Positions 1 through 38,513 of a stretch of 38,513 nt of DNA are shown here, piece by piece. The stretch is from Paenibacillus darwinianus. Lineage in GTDB: Bacteria > Bacillota > Bacilli > Paenibacillales > Paenibacillaceae. The position numbers and the translations under genes are program-made. The stretch lies in the NCBI RefSeq assembly GCF_000598065.1, contig NZ_KK082149.1, positions 51,371 to 89,883 of the forward strand, in the 5' to 3' direction. A model generated the notes under the pieces. The model saw only the letters and a list, made by a program, of their open reading frames with translations. It was not told the DNA's origin and ran no database searches. Numbering within the stretch: position 1 is the first letter of the stretch; each line of letters begins with the position of its first letter.

Positions 1-753
1 GGCGAGCGGGTGCTGCTGTATCGGCAGGACGGCGGCGGCTTCACCGACCGCAAGGGGACTTTCGGCGTTTCGGAGCGTGCGTTATTGTCGTTGGCGGCCG
101 AAGCGCCCGAACTGTTCAGCAACAACGTGCTGACGCGTCCCTTGATGCAGGATTACGTATTGCCTGTTCTGGCGTCCGTATTGGGCCCCGCGGAAATCGC
201 ATACTGGGCCCAGCTCGGCGAGGCTTTCCGATCGTTCGGCATGGCGATGCCGATCGTAATGCCGCGCACCTCCTTCACGGTGACGGACGACGGAATCCGG
301 AAATATATGGCGGCTTACGGACTGTCGTTCGAGGATGTCCGGTCCCGGTTCGAGGAATGCAAGCAGGCGTGGCTGGACGGGCGGGACACGCTGTCGCTCG
401 ACGAGCTGTTCGAGGAGACGGAGCGCCGTTTTACAGAGGTGTACGAGCCGCTGCTGCAGACGCTGCCGGCCCTGGAGGCCGGACTTGCCGAGCTCGGCGA
501 GAAGAATAAGCAGAGAATTATTGAGCAGGTTCGGTTTTTGCGGGCGAGAGCCAAGGAAGCACACCGTTTGCGTTATGAGGCCGAGATGAGACGATTCGAC
601 AGGGTGGCGGTGTGGCTGAGGCCGGAGGACAAGCCGCAGGAGCGCGTCATCAATTACACATCGCTGTGGAACCGGTTCGGCAGCCACTGGCTTGACAGCC
701 TTCTGGCGGTTCCGTGCAACCGATCGGGCGGGCACTATATCATTCATCTGTAG
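1..753 (+). CDS. bshC: BshC, putative cysteine ligase of bacillithiol synthesis (3' part)
   Basis: BshC is thought to add cysteine to glucosaminyl-malate in the last step of making bacillithiol, the main low-molecular-weight thiol of many Bacillota. The reading frame is open from base 1, so the N-terminal half lies outside the window; about 250 C-terminal residues are visible. The family is recognised from the stretch around NVLTRPLMQDYVLP, the GPAEIAYWAQL segment, the PMRTSF-like region (here VMPRTSFTV), a long charged helical region, and the C-terminal end GGHYIIHL. The stop codon overlaps the start of a strong AGGAGG ribosome site for the next gene, 12 bases downstream, so the two are probably co-transcribed. 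Nothing looks broken. Assignment is by family resemblance only. Confidence 0.88.
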   Translation, partial: GERVLLYRQDGGGFTDRKGTFGVSERALLSLAAEAPELFSNNVLTRPLMQDYVLPVLASVLGPAEIAYWAQLGEAFRSFGMAMPIVMPRTSFTVTDDGIRKYMAAYGLSFEDVRSRFEECKQAWLDGRDTLSLDELFEETERRFTEVYEPLLQTLPALEAGLAELGEKNKQRIIEQVRFLRARAKEAHRLRYEAEMRRFDRVAVWLRPEDKPQERVINYTSLWNRFGSHWLDSLLAVPCNRSGGHYIIHL

Positions 754-765
754 GAGGAGTTTGCA

Positions 766-2028
766 TTGAACGTAAAAGAAAAAAGCATCGTCGCCGATAT
801 GGGATTGGCGCCGGAAGGACATTTGAAAATCGACTGGGTGCAAGCCCACATGCCGGTTCTGAACCGGATTCGCGAACAATTCGAGAAGGAGCAGCCTTTT
901 AAAGGGCTGAAGGTTACGATCTCGCTTCATCTGGAGGCGAAAACGGCTTATTTGGCAAAGGTCGTGGCTGCCGGCGGAGCGGATGTGACGATTACGGGCA
1001 GCAACCCGCTGTCCACGCAGGATGACGTGTGCGCGGCGCTCGTCGAGGATGGCATTACGGTGTTCGCGAAATACAATCCTTCCCCGCAGGAATACAAGGA
1101 ATTGCTGGTTAAAGCTTTGGAAACGAAGCCGGATCTGATTATCGACGACGGCGGCGATCTTGTGACGATTCTGCACAGCGAGCGCCAGGATTTGCTGGAA
1201 AACGTGCGCGGCGGCGCCGAGGAGACGACGACCGGCATTTTACGCCTCAAGGCGATGGAGAAAGACGGTTCCCTCAAGTTTCCGATGGTTGCCGTCAACG
1301 ACGCATTCTGCAAGTACCTGTTTGATAACCGGTACGGCACGGGCCAGTCGGTATGGGACGGCATTAACCGGACGACCAATCTGGTCGTCGCGGGCAAAAC
1401 CGTGGTTGTCGTCGGCTACGGCTGGTGCGGCAAAGGCGTGGCGATGCGGGCAAAAGGTCTCGGAGCCAACGTCATCGTCACCGAGATCGATGCGATCAAA
1501 GCGGTCGAGGCGTACATGGACGGCTTTGCTGTCATGCCGATGCTGGAAGCCGCCAAGCAGGGTGATTTTTTCGTAACGGTAACGGGCAACCGGGATGTCA
1601 TCCGCGGCGAGCATTACGCCGTGATGAAGGACGGCGCAATTCTGTCCAACGCGGGCCATTTCGACGTCGAGGTTAACAAGCCGGAGCTCGAGGCGCTGTC
1701 AACCGGCAAGCGTACGGTTCGCCGCAACATTGAGGAGTATCAGCTGAAGGACGGCCGCAGCATTTACCTACTGGCGGAGGGACGTCTCGTGAACCTGGCT
1801 GCGGGCGACGGCCACCCTGCGGAAATAATGGACATGACATTCGCCCTGCAGGCGATGTCGCTTAAATACGTGAACGAGCAGTACGAGGCGATCGGCAACC
1901 TTGTCGTCAACGTACCGTACGAGCTGGATGAGCAGGTGGCGCGCTTCAAGCTGGAGTCGCTCGGCACCGGCATCGACAGGCTGTCCGACGAGCAGAAGTC
2001 GTATTTGGATAGCTGGCAAGAGCATTAA
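766..2028 (+). CDS. ahcY: S-adenosylhomocysteinase family hydrolase, HxExK variant
   Basis: A 420-residue member of the SAH hydrolase family, which splits the S-adenosylhomocysteine left by methylations into homocysteine and a nucleoside using bound NAD. Family landmarks are STQDDV, the [13 protein letters not shown] block, the VNDAFCK...FDN block with the catalytic Lys and Asp, the NAD-binding GYGWCGKG at about 217-224, NAGHFD, and [20 protein letters not shown]. Two things are unusual. The substrate motif is HLEAK (H55, E57, K59) where classical enzymes have HxTx(Q/E). The C-terminus ends SYLDSWQEH without the classical Lys/Tyr tail. Both features recall archaeal and Thermotoga-type enzymes, some of which hydrolyse S-inosylhomocysteine. 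The TTG start follows AGGAGG at 752-758 with normal spacing. The family is certain; the exact substrate is not. Confidence 0.93.
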
Positions 2029-2054
2029 TAAATGTGAGTTCGCCTTAGGCCTGG

Positions 2055-2095
2055 GCCGCAGCGGCATCGGAAATCGACGCTGCTGCGGCTTTTTT
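2055..2095 (+). terminator. Intrinsic terminator after ahcY
   Basis: An 11-bp GC-rich stem pairs 2055-2065 with 2079-2089 (one G-U pair) and is followed by six T at 2090-2095. It closes the bshC-ahcY unit. The bases from here to the next gene (about 2096-2300) hold a TTGACG at about 2216 that could be a -35 element, but I see no matching -10. Confidence 0.85.
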
Positions 2096-2300
2096 GTGTG
2101 GTTCGCCATCGTCCGCACATTTCGCGGTCTCCCTCAATTCGGCGGAGTAGCGGCACGGCGTGCCGCTGCCGCCAGTCTCTTTTTCCCGGCGACCCGGTTC
2201 ACCCGCACCTAAAGTTGACGATAGTTCGTCTTCTGATTGAAAACGTGCGTACCCGGTTAAAAATGCTTGTCGCATCTAACACTTGAAGGAGGCGTTCCGA

Positions 2301-2642
2301 ATGACCGAGCAACAGCATGTGGTGGAGAAGGACGGGGCCGTGAATATGGGCAAGGTGGAGCAAGCGATCGATAAAATCGGCGAGGATAGGAAAGTAGAAA
2401 TTCTAAGCAGCTTCGAAGGCTTCAAGCAGTATCTGGGCAAACGGATCGAGATGGCGGAAAAGCTCGGGATGAGCGAGGAGCAGATGGCGAAGACGGCGGA
2501 GAAGGTGGCCGACTACTTGTCATCCCACGAAGAACCGCGCAACCGCGAGGAAAAGCTGCTTCAGGAGCTGTGGAAGGCCGGCCAGCAGGAAGAGCGCCAT
2601 ATGCTCGCACATATCCTTGTCCGAATGGCCCAGCAGCAGTAG
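2301..2642 (+). CDS. ymfJ: DUF3243 family protein, YmfJ-like
   Basis: A 113-residue, highly charged, soluble helical protein resembling the DUF3243 family (YmfJ of Bacillus subtilis). Shared features are a short KQYLGKRIEMAEKLGMSEE segment, a VADYLSSH segment and a C-terminal EEKLLQELWKAGQQEERHMLAHILVRM helical region. Its biochemical role is unknown, and no catalytic or metal-binding motif is visible. I chose the ATG at 2301 because AAGGAGG at 2286-2292 sits eight bases before it; the in-frame TTG at 2283 overlaps that ribosome site. It stands alone between two terminators, so it is probably a single-gene unit. Its promoter could not be placed with confidence. Confidence 0.82.
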   Translation: MTEQQHVVEKDGAVNMGKVEQAIDKIGEDRKVEILSSFEGFKQYLGKRIEMAEKLGMSEEQMAKTAEKVADYLSSHEEPRNREEKLLQELWKAGQQEERHMLAHILVRMAQQQ

Positions 2643-2685
2643 CAGTAGCTGAAACGATTCGTTAACCTCATAAAATATTTTCAAA

Positions 2686-2716
2686 AATTCCTGCTCATCG
2701 AGCAGGAATTTTATTT
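2686..2716 (+). terminator. Intrinsic terminator between ymfJ and mraZ
   Basis: A perfect 11-bp stem (2686-2696 with 2700-2710) has a 3-base loop and a T-rich tail. It separates ymfJ from the dcw cluster, so mraZ needs its own promoter downstream of here; I could not assign one firmly. Confidence 0.85.
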
Positions 2717-2738
2717 TAGGTGGCGAATTATTCAAGCT

Positions 2739-2785
2739 AAGTGGTGAAAAGTGGGGCGAAGTGGGTAATTTGGGGGGAGAGGTGG
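2739..2785 (+). promoter_or_regulatory. MraZ operator: GTGG repeats at 10-bp spacing
   Basis: GTGG occurs at 2741, 2751 and 2761, each copy preceded by AA, so the core is AAGTGG repeated every 10 bases. A degenerate copy (TTGG) follows near 2770 and another GTGG lies at 2782. MraZ is known to bind tandem short G-rich repeats at about one helical turn upstream of its own gene and so to control the dcw operon. The position directly before the mraZ ribosome site fits autoregulation. Confidence 0.8.
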
Positions 2786-2794
2786 AGCGGCCGG

Positions 2795-3232
2795 ATGTTC
2801 ATGGGTGAGTATCAACACAGCATCGACGAAAAAGGCCGTTTGATCGTTCCCGCCAAGTTCCGCGAGAACCTTGGCCCGCAATTCATCGTAACTCGCGGCC
2901 TGGACAACTGCTTGTTCGTCTATCCGATGAGCGAGTGGAGCGTATTGGAGCAGAAGCTCAAATCGCTGCCGCTCATGAAATCGGACGCCCGCGCGTTCTC
3001 CCGCTTTTTCTTCTCGGGGGCGACGGAATGCGAGCTGGACAAACAGGGAAGGGTAAATTTGCCGAACAACCTGTGCGAATATGCAAAGTTGGACAAGGAT
3101 TGCGTCGTGATCGGCGTATCCAACCGGGTGGAAGTATGGAGCAGGGCAATTTGGGAGGGCTATAACCAGCAATCTGAGGAAGCCTTCAATGAAATTGCCG
3201 AGAAGCTCGTCGATTTCGATTTCAACTTCTGA
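2795..3232 (+). CDS. mraZ: MraZ, transcriptional regulator of the dcw cluster
   Basis: A 145-residue DNA-binding protein with two SpoVT/AbrB-like swapped-hairpin repeats that assembles into rings and binds tandem repeats before its own gene. The N-terminus [19 protein letters not shown] and the second repeat [15 protein letters not shown] each carry the D-x-(K)-G-R signature of the fold. [13 protein letters not shown] is also typical. The start at 2795 was chosen over upstream in-frame GTG codons because MFMGEY is the conserved N-terminus and because the upstream stretch is the operator. A purine-rich AGAGGTGG at about 2778-2785 serves as ribosome site. It is the first gene of the dcw run and probably controls it. 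Confidence 0.96.
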
Positions 3233-3277
3233 GAGCAGGCCCGTATCGGACCAGAACAAAGCCGGGAGGGCTGACGA

Positions 3278-4228
3278 TTGTTTCAACATGTGACGGTGCT
3301 GAAAGAGGAAGCGGTGGACGGCCTGTTGGTGAAGGCTGACGGCATTTACGTCGATTGCACGCTTGGCGGAGCTGGGCACAGTGAGCTTATCGCTTCGCGG
3401 CTCGGGGATAACGGAAGGCTGATCGCACTCGATCAGGACGACTGGGCGCATGACAATGCGCGCATCCGGCTGGCCCCATATATACATAAAATCACGCTGA
3501 TTAAAAGCAATTTCAGGGATTTGGAGCAGGCGCTGCGCGAGGCTGGCGTTCCCGAACGGGACGGCGTGCCGCAAGTAGACGGCATTCTGTTCGATCTCGG
3601 CGTGTCCAGCCCGCAGCTGGATGAGGCCGAGCGCGGCTTCAGCTATCAGCACGATGCGCCGCTCGACATGCGGATGGACCGGGAAGGAACGCTGACGGCC
3701 CATGAAATCGTCAACGAATGGGAAGAACACGAAATCTCCCGCATTCTTGACCGCTACGGGGAAGAGAAGTTCGCCCGGCGCATTGCGAAGGGAATCGTCC
3801 AAGCCCGCGCACGCAAGCCGATCGAGACGACGAGCGAGCTGGCCGAGCTGGTCAAAGCCGGCATTCCCGCAGCCGCAAGGCGGACGGGCGGCCATCCTGC
3901 GAAGCGTTCGTTTCAGGCGTTGCGGATTGCGGTGAACGACGAGCTCGGCGCAGAGGAGGAGGCGCTGCTGCAGGCAGTCCGGTGCCTCGCGCCGGGCGGC
4001 AGAGTGTCGGTCATCACGTTTCATTCCCTGGAGGACAGAATTTGCAAGCAGATTTTTGCGAAATTTGTTGAAAAATGCAGTTGTCCGCCGGATTTTCCGT
4101 TGTGCGTATGCGGAGCGAAGGGTGTGCTGAAGCTCATCAACCGCAAGCCGATCGAGCCCGGCCCCGAGGAATTGGATGCGAACCCGCGCTCCCGTTCAGC
4201 CAAGCTGCGAGTCGCCGAAAAATTGTAA
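3278..4228 (+). CDS. rsmH: RsmH, 16S rRNA C1402 N4-methyltransferase
   Basis: A 316-residue S-adenosylmethionine-dependent enzyme that methylates N4 of C1402 in 16S rRNA at the ribosomal decoding centre. The N-terminus [13 protein letters not shown], the SAM-binding [11 protein letters not shown] (about residues 25-35), [11 protein letters not shown], the helical insert, [15 protein letters not shown] and [10 protein letters not shown] are all family hallmarks. The cysteine-rich [13 protein letters not shown] segment is common in Bacillota members. The TTG start at 3278 follows GGGAGGG at about 3264-3270. Its place directly after mraZ is conserved across bacteria. Its product also yields S-adenosylhomocysteine, the kind of by-product that the upstream ahcY pathway would recycle. 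Confidence 0.96.
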
Positions 4229-4300
4229 ACACAATGCGCCCGGCTTGACGGGCGATTACCGCGATACCGAACAACGTAACATGAAAGGGGAACTTGATCC

Positions 4301-4702
4301 ATGGCCTATATGCACGGCAATCTGGCTGTTCAACCGCAAAAACGGCAGGAGCGGCAAACCTCCGTCCAAACGAAGAAAAAAGTAGTCGTCCGCCGGAAAA
4401 CGCTGCCCGTCCAAGAGAAGTTGCTCTATCTGTTCACCGTCGTCATGTGTGTGATCGTGGCCGGGGTCATCATTTTCCGATATGCGCAAATCTATCAGAT
4501 GAATCTGGAAATCAAGCAGCTGACCGAGAAGTACGAGGCGCTTTCCGTGCAGCAGAAAGAACTGCAGAGAAAATACGAAACGCTCAGTGATCCGGGCATG
4601 ATCAAGCGGAAAGCGGAGGAGCTCGGCATGATCCCGAACGACCAGGAAGTGATTTCGGTCGAGCTCGGCAGTGGCTCCAGCCAGACAGCAATGAAAGAAT
4701 AG
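4301..4702 (+). CDS. ftsL: FtsL, division septum protein
   Basis: A 133-residue bitopic membrane protein of the divisome. It has a basic cytoplasmic tail (residues 1-40, rich in Lys and Arg), one transmembrane segment (about 41-60) and an external coiled coil (about 62-105) ending in the typical DPGMIKRKAEELGM block before a short tail. FtsL pairs with the DivIC/FtsB-type partner and with DivIB to activate the PBP2B-SEDS synthase. Sequence conservation in this family is low, so the call rests on size, topology, coiled coil and its position between rsmH and pbpB. The ATG at 4301 has a purine-rich GAAAGGGGA about ten bases upstream. Confidence 0.92.
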   Translation: MAYMHGNLAVQPQKRQERQTSVQTKKKVVVRRKTLPVQEKLLYLFTVVMCVIVAGVIIFRYAQIYQMNLEIKQLTEKYEALSVQQKELQRKYETLSDPGMIKRKAEELGMIPNDQEVISVELGSGSSQTAMKE

Positions 4703-4711
4703 GGGGATAAC

Positions 4712-6928
4712 GTGAATAAGCGAATAAAGCTTCGCACGCTGCTTATAGGGGGGCTCATCACCCTCCTATTTCTTGTTTTGGTGGGCCGCGTATATTTCGT
4801 TCAAGTCGTTCGCGCCGATTTCTGGTATGAGAAGGCGAAGGAGGCATGGACCACATCCGAGAATATTCCGGCCGCCCGCGGTACGATTACGGATCGCGAA
4901 GGAAACGTCCTGGCGATGGACGTGGCAGGCTTCACGGTGGCCGTCAATCCGAAGGTCGTTAATGAGCTAGGCCTTGCGGACCAGATTGCGAGCAAGTTCA
5001 ACTTGTTGCTGGGCAAGCCGGAATCGGAGCTGCGGGATATCCTAACCAAGAAGAATAAGAAAGGCGAGTTTTACCTGCAGCGCGAGGTTCGCAGCGAAGG
5101 CTGGAAAATCGACAAGGAGCTCGCCGACCGGGTGGAAGCCTTCAAGCAGCAGCTGCGGCAACAGACGGGCGAAAAAGATGTGGGCATCTACCTGATCGAG
5201 GACCAGAAACGCTTTTATCCCAAAAATACGATGGCGTCCCATGTGCTCGGTTATTTGAATAAAGCGGGCGACGCCGTTAACGGCCTTGAGCTGTCGCTCG
5301 ATCGTTATTTGCGCGGCACCGACGGAAAAATTAAATATGAACGGGACGGCAACCGCGTGAAGCTTGCCGACGGCGACGTTGAATACGTTCCGGCCAAGGA
5401 CGGAAGCAATGTGGCGTTGACGATCGATACCGAGATCCAGTATTACATTGAGAAGGCGATTAAGGATACGTATGACAAATCGCAGCCGAGGAGCATCACG
5501 GCGATCGCCGCCGACCCGAACACGATGGAAATTCTCGGAATGGCCACGCTGCCGAACTTTAATCCGAACGTCTATTGGGAGACACCGGAGGGCGCCGACT
5601 TCAACTATGCGATCAAGGGTCTTATCGAGCCGGGTTCGACGTTCAAGATCGCCACTCTGGCGGCGGCTGTGGAAGAGGGCATATTCAATCCGGACGAAAC
5701 TTACAAGTCGGGGAGCATCACGATTGCCGGATCGCCGCTGCGTGATTACAATCGCGTCGGGTGGGGAGAGATCAGCTATCTCGAAGGGCTGAAACGGTCA
5801 AGCAACGTGGCCTTCATCAAACTTGGCTATGAGAAAATGAAGAATGAGACATTCATGAATTACATCCGGAATTTCGGATTTGGACAAAAAACCGGAATCG
5901 AACTGAACGGTGAAGTGTCCGGTTCGGTGGCGGCCACCTATGCTACCGAGAAGGCGACGCTTACGTTTGGTCAAGGGCGCGTGCAGGTTACGCCGATCCA
6001 GCAGGTCGCGGCGGTTGCGGCTGTGGCGAACGGCGGCAAGCTGATGCAGCCGCATCTGGTGAAGGAAATTACCGATCCCGCGACGAAGAAGGTAGTGAAG
6101 GTAGAGCCGAAGGTCGTACGGCAGGTTATCTCGTCGGAATCCGCTCGCAAGGTGGGCGAGTACTTGGAGACGGTCGTCTCCGATCAGGAGATCGGCACCG
6201 GCAAGAACGCTTATATCGAAGGCTATCGCGTCGCAGGCAAAACAGGTACGGCGCAGAAGGTAATAGACGGCAAATACGACGACGAAAAATATGTCGTTTC
6301 CTTTATCGGCTATGCGCCGGTGGAGGACCCCAAAATTGTCGTCTACGTCGTGGTCGACGAGCCGATAGACAGATTCGCGGGAGGCGGCTCGGTCGCGGCT
6401 CCGGTATTTAAGGAAATCGTCCTGCAAAGCTTGCGGCATATGGGCGTAGCGCCGAACAACGCCGTTAAGCCGGCGGAGGGCAACAAGGAGCTTTCGGTGA
6501 CCGCGCCCGACATGACGGAGCTTAAGGTCGCGCAGGCAGCGGAAGAGCTGCGGTCCCGCGTGCTCGGCTATGAGGTCGTCGGCAAAGGAGATACGGTTCT
6601 GCAGCAAATTCCGAAGGCGGGGACGAACATTGCGCCTTCCCAGCGGATCTATCTGGTAACCGAACAGCGGGACAAGCTGGAGGTGCCCAATGTGCGCGGC
6701 TTGTCGCTGCGCGATGCGGTAGAGGTGTGTTCCCTGCTTGGGATGAGGTGCGTAACGGAAGGCCAAGGGTTCGTGAAGCAGCAGATTCTCGCGACGGCCA
6801 AAGGCGAGCGGTTTCTGAAGCTGGTGCTCGAGCCGCCGGGAGAACCGGCGCCGCCGGCAGCGCCGGCGGATGGCGCTGCCGCCGACGAGGCGGCGGCGCA
6901 GCCGGGACCTGCGGAGACGGACGGATGA
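4712..6928 (+). CDS. pbpB: PBP2B, class B penicillin-binding protein of the divisome
   Basis: A 738-residue transpeptidase that cross-links septal peptidoglycan. In order it has a short cytoplasmic N-terminus with one membrane anchor (about residues 9-30), a dimerisation domain beginning around PAARGTITDREGN, and a transpeptidase domain with the active-site motifs S309-T-F-K312, S363-S-N365 and K510-T-G512. Two PASTA repeats follow (about 590-645 and 650-705). The last 30 residues are a low-complexity Ala/Pro/Glu/Asp tail. The GTG start follows AGGGGGAT at 4701-4708. It lies nine bases after ftsL, as in Bacillus. I call it PBP2B rather than SpoVD because it comes first in the pair and carries two PASTA repeats. 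Confidence 0.95.
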   Translation: MNKRIKLRTLLIGGLITLLFLVLVGRVYFVQVVRADFWYEKAKEAWTTSENIPAARGTITDREGNVLAMDVAGFTVAVNPKVVNELGLADQIASKFNLLLGKPESELRDILTKKNKKGEFYLQREVRSEGWKIDKELADRVEAFKQQLRQQTGEKDVGIYLIEDQKRFYPKNTMASHVLGYLNKAGDAVNGLELSLDRYLRGTDGKIKYERDGNRVKLADGDVEYVPAKDGSNVALTIDTEIQYYIEKAIKDTYDKSQPRSITAIAADPNTMEILGMATLPNFNPNVYWETPEGADFNYAIKGLIEPGSTFKIATLAAAVEEGIFNPDETYKSGSITIAGSPLRDYNRVGWGEISYLEGLKRSSNVAFIKLGYEKMKNETFMNYIRNFGFGQKTGIELNGEVSGSVAATYATEKATLTFGQGRVQVTPIQQVAAVAAVANGGKLMQPHLVKEITDPATKKVVKVEPKVVRQVISSESARKVGEYLETVVSDQEIGTGKNAYIEGYRVAGKTGTAQKVIDGKYDDEKYVVSFIGYAPVEDPKIVVYVVVDEPIDRFAGGGSVAAPVFKEIVLQSLRHMGVAPNNAVKPAEGNKELSVTAPDMTELKVAQAAEELRSRVLGYEVVGKGDTVLQQIPKAGTNIAPSQRIYLVTEQRDKLEVPNVRGLSLRDAVEVCSLLGMRCVTEGQGFVKQQILATAKGERFLKLVLEPPGEPAPPAAPADGAAADEAAAQPGPAETDG

Positions 6929-6972
6929 TGTAGGGAAGCGCCCGCTTGTCGGCGCGCGCTGCGGCGGCGCAT

Positions 6973-6989
6973 CCCTGCCCGTTGCAGGG
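6973..6989 (+). other. Hairpin between pbpB and spoVD
   Basis: CCCTGC (6973-6978) pairs with GCAGGG (6984-6989) across a 5-base loop and is followed by CTTGTTCT, a poor T-tract. A second inverted pair, TTCTAAC / GTTAGAA, flanks about 24 bases downstream. It may lower read-through from pbpB into the sporulation gene spoVD, but it is weak as a terminator. Confidence 0.35.
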
Positions 6990-7015
6990 CTTGTTCTAAC
7001 GCCGACCTCGTCCGA

Positions 7016-7043
7016 ATAAGCTGAGTTAGAAGCGGCATAATCC
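7016..7043 (+). promoter_or_regulatory. Weak candidate sigma-E promoter for spoVD
   Basis: An ATA at 7016-7018 and a CATAATCC at 7036-7043 are 17 bases apart, loosely like the sigma-E pattern (ATA near -35, CATAnnnT near -10). spoVD is known to be transcribed by sigma-E in Bacillus subtilis. The match is partial, so this is a suggestion only. Confidence 0.28.
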
Positions 7044-7075
7044 GCGTACTCGGCCGTTTCGGAGGAGGAACGTGT

Positions 7076-9022
7076 TTGAAAATCTCGGGTGCAACGGTCA
7101 GGCGGCGCCTGTTCTTTGTCCTCTTGGGGGCGATCGTCGCCTTTCTCGCCTTGGCGGTCCGCCTTGGTTATGTGCAGCTCTGGAACGGCAAGGAGCTTGC
7201 GGCTAAGGCGGAGGACTCTTGGCGCAGGAACATTCCGTTCTCCGCCAAGCGCGGGGAAATTCTGGATCGCAACGGCATCAGGCTGGCTTACAACATCAGT
7301 TCGCCGACGGTGATGGCGATTCCCGCTCAGGTGAAGGACCCTGCGGGGACGGCTGCCAAGCTGGCCAAAGCGTTAGGCATGAAGGAAGAAACCCTCTACG
7401 GGCTGATCACCAAAAAACAGCTCATTGTCCGCATCCAGCCCGGAGGCCGAAAAATCTCAACGGAAAAAGCGCAGCAAATCCGGGGATTGGGTCTTCCGGG
7501 CATTGTTGTTGCCGAGGACAATAAGCGATATAATCCATACGGCTCCTTCGCGGCGCATGTTCTCGGCTTTACGGGGATCGACAATCAAGGGCTGACCGGT
7601 GTGGAGTTGACGTATGACAAGCTGCTCAGCGGCCTGTCCGGCAGCGTCTCGTTTCTTTCGGATGCCAAAGGCCGGCAAATGCCCGGTTCCTCGGATACGT
7701 ACAGCAAGCCGAAGGACGGACTCAACCTTCAACTGACGATCGACAAGCAAATCCAGTCGATCATGGAGCGAGAGCTGGATCAAGCGATGGTGAAGCATCG
7801 GGCCGACAGCGTTTTCGCCATTGCTATGGATCCGAATAATGGGGAAATACTCGCGATGGCGAGCCGGCCGACATACGAACCGGCCAAATTTCGCGAGGTG
7901 CCTGCCGAAATCTATAACCGGAACCTGCCGATCTGGATGACGTACGAGCCGGGATCGACGTTCAAAATCATCACGCTGGCGGCCGCGCTGCAAGAGAAGA
8001 AGGTCGATTTGAAGAACGAGCGGTTTTTCGACCCGGGCGCGATCGAGGTCGGCGGGGCGCGGCTGCGCTGCTGGAAAAAAGGCGGTCACGGCAGCCAGAC
8101 TTTTCTGGAAGTGGTCGAAAACTCATGCAACCCCGGCTTTGTTACACTGGGGCAACGTTTGGGTAAAGATAAGCTGTTCCAGTACATACGGAATTTCGGC
8201 TTCGGTGCCAAGACCGGCATCGATCTCCGCGGCGAAGGGAACGGCATTCTGTTCAAGCTGAACCGGGTCGGTCCGGTAGAACTCGCTACGACGGCTTTCG
8301 GGCAAGGTGTTTCGGTAACGCCGATCCAGCAGATTGCTGCCGTATCGGCGGCGATCAATGGCGGGACCTTGTATAAACCGCATGTGGCGAAGGCCTGGTA
8401 CCAGCCCGAGACCGGTCGGATCATCGATACCATTGAACCGGAGAAGGTGCGGCAGGTGATCTCGCCCGAGACGTCGAAGCAGGTACGGGAAGCGCTCGAG
8501 AGCGTCGTAGCCAAAGGCACCGGCCGGAACGCGTTCATCGACGGCTACCGTGTCGGCGGCAAAACGGGCACGGCGCAGAAGGTGATCAACGGACGGTATT
8601 CGCCGAACGAGCATATCGTGTCGTTCGTCGGCTTCGCGCCCGCGGACGATCCCAAGATCGTCATTTATGTCGCCGTCGACAATCCGCAGGGCATTCAGTT
8701 CGGGGGACTCGTCGCCGCACCGATCGTCCGCAACATCATGGCCGATGCGCTCGTCCAGCTCGGCGTGGAGCCGAGGAAGGACCAGCTTCCCCGTGATTAC
8801 AAATTCGGCGAGACACCGGTCGTCACCGTTCCGAATCTCGTCGGCAAGACGGTGTCGGAACTTTACGAGGATTTGAATATGAATTTCAATCTGGCTTCCG
8901 CCGGCACGGGCAGCACCGTAATCCGGCAGGCTCCGGCTGCCGGCGCGCGGGTGGAGCGGGGCTCGACGATCCGTATCTATTTGGGGAAAGACAATGTTGA
9001 AATTCAAGAAGATGGTTCATAA
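7076..9022 (+). CDS. spoVD: SpoVD, sporulation-specific class B penicillin-binding protein
   Basis: A 648-residue transpeptidase that acts with SpoVE to make the spore cortex peptidoglycan. It has an N-terminal membrane anchor (about residues 10-32) and a dimerisation domain starting near SAKRGEILDRNG. The transpeptidase domain has S294-T-F-K297, S350-C-N352 and K496-T-G498. One C-terminal PASTA repeat (about 580-640) begins at VTVPNLVGKTVSELYEDL. The SCN form of the second motif, the single PASTA repeat and the position directly after pbpB all support SpoVD over a vegetative PBP. The TTG start at 7076 follows GGAGGAGG at about 7061-7068. The gap of 147 bases from pbpB leaves room for its own promoter. 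Confidence 0.94.
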   Translation: MKISGATVRRRLFFVLLGAIVAFLALAVRLGYVQLWNGKELAAKAEDSWRRNIPFSAKRGEILDRNGIRLAYNISSPTVMAIPAQVKDPAGTAAKLAKALGMKEETLYGLITKKQLIVRIQPGGRKISTEKAQQIRGLGLPGIVVAEDNKRYNPYGSFAAHVLGFTGIDNQGLTGVELTYDKLLSGLSGSVSFLSDAKGRQMPGSSDTYSKPKDGLNLQLTIDKQIQSIMERELDQAMVKHRADSVFAIAMDPNNGEILAMASRPTYEPAKFREVPAEIYNRNLPIWMTYEPGSTFKIITLAAALQEKKVDLKNERFFDPGAIEVGGARLRCWKKGGHGSQTFLEVVENSCNPGFVTLGQRLGKDKLFQYIRNFGFGAKTGIDLRGEGNGILFKLNRVGPVELATTAFGQGVSVTPIQQIAAVSAAINGGTLYKPHVAKAWYQPETGRIIDTIEPEKVRQVISPETSKQVREALESVVAKGTGRNAFIDGYRVGGKTGTAQKVINGRYSPNEHIVSFVGFAPADDPKIVIYVAVDNPQGIQFGGLVAAPIVRNIMADALVQLGVEPRKDQLPRDYKFGETPVVTVPNLVGKTVSELYEDLNMNFNLASAGTGSTVIRQAPAAGARVERGSTIRIYLGKDNVEIQEDGS

Positions 9023-9200
9023 TGGAACTAGAAGAATTTGCAGGTTTACCGGGGCCCCCGAAAAGATTAGGATTAAACTTCGAAGGTTTACTTCATTTAT
9101 TTGGGATAAAGTCCGACCGCGGGGCTTCAAAAAGAAATAGGAAATAAGCTTTGAAGCTTCGCATTATTTTTTGGGGAATTAGGATATGGAGGAAAATTGT
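9023..9200 (+). other. AT-rich gap between spoVD and murE
   Basis: This 178-base gap is visibly richer in A and T than the genes around it. It contains a CTTCGAAG palindrome flanked by AAA and TTT, a CGGGGCCCCCG block, and the direct repeat AAGCTT-TG-AAGCTT followed after a few bases by six T. None of these forms a convincing terminator, and I found no clear -35/-10 pair, though the composition suggests a regulatory region before murE. Confidence 0.4.
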
Positions 9201-10685
9201 ATGCAGCTGAGTGAATTTTCGGCCATGCTGTTGACCGCTAAACAGGAAGGCGGAGAAGCGCAGATCACCGGCATCGAAACGGACTCCCGCAAAGTAAAGC
9301 CGGGTGACCTGTTTATCTGTTTGCCGGGCCATACTGTGGACGGCCATGATTATGCCCAGGATGCCGTAGACCGCGGCGCGACCGCACTCGTGGTCCAGCG
9401 CAGGCTCGATGCCGCCGTGCCGCAGATCGTCGTCAAGGACAGCAGGCTGGCGATGGCGGTCATGGCCGGCCTGTTTTACGGCAATCCGAGCGAACGGATG
9501 AAGCTGATCGGCGTCACCGGGACGAACGGCAAGACGACGGTTACCTATCTGGTGGAAAAAATTATGCAGGGTGCCGGCTTCCCGGCCGGCGTTATCGGCA
9601 CGATCGAACGGCGGTACGCCGGGCGGACCTTCCCGATGTCGGGCACGACGCCGGAAGCGCTTGATCTGCAGCGGTATTTGCACGACATGGCGGAGGCCGG
9701 AACCGCATATTGCGCGATGGAGGTGTCGTCACATGCGCTTGAGCAGGGGCGGGTGAAGGGCTGCCACTTCCGTACGGTCGTATTCACGAATCTGACGCAG
9801 GACCATCTGGATTACCACGGCACAATGGAACGGTACGCCGCAGCCAAGGAGCTGCTGTTTGCCCGGCTTGGCAATACATATCCGGCGGAAGCGGAGCGTC
9901 GTTCATATGCCGTCTTGAATGCCGATGACGGGGCGTCGGCCTCGTTTACGCGGGCAACCTCGGCCGAGGTGATCACCTATGGCGTTGACCGGGAGGCGGA
10001 CATCCGGGCATCGGATATCCGCATTACCGCCACAGGAACCTCGTTCCACGTCGCCACCTTCCGGGGGGAAACGGATATTACGCTGCGGATGGTCGGGAAA
10101 TTTAACGTTTACAACGCGTTGGCGGCGCTGGGCGCCGCACTGATCGAGGGCATATCGCTCGAGGCGGCCAAAGCGAGCCTTGAAGCGGTGCCGGGTGTGC
10201 CGGGCAGGGTGGAGGCCGTCGATGCGGGACAGTCGTTCGCGGTCGTCGTCGACTATGCGCACACGCCGGACGGACTGGAGAACGTCCTCAAGGCCGTACG
10301 CGAATTCGCGGCCCGCAAGGTGTACTGCGTATTCGGCTGCGGCGGCGACCGGGACCGGACGAAGCGGCCCATCATGGGGCGCATTGCGGCGTCCTATGCC
10401 GATTACGTCATCGTCACCTCCGACAATCCGCGCACGGAGGAGCCGCACGCCATTCTGGCCGATATAGAGGCAGGACTTCAGGCGGACGGGGTACCCGCCG
10501 AGCGCTACGAGCTGATTGCCGACCGCCGCGCGGCGATTGAAAAAGCGGTTGAAATGGCAAGCCCCGACGATGTAGTATTGATTGCGGGGAAAGGCCATGA
10601 AACGTACCAGATCATCGGCAAAGAAACGTTTGACTTCGACGACAGGCTCGTTGCCGAACAAGCGATAAGGAGAATACATCCGTGA
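9201..10685 (+). CDS. murE: MurE, UDP-MurNAc-tripeptide synthetase (meso-DAP adding)
   Basis: A 494-residue cytoplasmic ligase that uses ATP to add the third amino acid to UDP-MurNAc-L-Ala-D-Glu. The N-terminal substrate domain has the ETDSRKVKPGDLF block. The central domain has the ATP loop GVTGTNGKTT and the TQDHLDYHGTM block. The C-terminal domain carries D408-N-P-R411, the motif of meso-diaminopimelate-adding enzymes, so the wall should be of the A1-gamma type. I prefer the ATG at 9201, eight bases after GGAGG at 9188-9192, over the in-frame ATG at 9186, which overlaps that ribosome site. It overlaps murF by four bases. The dapL gene later in the window would supply the DAP precursor. Confidence 0.96.
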   Translation: MQLSEFSAMLLTAKQEGGEAQITGIETDSRKVKPGDLFICLPGHTVDGHDYAQDAVDRGATALVVQRRLDAAVPQIVVKDSRLAMAVMAGLFYGNPSERMKLIGVTGTNGKTTVTYLVEKIMQGAGFPAGVIGTIERRYAGRTFPMSGTTPEALDLQRYLHDMAEAGTAYCAMEVSSHALEQGRVKGCHFRTVVFTNLTQDHLDYHGTMERYAAAKELLFARLGNTYPAEAERRSYAVLNADDGASASFTRATSAEVITYGVDREADIRASDIRITATGTSFHVATFRGETDITLRMVGKFNVYNALAALGAALIEGISLEAAKASLEAVPGVPGRVEAVDAGQSFAVVVDYAHTPDGLENVLKAVREFAARKVYCVFGCGGDRDRTKRPIMGRIAASYADYVIVTSDNPRTEEPHAILADIEAGLQADGVPAERYELIADRRAAIEKAVEMASPDDVVLIAGKGHETYQIIGKETFDFDDRLVAEQAIRRIHP

Positions 10686-12094
10686 TTAAACGAACGATAG
10701 CCGAATTGGCCATGATGTGCGGAGGCGAGCCCAATGCTGCGGCCGAGGCGGAAAGAGACAGGACGGTAAACGGCGTCGCAACCGACTCCCGCGGACTGAC
10801 GGAAGGGCGCCTGTTTGTGCCCTTGACGGGAGAACGGTTCGACGGCCATGAATATGTCGAATCCTGCTTTGGGCGCGGCGCTGCGCTGGCGCTGTGGTCC
10901 CAGGACCGGCCCGTGCCGGAGCAGCTGGCGCAGCGACCGCTGCTGATCGTGCGCGATACGCTGGAGGCGCTGCAGAAGCTGGCGCGGGCATACCGGCTGG
11001 AACTGCAGGTTAAGGTGGTCGGCATCACCGGCAGCAACGGGAAGACGACGACCAAGGATTTGACAGCCGCCGTGCTTGCCGCTGCCTATCGCGTACATAA
11101 AACCGAAGGCAACCTGAATAATCACATCGGGTTGCCTCTCACCATTTTACGCATGGACGAGGATGCGGAATGCGCCGTTCTGGAGATGGGCATGAGCGGA
11201 TTCGGAGAAATCGAGCTGCTGGCCGCCATTGCGTTGCCCGACATCGCAGTCGTGACGAACATTGGCGACGCCCATCTGCTCCAGCTGGGATCCCGTGAGG
11301 GCATTGCCAAGGCGAAGCTCGAAATCGCTTCGGGCCTGCGTCCCGGCGGGACGATCCTGATTAACGGCGACGAGCCGCTGCTGACGGTCGGCATCCGTGA
11401 CGCCAAGCTGTCGGAAGGGGCCGACGTGCAGACGTTCGGACTCGGAGAAGGACATGATTGGTCGGCCGGCTCGATTGCGGTCGGCGCGAAAGAATCGGCG
11501 TTTACCGTCAAAGCGGACGGTTCGACAGCCAGGCTGGGCGGCGCGTTCAAAATCCCGGTTCCGGGACGCCACAATGTGTCGAATGCGCTCGCGGCCGTTG
11601 CGGTCGGCGCGCTGCTCGGACTTACGGACGATCAAATCCGCAGCGGCTTGTCGGGGGCAAAGCTGACCGGGATGCGCATCGAGACGGTAACCGCGCACAA
11701 TGGCGCGACGATTCTCAACGACGCATACAACGCCAACCCGACCGCCGTACGCGCCGCCATCGCGCTGGTAGCGGAGCTGACCGGCTTCGGCCGCAAATGG
11801 CTGGTGCTGGCCGACATGCTGGAGCTCGGCCCGGAGGAGGAAAAGCTACACTACGATACAGGCGCCGCCATATCGCCGGATACGGTCGACCGTGTGCTGA
11901 CGTTCGGCACGCTCGCCCGGCATATCGCGGAAGGCGCATCCGCAGGGCTTGGGGCGGAGCGCGTCGTTCATTTTGACGGGAAGGCCGAGCTTGCCGCTTA
12001 TTTGCGGGAGCACGTCGCCGCGGACGATCTGGTGCTGGTGAAAGGCTCGCGGGGCATGAGAATGGAAGAAATCGTCCAATTCATGGCGCGATGA
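10682..12094 (+). CDS. murF: MurF, UDP-MurNAc-pentapeptide synthetase
   Basis: A 470-residue ATP-dependent ligase that adds D-Ala-D-Ala to the UDP-MurNAc-tripeptide, completing the cytoplasmic pentapeptide. Evidence is the N-terminal TDSRGLTEGRLFVPL block, the ATP loop G117-S-N-G-K-T-T, the EGNLNNHIGLPLTIL block typical of MurF, the EMGMSGFGEIELL segment and NDAYNANPTAVRAAI in the C-terminal domain. The GTG start overlaps the murE stop by four bases and has AAGGAG at 10667-10672. murF sits inside the cluster here, whereas in Bacillus subtilis it lies elsewhere with ddl; the location is common in other bacteria. It is followed without a gap by mraY. Confidence 0.96.
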   Translation: MIKRTIAELAMMCGGEPNAAAEAERDRTVNGVATDSRGLTEGRLFVPLTGERFDGHEYVESCFGRGAALALWSQDRPVPEQLAQRPLLIVRDTLEALQKLARAYRLELQVKVVGITGSNGKTTTKDLTAAVLAAAYRVHKTEGNLNNHIGLPLTILRMDEDAECAVLEMGMSGFGEIELLAAIALPDIAVVTNIGDAHLLQLGSREGIAKAKLEIASGLRPGGTILINGDEPLLTVGIRDAKLSEGADVQTFGLGEGHDWSAGSIAVGAKESAFTVKADGSTARLGGAFKIPVPGRHNVSNALAAVAVGALLGLTDDQIRSGLSGAKLTGMRIETVTAHNGATILNDAYNANPTAVRAAIALVAELTGFGRKWLVLADMLELGPEEEKLHYDTGAAISPDTVDRVLTFGTLARHIAEGASAGLGAERVVHFDGKAELAAYLREHVAADDLVLVKGSRGMRMEEIVQFMAR

Positions 12095-12108
12095 CGGGAG
12101 GAAGCGTG

Positions 12109-13071
12109 TTGGATATCAAAGTCATATTATTTGCGCTTGGCGTTTCCTTTCTGCTGGCCGTGCTGCTCGGGCCCTTATTTATTCCTCTGCTTCGCCGCAT
12201 GAAGTTCGGCCAGGAGGTGCGGTCGGACGGTCCGCAGAGTCACCTGAAAAAGAGAGGGACTCCCACCATGGGCGGCATTATCATCATGCTGGCCTTCCTT
12301 ATTTCGTTTCTGAAATTTTCCGACCGCACAATGGAGTTCTGGGTGCTGCTTACCGCGTCGCTCGGCTTCGGGCTGGTCGGTTTTCTGGACGATTATATCA
12401 AAATCGCTTTTAAACGCTCGCTCGGCTTGACAGCGCGGCAGAAGTTGGCCGGTCAGCTGCTTTTCTCGGTGCTCGTATGCGTCATGCTGTACCGGATGGA
12501 TCACAGCACGGCGCTTGCGGTCCCCGGCACAGGCTGGAGCTTCGACCTGGGCTGGCTCTATTACCCGTTCGTCGTGCTGATGCTGTTTGCGATCAGCAAC
12601 GCGGTCAACTTTACGGATGGTGTAGACGGCCTGTTGTCAGGTACGAGCGCGGTAGCATTTGCGGCGTTCACGCTCGTTGCGCTACAGGCTACGGAGCATG
12701 AATCGGCCGTATTCTCCGCCGCGATGATCGGCGCCGTGCTCGGTTTTCTCGTTTATAATGCGCATCCGGCTAAGGTGTTTATGGGCGACACTGGTTCGCT
12801 CGGGATCGGGGGAGGCATCGCCGCCGTGGCGATTCTCACCAAGACGGAGCTATTGTTTGTGATCATCGGCGGCGTTTTCGTCATTGAAATGGTTTCGGTC
12901 ATTCTGCAGGTGGGGTCGTTCAAGCTGCGCGGCAAGCGCATTTTTAAAATGAGTCCGATCCATCATCACTTTGAGCTGTCGGGCTGGTCCGAATGGAAGG
13001 TGGTTACCGTGTTCTGGGCCGCCGGCCTCTTGCTCGCCGCGGTCGGATTGGCGCTGCAGCGCGCTTGGTAA
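12109..13071 (+). CDS. mraY: MraY, phospho-MurNAc-pentapeptide translocase (lipid I synthesis)
   Basis: A 320-residue polytopic membrane enzyme that transfers phospho-MurNAc-pentapeptide to undecaprenyl phosphate, giving lipid I. About ten hydrophobic segments are visible. Signatures are KFGQ...GPQSHLKKRGTPTMGG, the catalytic FLDDYIK, AVNFTDGVDGL, FMGDTGSLGIGG and the IHHHFEL loop. The frame is open from an ATG at 12091 that overlaps the murF stop, but GGGAGGA lies at about 12096-12102, inside that extension. The TTG at 12109 (giving M-D-I-K-V-I-L-F) is therefore the likelier start, with GTG at 12106 the alternative. Co-transcription with murF is near certain. Confidence 0.95.
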   Translation: MDIKVILFALGVSFLLAVLLGPLFIPLLRRMKFGQEVRSDGPQSHLKKRGTPTMGGIIIMLAFLISFLKFSDRTMEFWVLLTASLGFGLVGFLDDYIKIAFKRSLGLTARQKLAGQLLFSVLVCVMLYRMDHSTALAVPGTGWSFDLGWLYYPFVVLMLFAISNAVNFTDGVDGLLSGTSAVAFAAFTLVALQATEHESAVFSAAMIGAVLGFLVYNAHPAKVFMGDTGSLGIGGGIAAVAILTKTELLFVIIGGVFVIEMVSVILQVGSFKLRGKRIFKMSPIHHHFELSGWSEWKVVTVFWAAGLLLAAVGLALQRAW

Positions 13072-13216
13072 CGACACGGTCGCTCATCCTGGATTGACCC
13101 CGACACCCTTGCGGCGTCGTTAGCGGAACGGACGGCCAGTGCATCGGAGGAACAGCCATCGCGGCTACCGACGTATTCATCGCCCGGCTTTTGAATAATG
13201 TAAGGGAGCGAACATC

Positions 13217-14641
13217 ATGAATCATCCGGAATCGTACAAGGGCCAGCGGGTCGTCGTGCTCGGTCTAGCCAGAAGCGGCGTCAGCGTGGCGAAGGTATTC
13301 CACGGGATCGGCGCGGAGGTCGTCGTGAACGACAGGAAGGACCGCGAGTCTTCGCCCGAAGCATCCGAGCTGGAGACGCTGGGCATCACGGTTATTTGCG
13401 GCGGACATCCCGAGGGACTCATCACGGCGGATACGGCGCTGTTGGTCAAAAACCCTGGCATTCCGTATACGGTCGAGCCTATAGCGCGGGCCTCGGAGCT
13501 GGGCGTAGAGATCGTGACCGAGGTTGAGGTCGCATACTGGCTGTCGCCGGCTCCGATTATCGGCATCACCGGCTCGAACGGCAAAACGACGACAACCACA
13601 TGGACGGGCGAACTGCTGCGCGCCGCCGGTCTCAAGCCGATCATCGCGGGCAATATCGGTACCCCTTTGTGCGAGGCCGCGATAGCCGCAGAACCGGACA
13701 ATTGGCTCGTCGCCGAGCTCAGCAGCTTTCAATTGAAGGGAACGAACGCATTCCGTCCGCGCGTCGCTGTCCTGCTCAACCTGGCAGAGACGCATCTGGA
13801 TTATCACGGGGGCATGGACGACTATGTCGCTTCCAAGGCCAAGCTGTTCGCGAACCTGACGGAGGTCGACACTGCGGTGCTGAATTGGGACGATGCCGTT
13901 TGCCGGCAACTGGCGGACTCGGTCAAGGCCAAGCTGCTGCCGTTCTCCCTGAAGCACAAGCTTGCCGAAGGCGTATGCGTCGAGCCGCCGTTCCGGGACG
14001 GAGAGACGGAGGCGGAAGCGCCTGCGCGCATGATCGTCTGGCGGCGGGCGGAAGGCGGAACGGAGATCGTCCGCGTGGATGAACTCGGCATACCGGGCAA
14101 GCATAACGCGGCCAATGCGCTTGCGGCCATAGCCGCATCCCTGGCCGCAGGCGCGGACCCGGCAGCGCTGGCTGCGCCGCTGCGGGATTTCCGCGGCGTG
14201 GAGCACCGGTTGGAGTTTGTAGCCGTCAAGAACGACGTCCGCTATTACAACGATTCGAAAGCGACGAATCCAACGGCCACGACGATGTCCGTCCGCTCGC
14301 TGCAGGGGCGAATCGTATTGTTGGCGGGAGGGCTTGACCGCGGCTCGGATTATATGGAGCTGCTGCCGCTGTTCAAGGAACGGGTCGCGGCGGTTGTTGC
14401 CGTCGGCGAGACGCGCGCCAAGATTGCGAAGGTGGCGGAGCTTGCGGGTTTACGCTCGGTCAAAACGGTCGATCCTTTGGAGGACGCCGAGACGACGCTC
14501 CGACAGGCGGTGCGCGAGGCGGCATTGCTCGCGCAGCCCGGAGACATCGTGCTGCTGTCGCCCGCATGCGCGAGCTGGGACATGTTTGAGTCGTACGAGC
14601 AGCGGGGGCGCATTTTTAAACAATCGGCGCATACCTTGTAA
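13217..14641 (+). CDS. murD: MurD, UDP-MurNAc-L-Ala:D-Glu ligase
   Basis: A 474-residue cytoplasmic ligase that adds D-glutamate to UDP-MurNAc-L-alanine. The N-terminal Rossmann-like domain begins with VVVLGLARSGVSVA. The ATP loop is G119-S-N-G-K-T-T. NIGTPL, ELSSFQL and HLDYHGGMDDY follow in the central domain, and NDSKATNPTAT and LLSPACASWDMFESYEQRG in the C-terminal domain are MurD hallmarks. The ATG has AAGGGAG at 13202-13208 upstream. A 145-base gap separates it from mraY; I see a TTGACC near 13095 but no good -10, so no promoter is claimed. In the pathway it acts between MurC (not in this window) and MurE. Confidence 0.96.
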   Translation: MNHPESYKGQRVVVLGLARSGVSVAKVFHGIGAEVVVNDRKDRESSPEASELETLGITVICGGHPEGLITADTALLVKNPGIPYTVEPIARASELGVEIVTEVEVAYWLSPAPIIGITGSNGKTTTTTWTGELLRAAGLKPIIAGNIGTPLCEAAIAAEPDNWLVAELSSFQLKGTNAFRPRVAVLLNLAETHLDYHGGMDDYVASKAKLFANLTEVDTAVLNWDDAVCRQLADSVKAKLLPFSLKHKLAEGVCVEPPFRDGETEAEAPARMIVWRRAEGGTEIVRVDELGIPGKHNAANALAAIAASLAAGADPAALAAPLRDFRGVEHRLEFVAVKNDVRYYNDSKATNPTATTMSVRSLQGRIVLLAGGLDRGSDYMELLPLFKERVAAVVAVGETRAKIAKVAELAGLRSVKTVDPLEDAETTLRQAVREAALLAQPGDIVLLSPACASWDMFESYEQRGRIFKQSAHTL

Positions 14642-14664
14642 GTAGGGGGCCCGTCCCTACTTTC
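14641..14664 (+). other. Hairpin between murD and spoVE
   Basis: AGTAGGGG (14641-14648) pairs with TCCCTACT (14654-14661; one G-U) around a 5-base loop, followed by only three T in a row at 14661-14663. It starts on the last base of the murD stop. It could be a partial terminator or an RNA stability element that changes the murD to spoVE ratio. Confidence 0.45.
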
Positions 14665-14686
14665 CGATGTAAGAGGTGTCGCTCGC

Positions 14687-15784
14687 ATGACGAAAGCCCG
14701 AACTGCTCCCGACGTGTGGATGATCGGGTCGATCGCGCTGATTCTGGCCATCGGCCTGGTAATGGTGTACAGCGCAAGCGCCGTTCTGGCGTTCCACGAA
14801 TTCGGCGATTCGTTCTATTATTTGAAGCGTCAGCTGCTGTTCGCCGCGCTCGGAATCGGCGCGATGACGTTTACCGCAAACACCGGCTATTGGGTGTGGC
14901 GCAAAACGGCGATGGCCGGTCTGCTCATTTGTTTCGGCCTGCTGCTCATCGTGCTTATTCCCGGCATCGGCGTCGTGCGCGGAGGCGCGCGCAGCTGGCT
15001 CGGCATCAGCTCGTTCGGCATTCAGCCATCCGAGTTCATGAAACTGGCGATGGTTATTTTTCTCGCCAGATATTTATCCGACAAGCAGCAAGCGATCATG
15101 TCATTCACGAAGGGCCTGCTGCCGCCGCTCGCCATTATGGGAACGGCTTTCGGGCTGATCATGCTCCAGCCGGATCTCGGTACGGGCGCGGTCATGGTCG
15201 GCGCATCGCTGCTCGTCTTGTATACGTCAGGCGCCCGGCTGGCCCATCTCGGTTCGCTGGCGATGGTCGGCGCGGCCGGTCTTGTCGGCCTCATCCTTGC
15301 GGCTCCGTACCGGCTCCAGCGCATCACGGCTTTTCTCGATCCCTGGCAGGACCCGCTCGGCGCCGGCTATCAGGCGATTCAATCGCTTTACGCGATCGGT
15401 CCCGGCGGCTTGATCGGCCTGGGTCTCGGCATGAGCCGCCAGAAATACAATTATTTGCCGGAGCCGCAGACCGATTTCATTTTCTCGATCGTGTCCGAGG
15501 AGCTCGGCTTCATCGGCGGCGCTGCCGTCATACTGCTGTTTCTCGTTCTCGTCTGGCGCGGTTTGCGGACGGCGATTCTGGCACCCGATTCTTTCGGCAG
15601 CCTGCTGGCCGTCGGCATTATCGGCATCGTCGCCGTACAGGTATTCATCAACATCGGCGTCGTCATCGGCATGCTGCCGGTTACCGGCATTACGCTGCCG
15701 CTTGTCAGTTACGGAGGGTCTTCCTTGACGCTTCTGCTGACGGCGCTGGGCATTTTGCTTAATATATCCCGTTATTCGAGGTGA
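14687..15784 (+). CDS. spoVE: SpoVE/FtsW, SEDS peptidoglycan polymerase
   Basis: A 365-residue polytopic membrane protein of the SEDS family, which polymerises lipid II into glycan strands together with a class B PBP. About ten membrane segments are visible. Family motifs are MVYSASAV, FYYLKRQL, GARSWLGISSFGIQPSEFMKL, LMLQPDLGT-like IMLQPDLGTGAVM, GYQAIQSLYAIGPGG, LPEPQTDFIFSIVSEELGF and PVTGITLPLVSYGGSS. Position between murD and murG matches spoVE of Bacillus subtilis. Whether it serves only spores (SpoVE) or also vegetative division (FtsW) cannot be told from sequence; no second SEDS gene lies in this window. Its stop is embedded in the ribosome site of murG. Confidence 0.93.
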   Translation: MTKARTAPDVWMIGSIALILAIGLVMVYSASAVLAFHEFGDSFYYLKRQLLFAALGIGAMTFTANTGYWVWRKTAMAGLLICFGLLLIVLIPGIGVVRGGARSWLGISSFGIQPSEFMKLAMVIFLARYLSDKQQAIMSFTKGLLPPLAIMGTAFGLIMLQPDLGTGAVMVGASLLVLYTSGARLAHLGSLAMVGAAGLVGLILAAPYRLQRITAFLDPWQDPLGAGYQAIQSLYAIGPGGLIGLGLGMSRQKYNYLPEPQTDFIFSIVSEELGFIGGAAVILLFLVLVWRGLRTAILAPDSFGSLLAVGIIGIVAVQVFINIGVVIGMLPVTGITLPLVSYGGSSLTLLLTALGILLNISRYSR

Positions 15785-15788
15785 CGTT

Positions 15789-16895
15789 ATGAGAGTCGTA
15801 TTGACCGGAGGCGGTACGGGCGGGCACATCTACCCGGCCGCTGCCATCGGAAGGCAATTGGAACGGGAGGAACCCGGAACGGAGCTGCTGTACATCGGGA
15901 CCGGGCGCGGTCTCGAAAGCCGGATTGTGCCTGAGCTCGGCATTCCGTTCGAAGCGGTCGATATTACCGGATTCCGCCGGAAGCTCTCCCTTGAAAATGT
16001 GAAAACCGTGCTCCGCTTCGTGCGGGGCGTATCCCGCGCCAAAAAATTGCTGCGCCGGTTCAAGCCCGATGCCGTTGTGGGGACAGGCGGCTACGTGTGC
16101 GGGCCCGTCGTCTACGCGGCCGCCAAGCTGGGCATTCCGACGCTTATCCATGAACAGAACGTCGATCCTGGGCTGACAAACCGTTTCTTAAGCCGCTATG
16201 CGGACGTGATTGCGGTCAGCTTCCGTGAGTCGCTTGAACGCTTCGGCAAGCACGGCCGTGTGCTGCATACCGGCAATCCGTGCGCGACGAACGCGTTGCA
16301 AGCGGATAAGATGCGAGGCTTCGGCTCGATCGGCGTTCCTGCCGGCGCGCCGATCGTCCTGATCGCCGGCGGCAGCCGCGGCGCCCGGGCGATTAACGAC
16401 GCCGTGGTCGACATGGTCGATCGACTGGATGCGATGCCCGATGTCCATTTCGTATTTGTAACCGGCGATGCCGACTATGAGCGCACCGAATCCCGCCTCA
16501 AAGAAAGAGGGACAATGCCCTCCAACCTGCATCTTGTCCGCTACCTGAACAACATGCCGGAGGTGCTGGCCGCCTCAACGCTCGTCGTCAGCAGATCGGG
16601 AGCCTCGTTCCTGGCTGAATTTACGGCGCTCGGCATTCCTGCGGTTCTGATCCCGTCGCCGAACGTTACCGGCAATCACCAGGAGCCGAACGCGCGCAGC
16701 TTGGCGGACGAAGGAGCGGCCGTCATGATGCTTGAGCGGGATCTGTCGGGCGATACATTATACCGGGAAATTTCGGCCATCATCCATGACCCGGGCAAGC
16801 TTCGCGGGATGGGCGAAGCCGCGCGGTCGCTGGGCATGCCGCAGTCCGCAGAGATTATCACGGCGGAGCTCAGGAAGCTGGCGGGCAAGCGCTGA
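15789..16895 (+). CDS. murG: MurG, lipid II synthase (GlcNAc transferase)
   Basis: A 368-residue peripheral membrane glycosyltransferase that adds GlcNAc from UDP-GlcNAc to lipid I, giving lipid II. The N-terminal glycine-rich loop TGGGTGGHIYPA (residues 6-17), the second loop GTGGYVCGPV, HEQNVDPGLTNR, the C-domain loop GGSRGA and the donor-binding region SRSGASFLAEFTALGIPAVLIPSP...NHQEPNA are diagnostic. The ATG at 15789 follows GAGGTGA at 15778-15784, which overlaps the spoVE stop, so translation of the two is probably coupled. It is complete and of normal length. A 166-base gap with a candidate sporulation promoter follows. Confidence 0.97.
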   Translation: MRVVLTGGGTGGHIYPAAAIGRQLEREEPGTELLYIGTGRGLESRIVPELGIPFEAVDITGFRRKLSLENVKTVLRFVRGVSRAKKLLRRFKPDAVVGTGGYVCGPVVYAAAKLGIPTLIHEQNVDPGLTNRFLSRYADVIAVSFRESLERFGKHGRVLHTGNPCATNALQADKMRGFGSIGVPAGAPIVLIAGGSRGARAINDAVVDMVDRLDAMPDVHFVFVTGDADYERTESRLKERGTMPSNLHLVRYLNNMPEVLAASTLVVSRSGASFLAEFTALGIPAVLIPSPNVTGNHQEPNARSLADEGAAVMMLERDLSGDTLYREISAIIHDPGKLRGMGEAARSLGMPQSAEIITAELRKLAGKR

Positions 16896-16911
16896 TGCGT
16901 AATGGGCGATT

Positions 16912-16941
16912 GTCACACTCCCTGTTAGAAAGGCATAAACT
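16912..16941 (+). promoter_or_regulatory. Candidate sigma-E promoter upstream of murB
   Basis: GTCACACT (16912-16919), a spacer of exactly 14 bases, then CATAAACT (16934-16941). The Bacillus sigma-E consensus is close to GTCATATT-N14-CATACAAT; the -35 differs at two bases and the -10 keeps CATA, the A and the final T. CATAAACTA also fits the sigma-K -10. It would allow murB, and perhaps murA, to be made in the mother cell when cortex is built. It is inferred from pattern only. Confidence 0.55.
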
Positions 16942-17061
16942 ATCCCATAATCGTGACTGCCGCCCGACGGCTGTACGGTTTCCGCGCCTGATCGGCCGGA
17001 AGGAAAGCGGAGGCTTGACGGACGAAGGGGCCGGTGCGATCCGGCATAAGGAGGAACGACT

Positions 17062-17967
17062 ATGCAGCAACTGATCGAACAATTGAAAAAAGCCGGAGTC
17101 GGCACGGTTCTGCCGGGCGAGCTTTTGGCCGATTACACGACCTGGAAAATCGGCGGTCCCGCTGATGTGTTGATCGTTCCGAGCGGCAAGCAAGAGCTGC
17201 TGAGCGCCGTGCGCCTGCTGCAAGCGAGCGGCGTTCCATGGACGAATCTGGGTCGCGGGTCGAATATGCTGGTGAGCGACAAAGGTATCCGGGGCGTTGT
17301 GATCAAGCCGGGAGAAGGGCTCGATTACGCACGGTTCGAGGGCAACCGGGCGATCGCCGGTGCGGCCTTCTCGTTCATCAAGTTATCCGTGCTGGCCGGT
17401 AAGGAAGGATTGACCGGACTCGAATTCGCAGGGGGAATTCCGGGTTCGGTCGGCGGCGCCGTATACATGAACGCCGGTGCGCATGGGGCGGATGTGTCAC
17501 GTATATTCCATTCAGCCGACATTGTTCTGGAAACGGGGGAATTGGTACGGTTCGGCCGTGACGACATGGCATTTTCCTATCGCCACTCGGTCCTGCACGA
17601 GACGCCTGGCGTCGTCGTCGAAGCGACCTTCGAGCTGGCGCCGGGAGACCGTAAGGAAATCGCGGCCGCCATGGCATCCTACAAAGACCGCCGACTGCGC
17701 ACACAGCCGCTGCAAATGGCTTGCGCGGGCAGCGTTTTCCGCAATCCGACAGGCGATTATGCGGCCAGACTGATTCAGGAAGCAGGTCTGAAAGGCTACC
17801 GGGTCGGTGGCGCGGAAATCTCCGAGCAGCATGCCAATTTCATCGTCAATACCGGGCAAGCGACGGCAAACGACGTCCTCACCCTGATGGACCATATGCA
17901 ATGCACCGTCAAAGCGACGTTCGGCGTTGATCTGGTGCCGGAAGTATTGGTTGTGGGTGAGCGTTAA
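17062..17967 (+). CDS. murB: MurB, UDP-N-acetylenolpyruvoylglucosamine reductase
   Basis: A 301-residue FAD-dependent cytoplasmic enzyme that reduces enolpyruvyl-UDP-GlcNAc to UDP-MurNAc with NADPH, the step after MurA. FAD-binding segments include YTTWKIGGPAD, NLGRGSNMLVSD and the glycine-rich EFAGGIPGSVGGAVYMNAGAHG. The catalytic serine is S224 in AGSVFRNP, and the late acidic residue lies in PEVLVVGE. Lack of the extra loop of the E. coli type fits the Gram-positive class II enzymes. The ATG has AAGGAGG at about 17047-17053. It is followed 15 bases later by murA, so the first two committed steps of wall-precursor synthesis are encoded side by side. Confidence 0.97.
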   Translation: MQQLIEQLKKAGVGTVLPGELLADYTTWKIGGPADVLIVPSGKQELLSAVRLLQASGVPWTNLGRGSNMLVSDKGIRGVVIKPGEGLDYARFEGNRAIAGAAFSFIKLSVLAGKEGLTGLEFAGGIPGSVGGAVYMNAGAHGADVSRIFHSADIVLETGELVRFGRDDMAFSYRHSVLHETPGVVVEATFELAPGDRKEIAAAMASYKDRRLRTQPLQMACAGSVFRNPTGDYAARLIQEAGLKGYRVGGAEISEQHANFIVNTGQATANDVLTLMDHMQCTVKATFGVDLVPEVLVVGER

Positions 17968-17982
17968 ATCGGAGGTGAACCA

Positions 17983-19266
17983 TTGGACAAATTGGTAATC
18001 GAAGGCGGCAAGCCGCTCTCCGGAACGGTCGCGATCCAAGGCGCGAAAAATGCCGCTTTACCGATTTTGGCCGCAAGCATGCTGGTGAACGGCACGGTCA
18101 TCATCGATCATGTGCCGGATCTGCTTGATATCGACGTCATGCTCGACATTTTACGAGACCTGGGCTGCCGGGCCGAGCAGATCGGACCGTCCGTCATCCT
18201 CGACACCGCTTCCGCCGACTCCTGCCATATCCCCGAGTGGCTGATGGGCCAGATGCGATCCTCGATATTTCTCATGGGCCCGCTTTTGGCGCGGTTCGGC
18301 AGGGTCGAGATCTATCAGCCGGGGGGCTGCGCGATTGGCGAACGAAAAATCGACATCCATCTTCGCGGACTGCAATCGCTCGGGGCCGTAATCGAAGAGG
18401 ACGGCAACCGGATCGTCTGCCGAGCCGCCAAGCTTAAGGGAGCCGATGTCCACCTCGACTTCCCCAGTGTCGGCGCGACCGAAAACATCATGATGGCCGC
18501 CGTGCTGGCGGAGGGAATCACCACAATCAGCAACGCCGCGCGCGAGCCTGAAATTCAGGATCTTCAGCACTTTCTCAACTTGATGGGCGCCAACATCATC
18601 GGGGCCGGTACGGACACGATAACGGTTGAGGGCGTTCGCTCGCTCGTGCCATGTCGCTACCGCATCATACCCGACCGCATCGTGACCGGCACGCTCATGG
18701 TCGCGGCAGCAGCGACGAGAGGCAGCATCACGCTGCAGAACGCCAATCCCTCGCATCTGACCTCGTTGATTCACGTTTTGCGCCGCGCAGGTGTTCAAGT
18801 TACCGTTGACGGTGATATAATGAAGGTCGGCGGCGCCTCCAGACCGAAAGCGGTCGAGAGAGTCGTGACATCGCCGTATCCCGCTTTTCCGACCGATCTG
18901 CAATCCCAGGTGATGGTGCTGCTGGCTCTGGCGGACGGCGTAAGCGTGATGAAGGAAACGATATTCGAAGGCCGCTTCAAGCATGTCGACGAATTGACGC
19001 GTATGGGAGCAGATATCCGCGTTGATCTGAACTCGGCTGTCATTCGCGGCGTACCGCGATTGTATGGCGCTACGGTCGAGGCGACCGACCTGAGGGCGGG
19101 GGCAGCGCTTGTCATCGCCGGCTTGGCCGCGCAGGGGAAAACGGTCGTCGAACAGGTTCACCGGATCGACAGGGGATACGATCGGATCGAAACGATGCTC
19201 GGCCGATTGGGCGCCCGCATCTCCCGTTATTCCTCCGTTTCCAATAACCGGGTCGTACCTGGCTGA
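17983..19266 (+). CDS. murA: MurA, UDP-GlcNAc 1-carboxyvinyltransferase
   Basis: A 427-residue enzyme that transfers enolpyruvate from PEP to UDP-GlcNAc, the first committed step of peptidoglycan synthesis and the fosfomycin target. It shows the inside-out barrel repeats of the EPT family, the substrate motif GAKNAALP (K and N at about 22-23), the catalytic cysteine C116 in PGGCAIGERKID, and the RAGAALVIAGLAAQG-like segment near the end. Presence of Cys rather than Asp at 116 predicts fosfomycin sensitivity. The TTG start at 17983 follows a near-perfect GGAGGTGA at 17971-17978. A strong hairpin terminator begins 14 bases after its stop, so it may close a murB-murA transcript. Confidence 0.97.
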   Translation: MDKLVIEGGKPLSGTVAIQGAKNAALPILAASMLVNGTVIIDHVPDLLDIDVMLDILRDLGCRAEQIGPSVILDTASADSCHIPEWLMGQMRSSIFLMGPLLARFGRVEIYQPGGCAIGERKIDIHLRGLQSLGAVIEEDGNRIVCRAAKLKGADVHLDFPSVGATENIMMAAVLAEGITTISNAAREPEIQDLQHFLNLMGANIIGAGTDTITVEGVRSLVPCRYRIIPDRIVTGTLMVAAAATRGSITLQNANPSHLTSLIHVLRRAGVQVTVDGDIMKVGGASRPKAVERVVTSPYPAFPTDLQSQVMVLLALADGVSVMKETIFEGRFKHVDELTRMGADIRVDLNSAVIRGVPRLYGATVEATDLRAGAALVIAGLAAQGKTVVEQVHRIDRGYDRIETMLGRLGARISRYSSVSNNRVVPG

Positions 19267-19279
19267 CAAACTAATGCAC

Positions 19280-19318
19280 ACATCCTGGTTTCCTTCGCTG
19301 AAGGACCGGATGTTTTTT
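19280..19318 (+). terminator. Intrinsic terminator between murA and divIB
   Basis: ACATCC (19280-19285) pairs with GGATGT (19308-19313), GG with CC, and TCCTTC (19291-19296) with GAAGGA (19300-19305), with small bulges on the left arm. The loop is GCT and six T follow (19313-19318). It lies only 25 bases before the divIB start, too near for a new promoter in between, so any divIB transcript started upstream must read through. Confidence 0.8.
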
Positions 19319-19342
19319 CGTGAGAGAAGGGACAAGTGCTCT

Positions 19343-20089
19343 ATGGCTGAATCGATGCCTGCGCTGCGGCAGCCGAAGCAAGGGCCAACAAACAGCCGCA
19401 AGCTGCTGATCATCCTTTTGCTGCTGTTCGTCGTGCTGTTGTGTGTGTTGTTTTTTCGGTCGCCAATCAGTAAAATTTCCACGATTTCCGTTTCCGGACA
19501 ACAATATATCGCTGCGGAAGACATTCGAGCCTCCTCGGGGATCGTCGAGGGGGATCCGTTTTTCTTCCCAAGCAAGGGCGAGATCGAGCGGCGAATCGCC
19601 AAGCTGAAGCCGGTTGAAGCCGTCATCGTCGATAAAACGTTTCCGGGCAAAATCGCAATAACGGTGAAGGAATTCCCGGCGGTCGCGTTTGAGCTGACGG
19701 ACGATGGCTTCATCACCGCTATTTTGTCGAACGGCGCGACGGTAGGCAACGGCAGCAATTTCGTCGTCGACAAACCGATGCTGAGCGGATGGAAGAAGAA
19801 TGACCCGAACAAAGCGGAGCTGACCCGCGTGCTGTCTGCCGTTCCGGATGAGCTGCTTTCCGATTTCTCGGAAATTATCCCCTATCCGTCCAAGTCTTAT
19901 CAGGACCGGATCAAGATTTTCACGAGAACGAAATTCCAGATCGTGACGGCGGTCTCCCTGCTTGAAGCGAAGGCGGGCACCATACAAGCCGTTATCGAAA
20001 CCCAGGAGCCCGGGAACGTGACGACGCTGCTTTCCGATTACTACGTGCCTTATGCGGCGAACCAAGCCGCCACGGATAAAGCGGAATGA
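19343..20089 (+). CDS. divIB: DivIB/FtsQ, divisome membrane protein
   Basis: A 248-residue bitopic protein of the divisome that stabilises FtsL and its partner at the septum. It has a short cytoplasmic tail (residues 1-19), one transmembrane segment (about 20-38), and a POTRA domain beginning PISKISTISVSGQQYI (about 41-112). A beta domain and a short C-terminal tail follow. The frame is open far upstream into murA, and an ATG at 19310 exists, but that codon lies inside the terminator hairpin. The ATG at 19343 has AGAAGGGA at about 19325-19332. The PISKxSTISV start of the POTRA domain closely matches Bacillus DivIB. The spacing from ribosome site to start is a little long. Confidence 0.9.
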   Translation: MAESMPALRQPKQGPTNSRKLLIILLLLFVVLLCVLFFRSPISKISTISVSGQQYIAAEDIRASSGIVEGDPFFFPSKGEIERRIAKLKPVEAVIVDKTFPGKIAITVKEFPAVAFELTDDGFITAILSNGATVGNGSNFVVDKPMLSGWKKNDPNKAELTRVLSAVPDELLSDFSEIIPYPSKSYQDRIKIFTRTKFQIVTAVSLLEAKAGTIQAVIETQEPGNVTTLLSDYYVPYAANQAATDKAE

Positions 20090-20228
20090 AAAAGATACTA
20101 CTCAATGCCATGAAACAATGATAGAATTTCATTCATGAAGTTTTTAGGAATATGATGCGATGCTCCCTCGCTGCCAGGTTGATGAGAATAATTGGCAGGC
20201 TGCAAATCATAAAAAAATTGTAGAAAAA

Positions 20229-20255
20229 AGAGGGAAAATATAAGGCGTGTTGAAT
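20229..20255 (+). promoter_or_regulatory. Candidate sigma-H promoter upstream of ftsA
   Basis: AGAGGGAAA (20229-20237), an 11-base spacer, then GTTGAAT (20249-20255). The sigma-H consensus is close to RnAGGAWWW-N11/12-RnnGAAT, so there is one mismatch. In Bacillus subtilis the ftsAZ genes have a sigma-H promoter that boosts Z-ring proteins at the onset of sporulation. The surrounding 264-base gap is strikingly AT-rich, in keeping with a promoter region. Confidence 0.45.
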
Positions 20256-20353
20256 AAGTAGAACAGTGTCTGCGGACTCGCAGTTATGTTAGTATTATAT
20301 GATGTACTCCAACTATTTAGATTACATTTCTTTTGAAACGGAGGTGCCATGGG

Positions 20354-21601
20354 TTGAGCAGCAACGACATCATCGTCAGTTTGGACATCGGTACATCCAA
20401 AGTTCGTGCTATTATTGGGGAAGTTCAGAACGGAACCATTAATATTATTGGAGTTGGATCTGCCGACTCGGAGGGCATCCGAAAGGGAGCCATCGTGGAC
20501 ATTGACCAGACCGTGCAGTCGATCCGCAATGCGGTGGATCACGCCGAACGCATGGTCGGCATTCAAATATCCGACGTATATGTAGGCATTCAAGGCAATC
20601 ATATTGCCCTTCAGACGAACCACGGAGTAGTTGCGGTTTCCAATGAGGACCGTGAAATCGGCGAAGAGGATATCGAGCGGGTACTGCAGGCAGCGAAGGT
20701 TGTCGCACTGCCGCCCGAGCGTGAAATTATCGGGCTTGTGCCCAAGCAGTTTCTGGTGGACGGATTGGATGGCATTTCCGATCCCCGCGGAATGATCGGA
20801 GTGAGGCTTGAGGTGGAAGCGACCGTTATTACGGGCGCCAAGACCGCGATACATAACCTCATGCGCTGCGTAGAGAAAGCGGATCTGCACATTACGGGCG
20901 TCATCCTCATGTCGCTGGCCTCCGGCCAAATGGCTTTGACCAAAGACGAAAAGAACATGGGAACCGTGCTGGCGGATATCGGCGCGGGTTCTTGTACGAT
21001 AGCCGTGTTTGATCAGGGCAGCCTGGTCGCCACGTCGACACTTCCGGTTGGCGGGGAATACGTCACGAACGACATTTCGTACGGGTTGAGGACGCAGACG
21101 GAGCAGGCCGAAAAAATCAAGCTGAAGTTCGGTTGCTCGCTCGTCGACGATGCGGCGGACGACCAGAAGTTTAAAGTGATGCGTATGGGCAGCAATGTGG
21201 AAAAGGAATTCTCCCAGGTGGATTTGGCAAACATTATCGAACCGCGGATGCAAGAGATTTTCCATTTGATTCGCCAGGAGGTTCGCCGTCTCGGTTACGG
21301 AGACAAGGTGAACGGGTATGTGCTGACAGGCGGTGCGGTGTCAATTCCCGGCGCTCTTGCGCTGGCGCAGAGCGAACTGGAATCGACCGTGCGCATTGCG
21401 GTCCCCGATTACATCGGTGTTCGCGACCCCGCTTATACGAGCGGCGTCGGCATGATTCAATACGTCTCCCGGTATATGCGGAACCGTTCGGCCGGACCGG
21501 CCAAGAAAGCGGCCGTGCGCAAGCAGGGCACGCCTTCAACCGCGCCATCCAAGCCCGGACTGTTCGAGCGGCTGAAAAATATGTTTAGCGAATTCATTTG
21601 A
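20354..21601 (+). CDS. ftsA: FtsA, actin-like Z-ring membrane anchor
   Basis: A 415-residue actin-fold ATPase that tethers FtsZ filaments to the membrane. Phosphate-1 loop [17 protein letters not shown] (residues 5-20), the 1C-type subdomain, the phosphate-2 segment [15 protein letters not shown] and the adenosine segment [13 protein letters not shown] are visible. The last residues [14 protein letters not shown] form the amphipathic membrane-targeting helix. The frame extends upstream to 20333, but that part contains the ribosome site GGAGGTG (20340-20346); the TTG at 20354 is at proper spacing and gives the conserved N-terminus. ftsZ follows 16 bases later, so the pair is an operon. An AT-rich gap with a candidate sigma-H promoter precedes it. 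Confidence 0.96.
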
Positions 21602-21617
21602 TCGGGGGAACCAAGAA

Positions 21618-22733
21618 ATGCTGGAATTCGATTTCGATATGGAACAACTGGCGCAAATTAAAGTGATCGGCGTCGGCGGGGGCGGCAGCAACGCCGTTAA
21701 CCGGATGATCGAGAACGGCGTCAAAGGCGTCGAGTTCATTACGGTCAACACCGACGCGCAGGCGCTGCATTTGGCCAAGTCTGAACATAAGCTTCAAATC
21801 GGGGACAAGCTTACGCGCGGCCTGGGCGCCGGCGCAAACCCTGAAGTTGGCAAGAAAGCGGCAGAAGAGACGCGGGATCTGATCGCGAGCACGCTGAAGG
21901 GTGCCGATATGGTGTTCGTCACGGCCGGTATGGGAGGCGGTACCGGTACGGGAGCCGCTCCGGTCATCGCGGAAATCGCCAGGGAATGCGGAGCGCTGAC
22001 GGTCGGCGTTGTCACGCGTCCGTTCACCTTCGAGGGCCGCAAGCGGTCCGGCCAGGCCGATCTCGGCATCGAGGCGCTCAAGGAGAAGGTCGACACGCTG
22101 ATCGTCATTCCGAACGACCGTCTGCTTGAAATCGTCGATAAGAAAACCCCTATGCTTGAAGCGTTCCGCGAAGCGGATAACGTGCTGCGCCAAGCCGTTC
22201 AGGGCATTTCCGACCTGATCGCGGTTCCGGGCCTGATCAACCTCGACTTCGCCGACGTGAAAACAATTATGACCGAACGCGGCTCCGCGCTGATGGGAAT
22301 CGGTATGGCGGCTGGAGAGAACCGTGCGGCCGAGGCGGCGCGCAAGGCGATTATGAGCCCGCTGCTCGAAACGTCGATCGACGGCGCCCGCGGCATTATC
22401 ATGAACATTACAGGCGGCGCGAATCTGTCGCTGTACGAAGTGAACGAAGCGGCTGAAATCGTCATCGCAGCGTCCGATCCGGACGTTAACATGATATTCG
22501 GCGCCAGCATCGACGAGGATATGAAGGACGATATCAAGGTGACGGTTATTGCAACCGGCTTCGAGATTAAGGGCGGCGGCCCGCGCCGCGGCTTGCCGGG
22601 GCAGGTACCGACCGACGCTCCGGAGGCGCGTTCGTCCTCGGCGCAGAATCTCAAGCCGTTCAATTCCAATCAGTCGACCGATCAATTGGATATCCCGGCA
22701 TTTCTGCGCAAAAGTCCCCGCGGCGACCGTTGA
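21618..22733 (+). CDS. ftsZ: FtsZ, tubulin-like division GTPase
   Basis: A 371-residue GTPase that polymerises into the Z-ring. Signatures are [16 protein letters not shown] (residues 15-30), the GTP-binding GGGTGTG loop, the T7 synergy loop NLDFADV, and the C-terminal binding peptide [14 protein letters not shown] that docks FtsA and SepF. The variable linker between the globular core and that peptide is short, about 40 residues, and rich in Ser, Gln and Asn. The ATG follows TCGGGGGAA at about 21602-21609. A strong terminator lies 15 bases after its stop, so ftsA-ftsZ ends the dcw transcription run. sepF, whose product binds the same peptide, lies about 5 kb downstream. Confidence 0.98.
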
Positions 22734-22747
22734 TCCGGAGCTTCATA

Positions 22748-22787
22748 AATCCCGCAGCACGGTTTGATGGTGCTGCGGGATTTTTTT
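22748..22787 (+). terminator. Intrinsic terminator after ftsZ
   Basis: A perfect 13-bp GC-rich stem pairs 22748-22760 with 22770-22782, followed by a run of T to 22787. It is one of the strongest terminators in the window and ends the dcw cluster. Confidence 0.93.
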
Positions 22788-23014
22788 GCGTTCTCGGCCG
22801 TTGCAGCGCGTTCCCGCCATCCGACGCTACCCGGCATGAATTTTTCTTCCTCGGGTCCAATCGCTATCGTTAGGGGAGCTCCGGCATCGTTTTTCGTCGA
22901 GCCATGCGGGGACCGTGTGCTGCCATAGGTCGAATCGGGCACTCTGTAGCGCTGCAGTCACGTACGAAAACTTCTCCTGCCCCGGCGGGGCGAGATGCCG
23001 CCCTCATCGTCAAT
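22788..23014 (+). other. Gene-free stretch upstream of the spoIIG promoter
   Basis: I see no credible gene, RNA or repeat here. Isolated matches to the Spo0A box core TGTCGAA with one mismatch occur (for example GGTCGAA near 22928), which may be chance. Confidence 0.4.
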
Positions 23015-23081
23015 CTCGACAAAAAAAGATCGGCCGTAACGGCATGTTTAGACAGACATTGAAATAAGATTAACCTATACT
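23015..23081 (+). promoter_or_regulatory. Candidate Spo0A-dependent spoIIG promoter with long spacer
   Basis: A good -10 TATACT (23076-23081) and a -35 TAGACA (23049-23054) are 21 bases apart, unusually long. The Bacillus subtilis spoIIG promoter is known for a 22-base spacer that needs Spo0A bound at the -35 region. Reverse-strand Spo0A-box-like cores lie at the -35 itself (TGTCTAA) and near 23015-23022 (TGTCGAG), each one base off TGTCGAA. The combination fits Spo0A-activated transcription of spoIIGA-sigE. Confidence 0.6.
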
Positions 23082-23134
23082 GATTTCAACCGTTAACCGA
23101 CGCCCTGCCAAGCGGTTCGCTTGCCCGGACAGAC

Positions 23135-23152
23135 AGGAGGGTGAAGCTCATC
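23135..23152 (+). promoter_or_regulatory. Unusual translation start region of spoIIGA
   Basis: AGGAGG (23135-23140) abuts the GTG at 23141 with no spacer, which is poor for initiation. The in-frame ATC at 23150 lies nine bases after AGGAGG, the same spacing used by sigE downstream (GAGGAGG then nine bases to ATG 24114). Either the GTG is used weakly or the ATC is a non-standard start. Confidence 0.5.
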
Positions 23153-24079
23153 GTCGTTTATGCGGATCTCGTATTTGCCGTCAATTTCATCATCGACGGC
23201 TCGGTGCTGCTCATGACCGCGTGGGTGCGCGGGCTGCGGCCCGGGTGGCCGCGTCTGGCGGGGGCGGCGGCTATCGGCGCCTGTTACGTCGTCTTTATGT
23301 TCGCTCCGGCATTATCGTTCCTGTACACCTTCCTCGTCAAAATCGCATTGTCAATTATCATGCTCTGGACGGCATTCGGCTTCGGGAGCCTCCAGCATTT
23401 CACCCGCAACTTCGCCGCGTTCTACGGCGTTAATTTCGCAGCGGCCGGAGGCGTGCTGGGCATTCATTATTTGCTTCAAAGCTCGGGGGAGCTGTGGGAC
23501 GGGATCTGGTTCGCTCGGACAGGCAAGCTGGGCTTTGAGTTTAATGCCGGGATTTGGTTCGTGCTTGCGGCGACGGCCGCTGCCTTGTATGTATACCGCG
23601 CCGTATGGAACGGGCGGAGGAAGCTGGAGAGGACGGAAGCGCATCTCGCCGGGGTCACCGTTACGATTGACGGCCGGGAATGGCATTGCACCGGACTGAT
23701 CGATACGGGAAACCAACTTTACGATCCGCTGACGAGAACGCCGGTGATGGTGATGGAAGCGTCCTTATGGCAAACAGAGCTGCCTGCCGCATGGATGGAA
23801 CGCATCCGCGATACGCACGTCGACAAGCTGCTTGCGGGTCTTGACGCGGACAATAGTCCATGGCGCGACCGGCTGCGGCTGGTGCCCTACCGCGGCATTA
23901 ACCGTGGCACGCAATTCATGCTGGCGCTGAAACCGGACGGGGTCTGCATCGAGCAGAACGGTCGGATATTCGAATCGCATAAGGTGCTGATCGGACTGGA
24001 TGGCGGGAAGCTTGTGTCGGACGGCACGTATCAAGCGATCGTCCATCCTTCATTGCTCGAGAGCCGGGACGCCGGTTGA
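23141..24079 (+). CDS. spoIIGA: SpoIIGA, membrane aspartic protease that activates pro-sigma-E
   Basis: A protein of about 312 residues that sits in the mother-cell side of the sporulation septum and cuts the pro-sequence off sigma-E when signalled by SpoIIR from the forespore. The N-terminal half has about five transmembrane segments. The C-terminal half is a retropepsin-like domain with the catalytic motif GLID188[10 protein letters not shown] (numbered from the GTG). PYRGI and [12 protein letters not shown] segments also match the family. The start is uncertain: GTG 23141 overlaps the ribosome site, while ATC 23150 is better placed and would give M-V-V-Y-A-D-L. sigE follows 34 bases later, the conserved protease-substrate pair. 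Confidence 0.94.
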
Positions 24080-24113
24080 CTACGGAATATGGCAGACGAG
24101 GAGGATGGCAATC

Positions 24114-24836
24114 ATGATAGTCAAGTGGAAATTGATCCTGCAGTTATATTATTACCGGTTTTTGTTTTTATTCGGATTAAAAAGCGAAGAGATCTACTAC
24201 ATAGGCGGAAGCGAGGCTTTACCCCCGCCGCTTACGCGGGAAGAAGAAGAGTATTTGCTGGAAAAGCTTTCTTCCGGCGACTCCGCGATCCGCGCGATGC
24301 TGATCGAGCGGAATTTGCGGCTTGTCGTATACATTGCCCGCAAATTCGAAAACACGGGCATTCACATCGAGGACCTCGTCTCGATTGGGGCCATCGGCCT
24401 GATTAAAGCCGTCAATACGTTCGATCCGGAGAAAAAGATCAAGCTCGCCACTTATGCATCCCGCTGCATCGAGAACGAGATTCTGATGTATCTGCGCCGC
24501 AACAGCAAAATCCGCACCGAGGTTTCGTTCGACGAGCCGCTGAACATTGATTGGGACGGCAACGAGCTGCTGCTGTCCGACGTGCTCGGTACGGAGAACG
24601 ACACGATTTACCGGAACATCGAAGAGCAGGTGGACCGAAAGCTGCTTCACAAGGCGCTTGACAAGCTGTCGGAACGGGAGCGGACGATCATGGAGCTTCG
24701 CTTCGGTCTCAGCGACGGGGAAGAAAAAACGCAGAAGGATGTCGCCGACCAGCTCGGCATTTCCCAATCGTATATATCGCGGCTGGAGAAACGGATCATC
24801 AAGCGACTGCGTAAGGAGTTCAACAAAATGGTGTAG
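24114..24836 (+). CDS. sigE: Pro-sigma-E, mother-cell sporulation sigma factor
   Basis: A 240-residue sigma-70 family factor that directs early mother-cell transcription after proteolytic activation. The N-terminal 28 residues are a hydrophobic and aromatic pro-sequence ending [15 protein letters not shown], where SpoIIGA should cut between the two tyrosines, as in Bacillus subtilis. Region 2 ([16 protein letters not shown]...[11 protein letters not shown]...[18 protein letters not shown]) and region 4 ([13 protein letters not shown]...[27 protein letters not shown]) are nearly identical to known sigma-E. ATG 24114 is nine bases after GAGGAGG; ATG 24105 directly touches that site and is rejected. 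Two terminators follow. Confidence 0.97.
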
Positions 24837-24839
24837 CTG

Positions 24840-24873
24840 CAGCCTCCGCTCGCGGGGGCTGTTTCGCTTTTTT
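24840..24873 (+). terminator. Terminator-like hairpin just after sigE
   Basis: A 9-bp stem (24840-24848 with 24853-24861, one G-U) has a CTCG loop and a broken T-tract (TTT, CGC, TTTTTT). It begins three bases after the sigE stop. Taken with the next hairpin it makes a double barrier before sigG. Confidence 0.6.
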
Positions 24874-24895
24874 GGAAAGGCCTTACCACAAGCGT

Positions 24896-24922
24896 AAAAC
24901 GTTGATAAATCAACGTTTTTTT
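24896..24922 (+). terminator. Second intrinsic terminator between sigE and sigG
   Basis: A perfect 10-bp stem (24896-24905 with 24910-24919), a TAAA loop and seven T up to 24922. It isolates sigG from the spoIIGA-sigE transcript, in keeping with a separate forespore promoter. Confidence 0.85.
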
Positions 24923-24968
24923 GTTTTTATCGGCTGGTTGCGGGCTTCTCCGGAAGGTGAACAGGCTG

Positions 24969-24999
24969 GAATAAAAAAGAAGCCCACGGGGATAATGTA
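24969..24999 (+). promoter_or_regulatory. Candidate sigma-F/sigma-G promoter for sigG
   Basis: GAATA (24969-24973), a 16-base spacer, then GGATAATGTA (24990-24999). Sigma-F promoters look like GYATA-N15-GGnnAnAnTR; two positions and one base of spacing differ. Bacillus subtilis sigG is transcribed by sigma-F and then by sigma-G. Location, 31 bases before the start, is right. Confidence 0.45.
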
Positions 25000-25030
25000 C
25001 AGTAATGTTTCTCCTTGGGAGGTAATCACA

Positions 25031-25813
25031 TTGACCCGAAACAAAGTTGAGATCTGTGGAGTGGATACCGCAAAACTGCCCGTCCTGACGAACGCCGAGA
25101 TGCGCGAATTGTTCACGGCGCTGCAAACACGAAACGAACTGGCAGCCAGAGAGAAATTGGTTAACGGCAACTTGCGCTTGGTGCTGAGTGTCATTCAACG
25201 ATTCAATAACCGCGGTGAATTTGTGGACGACCTGTTCCAGGTCGGCTGCATCGGCCTCATGAAGGCAATCGACAACTTCGACCTTGGTCAGAACGTCAAG
25301 TTCTCAACGTACGCCGTGCCGATGATCATCGGTGAAATCCGGCGTTACCTTCGCGACAATAATCCGATCCGGGTGTCCCGCAGCCTTCGGGACATTGCTT
25401 ATAAAGCGTTGCAGGTCCGGGACAGCCTAACGAACCTTAACTCGCGCGAGCCGACCATATTTGAAATTTCCGAAGCGCTGAACGTGCCCAAGGAGGATGT
25501 CGTATTCGCCCTCGACGCGATCCAGGATCCGGTCTCCCTGTTCGAGCCGATCTACCACGACGGCGGCGATCCGATCTATGTCATGGATCAAATCAGCGAC
25601 GACAAAAACAAGGATGTCTCCTGGATCGAGGAGATCGCGCTCCGGGAAGCGATGCATAAGCTGGGCGAGCGGGAGAAAATGATTTTATCGATGCGTTTTT
25701 TCGAAGGGAAAACCCAGATGGAGGTGGCGGACGAGATCGGCATTTCGCAGGCCCAGGTATCGCGGCTTGAGAAATCGGCGATCCAGCAAATGCAAAAGCA
25801 CGTTAAAAGCTGA
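25031..25813 (+). CDS. sigG: Sigma-G, late forespore sigma factor
   Basis: A 260-residue sigma-70 family factor that directs late forespore genes such as those for spore DNA protection and germination. The N-terminus TRNKVEICGVDTAKLPVLTNAEM is the highly conserved anti-sigma contact region of SigG. Region 2 (KLVNGNLRLVLSVIQRFNNRG...FQVGCIGLMKAIDNFD...STYAVPMIIGEIRRYLRDNN) and region 4 (KTQMEVADEIGISQAQVSRLEK) follow. The frame is open upstream through the terminator, but TTG 25031 with GGGAGGT at 25017-25023 gives the conserved start. Synteny spoIIGA-sigE-sigG is preserved. Confidence 0.97.
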   Translation: MTRNKVEICGVDTAKLPVLTNAEMRELFTALQTRNELAAREKLVNGNLRLVLSVIQRFNNRGEFVDDLFQVGCIGLMKAIDNFDLGQNVKFSTYAVPMIIGEIRRYLRDNNPIRVSRSLRDIAYKALQVRDSLTNLNSREPTIFEISEALNVPKEDVVFALDAIQDPVSLFEPIYHDGGDPIYVMDQISDDKNKDVSWIEEIALREAMHKLGEREKMILSMRFFEGKTQMEVADEIGISQAQVSRLEKSAIQQMQKHVKS

Positions 25814-25825
25814 CCCATCTGCTTC

Positions 25826-25858
25826 AGGCGGCCCCACTCGGCCGCTTCTTTCATTTTT
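25826..25858 (+). terminator. Probable terminator after sigG
   Basis: GCGGCC (25828-25833) pairs with GGCCGC (25840-25845), extendable by two pairs (one A-T, one G-U), with a 6-base loop. An interrupted T-rich tail runs to 25858. It separates sigG from the ylm cluster. Confidence 0.65.
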
Positions 25859-25861
25859 CAA

Positions 25862-25890
25862 GGACATTTATGGGCATGCGCACATATAGT
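25862..25890 (+). promoter_or_regulatory. Candidate promoter upstream of ylmC, sigma-E-like
   Basis: GGACATT (25862-25868), exactly 14 bases, then CATATAGT (25883-25890) resembles sigma-E (kmATATT-N14-CATACAnT). The same bases can be read as a sigma-A promoter with AGGACA, 18 bases, TATAGT. The genes downstream include the division genes sepF and divIVA, so a vegetative reading is at least as likely. Confidence 0.4.
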
Positions 25891-25942
25891 GTAATAAGAG
25901 GACTTCCGGTCCCGATCCCAGTAAAGCGTGGTGGCGCAAGCG

Positions 25943-26215
25943 ATGAAAATTTCCGACTTCCAAACGAAGGACGTCATCAACATCGTCGACGGCAAACGGC
26001 TCGGGCAGGTAAGCGATTTGGAGCTTGATTTGCGCCAGGGCCGCATCGATTCGATCGTCGTGCCGACCGACAGCCGGTTTTTTGGCCTGTTCGGGAGCGG
26101 AACGGAGGTCGTTATTCCGTGGCGGAACATCGTAAAGATCGGAGCGGACGTGGTGCTCGTTCGGCTTGACGAAACAAAGCTCTATAAGCAGGACGACGAG
26201 CCCCTTGCCCGGTAG
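25943..26215 (+). CDS. ylmC: YlmC/YmxH family PRC-barrel protein
   Basis: A 90-residue protein of the YlmC/YmxH family, built on a PRC-barrel-like beta fold. It starts MKISDFQTKDVINIVDGKRLGQV and has DLRQGRIDSIVVP, SRFFGLFGSGTEVVIPWRNIVKIGADVVLVRL, all family-typical. The molecular role is unknown; the gene is linked to sporulation and division loci in endospore formers. ATG 25943 gives the conserved N-terminus; the ribosome site is weak (GGTGG at about 25930-25934). Upstream in-frame GTG codons at 25928 and 25931 are possible but would add residues not seen in relatives. Confidence 0.85.
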   Translation: MKISDFQTKDVINIVDGKRLGQVSDLELDLRQGRIDSIVVPTDSRFFGLFGSGTEVVIPWRNIVKIGADVVLVRLDETKLYKQDDEPLAR

Positions 26216-26276
26216 GAAGCCCCGATTCGACCGCTGACGACAGGATGTGGTAAACTGGGCTGGAGGTGATGGCCGG

Positions 26277-27137
26277 ATGGAGCCGTTCAAAATCGGGGGA
26301 CGCAACGATGCGAAGGCGCCTTCGCTTTTTTTATTGCAGGCATGGATGGAACGCACGCCCGGACTGACGGCAGGTATTACGGGCCGGGAAGGCGGCGTCA
26401 GCGGCGAGCCTTGGCAATCGCTGAATTGCGCTTTGCATGTGGGCGATGCGGACGAATCGGTCATCCGCAACCGGCGCTCCGTGGCGGAAGCGGCCGGCTG
26501 GCCGTTCGAAGCGTGGACGTGCGGGGAGCAGGTGCACGGCGACGCCGTGTACCAGGTGGATCGCGCGGACAAGGGCAGGGGGCGCGAAAGCCGATTTGAT
26601 GCGTTCCAGAATACGGATGCGCTTATGACGAACGTGCCGGGCGTGCTGCTGACGTCGTTTTATGCCGATTGCGTGCCGTTATTTTTTCTCGATCCGGGCC
26701 GCCGGGCGGTCGCGCTTGCGCATGCCGGCTGGAAGGGCACGGTGGCGGAAATCGCGCGCAAGACGGTGGAGGCGATGACCGAGGCGTACGGATCGGAGCC
26801 GTCGGGGCTGCTCGGCGCGATCGGTCCTTCGATCGGCGAATGCTGCTATGAGGTCGACGGGCCGGTTATCGCGAAGGTGACGCCGCTTGCCGAATCGCTC
26901 GCAGAAGCGGCCGGGGTAAGGAGGCATACGATGGTCGCGCCGCGGCCGGGAGGCAAAGCGATGCTCAACTTGAAAGAAATAAACCGACAGATTATGATAA
27001 AAGCAGGAATATTGCCGATGAATATCGAATTAACGGAAATATGTACCGGTTGCAGGCTGGAATCGTTCTTCTCGCACCGGATGGAGAACGGGGCCGCCGG
27101 ACGTATGGCGAGCTTCATCGGATTTCAAGAGAGGTGA
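26277..27137 (+). CDS. ylmD: PgeF/YlmD, peptidoglycan editing factor (laccase-domain family)
   Basis: A 286-residue member of the YfiH/PgeF family, once called polyphenol oxidase and now linked to keeping unusual amino acids out of peptidoglycan precursors, and to purine nucleoside cleavage in some members. Key metal-binding and active-site blocks are visible: the LNCALHVGD segment, CGEQVHGDAVYQVD with its His, TSFYADCVPLFFLDP with the Cys, ALAHAGWKGTV with the His, and a C-terminal TGCRLESFFSHR. ATG 26277 has GGAGGTGA at 26262-26269; the frame upstream has no other good start. ylmE follows with its ribosome site overlapping this stop. Position before ylmE and sepF is conserved. Confidence 0.92.
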   Translation: MEPFKIGGRNDAKAPSLFLLQAWMERTPGLTAGITGREGGVSGEPWQSLNCALHVGDADESVIRNRRSVAEAAGWPFEAWTCGEQVHGDAVYQVDRADKGRGRESRFDAFQNTDALMTNVPGVLLTSFYADCVPLFFLDPGRRAVALAHAGWKGTVAEIARKTVEAMTEAYGSEPSGLLGAIGPSIGECCYEVDGPVIAKVTPLAESLAEAAGVRRHTMVAPRPGGKAMLNLKEINRQIMIKAGILPMNIELTEICTGCRLESFFSHRMENGAAGRMASFIGFQER

Positions 27138-27146
27138 ACGTCACCC

Positions 27147-27869
27147 TTGACGGTAATGGAAAGACGCAGCGAGGTCGAACGCCGCATCCGCGAAGCATGC
27201 GGAAGAAGCGGAAGGGCGCCCGAAGAGATCGGCATCATTGCCGTAACCAAATATGTATCGACCTCCACTGCGGTTGAAGCGTTGCGCAGCGGGCTGCCGA
27301 ATCTCGGCGAGAACCGCTGGCAGGATGCGGAGCCGAAGTGGCGGGCGATTGCGGAACTGACGGAAACCGCTCCCGGTCCAATCCGCCCGGTCTGGCATTT
27401 TATCGGGTCGCTTCAAACGAACAAGGTGAAAGAAGTTGTAGGCCGGTTCATGTATATTCATTCGCTGGACAGGCTGTCGCTCGCGCAAGCGATCGACCGC
27501 AAGGCCGGTCAGCTCGGCATTACGGTTCCCTGCTTCATCCAAGTGAATGTGTCCGGCGAAGATTCCAAGCACGGACTTGCCCCCGAGCAGCTAATCGATT
27601 TCGCGCGTACGGTGGCTCCGCTGCCGAACGTCGAGATTGCAGGCCTGATGACGATGGCGCCGTTCGAGGCGGAGCCCGAGCAGACTCGGCCGGTATTCCG
27701 CAGCTTGCGCCTGCTGAGGGACGAGCTTAACGAACGCGCCGTGCTGCCTGCAGAGGCCAAGGGCTTATCGATGGGCATGTCCAATGACTTCGAAATTGCG
27801 GTAGAGGAAGGGGCCACATGGCTTCGGCTCGGAACGATTCTGGTGGGGAAAGAGGAGGCTGCGCAATGA
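27147..27869 (+). CDS. ylmE: YlmE/YggS-type pyridoxal-phosphate homeostasis protein
   Basis: A 240-residue PLP-binding protein of the COG0325 family, which keeps vitamin B6 and amino-acid pools in balance rather than acting as an enzyme. The PLP lysine is K35 in IIAVTKYVS. Other blocks are LGENRWQDA, HFIGSLQTNKVKEVV, FIQVNVSGEDSKHG, IAGLMTMAP and SMGMSNDFEIAVEEGATWLRLGTILVG, the phosphate-binding end. The TTG start at 27147 follows GAGGTGA at 27131-27137, which overlaps the ylmD stop. Its own stop overlaps the sepF start by four bases, so ylmD-ylmE-sepF are translationally linked. It is the only single-domain PLP-barrel protein in the window. Confidence 0.94.
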   Translation: MTVMERRSEVERRIREACGRSGRAPEEIGIIAVTKYVSTSTAVEALRSGLPNLGENRWQDAEPKWRAIAELTETAPGPIRPVWHFIGSLQTNKVKEVVGRFMYIHSLDRLSLAQAIDRKAGQLGITVPCFIQVNVSGEDSKHGLAPEQLIDFARTVAPLPNVEIAGLMTMAPFEAEPEQTRPVFRSLRLLRDELNERAVLPAEAKGLSMGMSNDFEIAVEEGATWLRLGTILVGKEEAAQ

Positions 27870-28315
27870 GTGTAATGAACCGGTTTATGAATTTTCTCGG
27901 CTTGCAGGAGGAAGAAGAAATCGTTGAACGGGACCGTCAGCCGCAGGATGTCGAGCAAGAAAGTGAAACGTCTGCATTCGATCCGCGTAAAAGTATGAAA
28001 GGAAACAACGTCGTCAGCATCCATTCCCAGAAAAACGTGCGCGTCGTCTTGAACGAGCCCCGATCTTACGACGAAGCGCAGGAGATTGCGGACCACCTTC
28101 GGTCGAGACGCTCCGTCGTCGTGAACCTGCAGCGCGTGCGCAGCGACCACGCGATGCGCATCATTGATTTTTTGAGCGGCACGATATACGCATTGAACGG
28201 CTCGATATCGAAGCTTGGCCCGAACGTTTTTCTGTGCACACCGGACTCCGTCGAAATCCAGGGATCCATTACGGATATGCTGACGGAGGAGAATGACTAT
28301 AACAAAATGAGGTGA
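27866..28315 (+). CDS. sepF: SepF, membrane-binding FtsZ partner
   Basis: A 149-residue protein that forms rings, binds membrane through its N-terminal helix and bundles FtsZ at the septum. It has an N-terminal amphipathic helix MSVMNRFMNFLGL (residues 1-13), an acidic flexible linker (about 14-55), and the compact core with VVSIHSQKNVRVVLNEPRSY, ADHLRSRRSVVVNLQRV, RIIDFLSGTIYAL and FLCTPDSVEI. The ATG overlaps the ylmE stop (ATGA) and has GAGGAGG at 27852-27858. The frame is open further upstream inside ylmE, but no start there is supported. Its target, the C-terminal FtsZ peptide, is encoded in the same window. Confidence 0.95.
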   Translation: MSVMNRFMNFLGLQEEEEIVERDRQPQDVEQESETSAFDPRKSMKGNNVVSIHSQKNVRVVLNEPRSYDEAQEIADHLRSRRSVVVNLQRVRSDHAMRIIDFLSGTIYALNGSISKLGPNVFLCTPDSVEIQGSITDMLTEENDYNKMR

Positions 28316-28319
28316 CATC

Positions 28320-28589
28320 GTGCCCCAAGAGGTAGTAAATTTCATCAACATCGTTCAACAACTATACACATTTGTCATCATCGCTTACATTCTGCTTTCC
28401 TGGCTGCCGAATGCGCGCGAGAGTTTCATCGGCCAGATGCTCGGCAAGGCTGTCGAACCGTATCTGTCGCCGTTCCGTCGTCTTATTCCGCCGATCGGCG
28501 GAATGCTGGATATTTCTCCGATCGTGGCCATTTTTGCGCTGCAGTTCATCGCGGCCGGCTTGATCGCAGTCATCGATTTCTTCGTCTAG
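28320..28589 (+). CDS. ylmG: YlmG, YggT-family membrane protein
   Basis: An 89-residue integral membrane protein of the YggT family with two transmembrane segments (about residues 8-28 and 62-86). A cytoplasmic-type loop contains GKAVEPYLSPFRRLIPPIGGMLDISPIVA, the family signature. In other organisms relatives are tied to ion balance, division or plastid nucleoid placement; no biochemical activity is established. The GTG start at 28320 follows GAGGTGA at 28309-28315, which overlaps the sepF stop, so translation is coupled to sepF. Synteny with sepF upstream and ylmH downstream is the conserved Bacillota order. Confidence 0.92.
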   Translation: MPQEVVNFINIVQQLYTFVIIAYILLSWLPNARESFIGQMLGKAVEPYLSPFRRLIPPIGGMLDISPIVAIFALQFIAAGLIAVIDFFV

Positions 28590-28602
28590 GCGGCACAGGC
28601 TC

Positions 28603-29385
28603 ATGCGAAACGATCTTTATGTGCATTTTCATCCCGATGAGCGGGCATTCGTCGACCGCGCGGCAGAGTGGATCGATCACGCGGCGAACCGGCACGAGGT
28701 GCGGCGGACCGATTTTCTGGATCCGCGCCAGTCGCATATCCTGACCGTTCTGGCGAACCGCGAACCAGACGCGCTGTTCCGGCTGGACGGCGGATACCAG
28801 GATGCGGAAAGGCGCCGCGCGATCATCGCGCCGGCCTACCGTGACATCGAGGACGAGCCGGCCGGTATTGTCGTGCTGTCCGTGAGCAGCGCCGATCAAT
28901 CGGTGGCGCAGCTTGACCACGGCGATTATCTGGGCGCCATACTTGGGCTTGGCATCAAGCGCGATCGGATTGGCGATATCCACGTTCATTCCGACGGGGC
29001 GCATTTTCTGATCGCGGAAGAAGTCGCCGATTATATGAATATCAATCTTAGACAAGTGCACCGGGTTCATGTTCTGACGGACATTCTTCCAATCGGGCAG
29101 CTGCGGACGGTCAAGCCGGAATTGGAGGAAATGAGCTTTACGGTGGCTTCTTTGCGTCTGGACGGCATATGCAGCGACGTATACCGGATCAGCCGCGCGA
29201 AGATCGTCGATCCGATCCGGGCCGGGCGCTGCCGCGTCAATTGGAAAGCCGAGGAGGATCCGTCTACGCCTTTGAAGGAAGGAGACGTCGTATCTATTCA
29301 GGGGCTCGGCCGCTTTAAGGTGCTTACCGTGGAGGGCGTGACGAAGAAAGGCAGAATTCGGGTTCGAGCGGGTAAATTTATTTAG
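28603..29385 (+). CDS. ylmH: YlmH, S4-domain RNA-binding protein
   Basis: A 260-residue cytoplasmic RNA-binding protein. The first two thirds form the YlmH-specific region (residues 1-180, with TDFLDPRQSHIL, GAILGLGIKRDRIGDI and AEEVADYMNINL). The last third is an S4 domain (about 183-245: ASLRLDGICSDVYRISRAKI ... INWK-like VNWK ... EGDVVSIQGLGRFKV). Relatives bind ribosomes and 50S-tRNA complexes, and Bacillus YlmH has been linked to rescue of stalled ribosomes and quality control. The ribosome site is weak here (only AGG-like purines upstream of ATG 28603), unlike neighbouring genes. A 78-base gap with a possible promoter precedes divIVA. Confidence 0.92.
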   Translation: MRNDLYVHFHPDERAFVDRAAEWIDHAANRHEVRRTDFLDPRQSHILTVLANREPDALFRLDGGYQDAERRRAIIAPAYRDIEDEPAGIVVLSVSSADQSVAQLDHGDYLGAILGLGIKRDRIGDIHVHSDGAHFLIAEEVADYMNINLRQVHRVHVLTDILPIGQLRTVKPELEEMSFTVASLRLDGICSDVYRISRAKIVDPIRAGRCRVNWKAEEDPSTPLKEGDVVSIQGLGRFKVLTVEGVTKKGRIRVRAGKFI

Positions 29386-29397
29386 CGGCATGCAGGA

Positions 29398-29426
29398 TTT
29401 TGGGCGGTTCTGTCGAATCTTATGAT
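29398..29426 (+). promoter_or_regulatory. Candidate sigma-A promoter for divIVA
   Basis: TTTTGG (29398-29403), a 17-base spacer, then a good -10 TATGAT (29421-29426), 37 bases before the divIVA start. The -35 is poor, so strength is doubtful. Confidence 0.4.
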
Positions 29427-29463
29427 ACCATCGTGAAATCGCCATTCATTAGGAGGTGCGCCA

Positions 29464-30039
29464 ATGCCGCTTACGCCATTGGACATACATAACAAGGAAT
29501 TCGGACGCCGTCTGCGCGGATACGACGAGGATGAGGTCAACGAATTTCTCGACCAGATCATTAAAGATTACGAGGCGCTGATCCGCGAAAACAAGGAGCT
29601 GCAGAATCAGGCGCTCAACCTGCAGGAGAAGCTCAACCATTTTTCGAATATCGAGGAAACGTTAAGCAAGACGATTATCGTCGCGCAGGAAGCCGCTGAC
29701 GAGGTGAAGAACAACTCCAAGAAGGAAGCGCAGCTGATCATCAAGGAAGCGGAGAAAAATGCCGACCGGATCATCAACGAGGCGTTGTCGAAGTCGCGCA
29801 AGGTTGCGATGGAGGTGGAGGAGCTCAAAAAGCAGGCGTCGATCTACCGAATGCGTTTCCGCTCGCTGGTGGAAGCCCAGCTGGAACTGCTCAGCCAGGA
29901 CGGCTGGGAGTCGCTTGAGGGAGGCAGCCTGCTGCAGCGCGAAAGCCGTGAAGGTCGCGAGCAGCGCGACGGCGGGGAAAACAGGTTGAGCCGCGAGCGC
30001 GAAACCCGAGAAATGCGCGAAGCGTTGGAGCGGGAATAG
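29464..30039 (+). CDS. divIVA: DivIVA, polar and septal curvature-sensing scaffold
   Basis: A 191-residue coiled-coil protein that gathers at negatively curved membrane of the septum and poles and places division and sporulation partners. The N-terminal lipid-binding domain (residues 1-55) begins MPLTPLDIHNKEFGRRLRGYDEDEVNEFLDQ; the coiled coil (about 65-140) contains NIEETLSKTIIVAQEAADEVK and NADRIINEALSKSRKVAMEVEELKKQ. Position 17, a membrane-inserting Phe in Bacillus subtilis, is Leu here, with Arg18 kept. After residue 155 the tail is a low-complexity run of Arg, Glu, Gly and Gln. The ATG has a perfect AGGAGGTG at 29451-29458. Confidence 0.95.
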   Translation: MPLTPLDIHNKEFGRRLRGYDEDEVNEFLDQIIKDYEALIRENKELQNQALNLQEKLNHFSNIEETLSKTIIVAQEAADEVKNNSKKEAQLIIKEAEKNADRIINEALSKSRKVAMEVEELKKQASIYRMRFRSLVEAQLELLSQDGWESLEGGSLLQRESREGREQRDGGENRLSRERETREMREALERE

Positions 30040-30051
30040 GGGCGAACGGCA

Positions 30052-30080
30052 TTGACAATCCGCAACGTTCGGTGTATAAC
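30052..30080 (+). promoter_or_regulatory. Sigma-A promoter of ileS
   Basis: A perfect -35 TTGACA (30052-30057), a 17-base spacer, and a -10 TATAAC (30075-30080) that matches five of six consensus bases. Transcription should begin near 30087, at the start of the T-box leader. This is the best sigma-A promoter in the window. Confidence 0.88.
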
Positions 30081-30087
30081 GATTGAT

Positions 30088-30404
30088 AATGAATGAATGC
30101 AATTGACCTGAACTTCGTCGACGAGAACGAGTAAGCTGCGGGAATCGTTCCCCAGAGAGCCGGCATTCGCTGCAAGCCGGCGTTCGAGCCCCAGCTGAAT
30201 ATCCTCTCCGAGAAGCGCCGCCGAACGGGAAAGCAGTAAGCGACGCCGGGTGTCCGCCGTTATACGGAACGCAGACGACCTCGTCTCTGCGGCGAAGGTG
30301 CCGGAGCGCCTCCACGTTGTCTTATACAAGACCTCGCGGAGCTCGTGCCCGGAACAAGGGTGGTATCGCGAGTGAAGACTCGTCCCTGTTGGGGCGGGTT
30401 TTTT
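30088..30404 (+). ncRNA. T-box riboswitch leader of ileS
   Basis: This leader senses uncharged tRNA-Ile and ends transcription when the tRNA is charged. Stem I shows the AGTA loop-E element at 30130-30133 and the distal AGAGAG motif near 30154. The specifier loop GAATATCC has the isoleucine codon ATC at 30201-30203. The T-box proper is AACAAGGGTGGTATCGCG at 30353-30370, differing from the usual GGTACC by one base (GGTATC). The terminator pairs 30377-30386 with 30391-30400 and ends in six T. Bases 30405-30537, between terminator and ileS, hold nothing I recognise. Confidence 0.93.
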
Positions 30405-30537
30405 GTGTTTTAACGATAATGGCGCGGGGCGGCGGGCGGTAAGTCGGATTTTAAATATATTGCAGGCACAGTGGGACGATTGTGTGGATAGATGGCTACA
30501 TTAATAACTGATCTTCGTATAGAAGGAGCGGATCTGG

Positions 30538-33500
30538 ATGCAACGCGTGGATGTCAAGGAACGGGCAAGAGCCCGCGAGCTGCGTATTTTGAACAAATGG
30601 AATGAGGAGGACACGTTCAAGAAGTCGATTGAGAACCGGAAGGGCAAGCCGAACTTCGTCTTCTACGAAGGGCCGCCTACGGCCAACGGAGCGCCGCATA
30701 TCGGTCACATGCTCGGCCGCGTCATCAAGGATTTTGTCTCCCGCTACAAAACGATGGCCGGTTACCGGGTGGTGCGCAAGGCCGGCTGGGATACCCATGG
30801 TCTCCCGGTCGAGCTCGGCGTCGAGAAGCAGCTCGGCATCTCGGGCAAGCAGGAAATTGAAAATTACGGCGTCGAGGCGTTCGTCCAAAAATGCAAGGCC
30901 AGCGTGTTCGAGTACGAACGGCAATGGCGGGAGCTGACGGAAGCGATCGCTTATTGGACTGACATGGACGATCCGTACATTACGCTGAATAACGGCTATA
31001 TCGAGAGCGTCTGGCATATCCTGTCGACGATTCATCAGAAAGGGATGCTTTACCGCGGCCACCGCGTCAGCCCGTATTGCCCGGCCTGCCAGACGACACT
31101 GAGCTCGCATGAGGTGGCGCAAGGTTATGAGGATGTGAAGGACCTCAGCGCAACGGTCAAGTTCAAGCTGGCGACTGGCGAGTCGATTCTCGCGTGGACG
31201 ACGACGCCGTGGACGCTCCCCGCCAACGTGGCGCTGGCAGTGAACCCGAAGCTGACTTACGCCCGCGTGTCCCAGGCCGGCGAAACGTACATGGTGGCGG
31301 AAGCACTGGTCGACAGCGTGTTCAAGGGTGAATTCGAAGTCGTCTCCAAGCTGCAGGGCTCCGAGCTGGTCGGGCTGTCCTACGAGCCGCCGTTCCGTTA
31401 TGTGCAGGTGGCAAAAGGCCATGTCGTGCTCGGCGACGATTTCGTCAGCGATACGAGCGGTACGGGTATCGTGCATATGGCGCCTGCACACGGCGAGGAC
31501 GACTACCGTGTCACCCGGCAGCACGGCATCGATTTTGTCAGCGTGGTCAACAACGCCGGACGCTTTACTGATGAAGTGACGGAGCTGGCAGGCCGTTTCG
31601 TCAAGGATTGCGATGTCGACATCGTGAAAATGCTGAGCGAGCGCGGTCTGCTGTTCTCCAAGGAACGGTATGAGCACAGCTATCCGTTCTGCTGGCGCTG
31701 CAAAACGCCGCTGCTCTACTACGCGACGGAAAGCTGGTTCATCAAGACGACGGCCGTCAAGGATCAATTGATCGCGAACAATGCGACCGTAGACTGGTAT
31801 CCCGGACATATCCGCGAGGGTCGCTTCGGCAAATTTCTTGAGGATCTGGTCGATTGGAACATCAGCCGCAACCGCTATTGGGGAACGCCGCTTAACGTAT
31901 GGGTGTGCGGCGATTGCAAGGGCGAGTACGCCCCCGGAAGCCACGCGGACCTGCGCGCCCGCTCGGTCGAGCCGATTCCGGAGGACCTCGAGCTGCATAA
32001 GCCTTATGTCGACGAGGTGCATCTGAATTGCCCGCATTGCGAGGGCGGGGTGATGACGCGCACGTCTGAGGTGATCGACGTCTGGTTCGACAGTGGCTCG
32101 ATGCCGTTCGCGCAGCAGCATTATCCGTTCGAGAACGAGAAGCGCTTCGAGGAACAGTATCCGGCGGACTTCATCTGTGAAGGCATCGACCAGACGCGCG
32201 GATGGTTTTTCAGTCTGCTGGCCGTGTCGACGCTCTACAACGGCAAGGCGCCGTACAAAACGGTCATTTCAACCGGCCACATCCTTGACGAGAACGGGCA
32301 AAAAATGTCCAAGTCGAAGGGAAACGTCATCGATCCTTGGGAAATTATCAACGAATACGGCACCGACGCGTTCCGCTGGGCGCTGCTGTCGGACAGCGCG
32401 CCTTGGAACAGCAAGCGGTTCTCCCGCGGCATCGTCGGCGAGGCCAAATCGAAGGTGATCGACACGATCGTCAATACGCACGCGTTCTTTGCGCTGTATG
32501 CGACCATTGACGGATACAAGCCGGGAAAAAGCGCAGAGCTGCCCGCCTCGTTGGCCGCGCGGTTAAACAGCGGCCAAGCGAACAAGCTGGACCGCTGGAT
32601 CGTCTCCCGCCTGAACACGTTGGCCGGGCAGGTATCCACCGGGCTTGAAGCGAACGATTTCCTGAATCCGGCGAGAGCGATCGAATCGTTCGTCGACGAG
32701 CTCAGCAATTGGTACATCCGCCGTTCCCGCGACAGGTTCTGGGGCGAAGGACTGACGGAGGACAAAACGAATGCGTACGAGACGCTACAGTTCGTGCTGC
32801 TGACGCTGGCCAAGCTGATCGCGCCGTATGCGCCTTTGCTGGCGGAAGACGTATACGGCAACCTCGGCGGAGAAGACAGCGTGCATCTGGCCGACTATCC
32901 GAAGCCGGTTGACGGATTGTCCGATCCGGCGCTGGAGCAGGATATGGAAGCGACTAGGCAAATCGTCGAGCTCGCCCGTAACGTGCGTAATGAATCAGGC
33001 ATCAAGACACGCCAGCCGCTATCCGCGCTGATTGTGTCGCTCGACCGTGAATTCGATCTGGCCGGCTATGAGGACATTATCAAGGATGAAATCAATGTCA
33101 AGTCGATCGTGGTTGAGAACAGCGACAGCGGCTTTGTGGATTTCACAATGAAGCTGAACCTGAAGGTGGCGGGCAAAAAATTCGGCAAGCATGTCGGCCC
33201 GATCCAGGCATATCTGAAGGCGCTCGGACCGGACGAAGCGAGAGCGGCCGTTCAATCCGGAGGACTGTCCTTCGCCACGGCCGGTGGCGAGACAGTGGAC
33301 ATTGCGCTTGACGAGCTGCTCGTCGAGAAGCAGGCGAAGCCCGGTTATGCCTCGGCTTCCGGGAACGGGGTGAACGTGGCGCTGAATACGGACATTACGC
33401 CTGAGCTTGAGCAAGAGGGCTGGGTGCGGGAGGTGATCCGGGCCGTTCAGGATCTTCGCAAAAAGCTCGATTTGCCGATCGAAAAGCGGATCGTGCTGAC

Positions 33501-33657
33501 GCTCGATGTCGATGACGAGCTGCGCGCGGCGCTTGCGGCTTTCGAGAGCGTTCTGTTTGAGAACGTGCTGCTTACGAGCGTCGATTACAAGAGCGAAGAA
33601 GGAATGGAGTCGGTGCAGCTTGGCGACAAGCGGGTCGGAATCCGGATCGGCGGATAA
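30538..33657 (+). CDS. ileS: Isoleucyl-tRNA synthetase, long eukaryote-like (type 2) form
   Basis: A 1039-residue class Ia synthetase that charges tRNA-Ile and edits mischarged valine. The catalytic HIGH motif is H54-I-G-H57 in FYEGPPTANGAPHIGHMLGR, and K589-M-S-K-S593 closes the active site. The CP1 editing domain (about 190-400) contains AWTTTPWTLPANVAL. The forms FYEGPPTANG and GWDTHGLPVELGVEKQLGI, the length, and a C-terminus without cysteines (no terminal zinc finger) point to the IleS2 type. This differs from the roughly 920-residue type 1 enzyme of Bacillus subtilis. IleS2 enzymes are generally far less sensitive to mupirocin. ATG 30538 follows AGAAGGAG at 30521-30528. Confidence 0.96.
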   Translation: MQRVDVKERARARELRILNKWNEEDTFKKSIENRKGKPNFVFYEGPPTANGAPHIGHMLGRVIKDFVSRYKTMAGYRVVRKAGWDTHGLPVELGVEKQLGISGKQEIENYGVEAFVQKCKASVFEYERQWRELTEAIAYWTDMDDPYITLNNGYIESVWHILSTIHQKGMLYRGHRVSPYCPACQTTLSSHEVAQGYEDVKDLSATVKFKLATGESILAWTTTPWTLPANVALAVNPKLTYARVSQAGETYMVAEALVDSVFKGEFEVVSKLQGSELVGLSYEPPFRYVQVAKGHVVLGDDFVSDTSGTGIVHMAPAHGEDDYRVTRQHGIDFVSVVNNAGRFTDEVTELAGRFVKDCDVDIVKMLSERGLLFSKERYEHSYPFCWRCKTPLLYYATESWFIKTTAVKDQLIANNATVDWYPGHIREGRFGKFLEDLVDWNISRNRYWGTPLNVWVCGDCKGEYAPGSHADLRARSVEPIPEDLELHKPYVDEVHLNCPHCEGGVMTRTSEVIDVWFDSGSMPFAQQHYPFENEKRFEEQYPADFICEGIDQTRGWFFSLLAVSTLYNGKAPYKTVISTGHILDENGQKMSKSKGNVIDPWEIINEYGTDAFRWALLSDSAPWNSKRFSRGIVGEAKSKVIDTIVNTHAFFALYATIDGYKPGKSAELPASLAARLNSGQANKLDRWIVSRLNTLAGQVSTGLEANDFLNPARAIESFVDELSNWYIRRSRDRFWGEGLTEDKTNAYETLQFVLLTLAKLIAPYAPLLAEDVYGNLGGEDSVHLADYPKPVDGLSDPALEQDMEATRQIVELARNVRNESGIKTRQPLSALIVSLDREFDLAGYEDIIKDEINVKSIVVENSDSGFVDFTMKLNLKVAGKKFGKHVGPIQAYLKALGPDEARAAVQSGGLSFATAGGETVDIALDELLVEKQAKPGYASASGNGVNVALNTDITPELEQEGWVREVIRAVQDLRKKLDLPIEKRIVLTLDVDDELRAALAAFESVLFENVLLTSVDYKSEEGMESVQLGDKRVGIRIGG

Positions 33658-33680
33658 GGGCATAATGGAATAACAGGCAA

Positions 33681-33748
33681 AAAAACGAGCTCCCGGTACG
33701 GGCATGGCTGCTTGCACAGCGCAAGCGCGACGCCCGGGGCTCGTTTTT
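33681..33748 (+). terminator. Long bidirectional terminator after ileS
   Basis: AAAAACGAGC (33681-33690) pairs with GCTCGTTTTT (33739-33748), extended by three pairs. Inside, GGGC (33700-33703) pairs with GCCC (33732-33735), and GCTTGC (33710-33715) with GCAAGC (33721-33726). The A-run on one side and T-run on the other mean it could act on both strands. Confidence 0.8.
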
Positions 33749-33781
33749 CGCGTACATATGGCGGAACTGGAGGAGACGACC

Positions 33782-34108
33782 GTGGCTGAACAGCTTGAAA
33801 ATCCGAATGCGACGCGTCAGGCTCTGGATGCCGTGAACAAGCGGCTGGAGTCGATTTCCAACGATATGGAGCGGGCGAAAATCGCCGAATACGTCGATTT
33901 GCTCAACCGTCCCTTGTCGCTGATGTGGCGCAACCTGCTCGGAGGCACCGCGCGCGGTGTGGGCATCGCGATCGGCTTCACCATTTTTGCGGCGTTGATC
34001 GTGTATCTGTTGCAAATGCTGGGCAAGCTGAATCTGCCGATCATCGGCGATTTCATCGCGGATATCGTGCGCATCGTCCAACATCAGCTGGAGGGCCGGG
34101 CTTACTGA
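33782..34108 (+). CDS. Small DUF5665-like membrane protein
   Basis: A 108-residue protein that I match by eye to DUF5665; function is unknown. The first half is helical and charged (NKRLESISNDMERAKIAEYVDLLNRP). One or two hydrophobic segments follow: LLGGTARGVGIAIGFTIFAALIVYLLQML (about 48-76) and LPIIGDFIADIVRIV (about 82-96), the latter perhaps amphipathic. The frame is open from 33704, but that part lies in the ileS terminator. GTG 33782 has GGAGGAG at 33769-33775, while ATG 33758 lacks a ribosome site. Its last seven bases overlap the end of the convergent gene on the other strand. Confidence 0.72.
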   Translation: MAEQLENPNATRQALDAVNKRLESISNDMERAKIAEYVDLLNRPLSLMWRNLLGGTARGVGIAIGFTIFAALIVYLLQMLGKLNLPIIGDFIADIVRIVQHQLEGRAY

Positions 34109-34860
34109 GAAGGATTGGGGCTTTGGCCTGCGCTGTCATCCGCTTCCTGGTCGACTTCCGTCCATTCCAGCTCGCGGTCGCCCTCGCGGCTTGCCAAATA
34201 TTCGCGATATTGGCTGTTGCGGATGACCGCTACGTGGCGCCCGGTAATGTCGGTGGCGAGGAAGCTCTCGATCGGCTCGACGAACCCTTCGTGCTCGCCG
34301 GCTTCGATTGTGGATTCCTCGTAATCGGCCGACGGGTTTTCGGACAATGCGGGTGAGTTCGAGTTGCCGTAGCTTTGCACGATTTGCCAGGCGTCCTCGC
34401 CGTCAAAGCCGTTATAGGAATCTTGCTCGTCCATGCTGGTGCGGCCGAATGGGGGATTAAGCAGCTCTTCCTCGACGGGACGGTCGAACGGCTTCATCTG
34501 GCGCGGGGAATGCTGGACGCAATACAGCGTATCCGGCAAAGCCTGCAGTCGCTCGAGCGGAATACTATGGCCGCAGGTGCGGCAAAGCCCGTAGGTGCCT
34601 TGATCCATCGCCTCAAGCGCCTCGCCGATGCGGCGCAGATGCCATTCGTCCCGCTCGAGCAGCGAGAGGTCCTTGCCCTTCTCAAACGTTTCAGTGCCGA
34701 GATCGCCGGGATGGTTGTCGTTGGTGGACAGCTCGTTGGTGTACCAACGCTGCGACTCCGCCATGCCGTAATGATCGTTCGCGCGCAATCTGTTCTCAAG
34801 CAGCTCCCGATCCTCGATCAGGCGGGCTCGAAGGGCGGTCAGCTCGGTCAGCTCAAACAT
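34102..34860 (-). CDS. yteA: TraR/DksA-type zinc-finger protein, YteA/YlyA-like
   Basis: A 252-residue protein on the minus strand, the only clear minus-strand gene here. An N-terminal coiled-coil region (residues 1-88, with NDNHPGDLGTETFEKGKD and LSLLERDEWHLRRIGEALEAMDQGTYG) leads into a DksA-like zinc finger C93-x2-C96-x17-C114-x2-H117. A long acidic tail follows. DksA-like proteins act on RNA polymerase through its secondary channel. In Bacillus subtilis a related gene, ylyA, lies between ileS and lspA; length and tail here are closer to YteA. ATG (complement of 34858-34860) has AAGGAGG on the minus strand at 34868-34874. It converges on, and overlaps, the preceding small gene. Confidence 0.85.
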   Translation of the reverse strand: MFELTELTALRARLIEDRELLENRLRANDHYGMAESQRWYTNELSTNDNHPGDLGTETFEKGKDLSLLERDEWHLRRIGEALEAMDQGTYGLCRTCGHSIPLERLQALPDTLYCVQHSPRQMKPFDRPVEEELLNPPFGRTSMDEQDSYNGFDGEDAWQIVQSYGNSNSPALSENPSADYEESTIEAGEHEGFVEPIESFLATDITGRHVAVIRNSQYREYLASREGDRELEWTEVDQEADDSAGQSPNPSQ

Positions 34861-34985
34861 ATGATGGCCTCCTTGTCCTGTTTCGTCGAGTATTAGCTTT
34901 CGCTATCGTGCGATTTTTTAGAAGGCGGCGCGGCGGACTATGATTGGCGTAAATGGAAACGAGTATAGTCGACGGTCCACGATTA

Positions 34986-34994
34986 TGCTACAAT
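34986..34994 (+). promoter_or_regulatory. Extended -10 promoter for lspA
   Basis: TGCTACAAT (34986-34994) is an extended -10 element (TGn plus TACAAT). No good -35 is present 17 bases upstream (TAGTCG), as is common for extended -10 promoters. It lies in the divergent gap between the minus-strand gene and lspA, 64 bases before the lspA start. Confidence 0.6.
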
Positions 34995-35058
34995 ATTTTG
35001 GTACATGCCTATGCCGGCAGCTGTTGCCAAAGACGCACAAGAAGTGAGGGGAACCTGT

Positions 35059-35598
35059 TTGAAAGCCTATTATTACTGGATTGCCGGACTCGTATTCGCC
35101 ATCGATCAACTCGCCAAATGGATCGTGTCCACCCAGATGGAGCTGTATCAGCAAATTCCGATTGTCGGCAACTTTTTTCTGCTTACTTCGATCCGCAATC
35201 CCGGAGCCGCTTTCGGCATTTTGAAGGGGCAAAGCTTGTTTTTTATTATCATAACGATTGCCGTGGTATCGGGACTTATCTGGTACATTGAACGGAACAA
35301 GCGGAGCGGCAAAACGCTGCTGCTCGCTGCTCTGGGCCTGGTGCTCGGAGGTGCGCTCGGCAATTTTGTAGACCGGGCGGCGTTCGGCGAGGTAGTCGAT
35401 TTCCTGCAGTTCAATTTTGGTTCTTACACGTTTCCGATCTTTAATTTCGCGGATACGGGTATTGTAATCGGTGTGGGCCTCATCATGCTGGACTCCCTGT
35501 TCGACATGAAGCGCGACAATGCCAAAACAGCCAAGGATGGAGAACATACGAATCATGACAGTCAACCGATTGCCGGAACCGATGAATCCGCACGCTGA
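35059..35598 (+). CDS. lspA: LspA, lipoprotein signal peptidase (signal peptidase II)
   Basis: A 179-residue membrane aspartyl protease that removes signal peptides from prolipoproteins after lipid attachment. Four transmembrane segments are visible (about 5-22, 55-75, 83-100 and 130-150). The catalytic aspartates are D105 in LGNFVDRAAFGEVVDF and D132 in FNFADTGIVIG; TSIRNPGAAFGI is also characteristic. The C-terminal 25 residues are a hydrophilic tail that overlaps rluD. TTG 35059 follows GAGGGGAA at 35046-35053; in-frame upstream ATGs lack ribosome sites and would put extra residues before the first membrane segment. Gene order lspA-rluD matches Bacillus. Confidence 0.95.
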   Translation: MKAYYYWIAGLVFAIDQLAKWIVSTQMELYQQIPIVGNFFLLTSIRNPGAAFGILKGQSLFFIIITIAVVSGLIWYIERNKRSGKTLLLAALGLVLGGALGNFVDRAAFGEVVDFLQFNFGSYTFPIFNFADTGIVIGVGLIMLDSLFDMKRDNAKTAKDGEHTNHDSQPIAGTDESAR

Positions 35599-36511
35599 AG
35601 AGACGTTCGAGTTGGCGGTCTCCGAAGACTTCGCCGGTGAGCGGATCGATAAGTACGTGGCGGAATCCGTCGAGGACGGCGTCTCCAGAACGCAGGTGCA
35701 GGATTGGATCAAGTCCGGCGCCGTGCTCGTGAACGGACGCTCCGTCAAAGCTAATTACAAACTTGCCGCAGGCGATGTCGTAACGGCGCAGCCGCCCGAG
35801 CCGCAGGAAGCGGCGATCGAGCCCGAGGCGATTCCGCTTGATATCGTGTATGAGGACGAGGACGTGATCGTGCTTAACAAACCACGGGGAATGGTTGTTC
35901 ATCCGGCCTTCGGCCATACGTCGGGCACGGTCGTGAACGCGCTTCTCCACCATTGCCGCGACCTGTCGGGCATCAACGGCGTGCTGCGCCCGGGTATCGT
36001 GCACAGGATCGACAAGGATACGACAGGTTTGCTGATGGCTGCGAAAAATGACCGGGCTCACGCATCGCTGGCTGAGCAGTTGAAGGAACATACCGTCGTT
36101 CGCCGGTACGTCGCGCTTGCCCACGGCAATCTGCCGCATGATCACGGCACGATTGAAGCGCCGATCGGGCGGGATCCGCATGACCGCAAAATGTTTACCG
36201 TCACGGAGCGGGGGGGCAAGCACTCCGTCACGCATTTCTCGGTGCTCGAGCGGCTGGGCGATTATACGCTGCTGGAGCTGAGGCTGGAGACGGGCCGCAC
36301 CCATCAGATCCGTGTGCATATGAAATACATCGGCCATCCGCTTGCCGGCGACCCGGTCTACGGCAGGGCTAAATCGATTCCGCTGAACGGACAAGCGCTG
36401 CATGCCGCCGTCCTCGGCTTTGAGCATCCCAGAACCGGCGAGCGTCTGCTGTTCGAAACGCGGCTGCCGGCCGATCTGGAGGATGTGCTTCATAGGCTTC
36501 GCACCCGCTAG
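35555..36511 (+). CDS. rluD: RluD/YlyB family 23S rRNA pseudouridine synthase
   Basis: A 318-residue RluA-family enzyme that converts uridines of 23S rRNA to pseudouridine. An N-terminal S4 RNA-binding domain (about 25-85: GERIDKYVAESV...SRTQVQDWIKSGAVLVNG) precedes the catalytic domain. That domain has LNKPRGMVVHPA, the catalytic D153 in HRIDKDTTGLL, and LETGRTHQIRVHMKYIGHPLAGDPVYG. The start is uncertain: in-frame ATGs lie at 35519, 35537, 35555 and 35582. I use 35555, which has GGAG at 35539-35542, and which still overlaps the 3' end of lspA by 44 bases. Its stop lies inside a terminator stem. Confidence 0.92.
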   Translation: MTVNRLPEPMNPHAEETFELAVSEDFAGERIDKYVAESVEDGVSRTQVQDWIKSGAVLVNGRSVKANYKLAAGDVVTAQPPEPQEAAIEPEAIPLDIVYEDEDVIVLNKPRGMVVHPAFGHTSGTVVNALLHHCRDLSGINGVLRPGIVHRIDKDTTGLLMAAKNDRAHASLAEQLKEHTVVRRYVALAHGNLPHDHGTIEAPIGRDPHDRKMFTVTERGGKHSVTHFSVLERLGDYTLLELRLETGRTHQIRVHMKYIGHPLAGDPVYGRAKSIPLNGQALHAAVLGFEHPRTGERLLFETRLPADLEDVLHRLRTR

Positions 36512-36525
36512 CGGGTGCGTTTTTC
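36500..36525 (+). terminator. Intrinsic terminator overlapping the rluD stop
   Basis: CGCACCCG (36500-36507) pairs with CGGGTGCG (36512-36519), followed by five T interrupted at 36525. The rluD stop codon TAG forms part of the loop. It ends the lspA-rluD unit. Confidence 0.85.
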
Positions 36526-36610
36526 TTGTGCAGCGAACCGTCTTGCGGAATAATGCAAATTTTTAACTACTTATTGCATTAAGCGCCTGCCGAAAGTGCG
36601 TTATGCTATT

Positions 36611-36649
36611 GACAGCCTGACAGCCTGACAGCCTGACAGCCTGACAGCC
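36611..36649 (+). repeat. Tandem 8-bp repeat upstream of dapL
   Basis: The unit GACAGCCT is repeated four times and followed by a partial copy of seven bases. The first copy completes a TTGACA (36609-36614), and every junction recreates CTGACA, a near -35 element. It lies 74 bases before the dapL start in a gap that holds no gene. Copy number may vary by slippage. Confidence 0.95.
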
Positions 36650-36722
36650 GGATACCATGTATAGCAAGCAATAAGCCATTAGCGATAGAGCGGTACCACA
36701 ATCGGAAAGGTGATGAATTCGA

Positions 36723-37958
36723 ATGACTCAGATCAATCAGAACTTTTTGGAGCTGCAGGGCAGCTATTTGTTTTCGGAAATTGCCAAGCGTCGCACGAAA
36801 TTCATGCACGAAAACCCGGATGCGGACATTATCAGTCTCGGCATCGGCGACGTAACGCGCGGCTTGCCGGACGCGGTGATGACAGCGATGCATGCGGCCG
36901 TCGACGAGCTGGCGCAGCCAAGAACATTCCGTGGCTACGGGCCGGAGCAGGGCTATGATTTTCTGCTGCAGGCGATCGTGGAGCATGATTACAAGGCACG
37001 CGGCATCGACATTGCGACGAACGAGGTGTTCGTAAGCGACGGTTCCAAGTGCGACGTGGGCAATATCCAGGAGATTTTCAGCCAGGATGCGGTGATCGCC
37101 GTTCAAGACCCGGTATATCCGGTATATGTCGATACGAACGTGATGGCAGGACGCTCGGGCAAATTCAACAGCGAGACGAACCAGTACGAGAATATCGTTT
37201 ACCTGCGCTGCGATGCAAGCAACGACTTCAAGCCGTCCTTGCCGGACCGAAAGGTCGACCTGATCTACTTGTGCTACCCGAACAATCCGACCGGCATGAC
37301 GCTCACGAAGGGTGAGCTCAAAGCGTGGGTCGACTATGCGAAGGAGAACGGCTGCATCATTCTGTTCGACTCCGCTTACGAGGCGTTTATTACGGAGGCG
37401 GACGTGCCACGCAGTATTTATGAAATCGAAGGCGCGCATGAGGTGGCGATCGAGTTCCGCAGCTTCTCGAAGACGGCGGGCTTTACCGGCGTGCGCTGCG
37501 CCTATACGGTCGTTCCCCGCGCGCTTAAAGCGAAGGATGCGAGCGGCAACGAAGTGACAGTGGCCGACCTCTGGAACCGCCGCCACACGACGAAATTCAA
37601 CGGCGTTTCCTATGTGACGCAGCGCGGCGCAGCCGCCATTTATTCGCCTGAAGGCAAACGGCAAATCACGGAGCTCGTCGACTACTACATGACGAATGCC
37701 GGCATTATCCGCGACGGCTTGAAATCGCTGGGCCTGCAGGTGTACGGCGGTGTAAATGCGCCTTACATTTGGCTGAAGACGCCGAGCGGCCTTGACTCGT
37801 GGTCGTTTTTCGACAAGCTTCTGGGCGAAGCGAACATCGTCGGCACGCCGGGCGTCGGCTTCGGGCAAGCCGGCCAGGGGTACTTCCGTCTGACGGCATT
37901 CGGCAGCCGGGAAAACACCGAGAAAGCAGTCGAGCGCATCACGAAGCTCAGTCTGTAA
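36723..37958 (+). CDS. dapL: DapL, LL-diaminopimelate aminotransferase
   Basis: A 411-residue PLP-dependent class I aminotransferase that converts tetrahydrodipicolinate directly to LL-diaminopimelate using glutamate, bypassing the succinyl or acetyl routes. Evidence is the N-terminus [97 protein letters not shown], and the PLP lysine K250 in [20 protein letters not shown] becomes meso-DAP, the substrate of MurE upstream in this window, and lysine; dipicolinate for spores branches from the same pathway. ATG 36723 has AAAGGTG at about 36706-36712. In Bacillus subtilis this spot, between ylyB and pyrR, has no dapL. Confidence 0.95.
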
Positions 37959-37988
37959 AAAGGGCGCGCATCTGTCGTCCGGCTGCTC

Positions 37989-38017
37989 TTGACTTCACCG
38001 GCCTTACGTGGGATAAT
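37989..38017 (+). promoter_or_regulatory. Sigma-A promoter of the pyr operon
   Basis: TTGACT (37989-37994), a 17-base spacer and GATAAT (38012-38017), each one base from consensus. It sits about 50 bases before the PyrR-binding hairpin, as expected for a pyr leader. Confidence 0.85.
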
Positions 38018-38064
38018 TCTTCTAATGAAGCGCCGATTGCTGTCGGTCGGTGTATGATCCCAGT

Positions 38065-38513
<449 letters not shown>

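Follow-up and report, generated by a model that had tools for sequence, protein, structure and literature searches.

In the window, the whole 38,513-nucleotide stretch of Paenibacillus darwinianus DNA analysed here, comparison with related loci indicates that spoIIGA is probably translated from an AUC codon at 23150. The extended Shine-Dalgarno (SD) element AGGAGGGTGA, with its AGGAGG nine bases upstream, would position the 30S subunit, and the initiator tRNA would read AUC as a near-cognate start and insert Met, giving a protein that begins Met-Val-Val-Tyr-Ala-Asp. Like CUG, AUC would be poorly read by the initiator tRNA, which would lower the yield, and it occupies the position of the CUG found in both compared congeners and in 131 of 378 family genomes. 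The preliminary description had offered ATC and a GTG at 23141 as alternative starts; the alignment, the spacing, the SD pairing, the CTG of the congeners and the infC gene of the same genome strongly favour ATC, and GTG is disfavoured. The features of the region are as follows.

23135..23140, + strand: core SD hexamer AGGAGG, nine bases upstream of ATC (pairing with the 16S tail, -14.7 kcal/mol)
23135..23144, + strand: extended SD-like element AGGAGGGTGA (305 of the 378 loci carry GGTG in their SD zone)
23141..23143, + strand: GTG adjoining the SD, the only upstream standard triplet, read as part of the extended SD (pairing -3.2 kcal/mol)
23150..23152, + strand: proposed spoIIGA initiation codon ATC (TIGR02854 alignment; NTG at the homologous site in 377 of 378 genomes)
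23150..24079, + strand: proposed spoIIGA coding sequence, 309 codons plus stop (profile matches, intact frame)
24114..24836, + strand: sigE, with an ordinary ATG start that follows AGGAGG 24099-24104 by nine bases
25031..25813, + strand: sigG, TTG start, control gene (from the window's list of open reading frames)

Position of the spoIIGA start

The open reading frame is identified as SpoIIGA by two profiles, TIGR02854 of NCBIfam (233.2 bits against a cut-off of 209.55, profile positions 2-292 of 293) and PF03419 of Pfam (E 1.1e-81, 274.7 bits against a cut-off of 28.4, positions 1-284 of 284). DTGN is present in its translation, and the gene lies directly upstream of sigE, which is followed by sigG. 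In the GTG-initiated protein, residue 5 is matched by position 2 of TIGR02854, which places position 1 at residue 4, the ATC; the PF03419 model begins at residue 5. An alignment of spoIIGA starts in relatives, which the preliminary description had named as a check, likewise puts the first residue of the family at ATC 23150.

Both observations from which that description set out are borne out. The AGGAGG at 23135-23140 touches the only standard start, GTG 23141-23143, with zero bases between them; after this GTG come AAG and CTC and then, in frame and nine bases past the AGGAGG, the ATC at 23150-23152, which is the spacing also used by sigE. A start farther upstream is ruled out, since GTG 23141 is the sole ATG, GTG or TTG between ATC 23150 and the in-frame stop 23 codons upstream, and a downstream start is ruled out as well, the first standard triplet past the ATC being a GTG 18 codons further. 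Because of GTG 23141 the gene is not one in which no standard start is available in frame; it is one in which the family start falls on a non-standard codon with a proper SD. A similar layout is seen in sigE (24099-24116), in which an in-frame ATG at 24105 adjoins the AGGAGG and the ATG at 24114 lies nine bases past it.

Start codons of spoIIGA in the Paenibacillaceae

The Paenibacillaceae sample comprised 394 genomes, 378 of which have a SpoIIGA match, and all 378 loci were read after alignment to a profile built from the first loci. An NTG was sought at the homologous position, failing that one codon earlier, and failing that one or two codons later; in this count a CTG at the profile position was scored as the start even with a standard codon nearby. 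One locus (L154), in which the alignment began late, was left out of two of the tables, and seven named loci (L031-L037), of which at least three lie on contigs equal in length to contigs of genomes that had been counted, were left out of all counts. The start codons are CTG in 131 genomes, TTG in 91, ATG in 87, GTG in 68 and ATC in 1. Every genome of the 378 except that of the window, with its ATC, thus has an NTG at the homologous start site (-1 to +2 codons; 377 genomes). The expectation that an AUC start would be rare therefore holds for ATC itself (1 of 378 genomes), whereas a weak start as such is frequent among the relatives (CTG, 131 of 378).

In the genus of the window (g1) there are one ATC and two CTG, both compared congeners having CTG. 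CTG starts are found in 21 of 22 loci of genus g2, where they are placed one codon earlier, and in g3 (6/6), g4 (8/8), g8 (3/3), g9 (6/7), g13 (69/100), g15 (1/1), g16 (2/2), g19 (1/1), g6 (9/75) and g18 (3/40); they are absent in g5, g10, g11, g12, g14 and g17. The 16 genomes of genus g7 are exactly the 16 of 394 without any SpoIIGA match, which suggests that g7 is a non-sporulating lineage. In five further genomes (G105, G045, G041, G047 and G249; loci L393, L421, L422, L423 and L333) spoIIGA is split into two matches, as a result of either sequencing errors or broken genes.

Several lines of evidence bear on whether the CTGs of the relatives are true starts. Of the 131 CTG loci, 108 have no ATG, GTG or TTG at a distance of up to two codons from the CTG. 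In the other 23 such a codon lies one or two codons away (an ATG at -2 in 9 of them) and could be the real start. A standard start is therefore lacking from -2 to +2 codons in 109 of the 378 family loci (the 108 with CTG and the window), and by the same rule in 1 of 41 loci outside the Paenibacillaceae. This single locus (L295, genome G430, of the same class) has GTT CTG at the family start position, perhaps another CTG start. At 26 of the 131 CTG loci, in eight genera, an in-frame stop lies at most eight codons upstream with no ATG, GTG or TTG between stop and CTG, and 21 of these 26 are also without a standard codon at +1 or +2; an example of a stop-bounded CTG is that of Paenibacillus sp. 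MSJ-34 (L037), whose start region is the same as that of L003.

The CTGs are also not what would be expected of ordinary leucine codons. Within the first 253 family genes 36% of the Leu codons are CTG, whereas the Leu codons found at the profile start position in the 378 loci are CTG in 110, TTG in 76 and CTC in 1, with no others. For the first 253 loci the probability that 120 of 121 Leu codons at this site are NTG is 3e-30, a value that takes kin as independent and is indicative only. On a tree of 374 SpoIIGA proteins, from which four of the 378 with fewer than 250 residues were omitted, the character CTG versus other requires 18 changes, the window being omitted from this count, against a mean of 107 over 100 shuffles, and CTG is therefore inherited within clades and is not noise. 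The SpoIIGA of the window belongs to a clade of five with the two congeners and genus g16 (branch support 97), and the other four members all have CTG.

Shine-Dalgarno pairing and the upstream GTG

Usable pairing was taken as that of bases -4 to -20 upstream of a start with the 16S tail, in the sequence that we take this tail to have. By this measure ATC has -14.7 kcal/mol and GTG 23141 -3.2 kcal/mol, while the mean of the 246 standard (ATG, GTG or TTG) spoIIGA starts is -12.0 kcal/mol and 0 of these 246 is weaker than GTG 23141. The GTG appears to belong to a widespread element. GGTG is found in the SD zone of 305 of the 378 loci (125 with CTG, 48 with ATG, 58 with GTG and 73 with TTG starts, and the window), a recurrence that fits an extended SD AGGAGGTGA pairing with the 16S tail, and it is in frame in 186 of these 305. 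On this evidence GTG 23141 looks like part of an extended SD and not like a start.

Translation from GTG 23141 despite its contact with the SD, giving a protein three residues longer, is the best of the alternatives, and we consider it unlikely. The codon is open and in frame, and the SD-zone GTG is in frame at 97 of the 125 CTG loci that bear GGTG, as it is at 43 of 58 GTG-start, 20 of 48 ATG and 25 of 73 TTG loci; the frequency at CTG loci, higher than at ATG or TTG loci and about that of GTG-start loci, could hint at a role for the GTG. A spacing of about eight bases would by itself put the SD-zone GTG in frame and may be the cause of this excess. Of the 108 CTG loci that lack a standard codon close by, 79 resemble the window in that this GTG, at -3, is the sole standard codon among the eight preceding ones. 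Besides the weak pairing at GTG 23141 itself, three observations in the relatives speak against the longer protein. Where a CTG locus has the GTG in frame (97 loci), the mean pairing is -12.6 kcal/mol for CTG and -3.4 kcal/mol for GTG, and the GTG is better placed in 0 of 97. In the same loci, where the GTG lies at -3, the codon that immediately precedes the CTG is not conserved (3.03 bits), whereas the eight codons after it are conserved (about 0.7-1.3 bits); the codon after the GTG has 1.75 bits, with its first base fixed by the GGTGA of the SD. Finally, in the 26 stop-bounded CTG loci an upstream standard start is impossible.

We also considered whether a stronger SD compensates for weak codons. 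The mean SD energy is -12.98 at CTG loci and -12.02 at ATG loci, a difference that is not significant when kinship is corrected for by comparing independent pairs on the tree (median p 0.375). A role of RNA structure around the SD was rejected, the leader folding no better than shuffled sequences (z 0.04).

Probable non-standard initiation in the draft genome

The infC gene of the same genome (L302, contig C79, 1557-1766, minus strand) has no ATG, GTG or TTG in the stretch from its in-frame stop to the IF3 domain, and the genome must therefore initiate at some non-standard codons. The infC start is likely ATT, in the sequence ATT ATT AGC behind GGAGGTGGAGG. Another protein of this genome (L303, contig C13, 5337-5537, minus strand) also carries the N-terminal domain of IF3 (E 3.9e-17) and is a possible IF3 paralogue.

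The case for AUC comes from one draft genome, 75% complete and in 111 contigs, in which a base error may be present. An error at 23150, the real codon being CTG or ATG, would account for an ATC that is unique among 378 genomes, and the incompleteness of the assembly lends this some weight. To turn CTG into ATC two bases would have to be wrong, and one to turn ATG into ATC, and the frame of spoIIGA and the neighbouring genes are intact; we regard such an error as quite improbable.

The leader of the gene was aligned with those of relatives, and three elements are identical in all seven leaders.

23017..23024, + strand: conserved CGACAAAA, identical in 7/7 aligned leaders
23047..23057, + strand: -35-region element of the spoIIG promoter, TTTAGACAGAC, identical in 7/7 aligned leaders
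23076..23081, + strand: -10 element TATACT, identical in 7/7 aligned leaders

The first of these resembles a Spo0A box in reverse, and transcription of spoIIG should begin near 23088. Since TTTAGACAGAC, TATACT and CGACAAAA are kept in all seven leaders, the operon looks functional. Early decay, in which the start has been lost and the gene is barely or not translated, would fit the lack of a standard start in a good position, and is made very improbable by the full frame with its complete PF03419 match and DTGN and by the conserved promoter elements and strong SD of the leader. Among the congeners, G001 has an identical AGGAGGGTGA with a spacer one base longer, its own TGA in frame and the GTG out of frame, and G002 lacks a GTG there, and the 29 codons that precede its CTG include no standard one.

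Neighbouring genes as controls

The two genes downstream, which we take to be sigE and sigG from sequence motifs, were read at the same loci. All sigG starts are standard (226 of 226; ATG 138, TTG 87, GTG 1) with no CTG, sigG having been found by motif in 226 of the 378 loci, in part since many of the sequence stretches retrieved stop short of it. The motif search located sigE in 365 of the 378 loci, and in 364 of these 365 a standard start accompanies a fair SD, the remaining locus having no standard start; the rule used here is loose, accepting any standard codon 20-50 codons before the motif with 4 of 6 SD matches. Judged about as loosely, spoIIGA has a standard start in 215 of its first 253 loci, mostly through the SD-embedded GTG of CTG loci, and lacks one in 38, whereas 0 of 241 sigE loci lack one. 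When read at a fixed distance, 177 of 241 sigE loci have ATG, the length of sigE being variable. sigG is the cleaner control. Because the starts of sigG and sigE are ordinary at the same loci, the weak start belongs to spoIIGA among the three genes.

Comparison with known non-standard starts

A small number of bacterial genes are known to start at near-cognate codons. The pcnB gene of E. coli (AUU) is reportedly kept at low expression through its near-cognate start, and differs from spoIIGA in gene, codon and phylum. The infC genes with AUU or AUA starts resemble spoIIGA in having a non-standard start behind a strong SD; according to the available portion of PMC13009471, infC of S. aureus starts at AUA and that of E. 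coli is autoregulated by IF3, whereas SpoIIGA is without a known role in initiation. The same portion describes S. aureus ccpN (AUA) and cvfC1 (AUU), which like spoIIGA have a non-standard start and an extended SD and are kept in relatives. Their starts were shown by ribosome profiling and reporters, whereas that of spoIIGA is read from sequence, and they have other codons and are not sporulation genes. In poor medium starts of this type reached about 10% of the expression obtained with AUG, and in rich medium up to 30% for one gene (PMC13009471, in part).

A sporulation sigma gene beside spoIIG with a weak start, and in this akin to spoIIGA, is B. subtilis sigG, for which the accessible text of PMC5942855 gives a GTG start 1.3-fold below ATG and non-ATG starts in 11 of 15 Bacilli. 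It differs in that GTG is a standard codon and that the notable brake there is an SD hairpin, whereas the spoIIGA leader folds no better than shuffled sequences. The TTG at 25031 of the window sigG agrees with these non-ATG starts of Bacilli, as far as PMC5942855 was available.

Reported yields of near-cognate starts vary widely, and the loss of SpoIIGA may therefore be large or small. In the available part of PMC9680021, AUU, AUA, CUG and AUC behind one leader give, relative to AUG, 5-20% in C. butyricum and 7-17% in C. sporogenes, and behind another leader 40-100% in two clostridia; in E. coli the same codons give 0.1-0.3% of AUG with the first leader and 0.04-3% overall.

Among the matches listed from the open-licence literature we found no non-standard spoIIGA start, and the portions available of PMC11339384, PMC8501984, PMC3188533, PMC3533761 and PMC13174948 are silent on the spoIIGA start. 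The regulators infC, pcnB, ccpN and cvfC1 are already known to have weak or near-cognate starts, and sigG of Bacilli to have non-ATG ones. Apparently new, in that we did not find them in the open-licence literature, are CUG as the commonest spoIIGA start in the Paenibacillaceae and AUC in one member.

Implications

A weak start would lower SpoIIGA relative to pro-sigma-E, and a protease kept below its substrate would suit a switch that awaits the septum. We tentatively speculate, while thinking it somewhat doubtful, that the spoIIGA start of the Paenibacillaceae is a selected throttle, in which CUG, and here AUC as a further setting, keeps the protease below its substrate so that sigma-E awaits the septum. 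What invites the idea is the contrast between spoIIGA, at which many lineages keep CUG, and the adjoining sigE and sigG, which keep standard starts. Alternatively, spoIIGA may tolerate weak codons since little protein is needed. Gene callers limited to ATG, GTG and TTG would misplace the spoIIGA start in many genomes. If the throttle is real, start-codon strength controls the protease that triggers mother-cell development, and a key developmental switch may depend on poor start signals.
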